Shown here piece after piece: positions 1 through 42,770 of a DNA stretch of 42,770 bases (positions are counted from its first letter, which is position 1; every line of letters begins with the position of its first letter). The stretch is taken from the NCBI GenBank assembly GCA_012517255.1, contig JAAYVH010000131.1:1-42770 (forward strand), given 5' to 3'. This DNA is from Chthonomonadales bacterium (GTDB taxonomy: Bacteria; Armatimonadota; Chthonomonadetes; Chthonomonadales; CAJBBX01). The notes below the pieces were generated by a model. That model had not been told where the DNA came from and searched no databases. It saw only the letters and a program-made list of their open reading frames with translations. A program made the position numbers and the translations under genes.

Positions 1-141
1 AGGAGCCATGGGGCGCGCCCGAATCGCTCGTCTACGGGCGCATCGGGGCTCTGCCCCGTGCCAGTCACCGCTATGCGCATGATCTCACTCACATTTCCTC
101 TCGTGGGCAGGCAGCGCGCCTACCCGGACGACGGCATTAGA

Positions 142-177
142 TGTAAACTACACCTATATTGACACATATGGTAGAAT
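142..177 (+). promoter_or_regulatory. Candidate control region of the PadR/peroxiredoxin genes
   Basis: An AT-rich island in otherwise GC-rich DNA lies about 75 bases upstream of the PadR gene. It holds an inverted repeat TGTA-AAC-TACA (142-152), a TTGACA hexamer (159-164) and a TAGAAT hexamer (172-177). The two hexamers are too close together to form one sigma-70 promoter. PadR regulators usually bind palindromes built on ATGT/ACAT, so autoregulation here is plausible but inferred. Confidence 0.35.
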
Positions 178-251
178 GAGTCAACACTCAGACGCAAGAA
201 ACATCTTCCACCTTCGAGGAGGCTGTTTCGGGGACACAAGAGGGCGCTTGC

Positions 252-722
252 ATGCGCGGAGAGCCTGACATCAGCGGAGGAGAGCGACGACTTCGGGGCT
301 TCTGCCGTCGGCACGGCAGCGAGCGGCCCTGCTCGTGCGCCATGGGCAATCTGTACCGGTTCATAGAGCCCCTGGCGCTCTACCTGTTGCTCGTCAAGGG
401 ATCGGCGCACGGCTATGAGCTGGCGGCAGCGCTCCAGGATCATCAGTTGACCGACGCCGACGTGGACCGGGGCGGACTCTACCGCACCCTTCGCTCTCTC
501 GAAGACATGGGGCACGTGGCATCACGATGGGATGTCACCGGCGCCGGCCCCGCCCGCAGGGTCTACACGATCACATCGTCGGGCATCGCTCATCTGCGCG
601 AATGGACCGAGGTGCTCGCCCGTATGCGGGACGCGCTTGCCGCCTTCGTTCATGATGCCGCGCTCAAACTCGACGATGACCCATCGCAGACACAGGACAC
701 ACGGACGGACATACACCATTGA
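252..722 (+). CDS. PadR-family transcriptional regulator with Cys/His-rich N-terminus
   Basis: A winged-helix PadR-type regulator of 156 residues. The PadR core runs from about residue 32: LYRFIEP, then the GSAHGYEL helix and [16 protein letters not shown], the typical recognition-helix and wing-entry segment, followed by a short C-terminal helix. The start at 252 has an AGAGGG ribosome binding site; an in-frame ATG at 342 would give a minimal PadR. The longer form adds C18, H21, C27 and C29 just before the core, a spacing that could bind a metal or sense redox state. The peroxiredoxin gene starts 16 bases after the stop, so the two are very likely co-transcribed, which suggests control of peroxide defence. 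PadR identity is secure; the sensing role and the start are inferred. Confidence 0.88.
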
Positions 723-738
723 CAGGAGGAAGCCGAAC

Positions 739-1464
739 ATGTGCGACGCTAAGTGTACGTGCGGTTGCGAGAACTGCGACTGCAACCGACTGCCCCTCAT
801 CGGCGAGGACGCCCCTTCGTTTACCGCCGAAACGACCAACGGACCGATCAACTTTCCTGACGACTACAAGGGCAAGTGGGTGATCCTGTTCAGCCATCCT
901 GCCGACTTTACCCCCGTCTGCACGACGGAGTTCATGGCCTTCGCCAAGCGCGTCGAGTCCTTCAAGAAGCTCAACTGCGAGCTCATCGGTCTCTCCGTAG
1001 ACAGCACCTACAGCCACATCGCCTGGCTGCGCACGATTAAGGAGAAGATCGAGTACAAGGACCAGAAAGGCGTGGAGGTCACCTTCCCGGTGATCGAGGA
1101 CCTGAAGCAGACCGTGTCCAAGCTCTATGGCATGGTCCAGCCGGGCGCCAGTGACACCAAGGCCGTGCGCGCGGTGTTCTTCATTGACCCCAACGGCAAG
1201 GTCCGCGCTTTGATGTACTATCCGCTCTCCAACGGACGGAACTTCGACGAGATCCTGCGCCTGCTCATCGCCATGCAGACCACGGATGCCCACGGCTGCG
1301 CAACGCCGGCCGACTGGCAGCCCGGCGACGATGTCATCATCCCTCCGCCCGGCACAGCCGCAGCCGCCACCGAGCGCGTTGCAAACGCGGGCACAGACTA
1401 CAAGAGCCTCGACTGGTTCTTCAACCTCAAGCCGCTTCCGAAGGACAAGCTGACCTTGCCGTAA
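739..1464 (+). CDS. Peroxiredoxin (Prx6-like) with Cys-rich N-terminal tail
   Basis: A thiol peroxidase that reduces hydrogen peroxide and organic peroxides in the cytoplasm. The 241-residue protein carries the peroxidatic motif [12 protein letters not shown] with C61, the downstream GLSVDS and HIAWL segments, and the long C-terminal extension ending in [10 protein letters not shown] that marks the Prx6/archaeal-type group. C187, just before that motif, is a possible resolving cysteine. The ATG at 739 follows an AGGAGGA site (724-730); longer upstream frames overlap PadR and are not credible. The unusual part is the first 15 residues, which hold six cysteines (C2, C6, C8, C10, C13, C15), like a small metallothionein or metal-binding tail. 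It lies directly downstream of the Cys-bearing PadR regulator. Confidence 0.95.
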
Positions 1465-1476
1465 GGGCATGATCGC

Positions 1477-1500
1477 GGGCCGGCGCCTGAGCGTCGGCCC
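1477..1500 (+). terminator. Hairpin after the peroxiredoxin gene
   Basis: A 10-bp stem (1477-1486 with 1491-1500, one G-T pair) closes on a CTGA loop 12 bases past the stop codon. There is no T tract. It is a probable intrinsic or Rho-assisted terminator of the PadR-peroxiredoxin unit. Confidence 0.6.
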
Positions 1501-1562
1501 GGATTCCGCCATGCGAGCAAGCGGGCGGCGTCATGCCGTCTGTACGGCTCAGTCATGCGGGC

Positions 1563-1620
1563 GCTCCGCCTGCATGAGCCCGAGCGGAGCATCGGGGACC
1601 CGGAGTGCCTACAGGTCCCC
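1563..1620. repeat. Two further inverted repeats in the intergenic region
   Basis: Past the terminator hairpin lie two perfect 7-bp inverted repeats: GCTCCGC/GCGGAGC (1563-1569 with 1584-1590) and GGGGACC/GGTCCCC (1594-1600 with 1614-1620). With the hairpin at 1477 they make three stem-loops in 145 bases with no supportable gene between them. Confidence 0.45.
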
Positions 1621-1725
1621 GGGCCTGATCGCCTTCGTCTGCGCCGGTCTTTCCCCCAATCCGGATCTGCCCCTATGAGCACGACAACCATAGCCGCACG
1701 GCGCCGTGCCTGTCAGCCCGATCGA

Positions 1726-2523
1726 TCAGCGGACCAGTTCGAGCGGCACAGGGAGCGGCCCTGAGTTCAACTGAGCCGCGAGGTTTCTCGCCCTGGGCAG
1801 ATCACACCGCGCCATGATGATGCCGGCGCCCGGGATTGGCGCCATGATCTGCGGCGCGCTGAGCAGGCGGTCGTCCAGGAAGATCGCGAGCCGATGGCCG
1901 ATGTGCTGTGCTGTGAAGGCCTCAAATCGGGCCTTGACGTTCGGCTTGAACTCGAAGTGCACGCCTACCCTCGCAGGCATGCGGGACTGCGCCGACGCGC
2001 CAAGGGACTCCGCCCGGCATGTGGGCTGCAGGTCCGCGCCCGTGAAGGGCGCCTTGCTGGAAAGAGCCGCCGCCAGCTCGGCTCGACGGACAGGACGTCC
2101 GTCCGGTCCCACTATCTGCTCGAAGCCCGTGACACGCCCCTTGACGACTTCGGGGGCAGTGCGCCAGGCCTTGTTAAGCTGGTGCAAGCACCGGAACTCG
2201 AGGCGTGCCCGGCGCGTCAACAGGTCGCGCAGGCCATCAACCGAGCAGTCCGCCGGGATCGTCACCGCCAGCGTGCCACGCGCGTCGTCGACGACCACTG
2301 CAGGCGATCTGACACCGGTTTCGCGCAGCCTCCTCTCAACGACACCGGCTGCCGCATGCAGCACGCGGGGGTTGCGATTCGCCGCCGACGCCGCTGAAGC
2401 TGCGGGCCGCAGGACGAGGGTCCTGGCAGTGGGTTGCGCCGACGACAACAAGCGCGACTCCGACTGGCCCAAGGCCGGGCGCAGGATGACCAGAGCCGCT
2501 ACCACGATCACAAGGCTTCGCAT
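1726..2523 (-). CDS. Exported orphan SecD P1-head-like protein
   Basis: A 265-residue protein with a signal peptide (about residues 1-19) and no other membrane segment. Residues 60-110 (VVERRLRETGV..., LLTRRARLEFR) and 157-265 match the periplasmic first domain of SecD: FTGADL at 160-165, VHFEFKPN at 188-195, then GHRLAIFLDDRLLSAPQI. It ends in QLNSGPLPVPLELV, exactly where SecD would enter its second transmembrane helix. In SecD this domain contacts translocating proteins; here the channel part is absent, so the protein would be periplasmic. The ATG at 2523 has a GGGAGGG-type site. It faces the peroxiredoxin gene tail to tail. Homology to the SecD head is clear by motif; the function is unknown. 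Confidence 0.85.
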   Translation of the reverse strand: MRSLVIVVAALVILRPALGQSESRLLSSAQPTARTLVLRPAASAASAANRNPRVLHAAAGVVERRLRETGVRSPAVVVDDARGTLAVTIPADCSVDGLRDLLTRRARLEFRCLHQLNKAWRTAPEVVKGRVTGFEQIVGPDGRPVRRAELAAALSSKAPFTGADLQPTCRAESLGASAQSRMPARVGVHFEFKPNVKARFEAFTAQHIGHRLAIFLDDRLLSAPQIMAPIPGAGIIMARCDLPRARNLAAQLNSGPLPVPLELVR

Positions 2524-2845
2524 GGCTCCACCCTCCCTGGCATCAAGGCCGCTCCTAGTGCGGCGATGCCGTGAAAGACTACGGCGCGAGCCGGCGACCG
2601 GTTTCGTCCGATCATGGGCCCTGGGGGTGTCGCCGCATGGCGCTGACAGTCACGGGCGAGGCGGCCGATGGGCATGAACGGCAAGTCCGCTGTGTTTCGT
2701 TTGGTCTCATTGCGATGGGCGCCGACCTGCGCGAGAGTCGGCGTGTCATGCGGATACGTCGTACCTGTAGTAGGTATACTGCGACAGTCGGCGCAATGCG
2801 CCGGTGTACGATGATCGGGTTATTCAGAGGAGATGAGGGACCACG
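2524..2845. other. Divergent intergenic region with candidate -10 and hairpin
   Basis: No supportable gene lies between the divergent SecD-head and PEP-CTERM genes. A TACCT-N5-AGGTA inverted repeat (2762-2776) overlaps a TATACT hexamer (2775-2780) that could be the -10 element for the PEP-CTERM gene; no good -35 is visible. A perfect hairpin CGGCGC-AAT-GCGCCG (2789-2803) follows, within the presumed leader. Confidence 0.4.
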
Positions 2846-3481
2846 ATGCGCCAGTTCGCCATTGCGCTGCTTGTAGCGTCTGCCGTGCAGATGTGCGGAT
2901 CAGCCCGGGCCGAGCAGGCTTTGGTTGACTTCGCAGGCTATAACACGGGCGGAGCCGAGGTCCGAACGCTCGGATGGGAGTTTACGCTTAGCCAGTCCGT
3001 GGTCGTCACCCACCTGGGGTTGTGGGACTACGGGGCCGACGGGCTGAACCACAGCCATCTGGTCACCATATGGTCAACGGGCACCGTCAAGACGCGGCTT
3101 GTCGAAGGCACGGTCCCGAGCGGTGGCGCACCGGGCTCGGCATGGCGATGGGTTACGGTCACTCCGACCACACTGGCCCCGGGTACGTACCGTATTGGCG
3201 CCGTCTACCCAATAGGCGGAGCCAATCCCGACCCCAGCGTTCATGATCGCATTGCCGGGTTCGCGGACACAGTGACCACCAGCGGCCCAGTCGCGTACGT
3301 GCGCAATGTCTATGTCAACAGCACCAACTACCCGAGCAGCACCTTTGCACCCGAGGAGAAAGGCTATTTCGGTCCTAACTTTCAGTTCCAGAATCTCGTT
3401 CCGGAGCCTGGGCTAGTCCAGCTTCCAGTTCTGATCGTGCTCAGCGGGGCATCCCTCTGGTTCAGGCGGCGGCAGCGCTGA
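2846..3481 (+). CDS. PEP-CTERM sorted surface protein with DUF4082-like domain
   Basis: An exported 211-residue protein with a signal peptide (about residues 1-22) and a DUF4082-like beta-sandwich core: FTLSQSVVVTHLGLWD, then HLVTIWSTG and LAPGTYRIGAVYP. The C-terminus is a textbook PEP-CTERM signal: VPEP, a hydrophobic stretch (about 187-204), then FRRRQR at the end. Such proteins are recognised at the PEP motif by an exosortase, cut and released to the cell surface or extracellular matrix. An exosortase is encoded 7 kb away (10809), so substrate and enzyme are both in this window. The start has an AGAGGAGATGAGGGA site. The function of the DUF4082 part is unknown. Confidence 0.92.
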   Translation: MRQFAIALLVASAVQMCGSARAEQALVDFAGYNTGGAEVRTLGWEFTLSQSVVVTHLGLWDYGADGLNHSHLVTIWSTGTVKTRLVEGTVPSGGAPGSAWRWVTVTPTTLAPGTYRIGAVYPIGGANPDPSVHDRIAGFADTVTTSGPVAYVRNVYVNSTNYPSSTFAPEEKGYFGPNFQFQNLVPEPGLVQLPVLIVLSGASLWFRRRQR

Positions 3482-3515
3482 GTAGCTGACGGTCGGCCTG
3501 GTCGCGTTACGAGGG

Positions 3516-3575
3516 CGAGCCAACCGCGCGAGGCCGTCCGCAACGTGACGGGGCGTATGCCGTGCGGTTGACTCG
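3516..3575. repeat. 12-bp inverted repeat between convergent genes
   Basis: CGAGCCAACCGC (3516-3527) pairs with GCGGTTGACTCG (3564-3575), with one G-T mismatch and a 36-base loop. It lies between the ends of the PEP-CTERM gene and the minus-strand WD40 gene and may act as a two-way terminator. Confidence 0.4.
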
Positions 3576-3586
3576 CGTTCGCTCCT

Positions 3587-5476
3587 CTACGGCGTTACGG
3601 TGAGTATCCCTCCTGCCGTCGTTGGGTGGTAGGCTGCGTCGCCCGCGAAGTCGCACCTGAGCGGGTGATCGCCCGGTACCATGCCCGGTGGAACGGCGTA
3701 GAGGACGGTTGCGCGGCCATCGGCATTGGTGGTATCGCTGCCCACCGACGTGCCGCCAACGAAGAAGTCAATGGCGATGCCGCCCTTCCAACGCAGGTCC
3801 GGCAGCGTGCGCACATACGCCCGAAGATAGCCGGAGCCGCCGGACCGCGCGGTCCGCGGCTGCAGCACCCAGATGAGCAAAGACCCCTTCGTGCAGGTCA
3901 GCGTCGCGGATGCTTGCGACGGGAAGTACGTCGTATCCCCCGGCCACTCGACCGCAATGCTCCGTTGGCCCGCGCCTGCGCCCTCCGGAATCGAATAGGC
4001 CAGAACCGCCGCGCCGCCGCCTTCGGTCACGGCACTGCCCACCTCGGATCCGTCCACGCGGAAGATGAGCGACCGCTCGGCCACACGCATCCTGTCGGTG
4101 GAGCGGTAGAGATACCCTTTGAGATAGCATGTCGTGTCGATGCCGCCCGTTCGGTCTATGGTGTACGCGAAGGTCTCCGTCCGCTGCACCGTCAGCAATC
4201 CCGCGCCCTGAGACGGGTTGAAGTATGCGTCTCCGGCGAAGGCCGCCTCGACCACGCGGTAGCCGGCGCCTGCGCCCTCGGGCACCGTGTACTGCAGACG
4301 CGCCCATCCCGTGGAGTCGGTAACGGCCTGGCCAACGTGGGAGCCGTTCACGGCGAACGCGATAGGTCTGCCGGCCACAGGCCCACCCACGCAGACAAGC
4401 TGGGCGGCGAGCAGGACGCTCTCCCCGATCCTGCCGCTCGCATTGCCGACCGCAATCGCGGAGTCCTCCGGCGTCGGCGGAGGACCATACGGATTGCGCG
4501 CCAGCACCAGGCCGCCGGCGTCGCTATAGGCCATGTACGCTCCATCCGGCGAGAACGTCACGGACGATGGCGAAGCGCCCGTGTCGAAGTACCGCAGCAG
4601 CGCGCCGTCCGACGGCGACCAAAGGTAGAGCTTGCGATACTTGCGCTCCGTCGCCGCGAGAACACCGCCGTCAGGCGAGAACGCGAGTCCGGTAAAATCG
4701 GGACGCGGATCGTACAGGGCGAGCGTAGAAAGCGGAGCCCCGTCAGACGAGCGCCTGAGCTGGACAACCGCCCCCGTCCCCCCGACGGCCAGCGCCTCGC
4801 CGTCGGGCGCGAACGTGACCAGGGAGCCGGCCAGGGGCACATCGAACACAACCTGGCCGTCGGCCGATCTCCAGACACGGAGGTCAAAAGACGACGAAGT
4901 GCCGGCGATGAGGCTGCCGTCGGGCGACTGCGCCATGCCGCGCACAGACGTCCAGTCGCTGAACCAGCGCCGCCGGACCCCGCTGGGAACATCGTAGAAA
5001 CTGATGGCCCTGCTCATATACTCTCGTGTGTCTACGCCCCCGACCACGATCTGGCGTCCGTCGGGCGTGAAGACGACGGAACTGGCAGTCTCGAGGTGGT
5101 CGTAGATGCCCAGGACGAGCTGCCCGTCCGACACACGCCATATCCGCACCACCTCGCGGCCGACGCCGTACGGCTGATCGCACCCGGAGGCCACCAGCGT
5201 GCCCTCCGGCGAGAAAGCGATGGACAAGGGGTGTGAACTGGTTGCAAGGGTCCTGTAGATTGCGCCGGTTGACACGTGGCGAAGCGCAACGTAGGCGTTG
5301 TTATCGCCGCCATAGCCGGCGGCGATGTAGCGACCGTCGGGGGAGAACGCCACGCGACCGGGCCTCACACCATCCAGCTTCGTCCAGACGATCTCGGGCG
5401 GTCCCTGCGCATGCGACGCTGCCGCTATGACAGACACCGCAACGCACCCGATGAGAAAGCTCCGTGTCCTGTTCAC
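3587..5476 (-). CDS. Secreted WD40-type beta-propeller with three Ig-like domains
   Basis: A 629-residue exported protein. Residues 1-23 are a signal peptide. Residues about 40-340 hold repeated blades with the phrase (V/I)(A/V)FSPDG, such as GRVAFSPDGRYIA, SIAFSPEGTLVA and SVVFTPDGRQIV, giving a WD40/YVTN-like propeller. Three bacterial Ig-like (Big_3_5-type) domains follow to the end, marked by the recurring phrase (V/I)P.G...G......F/W.GD..Y.P. There is no membrane anchor or sorting signal after them. The start is a GTG with an AAAGGAGT site in the 16-base gap after the upstream LamG gene, so the two are one transcription unit. It is probably an extracellular binding or adhesion protein; the ligand is unknown. 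Confidence 0.9.
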   Translation of the reverse strand: MNRTRSFLIGCVAVSVIAAASHAQGPPEIVWTKLDGVRPGRVAFSPDGRYIAAGYGGDNNAYVALRHVSTGAIYRTLATSSHPLSIAFSPEGTLVASGCDQPYGVGREVVRIWRVSDGQLVLGIYDHLETASSVVFTPDGRQIVVGGVDTREYMSRAISFYDVPSGVRRRWFSDWTSVRGMAQSPDGSLIAGTSSSFDLRVWRSADGQVVFDVPLAGSLVTFAPDGEALAVGGTGAVVQLRRSSDGAPLSTLALYDPRPDFTGLAFSPDGGVLAATERKYRKLYLWSPSDGALLRYFDTGASPSSVTFSPDGAYMAYSDAGGLVLARNPYGPPPTPEDSAIAVGNASGRIGESVLLAAQLVCVGGPVAGRPIAFAVNGSHVGQAVTDSTGWARLQYTVPEGAGAGYRVVEAAFAGDAYFNPSQGAGLLTVQRTETFAYTIDRTGGIDTTCYLKGYLYRSTDRMRVAERSLIFRVDGSEVGSAVTEGGGAAVLAYSIPEGAGAGQRSIAVEWPGDTTYFPSQASATLTCTKGSLLIWVLQPRTARSGGSGYLRAYVRTLPDLRWKGGIAIDFFVGGTSVGSDTTNADGRATVLYAVPPGMVPGDHPLRCDFAGDAAYHPTTAGGILTVTP

Positions 5477-5492
5477 GGCAGAACTCCTTTCG

Positions 5493-7250
5493 TCAGGCCA
5501 ATCCGGCCTGGATCTTCATCCACTGCATCATGAGTTGGCGCTCCCATGCGTCGAGAGCCCTCGCAACGACGGCCACCATGCCGATGTAGCCGTCGAACGG
5601 GTAGATCACATCGGCGCCGCCGCGCCTGATCGCGCCGAACGAGAACCGATCGAACGGCATGGACCGGAGTTCATCCATATCCTGCCACGGCGTGGCAGGT
5701 TCGACGGCGTCATCCACGTACAGCTCCAGCTCGAGACCGGCATTCGGGTCTTCACCCTCTTCCACCGCTCGCCATACCGTACAGAGCACATGCGCGGCTG
5801 CGTCACCGGACTGCATGGTCTGGGGCAGAACGGCCTCGGTCTCGTATTGGTCGCCCTCCCACAGCGTTGCGGTTGCGCTCTTCCACACCGGTGATTCTGT
5901 CGGGTGGTAGTCTCGGTGATAGGCGCCGTGGTGGGTCCACATTCTGTAGGGCATGCTGCTCGAAGAGCACCCCAGGCCGACGAGGCCGTCCGCTTGATTC
6001 GGAGTGTACGGGCCGGCTGCTTGCAGCAACACGAAGAGCGTCATTGGCACGTTCTTGCCCGCAAAGTGGTCGGCCACGGCGTCGCACGTGAAGAACTGGG
6101 TTCCGGACCTCACGAGCCGTATGCCGGGGTATCCGTTGTTGAGCGGAGCGCTGCCGAGCCACCAGTGTCCCCAGTGCATGTTGCTGCGCCCCAGTTCGTC
6201 GAACACGTACCCGCCCGAGTTCTCATCGAGAGGCCACATGGACTCGAGGTTCTCGATGTCGGCTCCCTCGGTGTCGCCGAGATCATCGAAGTCAACCGGC
6301 GCGTCCACTCCTTGACCGACGAGCGCCGCGACCGCGGTATCGGAAATCGCCTCCCGATAGTAGTACCCGTGGGTCATGCGGCCCCGCCAGATTCGGTGCG
6401 GCGACTCCGGCGCTCCGCCGATTTGAAAGGTGTGTTTGGCCCCATGGGCGATCTGCGCCGCCGGGAATGCCGTCTCGATCCAGACAAGCTCCTGTGGTGG
6501 GTTGTCATCGCCGACCCACAGGCGGAGCTTAGCTTCCCCCTCTCCGACCGGAGCGAACTGCGCCACTACGCGGTACCACGTTCGGTCGGTCACGATGCCG
6601 GACTGAACGGCAACTACGATCTGTTCCGTCTCGTGCGTGGTGGCGCGATACGTGAACCTTGCCCCGGTCTCGTCGCCGACGAGACCCAGCCAGTAAGACC
6701 GTCGGTCCGTGGCTCCGGTCCACGCACAGCAGATGGTGCGCTCCTCTGTCTCGGCCGGCAACGTGTCCGGCCAGACCCAGAAGACAAGGGTATGGTGACA
6801 CGGCTCCTGCGGATCCTCCGGTCTCATCAGCACCGGATCGCTCACATAGTCCTTGTGCCGGCATAGCCACGGCTCGCCCGGCGGCACGCCCGGGAAGCGC
6901 CGTGCGCCCCTTCCGAACACATTCGCCTCCCTGGTGGGGCTGTTCACTGGGACGGCTTCGCCGCTCTCGTTCGCCGGATGGTACTTGGCGGGCCAGGCTG
7001 TCACGACGCCGTCTTGCGTGACAGCATCGTCAGCCCCCCACACCCATGTCGGGCAGTCGAACACCGTGTTCGGGTCCCACACGTCCTCCTTTCCGGGGGC
7101 CGTTGCACATCCGTCACCGGTCAGGACCTGCAGGTTCCGGATCTGCGACGACGGCCCTGTGTAGACGAATCCCTTGCCGTCTCCGCCGTTCTCCTTGCCA
7201 TCGGCCGCTTCCATCATCCGTGTCAGCAGCCTTGCGACATCGCTTGCCAT
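5493..7250 (-). CDS. Two-domain LamG/concanavalin-A-like protein without signal peptide
   Basis: A 585-residue protein with two LamG-type jelly-roll modules. The first (about 130-325) shows HTLVFWVWPDTLP, YWLGLVGD and WYRVVAQF; the second (about 345-580) shows PMTLFVLLQA, LELYVDDA and YIGMVAVVARALDAWERQ, the phrase that usually ends such domains. The N-terminus is charged and polar (MASDVARLLTRMMEAADG) with no signal peptide or membrane helix, unusual for LamG proteins, which normally act outside the cell. The gene lies upstream of the secreted WD40-Ig gene with a 16-base gap. The ATG at 7250 has a GGGAGAA site about 10 bases away. A phage-tail-type origin or export by a signal-less route are possible; no structural phage genes are nearby. 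Confidence 0.82.
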   Translation of the reverse strand: MASDVARLLTRMMEAADGKENGGDGKGFVYTGPSSQIRNLQVLTGDGCATAPGKEDVWDPNTVFDCPTWVWGADDAVTQDGVVTAWPAKYHPANESGEAVPVNSPTREANVFGRGARRFPGVPPGEPWLCRHKDYVSDPVLMRPEDPQEPCHHTLVFWVWPDTLPAETEERTICCAWTGATDRRSYWLGLVGDETGARFTYRATTHETEQIVVAVQSGIVTDRTWYRVVAQFAPVGEGEAKLRLWVGDDNPPQELVWIETAFPAAQIAHGAKHTFQIGGAPESPHRIWRGRMTHGYYYREAISDTAVAALVGQGVDAPVDFDDLGDTEGADIENLESMWPLDENSGGYVFDELGRSNMHWGHWWLGSAPLNNGYPGIRLVRSGTQFFTCDAVADHFAGKNVPMTLFVLLQAAGPYTPNQADGLVGLGCSSSSMPYRMWTHHGAYHRDYHPTESPVWKSATATLWEGDQYETEAVLPQTMQSGDAAAHVLCTVWRAVEEGEDPNAGLELELYVDDAVEPATPWQDMDELRSMPFDRFSFGAIRRGGADVIYPFDGYIGMVAVVARALDAWERQLMMQWMKIQAGLA

Positions 7251-7581
7251 CTTCCCGTTCTCCCTTCTGCGCTCACTCCGTCAGGCAGTGTGATGGCCAC
7301 CGCCAGTTCTGGACTCTGTGAAGGCGCGCGGGGGGGAGACCGACCTACGTGCTGGACCGCATGCTGCCGTGATTGTGTGTGTCGTGGGGGGGGGACAAGG
7401 CGTGCGTCTGAGCTCCGCAGATGCTCCCATGCGGAAACGGGAACTGCCCATTCGCCGCGCTGCATGCATGGTACGCTTGCCCTGTGAGTGACGCCGTCCG
7501 GACATTGGGTTCCGGCCTGCGTCTACACCAGTGTATACCGCGTTAGGGGCGCCATGGGTTACCGACGGGGAGTACGCGAGT
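7251..7581. other. Intergenic region with G homopolymer runs
   Basis: No supportable gene. This stretch separates two minus-strand genes and should hold the promoter of the LamG-WD40 unit, but no clear -35/-10 pair was found. It contains runs of seven G (7330-7336) and nine G (7386-7394), which stand out from the surrounding sequence. Confidence 0.4.
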
Positions 7582-9531
7582 CTACGGAACACACACGAAC
7601 CGGAACACCGCCACGTCTTCCGGACCGATCACCCTCATCTGTGGCGCTGATCCATCCACGCTCACGCCGACCGTCTGCTCCTGCACCGAGTGGTTGGCGA
7701 CGACGACCATCCTGTGATCGCCGATGTCGGCGCACACCCATGACAGGTCGTGGGGCGTCTCGCCGGGCGATCCGATTGCGGACACGCGCGGATCGCGCGC
7801 CATGTCGCGCAGCAGTTCGGCAAAGAAACCGAGGCGGTCGGCTTGCACGCCTGCGCCGGTCAGCATGCTGTCGGGTGTCGACAGAAGCACTTCGCCCTTG
7901 CCATACCTGTGTCTCAGGAGCACCGGCTCACCCGCGCCCGTCGCCGCCAGCGTCTCGGCCTCTCGCGGCTGCACATCCTGCACGACGAACCAGGTCTCTT
8001 GCCACTCATGGGGCTGCAGTCGGCCCACGGGCTGTTTGAGGATGATCCTATCGGCGCTGACGGTCTTTCGCATGAGGAGGTTGCTCCGGCTCCAATCGGA
8101 CCACTGACGGCTCTCGCCGATGGTCGCGCCGAGGAAGTCAGGCTCCTGGACGAACCGTTCGCGCAGTCGCATGTGGTTGACGTTGAGCAGCAGCGTGCCG
8201 CCGTTGCTGACGTAGCGCTTCAGCGTGGCGAGCAGAACGCGGGTCATACGGATGTCGCCCATGAGGGCCACGGCCCCGTAACGGCTCAGGCGATCGGCAC
8301 GGATGTCCGACGAGACGATGTCGAACGGACCGGCGGGCGTCGGAGCGAAGTAGCCCGGGTACTCGGAGCCGCCCTCTTTCCACCAGCCGCTCTGCCGCTC
8401 GAAGCCCGGCAAGAGCGCGTCGAGATAACGAGACAGCATCGTGTCGCCCCGTTCAGGCTGGAGCTTGCCCCACACCGTTGGATGCTCGATCCAGTCGCCA
8501 TGCAGGTGGCCGGGCGCCCATCCGCTGTCGCGATCCACGAGCAGCGCAAGTCGGATGACGGGCCTGACAGGCTGCGGCTGATGGCGAACGGCTTGCCAGA
8601 AGTCATGGAGCTCGCGACCCCAGGCGGCCAGACGATACCCGCCACGGCTGTCACGCGAGAATAGGGGCTCGGTTTCCTGCATCGTGAGAACTCGTGCGCC
8701 CGAGGCCCACGCGAGATACAGGCATCGCTTCAAGCGACCGGCATCATGGCCGGCCCCGACCTCGGAGTTGGGCCCGGGCCAGAGCGCCTTGTCCTCTGTG
8801 GGGACCTTACCTTTGTGCCAGGGCGACACCCACGCGCCCCATGGCTTGCCGAACTGCGTCGCGCCGCCGCGCAGATAGGCAAGCTGCAGCTCCGTGTTGG
8901 GTAGGGCTTCGAGGAGCTCGGCCATGACGATGTCGCCGCCCGCACGGAAGCCGCTGTGGTGCAGGCTGACGCACAGATTCGGCAGGTAGCCCGCGCGGGC
9001 AGCGTGGGCAAGACGGCCGATCCGCGCGAGTTCCCGTTCAAACACCCTCCGTCCTCCGGCGCGGTCGGTGAAGTCATACAGATGGGGGATGCGTGACCGA
9101 TGCGACGCCCTGAGCCCGTTCTGGAGGAAATCGGCGTCCAGTTCCTCGGCATGCAGTCCGACGAACAGCCGTCCCGCGCGCCGTCTGATCTGGCGAATGA
9201 CATCGGGACCGTGTATCTCCGGGGTGGTATCCCCGCCGAACTCGGGCCCGCCCGGCTTGAAGTCGGGCCCAAGCCCCCGGCGCTGGCTGACCATGAAGTG
9301 CAGGCCCGCTGCCACACAGGCATCAACATCCGCCAGGATGTCGTGCTCTGTGTCCCAGGGAACGTTCCCCATGCCGTAGCCCTGCTTCGGGATCCAGACG
9401 AAGTTGCCGACGTCGAGCTCCTTGAGGATGCGGATGTTGTCCGCGCCATGGGCATGGCCGCCCACGAGCAGCGGCGGTCCCGACTGGCCAGGAACGAAGG
9501 CCGCACGCGCGAGGATCGCTGAGAGGACCAT
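7582..9531 (-). CDS. Glycoside-hydrolase-like protein (TIM barrel plus GATase-like domain)
   Basis: A 649-residue protein. The N-terminal half looks like a TIM-barrel: strand-like segments such as LHFMVSQRRG, RLFVGLHAEEL and GYLPNLCVSLHHSG, with the acidic pair EE at LHAEELD and a later TMQETEP. The middle (about 330-470) resembles the class-I glutamine-amidotransferase-like domain attached to GH42-like enzymes: YGAVALMGDIRM, then LKRYVSNGGTLLLNVNHMR. A C-terminal beta domain ends it. Overall architecture suggests a carbohydrate-active enzyme, but no family signature identifies substrate or catalytic residues. No Shine-Dalgarno site is visible before the ATG at 9531 and in-frame stops lie just upstream, so the message may have a very short leader. 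No signal peptide is evident. Confidence 0.8.
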   Translation of the reverse strand: MVLSAILARAAFVPGQSGPPLLVGGHAHGADNIRILKELDVGNFVWIPKQGYGMGNVPWDTEHDILADVDACVAAGLHFMVSQRRGLGPDFKPGGPEFGGDTTPEIHGPDVIRQIRRRAGRLFVGLHAEELDADFLQNGLRASHRSRIPHLYDFTDRAGGRRVFERELARIGRLAHAARAGYLPNLCVSLHHSGFRAGGDIVMAELLEALPNTELQLAYLRGGATQFGKPWGAWVSPWHKGKVPTEDKALWPGPNSEVGAGHDAGRLKRCLYLAWASGARVLTMQETEPLFSRDSRGGYRLAAWGRELHDFWQAVRHQPQPVRPVIRLALLVDRDSGWAPGHLHGDWIEHPTVWGKLQPERGDTMLSRYLDALLPGFERQSGWWKEGGSEYPGYFAPTPAGPFDIVSSDIRADRLSRYGAVALMGDIRMTRVLLATLKRYVSNGGTLLLNVNHMRLRERFVQEPDFLGATIGESRQWSDWSRSNLLMRKTVSADRIILKQPVGRLQPHEWQETWFVVQDVQPREAETLAATGAGEPVLLRHRYGKGEVLLSTPDSMLTGAGVQADRLGFFAELLRDMARDPRVSAIGSPGETPHDLSWVCADIGDHRMVVVANHSVQEQTVGVSVDGSAPQMRVIGPEDVAVFRFVCVP

Positions 9532-9583
9532 GGCCGATGGTACCCGAGACGGCCCGCTGCAGAAGGGATCGCTCTATATGCGT

Positions 9584-9589
9584 CATAAT
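9584..9589 (+). promoter_or_regulatory. Candidate -10 element (CATAAT)
   Basis: CATAAT differs from the consensus TATAAT at one base and lies 30 bases before the aldo/keto reductase ATG. No convincing -35 element is seen. The same 87-base gap must also serve the divergent minus-strand gene. Confidence 0.35.
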
Positions 9590-9618
9590 GTGCGTGTCAC
9601 GCATGCAAGGAGCGCGCT

Positions 9619-10737
9619 ATGCAATATCGCCCGTTCGGTAACACTGGACGCATGATTTCGCGTCTCGGCTTCGGCAGCATGAGGCTGCCGTGGAAGGACG
9701 TCGGCGATCAGCGGGTCGTTGACGAGGACCTCTCGATTGCCATGATCCATGCAGCGCTCGATCGGGGCGTGAACTACGTGGATTCGGCGCTGTTCTACTG
9801 CGAAGGCGCGAGCGAGATCGTCGTGGGGAAGGCTCTCAAAGGTCGGCGCGATGAGGTCATGCTGTCCACCAAATACCCCGTCAGCAACGAGAAGAGCCTC
9901 CGGGAAACCCTTGAGACCCAGCTCGGCAAGCTAGACACCGACCACATTGACTTCTACCACCTGCACGGCATCGGCGGCTGGTTCCTGACGCATGAAAAGC
10001 GCGATGCCATTCTCGCCGACGCGGAAAAGGCGAAGGAAGAGGGGCTGATCCGGCACCTATCGTTTTCGTTCCACGACAAGCCCGAAGTAATGGCGCAGAT
10101 CATAGATCTCGGCGTGTTCTCGTCGGTCCTGTGCCAGTACAACCTCCTCGATCGCGCCAACGAGGACGCTCTGGCGAATGCCAAGGCCCGGGGGCTCGGC
10201 ACCGTTGTGATGGGACCAGTCGGCGGCGGACGCATCGCCGGGTTGCCTCTCGAAGTTGCGGAGAAGGCGGGCATACGCGTCGAAAGCAGCGCCGAGCTTG
10301 CGCTCCGATTCGTGTTCGCCAACCCGAACGTGGATTGCGCTCTGTCCGGCATGAGCACGATGGCGCAAGTGCTCGAGAACACCACGACGGCGGCGAATGC
10401 GGCGCCGTTGAGCGACGCCGAGACCGCCAGCATCAATGCCATGATGGAGGAGAACAAGCGCCTGGCCGATCTCTATTGCACCGGATGCAACTACTGCGTG
10501 CCGCATTGCCCGCAGGAGATCAATATTCCCCACATCTTCCAGGCCATGAACTACCTGCGGGTCTACGGCCTGAAGGAGTTCGCGTTCAGCCACTACGACG
10601 CCATCGGTGGCAAGTGGGTGAAGGGCAAGAAGGCGGACTGGTGTCAGGAGTGCGGCGAGTGTGAGCTGCATTGCCCCCAGAAGATCGAGATACGCAAGCA
10701 GTTGAAGGAATGCCTGGAAGTGTTCGGGAATAGGTAA
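9619..10737 (+). CDS. Aldo/keto reductase with C-terminal 2x[4Fe-4S] ferredoxin domain
   Basis: A 372-residue predicted oxidoreductase. Residues 1 to about 275 form an aldo/keto reductase barrel with GFGSMRLP at the start and the catalytic set D55, Y60, K85 and H116 (VDSALFY, STKYP, FYHLHG). The tail has two CX2CX2CX3CP clusters, CTGCNYCVPHCP and CQECGECELHCP, able to hold two [4Fe-4S] centres. This fused architecture is common in anaerobes and is thought to couple carbonyl or sugar-related reduction to iron-sulfur electron transfer; the substrate is not known. The ATG at 9619 has an AAGGAG site. It is divergent from the GH-like gene and upstream of, but probably not co-transcribed with, the exosortase. 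Confidence 0.93.
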   Translation: MQYRPFGNTGRMISRLGFGSMRLPWKDVGDQRVVDEDLSIAMIHAALDRGVNYVDSALFYCEGASEIVVGKALKGRRDEVMLSTKYPVSNEKSLRETLETQLGKLDTDHIDFYHLHGIGGWFLTHEKRDAILADAEKAKEEGLIRHLSFSFHDKPEVMAQIIDLGVFSSVLCQYNLLDRANEDALANAKARGLGTVVMGPVGGGRIAGLPLEVAEKAGIRVESSAELALRFVFANPNVDCALSGMSTMAQVLENTTTAANAAPLSDAETASINAMMEENKRLADLYCTGCNYCVPHCPQEINIPHIFQAMNYLRVYGLKEFAFSHYDAIGGKWVKGKKADWCQECGECELHCPQKIEIRKQLKECLEVFGNR

Positions 10738-10786
10738 GGTGTTGCACCAGGCAACGTCCCGCCGGGTGGTTTGCGTATGGTAACGA

Positions 10787-10800
10787 GTCGGCCAGCCGAC
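10787..10800. promoter_or_regulatory. Perfect palindrome before the exosortase gene
   Basis: GTCGGC-CA-GCCGAC ends eight bases before the GTG start, in the place where a ribosome binding site would be expected. It could be an operator or an RNA hairpin that limits translation. Confidence 0.35.
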
Positions 10801-10808
10801 AAGATGGC

Positions 10809-11756
10809 GTGAATAACCTTGCCGACCGGACAACAGTGAACGATCGAGACCCTGAGGCGACCTTACAAGTCGAGGCAGTCGAGATTCCTGAGCAAGAGAC
10901 TGCCGATGACCAGAAGCCGACCCATCCGGCCCTGGCAGCGCGCCCGCGCAGCGAGTGGCTAGTGTGGGCGGCTTTCGTTGCCGTGTACGCGCCAGTCGTG
11001 GTTGAGTATGCGCGGGAGTGGGCGGCGGATGAGCGCTACTCCCATGGTTGGCTGATCTTCCCCATCAGCCTCGGGTTGACGTACATGAACCGATCCCGGC
11101 TGGCGGCATCGATCGGAACCGGTTCGTTTGTGGGTCTGCCGCTCATCGTCTTCGGCCTGGTCGCGCACTCCATCGCATGGTTTCTGCGTTTCCCGCACGT
11201 CGGGATGTGGTCGCTCGTGATGGTGCTCGCCGGTATCGTTATGTCGCTCTACGGCATGGCGGCTTGGAGGGTCGTGCGCTTCCCTGCGCTGTTCCTGCTG
11301 TTTGCGGGAACGCTGCCGAACCGGCTCATCGAACCGATCAACCTGAAGGTGCAGTCGCTGAGCGCCGTGGGGGCCGCCCATGTGATGTCGTTTCTCGGCT
11401 ACACCGTGATGCGCGAGGGGAATCGCATCGAGATACCGGGCTACGTTGTCGAGGTTGCCGACATCTGCAGCGGCTACAAGAAGACCGTCGCCCTGCTGGC
11501 GTTCGCGTTTCTGTATGGCTACGTGATGACATCATCGCCCGTTCGGCGGATCGTGCTCTGCGTCGCGGCGATCCCCATCGCGGTCCTGGCCAATGTGGGC
11601 CGCGTCGCCGGTCTCATCGCGGTAACGTCGGCTGGAGGATCCGAAGCTCTCCACAAGGCACACGATCCGGCTGAGATGGTGGCGCTGCTTGTGGCATTCG
11701 TGCTCTTCATTCTTCTGGGAAAGGCAATAGGATGCAGGCTGCCAGAACCGGCATAG
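10809..11756 (+). CDS. Exosortase (PEP-CTERM transpeptidase)
   Basis: A polytopic membrane cysteine protease/transpeptidase that processes PEP-CTERM proteins at the outer face of the inner membrane. The 315-residue protein has about eight hydrophobic segments after a polar N-terminal region of about 48 residues. The catalytic residues are visible: C220 in VADICSGYKK, R265 in ANVGRVAGL and H285 in LHKAHDPAE. The marker YSHGWLIFP near residue 77 is also typical of the family. The GTG start lacks a good ribosome binding site; GTG at residue 10 is an alternative. The EpsI gene begins inside its last 25 bases, so the two are translationally coupled. A likely substrate is encoded at 2846. Confidence 0.94.
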   Translation: MNNLADRTTVNDRDPEATLQVEAVEIPEQETADDQKPTHPALAARPRSEWLVWAAFVAVYAPVVVEYAREWAADERYSHGWLIFPISLGLTYMNRSRLAASIGTGSFVGLPLIVFGLVAHSIAWFLRFPHVGMWSLVMVLAGIVMSLYGMAAWRVVRFPALFLLFAGTLPNRLIEPINLKVQSLSAVGAAHVMSFLGYTVMREGNRIEIPGYVVEVADICSGYKKTVALLAFAFLYGYVMTSSPVRRIVLCVAAIPIAVLANVGRVAGLIAVTSAGGSEALHKAHDPAEMVALLVAFVLFILLGKAIGCRLPEPA

Positions 11757-12379
11757 CGCTGGCGTTCTTCGCGGCGGCCATCGCGGCGACCTACGCATTG
11801 CCCCGCCTCGATCTGCCGCATCCGCGCCGGATTCCGGTGGAGGATTTCCCGCGGCAGATCGGCGAATGGCGCGCCATTGCCGACAACGAGACCTCCGAGG
11901 ATGTCCGCAAGGCACTGCCCACCGCCACGATCGTGGATAGGCACTATCGCGACAACCGGGGCAGGGTTATCAACGTCGTGCTTGTGACGGCCACCGAGAT
12001 GAGGGACATTCACTCGCCGGCTGTGTGCCTGCCGGGTTCCGGCTGGAAGACAGACAAGGACGAGCTCGTGGTGCAGGACGGCCAGAAGATCACGGCTCGC
12101 ATCATGTCGGTGCGCAAAGAGCGCTACCACGTATGGTTCTGGTATCCTCCTGTGCCGTATCCGGAACCGAAGAACCCGCTGGTACGAGCCATGTACAAGT
12201 GGAGGCTGACTGCGCCGGGCACCTATCGGCCCGACACGATCGCGGATCTTTCGAGCTCGCTGATGGTGCGGGTCATCACGCCCGACGTGGACGGATCCGA
12301 CGAGGCTGTCAGGGACTTCGTGGAGAAATCGAAAGCCCCGTTGGCCGAGCTGATCGCGCGCGTGCCGGTGTCCAAGTAG
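11732..12379 (+). CDS. EpsI-family exosortase-associated protein
   Basis: A 215-residue protein with an N-terminal membrane anchor or signal (about residues 5-23) followed by a periplasmic EpsI domain. The diagnostic motif is IHSPAVCLPGSGW (93-105). EpsI is found either fused to the end of exosortases or as the next gene, as here, and is presumed to assist exosortase function or polysaccharide-linked sorting; its biochemistry is unsettled. The ATG overlaps the end of the exosortase gene by 25 bases and is preceded by AGGCAATAGG, indicating coupled translation. Sequence from SVRKERYHVWFWY to the end follows the usual family pattern. Confidence 0.92.
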   Translation: MQAARTGIALAFFAAAIAATYALPRLDLPHPRRIPVEDFPRQIGEWRAIADNETSEDVRKALPTATIVDRHYRDNRGRVINVVLVTATEMRDIHSPAVCLPGSGWKTDKDELVVQDGQKITARIMSVRKERYHVWFWYPPVPYPEPKNPLVRAMYKWRLTAPGTYRPDTIADLSSSLMVRVITPDVDGSDEAVRDFVEKSKAPLAELIARVPVSK

Positions 12380-12402
12380 ATCGGTGCGATGGGGCCGTCG
12401 AA

Positions 12403-12416
12403 CTGCAAAGTTGCAG
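12403..12416. promoter_or_regulatory. Perfect palindrome between epsI-like and parvulin genes
   Basis: CTGCAA-AG-TTGCAG lies 31 bases before the parvulin gene, in a 68-base gap. The 6-2-6 symmetry is typical of an operator. No protein is known to bind it. Confidence 0.35.
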
Positions 12417-12447
12417 AGAGATCATCGGCCGGAACAAGGGGAGAGAG

Positions 12448-14040
12448 ATGCCCGACATAGACCTGGAGCAAGAAAGCGTCTGGGATCAACTTCCGGAAGA
12501 GGCAGACGACGCGTACAAGGCCTTCACAGTCTTCAGGGGCCTGGGCGCGTCGGCGACCGTCGAGCAGGCCTGTCGCAAGGCCTCGGGCGGCGACCCTGCT
12601 CCTGACATGCTGGCCCAGTGGCAAGCGTGGTCGGTCGAGTGGGCGTGGCAGGGGCGCGCCGAGAAGCATCGGCAATGGTCGCAATCCGCCGCTGAGGAAG
12701 CGCGCAAGCTGGCGGACCGTTGGTCCAGCGCCAAGGAGTTCTACTCCTCGGACGAAGAGCGTCCGGCGGGTCTTCTGTCCCGGTTGTTCGGCAGGCGCGG
12801 CCGGCACCATCGTTCATCGCACCGGTCTGGCTCGCCGTCGGGCAAGCGCATTCAGGTGCGGCCCGAGGGCGAGCCGAGCGCGATGAAGAAGTGGGCTCAG
12901 GAGAGGGAAGCGCGCCGTCATTTTAAGGCGCAGGAGGCGGCCGCCCTTCGATCGGCCAGGGGCCAGAAGAAGCGCACTCTTGCCGAGCGGTGGACCTTGT
13001 GGGTGCGCAAGCGACGCGACGAGGCCAAGCGAAGCCGCGACAAGGGCATCCGCGGATGGTTCCGGCGGCGCTTCACGCGTATTCGCATCTATGCGCGGCG
13101 TCGCTTCGGACGCTTTGTGTTGGCCTTCGCTGCGGTCATGTTCGTCATCGGTCTGACAACCGGCGTGCTCGGTATGCGGTGGCGCCGCCTGCGGTTCCAG
13201 ACCGGCGTGGTCATCACGATCAACGGTGACAGCATTCGGCGCGACACCATCCAGAGCAAAATCGAGCAGTACGGCGGCAAGGCCGTGATGCAAGACATCA
13301 TCGAACAGACGCTGCGCCGGCAGTTCGCCAAGGCCAAGAACGCCTATCCGAAGGAGTCCGAGGTTGAGGCGCGACTGGCAGAGGATCAGAAGCAGCCCGA
13401 CTTCGCCAAGTCCATCGCGGCAGCGGGCCTTAGCTTGCAGGATTACCGGAACATAGTGCGCGACGAACTCGCTCAGGTCAATCTCATGGCCAAGGGAGTG
13501 ACGGTCACCGACAAAGAAGTGCGCCGCTATTACGAGATACATTCGGACAAGAAGAACCCTCGCGCGCGCTTCTACACGCCTGAGACAATCCAGGTTGCGG
13601 TGATCGGCACGCGGAGCAGAGAAGCGGCGGAAGCTGCTCTTGAGGAGCTGCGGCAAGGCGTCGTCTGGGAAGAGGTTGCCCGCAAACACAGTCAGGACAC
13701 GAGCGCCTATCAGGGCGGCGTACTGCCGCCGTTCGCTCGCGGGCGGACGCTGTGCGCGCAGATACCGGGCATGGAGCAGGCGATCTTCGGCATGACACCC
13801 GGGCAGCGGATCGGTCCGTTGAAGTTCGGCGAAGGATGGTGGATCATTCAGTGCCGCGATAAGCAGCCCGAGCGCACGATGCCGTTCGAATCGGTCAAGC
13901 ACAGGGCGCGCGCATGGGCGCTGCTCGAGAAGGGCGTGCCGATCAACGGTCGCCGCGTGGCCAGTGAATACGCGGCTTTCCAGAAGAAGGCCAAAGTCCA
14001 GGTCTTCGATCCGTTCTTCCGGTCCTTGATGCCCCGCTAG
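12448..14040 (+). CDS. Membrane parvulin-type peptidyl-prolyl isomerase with phage-HTH-like cytosolic domain
   Basis: A 530-residue single-pass membrane protein. Residues 12-80 (WDQLPEEADDAYKAF, FRGLG, then LAQWQAWSVEWAWQGRA) resemble the small HTH domain of phage terminase small-subunit-like proteins, where an AY.AF helix and a W...W.W..RA helix recur. Residues 110-220 are very Arg-rich. One transmembrane helix (about 222-242) follows, then a SurA/PrsA-like chaperone region with a parvulin domain (about 375-475: VAVIGTRS, WEEVARKHSQD, GGVLPPF, GPLKFGEGWWIIQ). Positive charge before the helix places the HTH part in the cytosol and the isomerase outside. It follows exosortase and EpsI; a PPIase (EpsD family) is a known companion of exosortase loci. 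Start at 12448 has a GGGGAGAG site; an open frame further upstream overlaps epsI. Confidence 0.9.
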   Translation: MPDIDLEQESVWDQLPEEADDAYKAFTVFRGLGASATVEQACRKASGGDPAPDMLAQWQAWSVEWAWQGRAEKHRQWSQSAAEEARKLADRWSSAKEFYSSDEERPAGLLSRLFGRRGRHHRSSHRSGSPSGKRIQVRPEGEPSAMKKWAQEREARRHFKAQEAAALRSARGQKKRTLAERWTLWVRKRRDEAKRSRDKGIRGWFRRRFTRIRIYARRRFGRFVLAFAAVMFVIGLTTGVLGMRWRRLRFQTGVVITINGDSIRRDTIQSKIEQYGGKAVMQDIIEQTLRRQFAKAKNAYPKESEVEARLAEDQKQPDFAKSIAAAGLSLQDYRNIVRDELAQVNLMAKGVTVTDKEVRRYYEIHSDKKNPRARFYTPETIQVAVIGTRSREAAEAALEELRQGVVWEEVARKHSQDTSAYQGGVLPPFARGRTLCAQIPGMEQAIFGMTPGQRIGPLKFGEGWWIIQCRDKQPERTMPFESVKHRARAWALLEKGVPINGRRVASEYAAFQKKAKVQVFDPFFRSLMPR

Positions 14041-14054
14041 GCAGAGAGAAGTCA

Positions 14055-14082
14055 GTAGGGGCAACGCATCCATTGCCCCTAC
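14055..14082. terminator. Two-way terminator hairpin of the GTAGGGGC type
   Basis: GTAGGGGCAA (14055-14064) and TTGCCCCTAC (14073-14082) form a perfect 10-bp stem with an 8-base loop between two convergent genes. The same GTAGGGGC end recurs near 42501, so it may be a mobile or dispersed palindrome used as a terminator. Confidence 0.7.
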
Positions 14083-14103
14083 GCGTCCGTTGGCCCCCTC
14101 GGG

Positions 14104-15327
14104 TCAACCGATGAGGCTGCGCACCATCTCGACCCACCGACGCAGACGGGTTCGATCGTTGCCGATGCGGTAGACGTCGCGGTAGATGATCTCGAGGTTG
14201 CACCCTCGCGCGGCGTCGAGCGTGGCCTGCGCGTCCTCGCGCAAGGCATCCCAATCGGCATGGTCGCCGCTGATCGGAGCGGGGCGCGGCTTACGACTGA
14301 AGACCACGTTGCGGCCCAGCTTCTGGGCGATGGCTGGCATATCGCACCACGGCGACACCGAGACCGCGCGGACGTTCGGGATCGCTTCGCGAATGGCATC
14401 CCATCGGTCGTGGACGGCTTCGCAACACCCATAGTAGACCAGACCGAAGAGCCTGCTTACGTCGGCGAGATAGGGCAGGAACATCCGCGCGAACATGCGC
14501 GGCGAGATGCCTGCGCTCTCCTGGGATTCCATCCAGACCCACAGGTCCTTCAGGCGAACGGCTCCGGGTTCTCGTTCGGTGGGCAATGCCGTCGTGTAGC
14601 CGGGGCTGCCCGAGCCGACGAACGTCCAGTGGCTGTTCAAGCCCAGCAGCCCTTCGCTCTCGAGCCACTGGTAATGACGAATGCGGTCGTCGCGCAGATA
14701 TGCCATGATCCGATGGATGACGTCCGGCTGATCGTAGACCCATACCATAAGGTTGTCGTTGCCGATGAGCCGGAAGAGGTCGCCGGTGAGGCCGCCGTGC
14801 AACGACTGGGTACCGTGGAGCCGAACGGGGATGATGTCTCCGAACAGCGCGTTCAGGGTCTCCATCCATTGCAGGGTGCCTTCCCGATTGACCGTCCACT
14901 CGCGCGGACGTAGTCGCTCGACGTCCTCGGGACATTTGATCGGGTGGCGGTACCGATAGGCCACGGCGTCGCCCTCGCCGTCACGGGCATGCTCGGCCTC
15001 GAGCGGAACGCCGTAGTCTGTGCCCGATATCTGCCAACCCACGCGCCACACCGGCTCGACGACGATGTCATCGCCGACTTCCTCGGCCTGCCGCATGACC
15101 CAGCGCATGTGCCGTTCCAGCCCGCGGTGCGCAGGATCCACGCACTCTAGCTCGTCTTCGCCAACATATCCCAGCAACGACCACGTCTCGAAAAGCACCA
15201 TAGGCCGTTCTGCCCGGAGATCCTTCAGAGCCGTCCAGAGGCGGCGTCGCTCAGCCATGACAGGTTGCTGGGCAATCTCCATCCATCGCGCCGCCAGGCG
15301 GCGAAGCACATCACGATCGTTACTCAC
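14104..15327 (-). CDS. Uroporphyrinogen-decarboxylase-family protein (methyltransferase-like)
   Basis: A 407-residue protein of the URO-D/MtaA/CmuA fold. Supporting segments are ERPMVLFETWSLLGYV near the start, TLQWMETLNALFGDIIPVRL in the middle, MVWVYDQPDVIHRIMAYL (the usual DNP..V..L region) and ISPRMFARMFLPYLADV, typical of the URO-D barrel. True HemE proteins bind the tetrapyrrole through conserved Arg and Asp residues near the N-terminus that I cannot align here, and no haem genes are nearby, so a corrinoid-type methyltransferase or other role is more likely. A GTG start at 15327 has a GGAGG site. It is convergent with the parvulin gene. Confidence 0.85.
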   Translation of the reverse strand: MSNDRDVLRRLAARWMEIAQQPVMAERRRLWTALKDLRAERPMVLFETWSLLGYVGEDELECVDPAHRGLERHMRWVMRQAEEVGDDIVVEPVWRVGWQISGTDYGVPLEAEHARDGEGDAVAYRYRHPIKCPEDVERLRPREWTVNREGTLQWMETLNALFGDIIPVRLHGTQSLHGGLTGDLFRLIGNDNLMVWVYDQPDVIHRIMAYLRDDRIRHYQWLESEGLLGLNSHWTFVGSGSPGYTTALPTEREPGAVRLKDLWVWMESQESAGISPRMFARMFLPYLADVSRLFGLVYYGCCEAVHDRWDAIREAIPNVRAVSVSPWCDMPAIAQKLGRNVVFSRKPRPAPISGDHADWDALREDAQATLDAARGCNLEIIYRDVYRIGNDRTRLRRWVEMVRSLIG

Positions 15328-15665
15328 TCGGCCCCTCCGTTGTAACCCCTTCCGTTGAGAGCTCTGTCTTCTCCGTCGACGGGGCGTTTCCCTCTGCGCG
15401 GTCGTGCACGCGTCCGTATCACGGCTGACGCCCTGCCACTCTACTAGAATGGGAGCGCGCAGTCACCCCGTGCTGTCGCATGCTGACGGACCCCGGGCCA
15501 CGATGGGTCGCTGTCGCGGTCTGCCCGACGTGAGAACCTGCGATGAACAGCCACGCCCCTATCTGCTACTATATCGCACCGGTCCGCGGTGCGGCCTCGC
15601 GCCTTCCTGTGTACGGCGTCCCGCGTCCGGAGCCTGACACGTCGAACTGGCCGGGATCTGGCGCC

Positions 15666-16445
15666 ATGTGGTCTCTCGATGCGCTGCTGCGGATACTGCT
15701 CGAGCCCGTCGGCTACCTTAGAGAACGCCGCGAGGATTGCGCTTTCTCTGCGGTTGCATCGTTCTGCATGATCCACGCCGTCGTACTCACCGTGGTGGGT
15801 TTCGTTGGTGGCCTGATGGGACTCATTGCCTCCGGCGACGGGCCTTCCACCACGGTTGAGATTGCGCGAACGCTCAGCGTAATGGCGCTCTACGCCTCGG
15901 CTGCGGCGATCGCGTCCTTTGCCGGCACCGTCGCTGTTGCAGCGCTCATGCATCCGCTGGTGCTGCTGGTTGGCGGACGCAGGGGCTACCAGGCGACGTA
16001 TGGTGCGGTTGTCTACTCCCTGGCGCCTGTCTCGCTGCTTGTCGTGCTCGCGCTCTATGTCGCCGAACTGATGCCCGGGAGCCCATCCGGGCAAGCCGCC
16101 GCGCGTTGGCTCTGTGCCGCGGGGGTTGTCTGGTCGCTGGGACTGTTCGCGGTGGCCATCAACCAGATGCAGGCGCTCGCGCCTGTCGGCGGCATTCTGG
16201 TAGCCGCCGTGCCGATCGCCGCTGTGGCTGCCGGCGTCGTCTGGATGGCTCAGACTCAGCTCGACCGGACGACACCGACCTCTGCCGAGAACCCCTGGCG
16301 GTTCACCATTCGCATGCCGATGCGCGGACTGCTTCCGGGACTGAGCGCCGGCAAGCCTGCCACACGGACAGAAACGTCACCAAGAGCCGGCGTACGTCCT
16401 AAGGCAGGACAACGGCGCGCAATGCCTCACCGGCCCGCCCGGTAG
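15666..16445 (+). CDS. Yip1-family integral membrane protein
   Basis: A polytopic membrane protein of 259 residues. The opening MWSLDALLRILLEPVGYLRERRED matches the start of Yip1-domain proteins, and five hydrophobic helices follow (beginning near FCMIHAVVLTVVGFVG, VMALYASAAAIASFAG, VVYSLAPVSLLVVLALYV, CAAGVVWSLGLFAVAI and ILVAAVPIAAVAAGVV). GRRGYQATYGAVVYSLAP is a typical Yip1 signature loop. The C-terminal 45 residues are basic and cytosolic. A longer reading from 15543 adds 41 residues of unlikely composition; neither start has a strong ribosome binding site. Its end overlaps the convergent alcohol dehydrogenase gene by 47 bases. Function of bacterial Yip1 proteins is unknown. Confidence 0.8.
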   Translation: MWSLDALLRILLEPVGYLRERREDCAFSAVASFCMIHAVVLTVVGFVGGLMGLIASGDGPSTTVEIARTLSVMALYASAAAIASFAGTVAVAALMHPLVLLVGGRRGYQATYGAVVYSLAPVSLLVVLALYVAELMPGSPSGQAAARWLCAAGVVWSLGLFAVAINQMQALAPVGGILVAAVPIAAVAAGVVWMAQTQLDRTTPTSAENPWRFTIRMPMRGLLPGLSAGKPATRTETSPRAGVRPKAGQRRAMPHRPAR

Positions 16446-17418
16446 CGATCAGCGCATCCTCTGCGTCCTCCAGCGCATAGCGACGCATGGGGAGTTCCGC
16501 GAAGTCAACCCGGCGACTGGCAAGCAAATCCACGGCCTCGACGATCGTCTCATGGGAGCGGCGAGAGAACACGACGGTCAGTTCCCGGCGCCGCGCGATG
16601 GACATGTCGAAGGTGATTCGCTCATCTCTCGGAATGCCCACGACGACTATTCGCCCGCCCGGTCGGGCCAGGCGGACCGCCTGATCCAGAGCCGCGCTGT
16701 CACCCGAGCATTCGAGCACGATGTCCGCTTCGTACCCACGCTGCACAAGCTCTAGATAGGAGGCAGCAACCTGGTGCACGCCCCTATGCACAGGCAGGGT
16801 CTGCCGTGCCGCGACGGGCTCCACCATCGTGATCTCGCCGGCCCGGCGGGCCTGAGAGAGCACGAGGCATCCCATTCCGATGACGCCTGCGCCAAGGATG
16901 CAGATCGTGTGCCCCGGCTGCGGATCGGCCAGACGAACAGCATGCATGGAGACGCCAAGCGGCTCAGCCAGCGCTCCCTCCTCAAAGCTCAGGATGTCGG
17001 GCATCACAGCCAGAGCCGATATCGGACAGGCTATGTACTCGGCCAGTGCACCGTCCACGGGCGGGAAACTCGGGAAACGGACGTTGCGGCATATGTTGCC
17101 GCGACCGGCCTGGCATAGGTCACACGTCCCGCACGGCCAGCTCGGCTCGACGGCGACGCGCGCGCTGACATCCAAACCGGGCCTGCTCGGCTCTACCCCC
17201 GGGCCAAACGCGACGATCTCGCCTGCGAACTCGTGGCCCTGTATGATCGGTCGGTCTGGCGCAACGCCGCCCGCGTGGCCGTCCACATACATGCGCCAAT
17301 CGGATGGACAGATGCACACTGCCCGAACGCGGACCAACGCCTCGCCCGGCCCCGGCTTCGGAGCGGGGACGTCCTCGATACGGACATCCCGCGCTCCGTG
17401 AAGACGTGCGGCCCTCAT
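16399..17418 (-). CDS. Zinc-dependent medium-chain alcohol dehydrogenase
   Basis: A 339-residue MDR-superfamily dehydrogenase of the sorbitol/threonine dehydrogenase type, acting in the cytoplasm with NAD(P). Catalytic zinc ligands are seen at C37 and GHE (61-63); the structural zinc site is C96, C99, C102 and C110 (CGTCDLCQAGRGNIC). The Rossmann motif is GAGVIGMG. It is the last gene of the pentose operon, 57 bases after the isomerase, so its substrate may be a sugar or sugar alcohol feeding the pathway. The ATG at 17418 aligns with the family start, but has no clear ribosome binding site; a TTG at 17451 and a GTG between are alternatives. Confidence 0.9.
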   Translation of the reverse strand: MRAARLHGARDVRIEDVPAPKPGPGEALVRVRAVCICPSDWRMYVDGHAGGVAPDRPIIQGHEFAGEIVAFGPGVEPSRPGLDVSARVAVEPSWPCGTCDLCQAGRGNICRNVRFPSFPPVDGALAEYIACPISALAVMPDILSFEEGALAEPLGVSMHAVRLADPQPGHTICILGAGVIGMGCLVLSQARRAGEITMVEPVAARQTLPVHRGVHQVAASYLELVQRGYEADIVLECSGDSAALDQAVRLARPGGRIVVVGIPRDERITFDMSIARRRELTVVFSRRSHETIVEAVDLLASRRVDFAELPMRRYALEDAEDALIATGRAGEALRAVVLP

Positions 17419-17475
17419 CGCGTGAAGCGTGGCCACTAATGGGACAGCCAACGTGCCGAGGCCATTGCCTGCCGC

Positions 17476-18888
17476 CTACCCGCCATGATGGTAGACATCC
17501 CACCCGAGGTACGTGCCCATGGCCTCCGCCAGCGCATCGGCGACCGTGGCATGCGCAGCGGCCACATGGTGCTCGAACCCCATGTCGCAGATGTACCGCA
17601 GCAGCGCCTGCAGGTCGGGGATCTCGGCAACGCCGGCGCCGCCGAATGTATCGAGCGGATCGTCGGTGAACTCTCCCTCGCCGACATAGGCCACGACCGA
17701 GCCTTCGAGATCATCGGTAGCAACCCGGCAGAAGGTGAACGGACCGCTCTTGATGCGACCGACGATCGTGCCGCAGGTGTTCTCGATCCCCACCGTGCCG
17801 CCGATGATGTCCTGCACGCTCATGCGCGCACAGCTCATGCACGACCGCGGGATGTTGCTGCAGTGGAACAGGACGCACTTGTCGGGATCCGTTCCGTAGT
17901 TATTGTTCCAGTCGAGCAGCGCCGCCGGGACGCCTGCCGCGAGGGTCAGAGCATACATGCCGATCGCGCCGGTCACATCCACCTCACAGGCGCTCGGCAT
18001 GAGACGGTCGCTCATCATGCTCATGATCGTGCAGGGCACCACGCCGTAGAACTCCTCCATGGCGGTCCAGCACTGAATGGCGGTCGCGACGAGGCCGTTC
18101 TCGGCGGCCCACTCCTCGATGACAACGCCGAGCTTGGCCATCTTGAGCAGCGCTGCGTCGGGAATGCCCGATGTGTCCACATACTCGCGCACTGCCTTGA
18201 GCTTGGCCTGCACCGAAGAGGCGGAATCGTCCAGCTTGCCGGCTTTGCCCATGACCTCGTACAGGTCAATCGGCTCGACGGATATGCCGTTGGCCTCCAG
18301 GATCTTCTCGCTGAAGCGAACCGTGGCGAAGGCGGCAGGTCGCGCGCCTACCGCGCCGATGCGGGCTCCGCGAAGTCCGCGAACGACCCTGCACGTCGCC
18401 GCGAATCGGCGAAGATCGTCGCGAAATGCCGGCGAGGTCGGCGCTACGGTGTGCAGGTCGGTGAGCGAGTAGTCGATGCCGTACTGCGTGAGGTTGTTGC
18501 ACACGGACATCTTGCCGCAGAAGCTGTCGCGCCGGTCCTTGATCGTCATACGCCCCGCGGCATCGGGATAGGCCTGAATGAGCACTGGCACATTCAGGTC
18601 CGCCATTCGTATCGCTTCGGCGACGCCCCGCTCATCGCCGAAGTTCGGGAGCGTCACGAGGATGCCGTCAATCTCGTCGGCATGCCTCTTAAAGAGCTCG
18701 GCGCACCTGGCTGCGTGCGCCCGAGTCTCCACCGAACCGAAGGGAGTGTCGTCCGGAGTCAGCGCGACCGCGCCGATCCCCTGATCCTGGAGCACCGAGA
18801 GCACCTCGCGGCGACCTTCCTCGCACAGGTGATCGGGGAAGAAGCCCCGGTTGCCGACGATAACCCCCAGAGTGGTCTGTCTATTCAT
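17476..18888 (-). CDS. L-fucose/L-arabinose isomerase-family sugar isomerase
   Basis: A 470-residue aldose-ketose isomerase of the FucI/AraA fold. Family marks are the early GNRGFFPDHLCEEGR, the segment VATAIQCWTAMEEFYGVVPC, CEVDVTGAIGMYAL (the Glu of this motif is expected in the metal site), and DWNNNYG followed by VLFHCSNIP. In this operon it sits between the ribulokinase/epimerase pair and a dehydrogenase, the place normally held by AraA, so it probably makes L-ribulose from L-arabinose, or an equivalent pentulose. Motif content is closer to the fucose-isomerase-like group than to classic AraA. The ATG at 18888 is set by a GGAGGT site at 18895-18900; the frame extends 21 bases further without support. 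Confidence 0.9.
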   Translation of the reverse strand: MNRQTTLGVIVGNRGFFPDHLCEEGRREVLSVLQDQGIGAVALTPDDTPFGSVETRAHAARCAELFKRHADEIDGILVTLPNFGDERGVAEAIRMADLNVPVLIQAYPDAAGRMTIKDRRDSFCGKMSVCNNLTQYGIDYSLTDLHTVAPTSPAFRDDLRRFAATCRVVRGLRGARIGAVGARPAAFATVRFSEKILEANGISVEPIDLYEVMGKAGKLDDSASSVQAKLKAVREYVDTSGIPDAALLKMAKLGVVIEEWAAENGLVATAIQCWTAMEEFYGVVPCTIMSMMSDRLMPSACEVDVTGAIGMYALTLAAGVPAALLDWNNNYGTDPDKCVLFHCSNIPRSCMSCARMSVQDIIGGTVGIENTCGTIVGRIKSGPFTFCRVATDDLEGSVVAYVGEGEFTDDPLDTFGGAGVAEIPDLQALLRYICDMGFEHHVAAAHATVADALAEAMGTYLGWDVYHHGG

Positions 18889-18948
18889 TGCTCTACCTCC
18901 ATCCGGCATGGGCCGGTGTATTCATGACTCTGTTATGCTGCCGCTGCA

Positions 18949-19650
18949 TCATGCATTTCCGCGTCCCTGCCCATAGTAGGCGCCGGGTCCGTGCTTGCGA
19001 AGGAAGTGCCGGTCGCGCAGATGAGCGGGTATGGACTGCACTTCGGCACGAAGGCGCTCGGTGAGCACGGCCATCCGAGCGACCTGCTCCAGCACGATGC
19101 TGTTTTCGACGGCCTGGCGGGCTGAGCGTCCCCAGGTGAACGGGCCGTGGCCTCCAACGAGCACGCCGGGTACGTCCATCGGCGAGAGATCATCGAAAGC
19201 GTGCACGATTGCGCGACCCGTGGCCGCCTCGTAGTCGCCTTCAATATCATCCAGGCTGAGCGGCGCGGTGACGGGCACAGCCCCCCGAAAGTTGTCGGCA
19301 TGCGTGGTGCCATAGCACGGCAGACTCCGCCAGGCTTGCGCCCACGCCGTGGCATAGGTGGAATGTGTGTGCACCACGCCGCAGACCTCGGGCCATGCCC
19401 GGTACAGCTCGAGGTGGGTCGGCGTGTCGGACGAAGGGCTGAAATCGCCTTCCACAACCCTCCCATCGAGCGCAACCACCACCATCTGCTCGGGCAACAT
19501 CTTCTCGTAGGCAACGCCGCTCGGCTTTATCACAATGTGGCCGGTCTCGGGATCGCGGGCGCTGACATTGCCCCACGTGAGAATGACCAGTCCGGCGTCC
19601 TTCAACGCCAGATTGGCGTCGCACACCTCGATCTTGAGCTTGTGGAGCAT
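18949..19650 (-). CDS. araD: L-ribulose-5-phosphate 4-epimerase
   Basis: A 233-residue class-II-aldolase-fold epimerase converting L-ribulose 5-phosphate to D-xylulose 5-phosphate, which enters the pentose phosphate pathway. Conserved features are LTWGNVSAR, IKPSGVAYE, the SSDTPTHLELY segment with D75, and the zinc ligands H94 and H96 (VVHTHSTYA) and H168 (GGHGPFTWG). The closing HFLRKHGPGAYYGQ is typical of AraD. It lies 19 bases downstream of the ribulokinase and 60 bases upstream of the isomerase, in one operon. The ATG has a GGAAGG site. Length matches the family. Confidence 0.95.
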   Translation of the reverse strand: MLHKLKIEVCDANLALKDAGLVILTWGNVSARDPETGHIVIKPSGVAYEKMLPEQMVVVALDGRVVEGDFSPSSDTPTHLELYRAWPEVCGVVHTHSTYATAWAQAWRSLPCYGTTHADNFRGAVPVTAPLSLDDIEGDYEAATGRAIVHAFDDLSPMDVPGVLVGGHGPFTWGRSARQAVENSIVLEQVARMAVLTERLRAEVQSIPAHLRDRHFLRKHGPGAYYGQGRGNA

Positions 19651-19669
19651 ATCGGACCGCCCTTCCGCG

Positions 19670-21343
19670 CTAGGCCGTCGCGCGCTGTTTGATGTCTAGC
19701 AGCTTCTTCATGATGTCGCCCAACGAATCGGAGTGACCCGCTATGCCGAAGCTGTCGTGAAGCCGCTTGTAGAGCGCGTACAGCTCCGCATAGACCGCCT
19801 GCCGCCCTGCGTCGGGCCGGTAGGTCGCCGAGACGGAGCTGGCCATGGCGGCCTGGGCAGTCTCCGTGTCGGGATAGGCTCCTGCCGCGACCGCGCCGAA
19901 GATCGCCGCGCCCAGCGCGCATGTCTGCGACGACCTGGTCACGCTGATGGGCTGCCCCTCGACGTCGGCGTAGATCTGCATGAGCAGCGGGTTCTTCTCG
20001 GCGATTCCTCCGCAAGCGATGGTCTGCTCGATGGGTACGCCGTACTCGCGCATGCGGTTCAGGATCGTGTGGGCGCCGAATGCCGTGGCCTCGATGAGCG
20101 CCCTGTAGATCTCGGCCCGCGTCGTGTGCAGAGTCTGTCCGACAAGCAGGCCGGTCAGGCGAGCGTCCACAAGGATCGTGCGGTTACCGTTGTTCCAGTC
20201 GAGCGCAAGAAGACCGCTCTGACCCGGACTCAGTTCGGATGCCTGACGCGTCAGCGTGTCGTGGAGCTCGGGTCCCGCCTCGCAGACATCGGTCACGAAC
20301 CAGTTGAAAATGTCGCCGACCGCCGATTGACCCGCTTCGATGCCCCAGTATCCGGGCACCACGGAGCCATCCACCACGCCGCACACCCCCGGAATGCTGG
20401 CTGCGTCGCTCTCACGCGGGGCGATAGTGATATCGCATGTTGAGGTTCCGATGATCTTCACCAGCGTGCCAAGCTTGACGCCGGCTCCGACGCCGCCGTA
20501 GTGCGCATCGAAGGCGCCCACAGCAACCGCAATCCCCGCCGGAAGCCCGAGCTTGCGCGCCCACTCGTCGCACAGACCTCCCGCTCGCACATCAGAGCTG
20601 TCCGCATGGTCATAGAGGCGGCTGCGAAGCGCCCCTATGGCCGGATCGAGCATGGCAAGGAACTCGGCATCGGGCAGTCCACCCCAATCCGCCGCATACA
20701 TGGCCTTATGGCCGGCTGCGCACACGCTCCTCTTGAGGCGCGCGGGATTGGTCTCGCCGACGAGCAGCGCCGGTATGTAGTCACAGAACTCCACCCAGCT
20801 ATGGGCCGCGTCGAACACCTCACGATCGACGTTCAGGCAATGCCATATCTTGGAGAAGAACCACTCCGATGAGTAGGTGCCGCCGCAGCGCTGCAGGTAC
20901 TGTGGACGATTCGCCGAGGCGATCTCCGTGATGCGCTCCGCCTCGGCCATACCGGAGTGATCTTTCCAGAGCCAGGCCATGGCGTTGAGATTCCCGGCGA
21001 AACGCGGATCCATGCAGAGCGGCGTGCCCGCGGCGTCCACGGGAATGGGGGTGCTGCCCGTCGTATCCACGCCGATACCGATCACCTGTTCGGGCGAGAA
21101 CCCGGGACGCGATTTGGCGATGGCCAGCGCCGCCGGGATGCAGCCAAGCAGCCCTTCGTGGTAGTCGGCGGGATCCTGTCGCGCCACGTGCGGGTTGTCC
21201 GGATCCGAGATCACCCCGCGTTCGCCTCGTGTGTAATCGTGGACGGCGGTTGCCACCTCCTCGCCGGTCTCTACGTCTACGATAAGGGCGCGCACCGAGT
21301 TGGTGCCGAAATCAACGCCAATGGCGTACCGTGACGTCTCCAT
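19670..21343 (-). CDS. araB: Ribulokinase
   Basis: A 557-residue FGGY-family sugar kinase that phosphorylates L-ribulose with ATP. Seen are the N-terminal phosphate-binding motif GVDFGTNSVRAL (9-20), GIGVDTTGSTPIPVD, AVGAFDAHYGGVGAG, GTSTCDI, and the C-terminal CGGIAEKNPLLMQIYADV segment with the ADP-binding signature. The DTTGSTP motif and length are characteristic of AraB rather than xylulokinase. The start at 21343 aligns with the family and has a GGGAGAG site; 18 extra upstream codons are not supported. It is the first gene of the minus-strand operon araB, araD, isomerase, dehydrogenase, and is divergent from a PQQ-like lipoprotein gene across a 179-base gap that should hold both promoters. 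Confidence 0.95.
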   Translation of the reverse strand: METSRYAIGVDFGTNSVRALIVDVETGEEVATAVHDYTRGERGVISDPDNPHVARQDPADYHEGLLGCIPAALAIAKSRPGFSPEQVIGIGVDTTGSTPIPVDAAGTPLCMDPRFAGNLNAMAWLWKDHSGMAEAERITEIASANRPQYLQRCGGTYSSEWFFSKIWHCLNVDREVFDAAHSWVEFCDYIPALLVGETNPARLKRSVCAAGHKAMYAADWGGLPDAEFLAMLDPAIGALRSRLYDHADSSDVRAGGLCDEWARKLGLPAGIAVAVGAFDAHYGGVGAGVKLGTLVKIIGTSTCDITIAPRESDAASIPGVCGVVDGSVVPGYWGIEAGQSAVGDIFNWFVTDVCEAGPELHDTLTRQASELSPGQSGLLALDWNNGNRTILVDARLTGLLVGQTLHTTRAEIYRALIEATAFGAHTILNRMREYGVPIEQTIACGGIAEKNPLLMQIYADVEGQPISVTRSSQTCALGAAIFGAVAAGAYPDTETAQAAMASSVSATYRPDAGRQAVYAELYALYKRLHDSFGIAGHSDSLGDIMKKLLDIKQRATA

Positions 21344-21522
21344 GACGGCTGTTCTCTCCCTTTCTCGGACTGGCGCCGGTGCGCTCGAAGGCGCCATGGC
21401 GCTTCATGCTTGTCTCGGGATTGGCTTCGCCGGCGCCTGCCGCTGTTCCTGCAGGATTCCGCCGGATGATTCGGCGCTGTGGTACACTCACGCCTGTGAA
21501 TAAACTATCCGGAGGTCGTTTG

Positions 21523-22803
21523 ATGCGATACACGGCTACGCTCGCCGCAGCCGCGATTACCATCCTGTGCCTGACGGCATGTCAGCGCGCTTCAACCGGC
21601 GCCGCAGCCACCGTGGGGGCCGGCTCTGCCGCCGTGGAGTCTCAGACGCCCACCACAGGCGGCAGCGACTGGCCGCGATTCCTTGGCCCCAGGGGCGACG
21701 GCATCTCGCCGGAGAAGGGGATAAACAAGAACTGGGCCGCCAAGCCGCCCAAAGCGCTCTGGAAGGTGGACCTGGGCGATGACGGATATGCCGGGCCTTC
21801 CGTCGCCAACGGCAAGGTGTTCATCATCGACCACTCCGGCAGCAAGGACATCGTGCGCGCGCTCGATCTGAAGACGGGCGCAGAGGTCTGGAAATACGCC
21901 TACGAGGATGCGTCGAGCTCCAACTACGGCTTCGCCCGCTCGACCCCAACCGTCGCCGGCGGCAAGGTCTATACGATCAGCCGGCTGGGCAACGTGAACT
22001 GCCTCGACGAAGCCACCGGCAAACTGATCTGGTCTCGCAACGTGTGCAACGACTTCGGCACCGAGCGGCCGGGATGGGATCTGGCCGGGTCGCCTGTCAT
22101 AGACGGCGACCGTGTTCTGCTGGCGATCGGCGGCAAGAACGCCGCCATCGTGGGACTGCATAAGGAGACGGGCGAGACGCTCTTTCAGGGCGGCGGCGAC
22201 ACCGTGACCGGCTACGCGACGCCGGTCATCGCGACGATCAACGGCGTCAAGCAGTACGTCACGTTTGCGGCCAAGGGGGCCATGGGCGTGGATGCCGCGA
22301 GCGGAGCCCGGCTCTGGTTCGCTCCGTGGGAGACATCCTACGATGTCAACGCCGCCACGCCCATCGTCATCGGCAACGCGGTGTTCCTGACTTCGAACTA
22401 TGGCGTCGGTTGTGGCGTTTTCGATATCGGCCCGAACGGCACGACCCAGCGGTGGAAAGCTCGGCATATCACCTCGCACTTCAACACGCCGGTGCTCTGG
22501 CAGGGAATGATCTACGGCATCGGCGACCCCGGGTTCCTGTCGTGTGTGGACCCCAAGACCGGTGATCTGAAGTGGAGGCAGTCGGGCTTCGAGAAGGGCG
22601 GGCTGATGCTCGTGGATGGCGTGCTCATCGCCCTTGACGGGCGGACCGGAGCCTGTGTCATGGTCAAGGCGGCTCCGGACAGCTACCAGGAGCTAGGCCG
22701 CTTCACGCCGTTGGGCGGCCAGAGCTGGACGGCGCCCATCGTCGCTCAGGGCAGACTCATTGTGCGCAACAAGCAGGCCATCGCGTGCTTCGACCTGAAG
22801 TGA
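21523..22803 (+). CDS. PQQ-like beta-propeller lipoprotein
   Basis: A 426-residue exported lipoprotein with a lipobox LTAC at about residues 17-20. The mature part begins with DWPRFLGPRGDGISPE, the usual opening of secreted PQQ-like propellers in planctomycetes and armatimonads, and then shows repeated blades: ALDLKTGAEVWKY, CLDEATGKLIWSR, GLHKETGETLF, VDAASGARLWF and VDPKTGDLKWR. Each has the form D..TG...W of BamB/PQQ repeats. The catalytic residues of quinoprotein dehydrogenases are not evident, so it is likely a binding or scaffolding protein. The start has a strong GGAGGT site (21511-21516). The ABM-domain gene follows after 39 bases. Confidence 0.92.
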   Translation: MRYTATLAAAAITILCLTACQRASTGAAATVGAGSAAVESQTPTTGGSDWPRFLGPRGDGISPEKGINKNWAAKPPKALWKVDLGDDGYAGPSVANGKVFIIDHSGSKDIVRALDLKTGAEVWKYAYEDASSSNYGFARSTPTVAGGKVYTISRLGNVNCLDEATGKLIWSRNVCNDFGTERPGWDLAGSPVIDGDRVLLAIGGKNAAIVGLHKETGETLFQGGGDTVTGYATPVIATINGVKQYVTFAAKGAMGVDAASGARLWFAPWETSYDVNAATPIVIGNAVFLTSNYGVGCGVFDIGPNGTTQRWKARHITSHFNTPVLWQGMIYGIGDPGFLSCVDPKTGDLKWRQSGFEKGGLMLVDGVLIALDGRTGACVMVKAAPDSYQELGRFTPLGGQSWTAPIVAQGRLIVRNKQAIACFDLK

Positions 22804-22842
22804 TAACGACTGTCGGCATTTGACAACCATCGGGAGGATCGC

Positions 22843-23142
22843 ATGATCGTCGTGGCGGGGAGCGTCCCCATCAAGCCGGACAAGATCGGTGAACTGCGCA
22901 CGGCCGCGGCCGCGGTATGCGCAGCTACACGCGCCGAAAAGGGCTGCATCGGCTACGATTTCAGCCTGGACATGGAGAATCCGACGGTTATGCGCATCTT
23001 CGAGCAGTGGGAGTCTGCCGCCGATCTGGATGCCCATCTCGGCCAGCCGCACACGCAGGCATTCCTCGGAAAGCTCGGCGAACTGGCCGCCGGCGCATCC
23101 GAGGTCAAGCGCTACGTTGTTGCGGCTGTCGAGCCTCTCTAG
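22843..23142 (+). CDS. ABM-domain protein (putative quinol monooxygenase)
   Basis: A 99-residue ferredoxin-like dimeric alpha/beta-barrel protein. The pattern MIVVAGSVPIKPDKIGEL, EKGCIGYDFSLDMENPTVMRIFEQWES and AHLGQPHTQAFLGKL is that of the antibiotic biosynthesis monooxygenase family (YgiN-like). Members oxidise quinols or act in detoxification, often without a cofactor. It lies 39 bases after the propeller lipoprotein with its own CGGGAGG site, so the two are probably co-transcribed. Its real substrate is not known. It ends six bases before the convergent DUF1080 gene. Confidence 0.92.
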   Translation: MIVVAGSVPIKPDKIGELRTAAAAVCAATRAEKGCIGYDFSLDMENPTVMRIFEQWESAADLDAHLGQPHTQAFLGKLGELAAGASEVKRYVVAAVEPL

Positions 23143-23148
23143 AGTCTG

Positions 23149-23886
23149 CTAGAGCTTCCGCAATCGGATGTTGCGATAGGCGGCGCGGGTCTGGTAGGTT
23201 GCCAGACCCAGCGGCGTCGAGCGGGATATCTCCCCATGCCGCAGGCTGATCCTGCGTCCCTCGATGCCGACGTCGACGATCTGCCTGTCGTCGAGCCACG
23301 CCTGCAGCCTCCTGGCCGTCACGCGCATGCGGACGCCGAACCACTTTCCCTCGGGGAAGGCGATCCATGTCGTGGTCTCGTTCTCCGAGGCGTCCATGCC
23401 GTCAATGCTGGAGATGCCCACGGTGCCGCCGCCCCACCCGCCCAGAACGAGCGTTGCGTGGCTATCGCCGACGGGAAACGTGAGACCGCACGCAAAGTCA
23501 TGCCCCTCGATCTTCATGAACTCCAGCGCCACTTCATAGTCGGAGGTCGGCACGGGGCCGGCGTAGTGGATACCGCTCAACGTCGCGCCCGGCTCCACAA
23601 CGATGGCGGGCGCGCCGCCGAGATTGGCGTCTATGCGAACGTCGCCTCCCCCCGAATACTCGGTGCGTTTCCACTGCCCCATCGATCGGCCGTCGAACAG
23701 CGCCACCCACTCACCGCCGGACGGCGTCGGCAGTCTCGGCGCGAGCATGCGGTCCAGCACCCGGATCATCTCGTCCAGGATACCTATGGCTCGCTGCACC
23801 GAAGCCGGAGGGGAGTCCGTCTGCGCAATGGCCGCGCCAGGCGACATGGCGACAAGACCCGAAAGCAAGCCGAGACAGCCGAGCAT
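23149..23886 (-). CDS. Exported DUF1080 (3-keto-disaccharide hydrolase-like) protein
   Basis: A 245-residue secreted protein. The signal peptide covers about residues 1-22 (cut after GAAIA). A short helical region leads to the DUF1080 jelly roll beginning at WVALFDGRSMGQW, with YEVALEFMKIEG, WFGVRMRV and LQAWLDDRQIVDV following in the usual order. Proteins of this fold include 3-keto-glycoside hydrolases and other sugar-binding proteins. The start at 23886 is set by an AGGGAGG site seven bases before; a start 39 bases further upstream is possible but lacks one. The palindrome AGTAC-T-GTACT (23903-23913) lies just upstream and may be regulatory. Confidence 0.87.
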   Translation of the reverse strand: MLGCLGLLSGLVAMSPGAAIAQTDSPPASVQRAIGILDEMIRVLDRMLAPRLPTPSGGEWVALFDGRSMGQWKRTEYSGGGDVRIDANLGGAPAIVVEPGATLSGIHYAGPVPTSDYEVALEFMKIEGHDFACGLTFPVGDSHATLVLGGWGGGTVGISSIDGMDASENETTTWIAFPEGKWFGVRMRVTARRLQAWLDDRQIVDVGIEGRRISLRHGEISRSTPLGLATYQTRAAYRNIRLRKL

Positions 23887-24057
23887 GGAGCGCCTCCCTG
23901 AAAGTACTGTACTGGATGGTACCATGCCGTCGAGAAAGTGGCTCCCTGCACCGTCCAGAACGCAGGCGATGCGGCGGCGCGAAACCTGCAGCGCGCAAAC
24001 AGGTAGTATGGTATCGAGAGACCGGATGGCCCGGTCTGAGAAACGGAGAACTCACCT

Positions 24058-24885
24058 ATGAGCAATCGTGCGTACCGGAGCGGCCTTTCGGCGTTGCTTC
24101 TGGCAATGTCCATCGGTGCGAGCGCCGCACCCGACGCCGCCGCCATCATGAAGAAGGCGGCAGAGGCCATGAGCAAGGCGAAGACCTACCAATCGGAGTG
24201 GCGCATGGTCGTGTCCATGGGCACCATGGGATCCATGACGCTCAACATGACCATGAAAATGACGAACGATGGCAAGGCATTCGTCAAGACGGAACCCTCG
24301 GGCCAGGGCACCGGCATGATGGCGGCCGGCGCCGCCATGGCCTCGTCCACGACGGTGTCGGACGGCAAGACGATGTACATGTACATGAAGGCGATGAACT
24401 CGTACATGAAGATGCCGGTCCCGAAGGATAGCAACCCGGCCATCTCCGGTCAGTTCGGCGCCCTGAACCAGAAGGACGCCGCCTACAAGCTAGTCGGTTC
24501 CGAGTATGTTCGCGGGCGCAAATGCTACGTCATAGACGTGAAGCCGAAGATGCCGACCACCGGGCCGGGAGCCGGCATGAAGCCGACGGTCACGGCCTAC
24601 GTCGACGAGCAGACAGGGCGCCTGCGCCAGATGAAGACCAGGATGACGATGCCCGGTGGACCTCCCGGACCGAGCAACGGCCAGGGCAACCAGCAGAAGC
24701 CGACGCCGATGGTGATGACTTCCACCATGGTGCTGCTATCCGAGAAGATCAACGCGCCCATTCCGGCTTCCACGTTCAAGTTCACTCCGCCGGCGGGAGC
24801 GCGCGAGATGCAGGGCGGCATGATGGGCGGTCCCGGTGGTCCTCCGATGCGCGGACCCGGGCCAGGAGGAGCTTCGCCGCGCTAA
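24058..24885 (+). CDS. Exported methionine-rich LolA-like protein
   Basis: A 275-residue exported protein with a signal peptide ending near residue 23 (IGASAA). The segment IMKKAAEAMSKAKTYQSEWRM and the following beta strands resemble LolA/DUF2092-type carriers that bind lipid chains, with YKLVGSEYVRGRKCYVIDV in the usual later position. By my count 32 of 275 residues are methionine, and several lie in alternating patterns such as TMYMYMKAMNSYMKM. The C-terminus is Gly/Pro/Met-rich and disordered. Met-rich exported proteins may bind copper or act as oxidant sinks, but here that is inference. The start follows an ACGGAGAA site. Confidence 0.85.
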   Translation: MSNRAYRSGLSALLLAMSIGASAAPDAAAIMKKAAEAMSKAKTYQSEWRMVVSMGTMGSMTLNMTMKMTNDGKAFVKTEPSGQGTGMMAAGAAMASSTTVSDGKTMYMYMKAMNSYMKMPVPKDSNPAISGQFGALNQKDAAYKLVGSEYVRGRKCYVIDVKPKMPTTGPGAGMKPTVTAYVDEQTGRLRQMKTRMTMPGGPPGPSNGQGNQQKPTPMVMTSTMVLLSEKINAPIPASTFKFTPPAGAREMQGGMMGGPGGPPMRGPGPGGASPR

Positions 24886-24906
24886 GTTGGCGTGGGGCTA
24901 GACAGA

Positions 24907-24934
24907 CGAAGGGGCCGCCTGAGCGGCCCCTTCG
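24907..24934. terminator. Strong hairpin between convergent genes
   Basis: CGAAGGGGCCGC (24907-24918) and GCGGCCCCTTCG (24923-24934) form a perfect 12-bp stem on a CTGA loop, 21 bases past the stop of the Met-rich gene and 27 bases past the end of the minus-strand small-protein gene. It can serve both directions. Confidence 0.8.
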
Positions 24935-24961
24935 CTGCATGTGGTGCGAGCGTACTCTCGA

Positions 24962-25333
24962 TCAGTATCCGCCCGACTGGATTGCCGGACCTCCTGGCGT
25001 TCCGCCCGGCGGCGATGGCGGCATGCCTCCCGGTGTCGGCGCCATTCCACCCGTACCGGGCATCATGCCGCCGCTCTGAATCGCCGGTCCGCTGCTGCCC
25101 AGCCCCGGAGGAGCCAGGGAATGCCCCTGAATCGGCTGATTCTGCTGGCCCGATTTGGGGGGCACGGGATCTTTGGTGCTCATGCTGCTGAACTGCGGCG
25201 GCAGCATGCTCGGCGGCTTCATCGCGGAAGCGTCCTGCCGCTGCTGATCGCGCCAGTAGTAGACCGCGCCGACTACGACGAGGATCACTACAATGACGAT
25301 CGCGGCAACGACGGGATTGACGTTCTGCTTCAC
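24962..25333 (-). CDS. Small membrane-anchored Pro/Gly-rich protein (pilin cassette copy 2)
   Basis: A 123-residue protein with one N-terminal membrane helix (about 7-27: VVAAIVIVVILVVVGAVYYW) and a long low-complexity tail rich in Pro, Gly, Gln, Ser and Met. The tail repeats the phrase GPAIQSGG, once near residue 83 and again at the C-terminus. It starts with GTG behind a GGAAAGG site, 18 bases after the pilin-like gene upstream, and is the last gene of a four-gene cluster. The layout helix-then-tail equals that of the 81-residue protein at 26216, so the two are paralogues. The function is unknown; it may act with the pseudopilins. Confidence 0.82.
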   Translation of the reverse strand: MKQNVNPVVAAIVIVVILVVVGAVYYWRDQQRQDASAMKPPSMLPPQFSSMSTKDPVPPKSGQQNQPIQGHSLAPPGLGSSGPAIQSGGMMPGTGGMAPTPGGMPPSPPGGTPGGPAIQSGGY

Positions 25334-25351
25334 GTCAGGACCTTTCCGTGG

Positions 25352-26119
25352 CTAGTCCACGTCTCGAGCATTCTGGTCTCGACCGTCCCACGTCCAGGCG
25401 CCGTCGTCCCGAACCAGCCAGTTCAGGTCGAGGTTCTGAGGCGGATTGCCGTAGGGATGGCCGCTGGCCGGCAGGCGCGCCTGGCGGAACTGACCGCCCG
25501 GCACGTACTTGGCGTGTCCGTCCATGAAGCACACGTTGAGATTCAGGCCCTGCACGAGTTGCGGATCGATCATCGTCATCACGGCCTGCTGGTTGTTGTG
25601 GTACGACGCGTACTCATGGATCAGCACGATGGACGACGGGACGTTGAAGTCGGACAGCTTCATCGGGCGGCCCAGGAAATCGCCCGCGGCCGCGATGCAG
25701 TGCTTGAACAGGAAGTGGTTGCCCTCGGGGAAGTCGGTGGCCATCCCGTCAGCCACGCCGGTGCCCCCGAGCATGAAGTTGCGCGGGCCGCTCGGGCACA
25801 GGCAGAGCTGCTTGTTCTTGACGTAGGGCTGGACGATCCGGACCCAGCTTCTGAACCCTACCCATGTGCCGCAGTAGGGGTCCCAGCCCGGATAGTCGCC
25901 GCCGAGCCCATTCTGGGTGGTCAGGAAGTTCTCGTCGTAGTCCTGGACATACATCAGGATGCCCAGGCCAAGCTGCTTCACGTTGCTAAGACAGCTCGTC
26001 CTCCGCGCCTGATCGCGCGCCTTGGCGAACACAGGGAACAGGATCGCGGCGAGAATGGCGATGATCGCGATGACGACGAGCAACTCGATGAGCGTGAAAC
26101 CGGTGCGGCTTCGCTTCAT
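25352..26119 (-). CDS. Prepilin-like (type II pseudopilin) protein, cassette copy 2
   Basis: A 255-residue protein with a type IV prepilin leader. [14 protein letters not shown] gives a cleavage site after G7 for a prepilin peptidase, followed by the hydrophobic helix to about residue 27 and then [27 protein letters not shown], typical of the DUF1559-like family found in planctomycetes and armatimonads. Near the C-terminus [13 protein letters not shown] is the characteristic H-motif. The ATG at 26119 has a GGAGGAG site; 22 codons further upstream are open but not supported. No peptidase or secretion ATPase gene is in the window. It is the third gene of the pilin-small-pilin-small cluster. Confidence 0.93.
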
Positions 26120-26169
26120 GGTACTCCTCCGTGCTAGCGATGCGCATGGAAGTGCGCGGACGTTCATAA

Positions 26170-26207
26170 GGGGACCGGACCCCATCTGCGTTGCAAGGTC
26201 CGGCCCC
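26170..26207 (-). terminator. Hairpin between the two pilin cassettes
   Basis: GGGG plus CCGGACC (26170-26181, one unpaired A) pairs with GGTCCGG plus CCCC (26197-26207). It lies just after the first small-protein gene and may lower, rather than stop, read-through into the second cassette. Confidence 0.55.
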
Positions 26208-26215
26208 CCTGCATA

Positions 26216-26461
26216 CTACTTGCCCGGCCGATACTCTGCCTGGCCTCCACCTGCTCCGGACGGCAACTGCACGCCCGTCTGGATCTGCGGGCCGGTGCCG
26301 GCTTGTCCGGCGGGCGGCGCCCCCGGCGTCATGACCGTACCCGTCGTGATCGGCGGCGGGGGCTTGAAGCGGTTCGTGCCCGTGCTCCGCCAGAGCAGGA
26401 AGCCGGCAACCAGTATGACCAGAACAATGGCTGCAATGGCCACCGGCGGTTTGATCTCCAA
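26216..26461 (-). CDS. Small membrane-anchored Pro/Gly-rich protein (pilin cassette copy 1)
   Basis: An 81-residue protein with one N-terminal membrane helix (about 7-24: VAIAAIVLVILVAGFLLW) and a Pro/Gly/Gln-rich tail that includes TGPQIQTGVQLPSG, echoing the GPAIQSGG phrase of the 123-residue protein at 24962. It begins with a TTG codon behind an AGGAG site, 42 bases after the pilin-like gene. The rare start codon suggests low translation. It is the second gene of the duplicated cassette. Function unknown; its constant position after a pilin-like gene suggests a linked role. Confidence 0.8.
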   Translation of the reverse strand: MEIKPPVAIAAIVLVILVAGFLLWRSTGTNRFKPPPPITTGTVMTPGAPPAGQAGTGPQIQTGVQLPSGAGGGQAEYRPGK

Positions 26462-26503
26462 CGCCTCTCTCCTTACTTGCCGGAAACGCGCCGGCGCTAC
26501 GAA

Positions 26504-27253
26504 CTAGATGTCAAACGGGTCGCTGGGGAAGTGCCAGTGATGACCCTGGAAGAACCAGTTCAGGTCGTAGTTGGCAACGCCCAGAGGCGTCACGAACGGC
26601 ACGCTCATGTACTTGGCATGGCCATCGTAGAACGCCGCGTTCGACGCCTTGCTGCCCGTGTTGGTGCCGTTCCATGCATACGGATCGGCTCCTCCGTGAT
26701 GCCACATCTCCTCTACGAAGAGCGCCAGCTGCGCCGGGCGCATGACCACGGACATCCTCACTGCGCCAAATCCGGATGCAACATAGGCATCATGGGCATG
26801 GCGGAAGTAGTAGGAACCTCGCTCGTTGCCCGAGATCCAGCGATCCACGAGGTTGTCGCTGGGGCAGCGGAAGAGCTGCGGGCTCTTGATGTACGGGTTG
26901 AGGCGCAGCGGATAGCCTGCGAGCTGCTTGGTCGTGAGGCCCGTGCCGGGATAGTACAGGCGAATGCCCCAGCACTGAATGTGGAGGGCGCCCTGATACG
27001 GGGTCGGCGTGTGGGTGCATCCCGGGCCATCCAGCTCGTTGGTGGTGATCTGCGAGTCGGGATAGGCCTCGTCGTAGTCACCAGCATACATGATGGCCGC
27101 AAGCATGATCTGCTTCATGTTGCTGAGGCAGCTTGTCTTGCGGGCCTGCTCCCGCGCTCGTGCGAACACTGGGAACAGGATGGCTGCCAGGATTGCTATG
27201 ATGGCAATCACGACAAGCAGCTCGATGAGGGTAAAGCCGGTGCGACGCTTCAT
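26504..27253 (-). CDS. Prepilin-like (type II pseudopilin) protein, cassette copy 1
   Basis: A 249-residue prepilin-like protein and first gene of the cluster. [13 protein letters not shown] gives a short basic leader cut after G6, a hydrophobic helix, then [38 protein letters not shown], very close to the other copy. The C-terminal part holds [16 protein letters not shown], the H-motif of the DUF1559-like family. The globular region between differs strongly from the paralogue at 25352, so the two would present different surfaces on a shared helix. The ATG has a GGGAGG site. A near-consensus promoter is at 27340-27368. Confidence 0.94.
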
Positions 27254-27567
27254 TCAAGAACCTCCCTTGTCCTTGGTTCATCCGGCAGCGGCGCGCTTTC
27301 TCCGCGCTAATGCGCGTCGCCTCTGTTCGATCTGTATGCACTATAAGGCCGATCCGCTCGAGTGTCAAGAGCGTCTCGCCGGTGCATTGCGGAGAGTTGT
27401 CAGAGGATTCTGCATGACCTGCGCGAAATCCTTCTGCGAGTTTCAGCATTTTTTCAACAGACTGGATTCGCCCGCGAAAGAGGTGGACACGGCAGGCTCG
27501 CTAGCCGTTGCGCCGCAGGGCGCACAGCGGCGGCGGCCTGCACGCTGTGCCAGCGAAGGAGATAACG
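27254..27567. other. Divergent intergenic region upstream of the pilin cluster
   Basis: No supportable gene. It contains the minus-strand promoter of the pilin cluster (27340-27368), an 80-base leader for it, and the upstream region of the plus-strand URO-D-like gene, for which no good promoter was seen. Confidence 0.5.
27340..27368 (-). promoter_or_regulatory. Near-consensus sigma-70 promoter of the pilin cluster
   Basis: On the minus strand TTGACA (27363-27368) is followed by a 17-base spacer and TATAGT (27340-27345). The -35 is perfect, the -10 has one mismatch and the spacing is ideal. Transcription should start near 27333, leaving an 80-base leader. It is the best promoter match in the window and suggests strong expression of the pilin-like genes. 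Confidence 0.75.
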
Positions 27568-28974
27568 ATGAGCGACATGGAGAGCCTGTACCAGCTCCGT
27601 CTTGCCCGGTACACCACCGCTCTGCGCAACGGAACACCCGACTGCGTGCCGATTCGTCCGTTCGTTGCCGAGTTTACGGCTCGGTATGCCGGGTACACGG
27701 TGCAGGAGGTGACGCACGACTACGAGCTGGCGTTCGCCGCCGCGCGCAAGTGCGCCGCCGATTTCGACTGGGACGCGGTGGTCGGCAACATGGTGTACGT
27801 GTGGACCGGGCTGACTCAGGCCATCGGACTGACCTACTACGGCGTTCCGGGCGTGGACCTGCCGGCATCCACCGGATTCCAGTATCGCGAGCCGGCTCCG
27901 GAAGCTGCCTTCATGAAGTCGGACGAGTACGACGCTTTGATTGCCGATCCCACGGGCTACTTGCTGAACACCTGGCTGCCGAGGGTGGCAGCGGACGTCG
28001 CGCCCATCGGATCGCCCTCGACTATGCGCAACAATCTCTCGTTTCTCAAGGGCGGGATGGCGATGCTGCAGTACTTCACCGCCTTTGGCGATCAGGCTGC
28101 GCGTCTGCGAGCAGAATCCGGCACCGTGTCGGCCATAGCCGGCATCCTAAAGGCGCCCTTCGACATCCTGGCCGACAAGCTGCGCGGCTACGTCGGCCTT
28201 ACCATGGACATGATCGAACAGCCCGACAAGGTCCTGGCAGCCTGCGAGGCGCTCATGCCCCATCTGCTCCATGTCGCCCGCACATCTGCCGATCCGACGT
28301 GCCAGGTTCCCATCGGCTTCTGGATGCATCGGGGCTGCGTGCCGTTCATCTCTCCCGCGCAGTTCCGCAGCCACTACTGGCCGACGCTCAAGCCGATCAT
28401 TGAGGACCTGTGGCGCGAGGGGCATCAGACGCTGTTCTACGCCGAGGGCGACTGGAACGCCCACCTCGACAGCTTCGCCGAACTGCCCGAAGGAAGCATC
28501 GTTTTCCATGTGGACCGGGCCGACATCTTCGAGGCGCACCGCAAGATCGGAGACCGATTCTGCCTGAGCGGCGGCATCCCGAACGTGCTCCTGAGCTACG
28601 GCTCCGAACAGGAGGTGCGGGATTGCTGCCGGAAAGTGCTCGACGGCGTCGCCCGCAACGGCGGCTATATCCTCGATGCCAGCGCAATCATGCAGGATGA
28701 CACGAAGCCCGAGAACCTGCGCGCACTGACCGACTTCGCTCGCGAGCACGGCGTCTACTCCCAGGTGCACGCCTCGCCCGCCCGGACAGCGGCCCTGCCC
28801 GATGAGTCCAGCGTCCAGGCCGGCAGCCCGCCCCCCGGGGTCTGCATCCCGTGGGAGACCCGGCGAGCAGAGATGGGACCGATTAGCGGCGACGAGGCGA
28901 TCGTACGACGTATCTGGGAGCAGATTGACGCCCTCGGTAATATGTACATCTGGCAGGTGCTGTTGTCGTTCTGA
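27568..28974 (+). CDS. Uroporphyrinogen-decarboxylase-family protein, second copy
   Basis: A 468-residue URO-D/MtaA-like protein. Family features are the opening LYQLRLARYTTALRNGTPDCVPIRPF, DFDWDAVVGNMVY, DMIEQPDKVLAACEALMPHLL, PISPAQF-like FISPAQFRSHYWPTLKPII, and GNRFCLSGG-like GDRFCLSGGIPN followed by VRDCCRKVLDG and GYILDASAIMQDD. Compared with HemE it is longer and lacks a recognisable tetrapyrrole-binding motif, so a methyltransferase-like role is more likely. The ATG at 27568 has a GAAGGAGA site; upstream codons in the same frame are not supported. It is divergent from the pilin cluster and shows only low similarity to the other URO-D-like protein (14104), so the two are not recent duplicates. 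Confidence 0.87.
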   Translation: MSDMESLYQLRLARYTTALRNGTPDCVPIRPFVAEFTARYAGYTVQEVTHDYELAFAAARKCAADFDWDAVVGNMVYVWTGLTQAIGLTYYGVPGVDLPASTGFQYREPAPEAAFMKSDEYDALIADPTGYLLNTWLPRVAADVAPIGSPSTMRNNLSFLKGGMAMLQYFTAFGDQAARLRAESGTVSAIAGILKAPFDILADKLRGYVGLTMDMIEQPDKVLAACEALMPHLLHVARTSADPTCQVPIGFWMHRGCVPFISPAQFRSHYWPTLKPIIEDLWREGHQTLFYAEGDWNAHLDSFAELPEGSIVFHVDRADIFEAHRKIGDRFCLSGGIPNVLLSYGSEQEVRDCCRKVLDGVARNGGYILDASAIMQDDTKPENLRALTDFAREHGVYSQVHASPARTAALPDESSVQAGSPPPGVCIPWETRRAEMGPISGDEAIVRRIWEQIDALGNMYIWQVLLSF

Positions 28975-28992
28975 GGCCCAGACTGGAAAGGA

Positions 28993-29018
28993 CGCCCCGG
29001 AAACGCGGTTCCGGGGCG
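28993..29018 (+). terminator. Hairpin after the second URO-D-like gene
   Basis: CGCCCCGGAA (28993-29002) and TTCCGGGGCG (29009-29018) make a perfect 10-bp stem with a 6-base loop, 18 bases past the stop codon. No T tract follows. Confidence 0.72.
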
Positions 29019-29172
29019 CTGGTAGGAGGATCGGCACGACGGCCAACAGCGCCGCCGCTACGACGCGGGAGGGACTCCGCCAACCGAGACGCCAGCAGAA
29101 CGCGCCGTCCGACCCCACTATACGGGTCTAGCGTTGAAAGAACGTTGAAAGCCCGGTCGGCCGAAAAAGATT

Positions 29173-29190
29173 CCACGAAAAAAAGCGTGG
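29173..29190. repeat. A-rich-loop hairpin
   Basis: CCACG (29173-29177) and CGTGG (29186-29190) enclose an A-rich 8-base loop, just past the end of the minus-strand zinc-ribbon gene. Two CGTTGAAAG direct repeats lie nearby at about 29133-29151. It may terminate the zinc-ribbon transcript. Confidence 0.35.
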
Positions 29191-29252
29191 CGGCGCAATG
29201 GCCGCGTGGCTGCGGAGCCCGATCGGTCGGCAGGACGGCCCTGGCAGTCCGG

Positions 29253-29525
29253 CTAGAAGTCGAAGAGGTCCTCGAGGAAGCTCCTGGCTTTCTTGCGGCG
29301 TCGCAGGCGGGGGTCCCTGTCGTAATCGTCACGGTCGTACCGGTCGCGTTCCGGCACGGGCGGGGCATAGGGGGGCGGCACGGGCGCCTGCGCCGCCTTC
29401 TCGATGAGCTTGTCGAGCTCGCCGCGATCAAGCCAGATGCCCCGGCATTTGGGGCAGTAGTCTATCTCCACTCCCATGCGGTCGGCAATCACAAGGGTGG
29501 TGTCGGGACAGACCGGGCAGTTCAT
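29253..29525 (-). CDS. TFIIB-type zinc-ribbon protein
   Basis: A 90-residue protein with the zf-TFIIB ribbon: MNCPVC, then YCPKCRGIWLDRGELDKLIEKA, where C3, C6, C24 and C27 bind zinc. A Pro-rich linker (APVPPPYAPPVP) and a highly charged tail rich in Arg and Asp end in SFLEDLFDF, an acidic-aromatic tail that could be a peptide docking motif. The start at 29525 follows an AGAGG site; the longer frame upstream overlaps the divergent RarA gene and is not real. Such small proteins are common and of unknown role. Confidence 0.88.
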   Translation of the reverse strand: MNCPVCPDTTLVIADRMGVEIDYCPKCRGIWLDRGELDKLIEKAAQAPVPPPYAPPVPERDRYDRDDYDRDPRLRRRKKARSFLEDLFDF

Positions 29526-29661
29526 CGTGAGCCTCTCAGTCTCATAGGATCGTGGCGCCAACGGGCCAGTCCTATGATACCTCCGGCGCCGCATCGGCAG
29601 CCGGCTTGCCATGCGCCGCCTATGGCTGATGGCAGGAACAGCCCCTGCGGACGGCGAAGTT

Positions 29662-31035
29662 ATGCTGGCTATGGACGACCCGCAACAGCCGCCGCTCAGC
29701 CTCCTGGCCGACGACGACGATGTACAGTCCGACGCATCGGCCCCTCTGGCGGCGCGCATGCGACCGCGCACGCTCGACGAGTTCGTCGGGCAGGCGCATG
29801 TCATCGGCCCGGGCGCAATGCTCCGCCAGGCCATCGAGCAGGATCGCCTGATGTCGGTGGTCTTTTGGGGACCGCCGGGCTGCGGCAAGTCCACGCTGGC
29901 GAGCATCATCGCGCGCCACACGAACGCCGCGTTCGAGAGCTACAGCGCGGTGACGAGCGGCGTGGCCGACGTGCGGCGAGTGATCGAGCGTGCGTCGGCC
30001 CGCAAGCGCGCCCAGGGCCGCAGAACCATCCTGTTTGTGGATGAGATCCACCGATGGAACAAGGCCCAGCAAGACGCGCTGCTGCCTCATGTGGAGAACG
30101 GCACGGTCATTCTCATCGGAGCCACCACCGAGAACCCCTACTTCGAGGTCAACGCGCCCCTCATCAGCCGGTCGAAGGTGCTCCTGTTCCACCCGCTCAC
30201 ATCCGACGACATCCGATCGCTCGTCGAACGCGCCCTTTCGGATTCTGAGCGCGGACTGGGCGGGCAAAACGTGCAGATGGACCCCGAAGCGCTGCGGCAC
30301 ATCGTGGACATCGCCGGCGGCGACGCTCGGGCTGCGCTCAATACGCTGGAGATGGCGGCTCAGATCGCGCACGCCGACGACCAGGGGCGCCCATGTATCA
30401 CGCTGAAGGATGCCGAAGAGGCGGCCCAGCAGCGGGCGCTCGGGTACGATCGTCGGGGCGACGAGCATTACGACACCATATCGGCGTTCATCAAGTCGGT
30501 GCGGGGGTCCGACCCGGATGCGGCCCTCTATTGGCTCGCGAAGATGCTCAGGGCTGGAGAGGACCCGATGTTCATAGCCCGCCGGCTGGTCATCCTGGCA
30601 TCCGAGGACATCGGCAACGCCGACCCCCAGGGTCTGGTTGTGGCGACTGCGGCGGCGCAGGCTGTGCACATGATCGGCATGCCCGAAGCACGCATCACGC
30701 TCGCCCAGGCCACCACCTATCTGGCCGCAGCCCCGAAGAGCAACGCCGCCTACGTGGCGCTCGAGCGCGCCTCGCATGACATTGCCACGCGGGGGGCGGC
30801 TCCGGTGCCCCTGCATCTACGCAACGCTCCCCATCCGGCCCTGGGTCAGTTCGGCCACGGAAAGGGGTACCGCTACCCCCACGACTACCCGGGAAACTGG
30901 GTGGAACAGGAGTATGCGCCATCCGAGGCTCGCTCAGGCGTCTACTACGAGCCCACGGAGAACGGCTATGAGGCGCGCATCAAAGCACGCCTCGCAGCCC
31001 GCCATGCTCGCCCTGAAGAGCCGGACACAGCCTAG
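29662..31035 (+). CDS. rarA: Replication-associated recombination protein A (MgsA/RarA ATPase)
   Basis: A 457-residue AAA+ ATPase of the clamp-loader clade that acts at stalled replication forks. Visible motifs are PRTLDEFVGQAHV, Walker A GPPGCGKST (70-78), Walker B ILFVDEIHRWNKAQQDALL, sensor 1 IGATTENPYFEVN, and the C-terminal tetramerisation region with YDRRGDEHYDTISAFIKSVRGSDPDAALYW, EDIGNADP and GYRYPHDYPGNWVEQEY. Length and order match the family. Starts at 29662 and 29671 are both possible with weak ribosome binding sites; a longer frame begins at 29611. It is divergent from the zinc-ribbon gene. Confidence 0.95.
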   Translation: MLAMDDPQQPPLSLLADDDDVQSDASAPLAARMRPRTLDEFVGQAHVIGPGAMLRQAIEQDRLMSVVFWGPPGCGKSTLASIIARHTNAAFESYSAVTSGVADVRRVIERASARKRAQGRRTILFVDEIHRWNKAQQDALLPHVENGTVILIGATTENPYFEVNAPLISRSKVLLFHPLTSDDIRSLVERALSDSERGLGGQNVQMDPEALRHIVDIAGGDARAALNTLEMAAQIAHADDQGRPCITLKDAEEAAQQRALGYDRRGDEHYDTISAFIKSVRGSDPDAALYWLAKMLRAGEDPMFIARRLVILASEDIGNADPQGLVVATAAAQAVHMIGMPEARITLAQATTYLAAAPKSNAAYVALERASHDIATRGAAPVPLHLRNAPHPALGQFGHGKGYRYPHDYPGNWVEQEYAPSEARSGVYYEPTENGYEARIKARLAARHARPEEPDTA

Positions 31036-31100
31036 CACCCGCCGCTCTCGCGCATGACGATCAAGCGCGGCGAGCAGCCGGCGCTACGGCATTGTCTGCG

Positions 31101-32657
31101 TCACTTCACACGGAGTATCCGGCTGGCCTCGTGCGTCTTGCCGAACATGTCGGTCGCTCGAACGACAATCCGATGGGTTCCGGGTCCCACGCCGACCGGC
31201 AGCCTGGCCCGCCAGATGTGCGACGACTGAGAGATGCCGGGAAGCTTTCGCCCGGGCGGCTGATTCGGTCCAGCCTCCGCATCCTTGAGCGTCTGGTAGG
31301 CCGGGTCGGCCATGCGCGTCTGCTCCATGGGAAGCCACGGTCCGCTCGAGCCCATCCGCATCTCCACCCTGGAGCGAGACGATCCCGCGAACACGTTGAC
31401 GGTCACGTCGGTTGTGGCCAGGTCGGCGACGGCGACCTCTTCGGGCGCATAGATGTTCATCTGATAGTCGGCAGGCCGCCGTGCTGCGCGGAACTCGATG
31501 GTGTATCGTGTCCGGTCGAACGTGACGATCGAGTAGCCGTTGGGGGCTCCGTCGCTCATGGTGGCATGCGGTATGCCGAGATCGTCGGGCGCCCCCGACC
31601 ACCAGCTTCCGCACACCGTCGCATGGATGACGTGATGATGGGGCTGCTTGCCCTTCCAGCCCCCGCTGCCAGAAATGAACCGATGCTCCTGCGTATGGGT
31701 GTGCGCCGAAAACGACAGCGTGTAGGGCCGATCGGCGAGCAGCTCGAACATCTGCGTCTTCTCGGCAACGGCCTCGATCGGAATGTGCATCAGCAAGACG
31801 ACGGGCTGAGTCCGCGGGACCCTCGCAAGGTCATTGCCAAGCCACGCGAGCTGCTTCGCCCCGAGCCCGCCCGAGTAGCCTGCACGTTCCGATCCGGAGG
31901 CAGCGCGCCACATGATGTTGTCGAGCACGATGAAATGAACCGGCCCGTGATCGAACGAGTAGTAGGCCGGACCGAACTGCCGCTCCCATGTCTCGTCGGA
32001 TCGCTCATCATCGGGGGCGTCGTGGTTTGTGTCATGGTTGCCCATGACATACGCCCATGGAACGCCGACCAGCCCGATGGTCCGTTTGGTGCTGTCGAAC
32101 AGCGAGAGGTCGTCGAAGACCACATCGCCGAGAGTGATGCCGAACGCGGCATCAGAGCCGATCAGGTCTTCGATGACGTCGTGGGCTATGTAGTCTATCT
32201 CCGTCTGGTTTCTGGGCTGGGTGTCGCCGAAGATCAGCACGCGAAAGCGATCGGGCTCGCGGCGAGGGGTCAGCGGGAAATCCACCGATTCCGGCAGCGG
32301 CCCTGTCGGGGCAACGCCTGCGAATCGAAGGGTAGGCGATCCCTTCGGCTTGTGGACATAGTAGAACCGCCTCAGCCCCAGTTCATCCACGGGCGTGGTC
32401 CAGTTGCGCGGCTTGACCACGAAAATGATGGTGTCGTCGCTCACCGGCAGCTCATATCGGCCCGAGGCATCGGTCACCACCACTTCGCGCTGGTTGGATA
32501 CGCGCATGCCCTTCAGGCCAGGCTCGCCTGCGTCGCGCATGCCGTTCCCGTTGCGATCGTGGAACACCACGCCTCGCGCCAGTGTCTGAGCCTGGACGCT
32601 CGTCCCGAGCGCCGCCAATGTGAGCGCCGCTAGCCAGCGCAGGTTGCGGGTTGTCAT
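31101..32657 (-). CDS. Exported calcineurin-like metallophosphoesterase (MetallophosN/C type)
   Basis: A 518-residue secreted protein with a signal peptide (about 1-23). Residues 27-70 form an SdrD-B-like/MetallophosN domain with the calcium-binding-like loop DRNGNGMRDAGEPG. The phosphoesterase core has GDTQ (144-147; usually GDxH, here Gln), ITLGDVV (174-180), GNHD (206-209), LLMHIP and SAHTHTQEH, which supply the two-metal site. A C-terminal MetallophosC beta domain follows, ending in THRIVVRATDMFGKTHE. The substrate is unknown; nucleotide or phospholipid phosphoesters are typical for the fold. The ATG has a GAGGA site. Confidence 0.92.
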   Translation of the reverse strand: MTTRNLRWLAALTLAALGTSVQAQTLARGVVFHDRNGNGMRDAGEPGLKGMRVSNQREVVVTDASGRYELPVSDDTIIFVVKPRNWTTPVDELGLRRFYYVHKPKGSPTLRFAGVAPTGPLPESVDFPLTPRREPDRFRVLIFGDTQPRNQTEIDYIAHDVIEDLIGSDAAFGITLGDVVFDDLSLFDSTKRTIGLVGVPWAYVMGNHDTNHDAPDDERSDETWERQFGPAYYSFDHGPVHFIVLDNIMWRAASGSERAGYSGGLGAKQLAWLGNDLARVPRTQPVVLLMHIPIEAVAEKTQMFELLADRPYTLSFSAHTHTQEHRFISGSGGWKGKQPHHHVIHATVCGSWWSGAPDDLGIPHATMSDGAPNGYSIVTFDRTRYTIEFRAARRPADYQMNIYAPEEVAVADLATTDVTVNVFAGSSRSRVEMRMGSSGPWLPMEQTRMADPAYQTLKDAEAGPNQPPGRKLPGISQSSHIWRARLPVGVGPGTHRIVVRATDMFGKTHEASRILRVK

Positions 32658-32791
32658 GGATCGGTCCTCGTTGATTTCGAATTCACGATGCCCGTTCGAC
32701 GCTGACGGCTCCGAGCATCGGGCACATTATGGCCGACAATGCCGGCCAGGGGCTGACGCATCACGAACGCTTAACGCAGGGTCTCTCGGCT

Positions 32792-33883
32792 TCAGCCGCC
32801 CCATTGCGGTCGGCTGCCGTGGAGCGCCTTCTGCGGCTCAGGCTTCTGCCCGGCGCGGATCCGCGCGTATGCCTTCCGATGCCGCTCGTGGTAGAGGCTC
32901 GTGGATTCGAAGCCGAACTCCTTCTGAAGATCCTCGGTTCGGATCGTGCTGTCGAGCGGCTCAACGATGAAGTGGGATGAGCCCGGAACCCACTGGCGCA
33001 CCGACACGCGATCGCCGTACTTCTTCTGTATGCCGGCGGGTATCGCCGTGTTCCAGTCGAGGTGAGAGACGATGAAGTCGAGGTTCACAGGACGCGACAC
33101 CACTGCTTCGGGGGGATTGGTCTCGGCAACAATCTCGCCGCAGGGATCCACGATCCTCGTGCGCTGCGAGCGCGTGGATGTGACGACCCAGTAGTGGTGA
33201 ATGTAGGCATAGGCCTGCAGCGGAAAGCCGCCGTCATAGGCGGAAGTCCATACAACGAGCCGCGCGCCCTTGTCTGCCAGCGTCTGCCAGTTCTCTGGGA
33301 AGCCCAGATCGAAGCAGATCTGCACGCCGATCCTGCCAAAGTCAAGGTCGAATACCGGAATGTCGGTACCCGGCGTGATCCCGCCCTCGAACACGGTGTA
33401 GTCCGCCGATGTAGTGACGGGGCAGTATTTGTGATAGACGCCCACTATGCCGCCGTCCCGGCCGATCACGACCACTGAGTTGTGGATGACATCGCCATCT
33501 CTGGTGTGGATCGGGCACAGGATGTAGCAGCCTGCTGATCGCGCGACGGCGGAGAATGCATCGGTGGTCGGGCCAGGCACGGTCTCGGCCGATGCTGCGG
33601 CGGGACCTTCCACGCCGACCGACGTGAACGCCTCGGGCAGGCACACCAGGTCCGGCCTGGCGGCCAGCGCCGCTCGCACGCGCTGCAGCATGGCCTCGCG
33701 GTGCTTCTCGACGGTCGGGTGCGACTCGCCGTTCTGACAGATGCTGGTGATCCGAGCAATGGAGTTCATAGGGCGTCTCCTCACGTCACCGCGGACCGCA
33801 GACAGACCCAGCAGGCCAGCCGAACCAACGAGCAGACTCCGTCGGCTCAGTCGCTGCGGCGCATCAGGCGATCCGGTATTCAT
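32792..33883 (-). CDS. Tat-exported carbon-nitrogen hydrolase (nitrilase superfamily)
   Basis: A 363-residue amidase/nitrilase-fold protein. The catalytic triad is E84 (CLPEAF), K152 (YHKYCP) and C190 (QICFDLGFPE). The N-terminus RLSRRSLLVGSAGLLGLSAV is a twin-arginine signal, so the enzyme is probably folded in the cytosol and exported. The start at 33883 keeps this signal but has a weak ribosome binding site. A second in-frame ATG at 33769 (residue 39) has a strong GAGGAG site and would give a cytosolic enzyme, so both products may exist. The C-terminal part is typical of the armatimonad/planctomycete branch. Substrate unknown. It is separated by 134 bases from the phosphoesterase gene downstream. 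Confidence 0.88.
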   Translation of the reverse strand: MNTGSPDAPQRLSRRSLLVGSAGLLGLSAVRGDVRRRPMNSIARITSICQNGESHPTVEKHREAMLQRVRAALAARPDLVCLPEAFTSVGVEGPAAASAETVPGPTTDAFSAVARSAGCYILCPIHTRDGDVIHNSVVVIGRDGGIVGVYHKYCPVTTSADYTVFEGGITPGTDIPVFDLDFGRIGVQICFDLGFPENWQTLADKGARLVVWTSAYDGGFPLQAYAYIHHYWVVTSTRSQRTRIVDPCGEIVAETNPPEAVVSRPVNLDFIVSHLDWNTAIPAGIQKKYGDRVSVRQWVPGSSHFIVEPLDSTIRTEDLQKEFGFESTSLYHERHRKAYARIRAGQKPEPQKALHGSRPQWGG

Positions 33884-34002
33884 GGCGATATGTGGCGATT
33901 CGGCAGGCGCGCGCCGGGTTCCTTGCAGATGGCCTTGCCGCGGATGGCCCTGCGCTCTCGGTCCTGGGCCCGGCGATCCCGACGTGTCGGCTGCGTATGC
34001 GC

Positions 34003-34008
34003 TATACT
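34003..34008 (+). promoter_or_regulatory. Candidate -10 element (TATACT)
   Basis: TATACT lies 47 bases before the ATG of the acidic membrane protein gene, the right distance for a short leader. No good -35 hexamer is visible. Confidence 0.3.
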
Positions 34009-34054
34009 GACATTTGGCAAGGGCGCACATGGCCGCGTCCTGGAGAGTTTCCCC

Positions 34055-34528
34055 ATGCGCATCAATCTGGACGATCCCGCAACCGACGACGAGGATCCTC
34101 GACTGATCCTCGATGGAGACGACGACGAGCCGAGGCTGAACCTCGACGATGAGACGGCAGGGCTCGACGAGGATGCGCCGGACGGGTTCGCCATCAGGCG
34201 CGACCCGCTGGCGGCGCGGCGGCGCAGGCGCGTGCCGAAGCCTCTCACGCCGTTCCAGCAGCGGCTCATCGCCCTTGGCCTCATCCTGGTCATCGGCGTC
34301 GCGATCGCGGTTCTCGGTACCTACTGGAGGAACGTGCGGAGCAACGCCGAGCGGATCCCTGCGTCGGCCCTATCCGCGCCGACGACCCTTCAGCCTCCCC
34401 AGCCGTCCGGAACCGGCGCGATGCGCCCGTCCGGTCCGTTGCGCGCCATCACGCCGACTCCCGACACCGCCGATTCCGACGGCGACCGCGCGTCCGACGG
34501 CGACGCGCCAAGCGAAGGCATTCACTGA
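34055..34528 (+). CDS. Single-pass membrane protein with acidic repeat N-terminus
   Basis: A 157-residue protein I do not recognise. The first 45 residues are very acidic and repeat the phrase R(I/L).LD(D/G): RINLDD, RLILDGDDDEP and RLNLDDE. A short Arg-rich stretch (RRRRRVPKP, about 56-63) precedes one membrane helix (about 71-89: LIALGLILVIGVAIAVLG). The remaining 68 residues are Ser/Pro/Thr-rich and lie outside the cell by the positive-inside rule, ending in a second acidic stretch with DSDGD and DGDAP. The ATG at 34055 has a GGAGAG site. It is divergent from the nitrilase gene and convergent with a phosphatase gene. Confidence 0.75.
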   Translation: MRINLDDPATDDEDPRLILDGDDDEPRLNLDDETAGLDEDAPDGFAIRRDPLAARRRRRVPKPLTPFQQRLIALGLILVIGVAIAVLGTYWRNVRSNAERIPASALSAPTTLQPPQPSGTGAMRPSGPLRAITPTPDTADSDGDRASDGDAPSEGIH

Positions 34529-34555
34529 TCGGCGACGACGCGGCGGACGCAGGGC

Positions 34556-35830
34556 CTACTTTGCCGAGCGGAGCCGCTCGGGTCCAGGTTTGGCAGTCTG
34601 CCTGAAGGTCACGCGCTCACCGGACTTCTGGATTTCGAAGGCATCGTAGAGCGCGCCGTCGGCCGTGTGCGCCTCGAAGTTCAGCCGGCTCTTGTCCACC
34701 CGGATGATCTGATAGAGCTGCAAGTCCTGGCCGAACCTCGCGGCCCACTTCCGGTCGCCGGCCTCGTATTGCTTCGTTCCCGTCACCGAGACGACGTACA
34801 CGGTGCGGCCAGCCGCCGGTCCGGCGTCGGGATTGCTGCGCCCGTACACATGGTCGTGGCCCTGCAGGACGAGGTCCACGCGGTGCCTGTCGAGGATGGG
34901 CTTCCAGAGCTGCCTCAGTTCCGCATTGTCCCTGTTCCTTGCGCCGGAGAATAGCGGATGATGGAACACGACGACGATCCAGTTGCTGCGGTTGCCCGTG
35001 AGCACGCTATCCAGCCACGACGCTTGCTCGACCGGCTTCTCCATGGAGTTCAGCACAACGAAGCGCACCCCCTGGAAGTCCACGTAGTAGCAGGACTCCT
35101 CGAGACCCGCGACGCCGTTTTGCGGTAGCTCGAACTGCGCCCGCCAATGGCCGGTCAGTCGCCGCGTGTCGGCATCTGGGGCCGTGCGTTCGTACTGGTG
35201 GTTGCCGATGGCCGGCAGATTAAGAATGGAGCCGTTGGCGTATCCGGCCATGTCGAACCACTCGCCCCATTCGGAATCGCTGCTCGCCGTGGTGGTCAGG
35301 TCACCGCCATGCACCATCAGGCGCGCATCCGGCGCCTCCATCAAGGCCCGGCGAACCACACGCGAACAGTGCGAGCGTATGCCGTTCTGCTCATCGCCGA
35401 AGTAGAGGAAGGTGAAGGGCTCGGCTGAACGCGACGCGGTGCGGAGCGTGAACCACTCCGACCAGGTCTTTCCGTTCGCCCCCCGATATGCGTAGGTCGT
35501 GTCCGGCTTCAACCCGTCGAACGTTACGCTGAAGTGCTTGACCTTCGTGCTGCCGAGGTCAAGCGTCTCTGCGCGAGCCGGAACGGAACGGGCAGAACCC
35601 TCGATCTTCGGACTGCCGTCGTCCTCGACTATCTGCGCAGAGGCGTCATTCACATCGGCGGGTCCGCGCCACGTCACGGACGCTCCCGTCGAGGTGTCGG
35701 CGGTTGGGCAGAGTATCACGCGCGTGGGCGCAGGAGCGCCGTTCTGCGCGCCGGCCCACATCATGGATGCCACGCCGAGCGTGACGGCTATCGCGATGGC
35801 AACCTTCAGCGGCGCTCGCTGTACGTTCAT
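34556..35830 (-). CDS. Exported purple-acid-phosphatase-like metallophosphoesterase
   Basis: A 424-residue secreted protein. After a signal peptide (about 1-29) comes a fibronectin-III-like N-terminal domain of the purple acid phosphatase type (about 36-132: ILCPTADTSTGASVTWRG, VTFDGLKPDTTYAYR). The catalytic domain shows YFGDEQ (143-148), VHGGDL (173-178), GNHQ (209-212), VVFHHPLFSG and LQGHDHVYGRSN. The usual motif is GNHE or GNHD; here the fourth residue is Gln. It differs in architecture from the phosphoesterase at 31101. The ATG at 35830 is favoured by an AGGAG site eight bases before; a longer frame is not supported. Substrate unknown. Confidence 0.92.
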   Translation of the reverse strand: MNVQRAPLKVAIAIAVTLGVASMMWAGAQNGAPAPTRVILCPTADTSTGASVTWRGPADVNDASAQIVEDDGSPKIEGSARSVPARAETLDLGSTKVKHFSVTFDGLKPDTTYAYRGANGKTWSEWFTLRTASRSAEPFTFLYFGDEQNGIRSHCSRVVRRALMEAPDARLMVHGGDLTTTASSDSEWGEWFDMAGYANGSILNLPAIGNHQYERTAPDADTRRLTGHWRAQFELPQNGVAGLEESCYYVDFQGVRFVVLNSMEKPVEQASWLDSVLTGNRSNWIVVVFHHPLFSGARNRDNAELRQLWKPILDRHRVDLVLQGHDHVYGRSNPDAGPAAGRTVYVVSVTGTKQYEAGDRKWAARFGQDLQLYQIIRVDKSRLNFEAHTADGALYDAFEIQKSGERVTFRQTAKPGPERLRSAK

Positions 35831-36038
35831 GGGCATTCTCCTGAGGGCGCAGACGCTCGATCGCCGTCTGCGTTCCTGCAACTATTGTAGCCGCCAGTAG
35901 ATTGGGCAAGGGATGAGGCAAGCAACCGTTAACCGTACCTTATCGTGCGGTTAACTGCTTTCTCGCATGGCGGCAGTACCATGCAGCCGTACGAACAACG
36001 GGTGCGCCGTGTGTCGGCATTGCGCGAGGAGACGTCTC

Positions 36039-36254
36039 ATGGAATCGGTCTGGTTTGAAACCGCTCCCTGCCCCTGTGGCGTGGACGAATGCATCCCTGA
36101 GCTGCGCGTGGTAGTCTGTCCATCCGAGGGCGACATCGCCATCTCGATCAAGGACGGGCGCGGCAAGCATAGCAACATCCACCTGTCCCCGGAGTGGGCC
36201 AGCGCTCTCTCGGCGATGTTGCGCCAATCGGTGATGCGCCTGGACTGCGCGTAG
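36039..36254 (+). CDS. Small Cys-containing protein of unknown function
   Basis: A 71-residue protein with no family I recognise. A CPCGVDEC cluster occurs at residues 11-18, with C27 and C70 elsewhere; the spacing C-x-C-x4-C suggests a possible small metal site. Residues 22-49 look like beta strands (ELRVVVCP, DIAISIKDG). The ATG at 36039 has a GAGGAG site eight bases before, which supports it as a gene. A hairpin follows the stop and the convergent dehydrogenase gene ends 21 bases away. It could be a regulator-sized or stress-related protein, but the evidence is limited to composition and the ribosome binding site. Confidence 0.6.
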   Translation: MESVWFETAPCPCGVDECIPELRVVVCPSEGDIAISIKDGRGKHSNIHLSPEWASALSAMLRQSVMRLDCA

Positions 36255-36258
36255 CTCT

Positions 36259-36275
36259 CCGCCGGCGACCGGCGG
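36259..36275. terminator. Hairpin between convergent genes
   Basis: CCGCCGG-CGA-CCGGCGG is a perfect 7-bp stem with a 3-base loop in the 21-base gap between the small Cys protein gene and the dehydrogenase gene, so it can serve both. Confidence 0.6.
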
Positions 36276-37163
36276 TCAGTCGAGACCGGCCAGGCGCTCG
36301 AAGACGCGCATGATCGCCTGGGTGCCCTCGTCGCCGCGCCCTTCGGCCTCGAGGGCGGCATAGAGTTGATGCGCTGCCGCCGTGCCCGGCAGCGGGACCG
36401 AGAGCTCCGACGCTGCCTCCATGACCAGCCGCAAGTCCTTCTGGAGCAGCTTCACCATGAAACCGGGGGCGTAGTCGTGATCGGCCATGCGCGGCCCCAG
36501 GACATTGATCGCCCAGCTTCCGGCGGCGCCGGCCCCGATGGCCTTTATCATGGCATGCACGTCGAGGCCCGACTTGCGCGCCAGTACGATGGCCTCGGCA
36601 GCCGCCACCATGTGATTCGCCACGGCGATCTGATTGCAGAGCTTCGTCATCTGCCCCTGACCGTGGTCGCCGCAATGCACGATGTTCTTGCCCATGGCTT
36701 CAAAGACGGGCCGCGCTCGCTCCAACGCCTCGGCAGGACCGCCGACCATGATGGATAGCGTGCCCTCGATGGCGCCCTTCACGCCGCCCGAGACCGGCGC
36801 ATCGAGCATGACCACGCCTCTCTCGGCGAGAGCGGCAGCCATCTCGCGGGTCGCACGCGGCGAAATGGTGCTCATATCAATGACGATGGAGCCCGGCCTG
36901 AGCCCTTCGCACGCCCCTGTGCCTGGCTGAAGGAGCACCTGCCTGACATCAGGCGTATCGGAGACTATCGTGATCAGCACATCGGAGCGGCCCGCCGTCT
37001 GCGCGGGCGTGTCAGCCCATACGGCCCCCTCGTCGAGCAGCGGCTGCGCCTTGGCGCGCGTTCGGCTGTGTACGGTGAGCGCGAAACCCGCTCGCATCAG
37101 GTTCCGCGCCATGGGCAGGCCCATCAATCCGGTTCCGATAAAGCCCACATTGCGATCAGTCAC
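36276..37163 (-). CDS. Beta-hydroxyacid dehydrogenase (tartronate-semialdehyde reductase/3-hydroxyisobutyrate dehydrogenase type)
   Basis: A 295-residue NAD(P)-dependent enzyme. The N-terminal Rossmann motif GFIGTGLMG (7-15), DAPVSGG (121-127), MVGGP and the catalytic Lys K174 in GQMTKLCNQI place it in the GarR/MmsB/GLYR1 family. Substrates in this family are 3-hydroxyisobutyrate, tartronate semialdehyde, or succinic-semialdehyde-type compounds; I cannot decide between them. The GTG at 37163 is favoured because a GGAGGT site lies eight bases upstream; a GTG at 37172 overlaps that site. It is divergent from the DUF6951-like gene. Confidence 0.93.
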   Translation of the reverse strand: MTDRNVGFIGTGLMGLPMARNLMRAGFALTVHSRTRAKAQPLLDEGAVWADTPAQTAGRSDVLITIVSDTPDVRQVLLQPGTGACEGLRPGSIVIDMSTISPRATREMAAALAERGVVMLDAPVSGGVKGAIEGTLSIMVGGPAEALERARPVFEAMGKNIVHCGDHGQGQMTKLCNQIAVANHMVAAAEAIVLARKSGLDVHAMIKAIGAGAAGSWAINVLGPRMADHDYAPGFMVKLLQKDLRLVMEAASELSVPLPGTAAAHQLYAALEAEGRGDEGTQAIMRVFERLAGLD

Positions 37164-37267
37164 GCCATTCACCTCCGAGTTGATACATGCAGTGGAGTCT
37201 ACACCACGAGGACCGGAGCTTCATGCCATACTCCGGGCGACATCAGGTCTCAGAAAGGCGATCATCC

Positions 37268-37582
37268 ATGGCAACGAGCGAAATCCACGCAGGCATCTGC
37301 GGATTCACAACAGTCGTCCATGCCGAGATGGACGGCGATGAGTGTGTACTGACCATCAACAGCGACTGCCCCGACATAGCAAAGCTGGGCGAGAACCTCA
37401 CGCGCGTAGACCCCATGCGGGAGATCACGTGGCGCGGCCAGCCGCCGCAGGTGCTCGAGGCGGCGCCGAAGTACTGCGCCCACGCCGCTTGCCCGGTGCC
37501 CAGCGGGATCATCAAAGCCGTGGAGGTGGCGGCAGGGCTCGCGCTGCCTGCCGACGCAACCATCACCGTCCGACGGGACTGA
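37268..37582 (+). CDS. DUF6951-like Cys-rich small protein
   Basis: A 104-residue protein that resembles a small conserved family (DUF6951) known mainly from methanogens and anaerobes. Shared features are the opening IHAGICGFTTVV (C11), INSDCPDI (C34) and YCAHAACPVPSGIIKAVEVAAGLALP near the end, with C70 and C75. The four cysteines in fixed context suggest metal or iron-sulfur binding, which is an inference. The ATG at 37268 is preceded by AAAGG 12 bases away. It is divergent from the dehydrogenase gene and convergent with the SecD-head-like gene. The role is unknown. Confidence 0.8.
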   Translation: MATSEIHAGICGFTTVVHAEMDGDECVLTINSDCPDIAKLGENLTRVDPMREITWRGQPPQVLEAAPKYCAHAACPVPSGIIKAVEVAAGLALPADATITVRRD

Positions 37583-37601
37583 GGACGATCGAGCCTCAGT
37601 C
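37577..37601. terminator. Hairpin between convergent genes
   Basis: GACTGAGG (37577-37584) and CCTCAGTC (37594-37601) form a perfect 8-bp stem with a 9-base loop. The left arm includes the stop codon of the DUF6951-like gene. It lies in front of the end of the minus-strand SecD-head-like gene and may serve both. Confidence 0.65.
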
Positions 37602-37622
37602 GCGATTCGCAGCGCAGCCTGA

Positions 37623-38315
37623 CTACCGCTTGCCGCGCATGGCCTCTGCGAGGCGCCTGGCGTCGTCCTCAACCCAGATGGGCTCGATCGTCAGCGTGCC
37701 AGTGTTCATATGGCTCATGCGCGGACAGGTCAGGATGTCGTTGTTCAGGACGAACACCAGTCGTTCGCCGTCGTGGGTCCGCGAAAACTGCCAGTAGCGC
37801 GACCGGCCCTCGTCGGTGAGGCGGACATGCACCTTCCAGTAGGGTTTGTCGCGAAACGGCTCGTAGGATTCCTCGATGTCGGCGCCCGCGAAATGCGCGC
37901 CTGTGAGCACGACGGGGCATTCCTTGAGCAACTCCTCGAGCGGCACCACCTCGCCCGCTGCAGCGCGCCGTGCCACGGCAGCCGTCGGCTTGTAGTCCGA
38001 TTCTTCGGTCTCGACGTCGCCTTCCTCCTCGGCGTCATCGGGCCGGCGGATCTGCCAGGCATGGTTGCTCTCGATGGCCACGTACTTGCGCGGCTTGCCC
38101 GGCACGTTGCCGTCCTGCAGGCCGAGCACCGTCAGGCCGTCGGGGTCCACAGTCAGAGCCGGCCACTTGACCTGCAGCATCCGTTGCGTTCTAATGGAGC
38201 TGTAGGCATACCAGGCGAGCGTCAGGACGAGGGCGCCGAGCACAAGACGCAGCGTGCCCCGTTCGCGGAGCCACGTGCGGTGCCGCACGACGGCCTCTGG
38301 GTTGGTATTGTTCAT
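37623..38315 (-). CDS. Membrane-anchored SecD P1-head-like protein
   Basis: A 230-residue protein with a basic cytosolic start, one membrane helix (about 22-40: LRLVLGALVLTLAWYAYSS) and a periplasmic part. The region from about 137 onward matches the SecD head: LTGAHFAGADI (137-147), WKVHVRLTDEGRSRYW (160-175) and GERLVFVLNNDILTCPRM (183-200), then DDARRLAEAM near the end. The acidic middle (about 93-108, with DAEEEGDVETEE) is probably disordered. The start at 38315 has a GGAAAGGAAACG site; a longer frame upstream is not supported. Together with the exported protein at 1726 it is the second SecD-head-like protein in this window that lacks the SecD channel. Confidence 0.82.
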   Translation of the reverse strand: MNNTNPEAVVRHRTWLRERGTLRLVLGALVLTLAWYAYSSIRTQRMLQVKWPALTVDPDGLTVLGLQDGNVPGKPRKYVAIESNHAWQIRRPDDAEEEGDVETEESDYKPTAAVARRAAAGEVVPLEELLKECPVVLTGAHFAGADIEESYEPFRDKPYWKVHVRLTDEGRSRYWQFSRTHDGERLVFVLNNDILTCPRMSHMNTGTLTIEPIWVEDDARRLAEAMRGKR

Positions 38316-38348
38316 CGTTTCCTTTCCGTAATGGCTCGCCGGAGATGA

Positions 38349-38370
38349 CGGTATGTCTACGAGTATACCG
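38349..38370. promoter_or_regulatory. Inverted repeat upstream of two divergent genes
   Basis: CGGTAT (38349-38354) and ATACCG (38365-38370) are separated by 10 bases. The second arm overlaps a minus-strand TATACT (38362-38367) that could be the -10 element for the SecD-head-like gene. A second GTATACCG copy lies at 38394-38401. This may be an operator serving both genes. Confidence 0.35.
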
Positions 38371-38469
38371 GTGTCGAAGGTGCCGGGCGGAGGGTATACC
38401 GTAGCATCCAAGCCAAGGTGCTTCATGTTGCCCGGGCGGTCCGGGCCGTGAGCGGAGGATAACAGCATC

Positions 38470-39576
38470 ATGCAGTACGATCCGGCAGACGTTGTGGCGT
38501 CGCTGGCTGACGGCCTCTACATCACCGATCTTGAGCGCCGCATAGTCTACTGGAATCCGGCAGCCGAGCGTATCACCGGATGGCGGCCTGAGGATGTCGT
38601 CGGACGACAGTGCCTCGCGGACATCCTCTGCCATGTGGACAAAGACGGGCATCAGCTATGCGGCGAGGAGCATTGCCCCCTGCATCGGTCCATGGTCACC
38701 GGCTCCGTGGAGGCGCAGGAGGTGCTGGTCTTCGGCCTGACCCGCGAAGGCGACCGCGTGCCCATGCGCGTCACGACGGCTCCGCTGCGCGATGCCCGGG
38801 GCGAAGTCATCGGCGGCGTCGAGACTTTCCGCGCCATCGAGAGCGAATATCGCGACCTTCAGCGCGCCCAGAGGGTGCAGCAGATGGCGCTGACGCACCC
38901 GGAGATCAATGATCCCCGCGTGTGGATCGAGGATCACTATGTGCCTCGCGATATCGTGGGCGGCGACTTCCACGCTCTGCGGTCGGTAGATCGCGACAGA
39001 GTCGCGTTCTGGATCGGCGATGTGATGGGACACGGCATCTCGGCCGCCCTCTACACCATGCAGATGCAGTGCCTTTGGAATGAGTTCGCGCCCTTGATGG
39101 CAGAGCCGAACCGCTTTCTCTATGCCGTCAATGAACGGCTCATCACGCTGAAGGGCGAGGACCACTCGTTTGCCACCGCTCTGTTCGGACTCCTGAACCT
39201 ACGGTCCGGCGAGCTGGCTCTGGTGTCCGCCGGCGGTCCGCCGCCGCTGCACTTCAGGGCCAACGGATCGGTCGGCTGGGATGACGACCTGAGCGGAGTG
39301 CCTCTCGGCGTCCTGCCTGGTATGCCGTTCGATGCGACGACGGTAACGATGGCACAGGGCGACTCGATGCTCTTCTTCACGGACGGTGCGACCGAAGTGC
39401 CCGGCTTGGACGGCGAGATGATCGGGACAGCGGGGCTCGCGCGGATCGCGAAGGAGTGCGGCTTCCATCGCGAACGATCGCGGCTTCGGCAGATAGAGGC
39501 CGCCCTGCTGGCAGCCTCCAACACCATTCACTTGCCGGACGACGTCACGTTGCTCGAGGTGCGCCTCACGGGATGA
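38470..39576 (+). CDS. PAS-domain SpoIIE-type serine phosphatase
   Basis: A 368-residue signalling protein. Residues 1-120 are a PAS sensor domain (VVASLADGLYITDLERRIVYWNPAAERITGW), with an insertion carrying C48, C54, C64 and C69 (the Cys-x-Pro motif HCPL) that may bind metal or a redox cofactor. A short coiled-coil-like linker leads to a PP2C/SpoIIE domain from about residue 145 (DIVGGDF with D166, IGDVMGHG with D184, FTDGATEVPG, PDDVTLLEV), all metal-binding Asp motifs present. Such proteins dephosphorylate an anti-sigma-factor antagonist or other Ser/Thr phosphoproteins in stress pathways. No partner is encoded here. The ATG follows a GGAGG site 10 bases away. No membrane helix is present. 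Confidence 0.92.
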   Translation: MQYDPADVVASLADGLYITDLERRIVYWNPAAERITGWRPEDVVGRQCLADILCHVDKDGHQLCGEEHCPLHRSMVTGSVEAQEVLVFGLTREGDRVPMRVTTAPLRDARGEVIGGVETFRAIESEYRDLQRAQRVQQMALTHPEINDPRVWIEDHYVPRDIVGGDFHALRSVDRDRVAFWIGDVMGHGISAALYTMQMQCLWNEFAPLMAEPNRFLYAVNERLITLKGEDHSFATALFGLLNLRSGELALVSAGGPPPLHFRANGSVGWDDDLSGVPLGVLPGMPFDATTVTMAQGDSMLFFTDGATEVPGLDGEMIGTAGLARIAKECGFHRERSRLRQIEAALLAASNTIHLPDDVTLLEVRLTG

Positions 39577-39577
39577 T

Positions 39578-39603
39578 GGCAGGAGCCGGCGTCGGCTCCT
39601 GCC
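39578..39603. terminator. Hairpin between convergent genes
   Basis: GGCAGGAGCCG (39578-39588) and CGGCTCCTGCC (39593-39603) form a perfect 11-bp stem on a GCGT loop, just past the stop of the PAS-SpoIIE gene and eight bases before the end of the minus-strand gene. A two-way terminator. Confidence 0.78.
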
Positions 39604-39610
39604 CCCAGAC

Positions 39611-40837
39611 CTAACGCACGCTGAAGTTAGCCTGGTCGCGGCCTCGCCCGCCGCTGGCTTCAACCACCAGTCGGTAGTTGCCGCGGTCTAGCCGCGCGGT
39701 GGCGCTCCACCTCCCGCCAGATACGCGCGCTGTCGTACGATAGACGACGCGGCTGTCGCTGTAGACCAGTACGTCCACACGGTCGGAGTCTGCGCGGCCC
39801 GAGAAGTAGGCGCTGCCGCTCAGTGTGTCGCCGGACCGCGGACGCTCGATGGACACTGAAGAGCCGAACGAGCCGCCGGATCCTCCGAAGTTGCTGGTAC
39901 GCACCGAGAAGCTGACTTCCTGTCTTCCTCGGCCGCGCCGTGCCTCAACGACCAGCCGGTAGTTGCCGGAATCCAGACGTGGACCGGCGCTCCAGGAGCC
40001 GCCGAACACCTTCTGATCTGAGCGATGCACCAGCCTGCTGCCACGGTAGACCTGAACGCGGACCTCGTCGGAGTCGGCGCGTCCAGAACACCGAACGATC
40101 CCGTCGGTGATGGTCTCGCCATTTCGGGGCCGGTCAATCGTGACTCGCCCCGAGGAGCTGCCCGAGCCGCCCCAACTGCCGCCGGAACCGCCGAAGCCCC
40201 AGTCGCCGTCGGATCGTTCAACGCTGAAACGAACCTCGTCGCCTTCCGACCACCGGTCCGAAACGGCCTCGGCCTTGTAGGAGCCCGGCTCCAATCGGAT
40301 GATGGTGGACCAGCGTCCCCGACGATCAGGCACGGCCGTTCGCCGACCGCGTTCGCGCCCGCGGCGGTCGTAGACGGTGATGGTGACGGTCTTGCGGTCC
40401 GTCGCCACGCCACGGAATGTAACGTTGCGGGAGCTAAGCTCTTCAAACCGCCGCGGCGACTCGAAGCGGACCCGGCTCGTGCTTGGAGGGCGCGCTTCGG
40501 TCCAGTCGTCGCGACTGGTCAATACGCGACCGTCCTCGAACTCTACGCGGGCATCACGCGTCCGCAGGTCGTTGCGATGAACCTTGATCGTATAGCGGAA
40601 ACGCACGCCCGACCATCCGCGTCGTTCGCTGGCGACGCCTTCGCCAACGACCCGCGCCTCCGAAAACGATAGAAACTGCTCCTTCGACTCGTCAAACGCC
40701 ACGCGCTCCCATTCGACGGAGCTGGTGATCAGCCATCGAATGGTCGCCTCGGCCTGATCAATGACACGCTCATCGGCCCGTACAGACGGAACGAACAGAG
40801 CCAGCATCGCCAGACCGACCCCCACACGGCACAACAT
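39611..40837 (-). CDS. Secreted Arg-rich protein with three Ig-like repeats
   Basis: A 408-residue exported protein with a signal peptide (about 1-21). An N-terminal region (22-115) of unknown fold is followed by three beta repeats of about 83 residues (122-207, 231-313, 327-408). Repeats two and three are very similar, sharing ADSD.V.V.VY..SR.V.R, GG.WSA..RLD.GNYRLVVEA and (V/A).FSVR; the first is more divergent. Ser/Gly-rich linkers (GGSGGSWGGSGSSSG and GGSGGSFGSS) join them. Arg is abundant and Lys scarce. The pattern suggests an Ig/CARDB-like domain in tandem, perhaps binding a polymer. The start has a strong GGGGAGGAGC site. No sorting signal is visible. Confidence 0.87.
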   Translation of the reverse strand: MLCRVGVGLAMLALFVPSVRADERVIDQAEATIRWLITSSVEWERVAFDESKEQFLSFSEARVVGEGVASERRGWSGVRFRYTIKVHRNDLRTRDARVEFEDGRVLTSRDDWTEARPPSTSRVRFESPRRFEELSSRNVTFRGVATDRKTVTITVYDRRGRERGRRTAVPDRRGRWSTIIRLEPGSYKAEAVSDRWSEGDEVRFSVERSDGDWGFGGSGGSWGGSGSSSGRVTIDRPRNGETITDGIVRCSGRADSDEVRVQVYRGSRLVHRSDQKVFGGSWSAGPRLDSGNYRLVVEARRGRGRQEVSFSVRTSNFGGSGGSFGSSVSIERPRSGDTLSGSAYFSGRADSDRVDVLVYSDSRVVYRTTARVSGGRWSATARLDRGNYRLVVEASGGRGRDQANFSVR

Positions 40838-40994
40838 GATCTGCTCCTCCCCAATCGTAGTGGTTGGCGCTCACTGCAACTGCAACATCCAACCCAAATA
40901 CCATTACGCCGCCTGGTCGGCGCATGTGACGGTAGGGTACCATCCCGTGCGGTCCGACCCGCGGCCCGAGCCGCCTCGGCCCGGAGGAACACCG

Positions 40995-42374
40995 ATGAGG
41001 TTGCGTCTGGCGCTCCTGCTGTGCCTGCTGACCGCGGCTGCCTGCGCCGCAGCCCAAACCACGCTCACTGAGACACCTGAGCAGCGCGACAAGCGCATGC
41101 GCTGGTTCCGGGAAGCGCGATTCGGCATGTTCATCCACTGGGGCCTCTACGCAATCCCGGCTGGCGAGTGGAACGGCAAGCCCGTTCCTGGCCTTGGCGA
41201 GTGGATCATGAACTCGGCCAGGCTCACCGTCGAGGACTACGAGCCCCTGGTGCATCGCTTCAACCCCGTGCAGTTCAGCGCCCGCGAATGGGTGCGGATC
41301 GCCAAAAGCGCAGGGATGAAGTACATCGTCATCACCAGCAAGCACCACGACGGCTTCTGCCTGTTTGATGCGAAGAACTCGGATTACGATGTCATGGCGA
41401 CTCCCTTCCGCCGCGACATCCTCAAAGAGCTGGCAGCCGAGTGTCGGAAGGCTGGCATCCGCCTCTGCTTTTACCACTCCATCATGGACTGGCACCACCC
41501 CGACTACCTGCCGCGCCGCCCCTGGGACAGGCGACCTGCGGACACGGCCAGTTTCCCGCGCTACGTGGCCTACATGAAGGAGCAGCTCCGGCAGCTTGTG
41601 CAGGACTACGGTCCCCTCGGCATCCTCTGGTTCGACGGCGAATGGGAGAACACGTGGACGCATGAGCTCGGCAAAGACCTCTACGCCTACGTCCGCAGCC
41701 TTCAGCCCGATGTCATCGTGAATAACCGGGTGGACAAAGGCCGACGGGGCATGCAGGGCATGAGCGCTCCCGAGTTCGCCGGCGACTACGGCACCCCCGA
41801 GCAGGAGGTACCGCCGGAGGGTCTGCCGGGCGTGGACTGGGAGTCGTGCATCACCATGAACGACACGTGGGGCGTCAAGAAGAACGACAACAACTGGAAG
41901 TCGTCCGCCCACCTCATCCGCATGCTGTCGGACATCGCCTCCAAGGGCGGCAACCTCCTCTTGAACGTCGGTCCGACCGCGGAGGGGCTCATCCCCGCGC
42001 CGAGCGTCGAGCGTCTCGCCGACATGGGCCGCTGGATGAAGGTGAACGGCGAGAGCATCTACGGCACGACCGCCAGCCGCATCGGCAAGCCTGCATGGGG
42101 CCGCAGCACCACCAAGGGCAACCGCATCTACCTGCTCGTTTTCGACTGGCCGTCCGATGGCGTTCTGCGAGTCGAGGCGCTGCCCGGCACGCCGCGCAAA
42201 GCATCCTTGCTGGCTGCCAAACGCACCGGCATACCCCTGCGCCAGGACGGCTCAGCGTGGCTCCTCACCGTTCCCGCACAACCGCCCGACTCGCCGGTGA
42301 GCGTGATCGCCATCGAGCTAACCCGGCCCAGCATGTCCATGCGTACGGGAACCGGAGAGAAGCCTCACGATTGA
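40995..42374 (+). CDS. Exported alpha-L-fucosidase (GH29)
   Basis: A 459-residue secreted glycoside hydrolase family 29 enzyme that releases terminal L-fucose. A signal peptide covers about residues 1-20. The catalytic barrel has WFREARFGMFIHWGLYAIPAGEW, KYIVITSKHHDGFCLFDAK, CFYHSIMDWHHPDY and GILWFDGEWENT, where D214 is the expected nucleophile. The tail (about 360-459) is a beta domain starting near NGESIYGTTASRIG. Length and order match the family; the acid/base residue of GH29 is poorly conserved and not assigned. The ATG at 40995 has a GGAGG site (40983-40987). It is divergent from the secreted repeat protein. Confidence 0.95.
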   Translation: MRLRLALLLCLLTAAACAAAQTTLTETPEQRDKRMRWFREARFGMFIHWGLYAIPAGEWNGKPVPGLGEWIMNSARLTVEDYEPLVHRFNPVQFSAREWVRIAKSAGMKYIVITSKHHDGFCLFDAKNSDYDVMATPFRRDILKELAAECRKAGIRLCFYHSIMDWHHPDYLPRRPWDRRPADTASFPRYVAYMKEQLRQLVQDYGPLGILWFDGEWENTWTHELGKDLYAYVRSLQPDVIVNNRVDKGRRGMQGMSAPEFAGDYGTPEQEVPPEGLPGVDWESCITMNDTWGVKKNDNNWKSSAHLIRMLSDIASKGGNLLLNVGPTAEGLIPAPSVERLADMGRWMKVNGESIYGTTASRIGKPAWGRSTTKGNRIYLLVFDWPSDGVLRVEALPGTPRKASLLAAKRTGIPLRQDGSAWLLTVPAQPPDSPVSVIAIELTRPSMSMRTGTGEKPHD

Positions 42375-42385
42375 TGCAGCTTCTC

Positions 42386-42402
42386 TCGGCCTGAAGGGCC
42401 GA
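42386..42402 (+). terminator. Hairpin after the fucosidase gene
   Basis: TCGGCC (42386-42391) and GGCCGA (42397-42402) form a 6-bp stem with a 5-base loop, 12 bases past the stop. A second hairpin CGGCCC-GCA-GGGCCG follows at 42415-42429. Confidence 0.6.
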
Positions 42403-42430
42403 CATTGTTCAGATCGGCCCGCAGGGCCGG

Positions 42431-42457
42431 GATCGCGTCGCCTTGCTCGCGATGACG
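42431..42457. repeat. Dispersed intergenic repeat of the GATCGCGTCGC/CGATGACG type
   Basis: The segment reads GATCGCGTCGCCTTGC followed by TCGCGATGACG. It resembles a widespread bacterial intergenic repeat whose reverse reads CGTCATxGCGAG...GCGATC and whose translation gives RHxxERSDEA-like peptides. Recognition is by pattern; only one copy is in the window. Confidence 0.5.
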
Positions 42458-42500
42458 TGGCGCATCGTCGTTTGCCATTGTGCGCGCCCTCCGGCAGCCC

Positions 42501-42696
42501 GTAGGGGCGAATCAACCGCCGAACCGAACCGTCGAGAAGAGGTCCGCGGCCGCGCGCGGTTGGTTCGCCCATGTTCGGCATGATCGCCAGGACAACCGTG
42601 ACGCACTCGGACGCGTCGGAGACACGGGCGTACCAGCCGGTCATGACCTTGCATCATGTGATCGCAACATCGATCGTCTGGCTGATACGCCCCTAC
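42501..42696. repeat. Nested inverted-repeat element with GTAGGGGCG/CGCCCCTAC ends
   Basis: Outer ends GTAGGGGCG (42501-42509) and CGCCCCTAC (42688-42696) are perfect inverted copies. Inside the left part, GGGCGAATCAACCGC (42505-42519) pairs with GCGGTTGGTTCGCCC (42556-42570) with one mismatch. GTAGGGGC also begins the 14055 hairpin. This looks like one or two palindromic repeat units, possibly a small non-autonomous element; no transposase is present. Confidence 0.5.
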
Positions 42697-42770
42697 AGGG
42701 TGTGCACGGAGCCCGCCTTGATTTCGACACGGCGCTTCGCGCCGGCTCAATCACCGGCGGGCGATGTTCG

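Follow-up and report, generated by a model that had tools for sequence, protein, structure and literature searches.

An exosortase-linked, membrane-anchored parvulin-like protein of Chthonomonadales with an N-terminal domain homologous to the small subunit of phage terminases

The protein described here is encoded on a contig of 42,770 nucleotides from a Chthonomonadales bacterium (JAAYVH010000131.1; the whole stretch is referred to below as the window), where it combines a parvulin-like, membrane-anchored part with an N-terminal head domain that is homologous to the small subunit of phage terminases (TerS), as found by searches in both directions. Codon comparisons in three species show this head to be under purifying selection. 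Since its sequence contains neither the positively charged face nor the oligomerization core of TerS, we regard it with moderate confidence as a domesticated TerS head, which may have been re-surfaced to serve in the cytosol as a protein-interaction module of a non-catalytic envelope chaperone, and which possibly clasps the linker of its own polypeptide.

According to the mechanism that we propose, a periplasmic chaperone of the parvulin fold, anchored in the membrane, would serve the exosortase/EpsI pair, and its cytosolic N-terminus would have been extended by the helix-turn-helix (HTH) domain of a small terminase from a phage. The parvulin half would hold or fold a client near the exosortase, acting without isomerase activity, and the head, its DNA binding presumably lost, would now be a small cytosolic interaction module that binds either a partner protein or the strongly basic linker of its own chain and thereby places or controls the chaperone at the inner membrane. 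In a bolder and rather doubtful version, the head would be a switch or docking module in the cytosol, coupling intracellular events (through a partner protein or a packaging protein of a phage) to the chaperone and the exosortase on the outer side of the inner membrane, and it would then be the first terminase domain domesticated into envelope biogenesis.

Results and discussion

Organization of the locus and of the fusion protein

The fusion gene stands directly downstream of the exosortase and EpsI genes, which overlap by 25 bases and lie on the same strand (Table 1). Its ATG is preceded by GGGGAGAGAG, and a similar purine-rich stretch is found 5' of the start in both orthologs described below. 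The downstream neighbour is a gene on the opposite strand with no Pfam match, so that no gene for the terminase large subunit (TerL) adjoins the fusion gene on either side. The exosortase linkage, the single membrane helix, the TerS-like head and the stretch of about 100 Arg-rich residues had all been noticed in a first-pass annotation of the sequence, and each of them was recovered in the searches. The replaced parvulin His residues and the restriction of the fusion to one small clade, both described below, went unmentioned there. An antisense open frame of 419 aa (window 12814-14073, minus strand) overlaps the fusion gene and is most simply taken as the shadow of a high-GC coding sequence.

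Table 1. Features of the exosortase-EpsI-fusion unit (positions in the window)
Feature	Position	Strand	Evidence
Exosortase (EpsH-type), first gene of the three-gene unit	10809..11756	+	PF09721 E 7.6e-54; TIGR02602 135 bits (cut-off 105.55)
EpsI-type protein (DUF3485)	11732..12379	+	PF11984 E 2e-22; TIGR02914 49.1 bits (cut-off 42.8)
Ribosome-binding stretch ACAAGGGGAGAGAG ahead of the fusion ATG	12434..12447	+	Sequence
Fusion gene, 530 aa: TerS-like head, basic linker, one membrane helix, SurA/PrsA-type parvulin	12448..14040	+	
TerS-like HTH head, residues ~6-100, HTH region acidic	12463..12747	+	phrog_6299, AlphaFold2, Foldseek, charge
Basic cytosolic linker, residues 113-222	12784..13113	+	Composition, ortholog alignment
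Single membrane helix, residues ~223-243	13114..13176	+	Kyte-Doolittle 2.43; predicted helix 220-253
Parvulin (PpiC-type) domain, residues 353-484; A384 and W465 at the catalytic His positions	13504..13899	+	PF13145 E 6e-15; alignments to PrsA/SurA and 22 relatives

The linker contains 38 Lys and Arg among its 110 residues (net charge +29), and its residues 146-222 are strongly conserved among the orthologs, no less so than any other region except the parvulin domain. It matched no family, and in a search of 61 genomes it was found in no protein other than the three fusions. The protein has a single hydrophobic segment (best window 223-241), and the full-length structure prediction, which was poor (pLDDT 58) and was therefore used for secondary structure only, places a helix over it. 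Considering the basic N-terminal flank of this helix and the compartment in which such foldases act, the head would lie in the cytosol and the parvulin domain in the periplasm.

The head domain belongs to a family of phage small terminases

Residues 9-87 match phrog_6299, a terminase small subunit family, with E 3.6e-9 when residues 1-101 are used as the query and 6.8e-8 with the whole protein. In the opposite direction, a model built from the three known heads picks up stand-alone TerS-like ORFs (140-240 aa) in other parts of the phylum; the top-scoring one (L070; E 9.8e-16, or 5.8e-14 in the genome search) lies on a contig that carries a large serine integrase, and three others (L067, L065 and one in the region of L079) are followed by TerL. 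Through the stand-alone proteins the family can be followed into phages: a member is encoded 5' of the terminase and portal genes in Microbacterium phage ValentiniPuff and in Methanobrevibacter smithii tailed virus 1, and 5' of the terminase large subunit in Aphanizomenon phage CL131. Viral contigs yielded no relative when searched with the head alignment and a few when single stand-alone proteins served as queries.

The AlphaFold2 model of the head, calculated from seven aligned sequences, comprises helices 20-32, 38-46, 52-64 and 67-103 with a mean pLDDT of 82 (about 90 in the core), which agrees with the HTH-type fold suggested at first reading. In a Foldseek search of predicted viral structures the second-best match was ValentiniPuff gp3 (TM 0.77, rmsd 1.9 A, probability 1.00). 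No fold match to the head was found among solved structures, and the fold assignment thus relies on the predicted phage structures.

Conservation and origin of the fusion

Full-length orthologs were identified in two further genomes, both labelled Chthonomonadales, one of the same genus (G001, 71% identical) and one of another genus in the same family (G005, 59%). They have the identical start residue, contain only in-frame indels and keep the whole layout, and the order exosortase-EpsI-fusion is found in all three genomes, with flanking genes that are shared in G001 and different in G005. A late start near residue 145, which had been raised at the outset as a possibility that would remove the head, was rejected, for Met146 is Leu in both orthologs and the first Met, the purine-rich stretch and the head are conserved; an assembly chimera was likewise rejected on account of the identical layout of three separately assembled genomes. 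Given the conserved start codon, frame, head and gene order, together with the selection on the head, we consider the head neither an artefact nor the product of a misplaced start.

The head has diverged more rapidly than the parvulin part (59% and 51% identity in the two orthologs, vs 78% and 67%). For residues 1-76 the Nei-Gojobori method gives dN 0.29 and dS 2.6 against G001, and dN 0.53 and dS 2.6 against G005, hence a dN/dS of roughly 0.11-0.20 wherever dS was estimable; with dS close to saturation, the ratio is a rough one, which demonstrates constraint and not its exact strength. These values bear on the idea that the head is a passenger of little function, a phage fragment picked up by chance in a chaperone family whose N-termini vary freely. 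Its faster evolution would fit, and so would the occurrence of four paralogs whose cytosolic N-termini are of three kinds and of relatives with short ones; we nevertheless find it unlikely, as the head persists in two genera, its dN is far lower than its dS, its frame is intact and its Trp/Phe core is conserved.

In a survey of 291 Armatimonadota genomes the fusion was present in three, namely the genome studied here (G000) and those of the two orthologs, and all other strong phrog_6299 matches were small separate ORFs. The head was also considered as a widespread cellular module, and this was rejected when a scan of named genomes, made with narrow patterns, returned only the two orthologs. 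A tree built from the parvulin part groups the three fusions in a single clade (support 100/100), and their relatives carry other heads. Because headless relatives occur across the order Chthonomonadales and the fusion in so few genomes, the best reading is that the head is a captured phage domain, probably gained once. This was one of the options proposed initially, a captured domain with a new role, and it is now the best supported of them. The converse, that the head was lost from the relatives, is less likely, since stand-alone TerS proteins adjoin TerL.

The head has probably lost its DNA-binding function

Membrane-bound one-component regulators are known to regulate genes from the membrane, and the first-pass annotation had suggested that the head might link envelope folding to DNA or gene control. 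In such a case the head and the basic linker would bind DNA or RNA, and the chaperone would be tied to the nucleoid or would take part in regulation from the membrane. The HTH fold is indeed retained in the head model, and a linker of such charge, well conserved over residues 146-222, could still bind nucleic acid. However, the net charge of the HTH region is negative in each of the three fusions (-2, -5 and -5) and positive in 19 stand-alone relatives (+2 to +9 in the ten that were aligned, +1 to +5 in the other nine), and the Arg that opens the HTH in 10/10 aligned stand-alone proteins is replaced by Ala or Ser in the fusions. Since the three fusions represent one evolutionary event, the charge reversal counts only once.

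DNA binding by the small terminase of SF6 is weak, uses a positively charged face of the HTH and depends on a ring of copies (PMC4737164). The rings of phage TerS are built by a core that follows the HTH (PMC9611059). The fusion protein lacks this source of avidity for weak single domains, as homology to TerS ends near residue 87-100. The acidic HTH region, the loss of the conserved Arg and the absence of the core together disfavour DNA tethering, which we judge quite improbable, and they point to a head that has given up DNA binding and has been retained for another job.

A head derived from phage TerS might alternatively act as an anti-phage decoy or sensor, which mimics TerS and disturbs packaging or detects TerL at the membrane, and mobile elements of the same phylum do encode related TerS proteins. 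Yet the core required for joining TerS rings is missing, the neighbouring genes encode an exosortase and EpsI rather than defence proteins, and PADLOC gives no match for any of these three proteins, which makes a defence function very unlikely. We therefore return to the protein-interaction module as the preferred reading of the head.

The parvulin half and the exosortase system

Residues 353-484 match PF00639 (E 1.7e-8) in addition to Rotamase_2 (PF13145), and the closest solved relatives of the parvulin part are PrsA (6vj4, E 8e-6) and SurA (1m5y, E 1e-5). Alignment to these two proteins reveals replacement of both catalytic His residues, and neither is present in any of the 23 family members aligned (the fusion and 22 relatives), which makes a role as holdase or scaffold likelier for the periplasmic part than one as isomerase. 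A few parvulins of non-enzymatic appearance retain isomerase activity despite altered His positions, and for this reason the loss of activity is something we infer from the replacements rather than take as given. The label EpsD-type, applied to the protein at first, had to be abandoned: the EpsD model TIGR02925 does not match it at E <= 10, and the only match in the whole genome is another protein, with 17 bits vs a cut-off of 108.9.

The genome encodes one exosortase and, according to Pfam, no PEP-CTERM protein; there are 8 marginal PEP-CTERM matches (best E 0.09), and a variant signal is possible. Six relatives of the same family that possess an exosortase have 13-35 matches each, and the three genomes with the fusion have 2-8 marginal ones, much like the three genomes that lack an exosortase. 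The three fusion-bearing genomes thus keep their exosortase although the signals are nearly absent. They have only the short exosortase with a separate EpsI, and not the long fused exosortase-EpsI form of the sister genera.

Comparison with known systems

With phage TerS (phrog_6299, ValentiniPuff gp3) the fusion protein shares the N-terminal HTH fold and its core residues, alignable over about residues 9-87, but it differs in lacking the oligomerization core, the C-terminal part and a TerL neighbour, in the reversed charge of the HTH region and in being anchored to the membrane. With parvulins of the SurA/PrsA/PpiD type it has in common the N-terminal helical region and the PpiC-type domain, and PpiD also possesses a single N-terminal membrane anchor; the replaced catalytic His and a cytosolic extension of 220 residues with the TerS head set it apart. 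EpsD parvulins are likewise encoded beside an EpsH exosortase and EpsI, but the fusion protein fails their model, is anchored in the inner membrane and has a cytosolic head. It is best filed as a membrane pseudo-parvulin of the exosortase locus with a domesticated TerS head, and should not be labelled as a TerS, a proven prolyl isomerase or an EpsD.

All parts belong to known families, and their combination was not found in open-access papers. In this literature, whose silence is weak evidence, no paper joins an exosortase with a parvulin or EpsD, and no domesticated TerS HTH is described. When bacteria domesticate phage genes, these are mostly tail, capsid or lysis modules. The DNA-recognition domain of a packaging motor, placed on an envelope chaperone and retained for a time exceeding the age of a genus, would represent an unusual route of domestication, with the charge reversal as a visible sign of a change of use.

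Paralogs and headless relatives

Each of the three fusion-bearing genomes encodes three further membrane-parvulin paralogs, so that four paralogs per genome display three quite different cytosolic N-termini. One kind (L049 in G000:C118, L051 in G001:C89, L053 and L055) has a conserved cytosolic segment EVPPGYRLRRIGPGQWVAEP directly before the membrane helix; these paralogs are of two types, have a short N-terminal segment and are arranged in tandem in two genomes, and the segment had no match in the comparisons run. The other kind (L050, L052 and L054; the G000:C200 type) has a charged cytosolic coil of 100-plus residues with repeats such as EREERARLRREERELAKA. A common head of the fusion and the G000:C200 paralog, considered on account of an LTDRW motif, was not significant (hhalign probability 0.4%). 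The paralogs form a natural series for the role of the cytosolic part of membrane parvulins, which also bears on why some exosortases persist when their ordinary PEP-CTERM substrates are almost gone.

Relatives outside the clade of the fusions and paralogs have short N-termini. In G003 a headless relative and an exosortase of the same type, about 23 kb apart, mark the two ends of one cluster, between which lie a Wzc-like kinase, an ABC exporter with Wzt and several glycosyltransferases; in G006 and G007 the two genes share a contig at distances of about 20 and 8 kb. Such an association with polysaccharide genes is in line with how EpsH was first described (PMC1569441). The exosortase gene of many other Chthonomonadales is directly preceded by the gene for a different, short membrane parvulin (L091, L096, L098, L100, L103, L104, L107, L108, L111 and L116), so that the linkage of parvulins to exosortases is general in the order. 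The exosortase downstream of the short parvulin is mostly of the long, fused exosortase-EpsI form.
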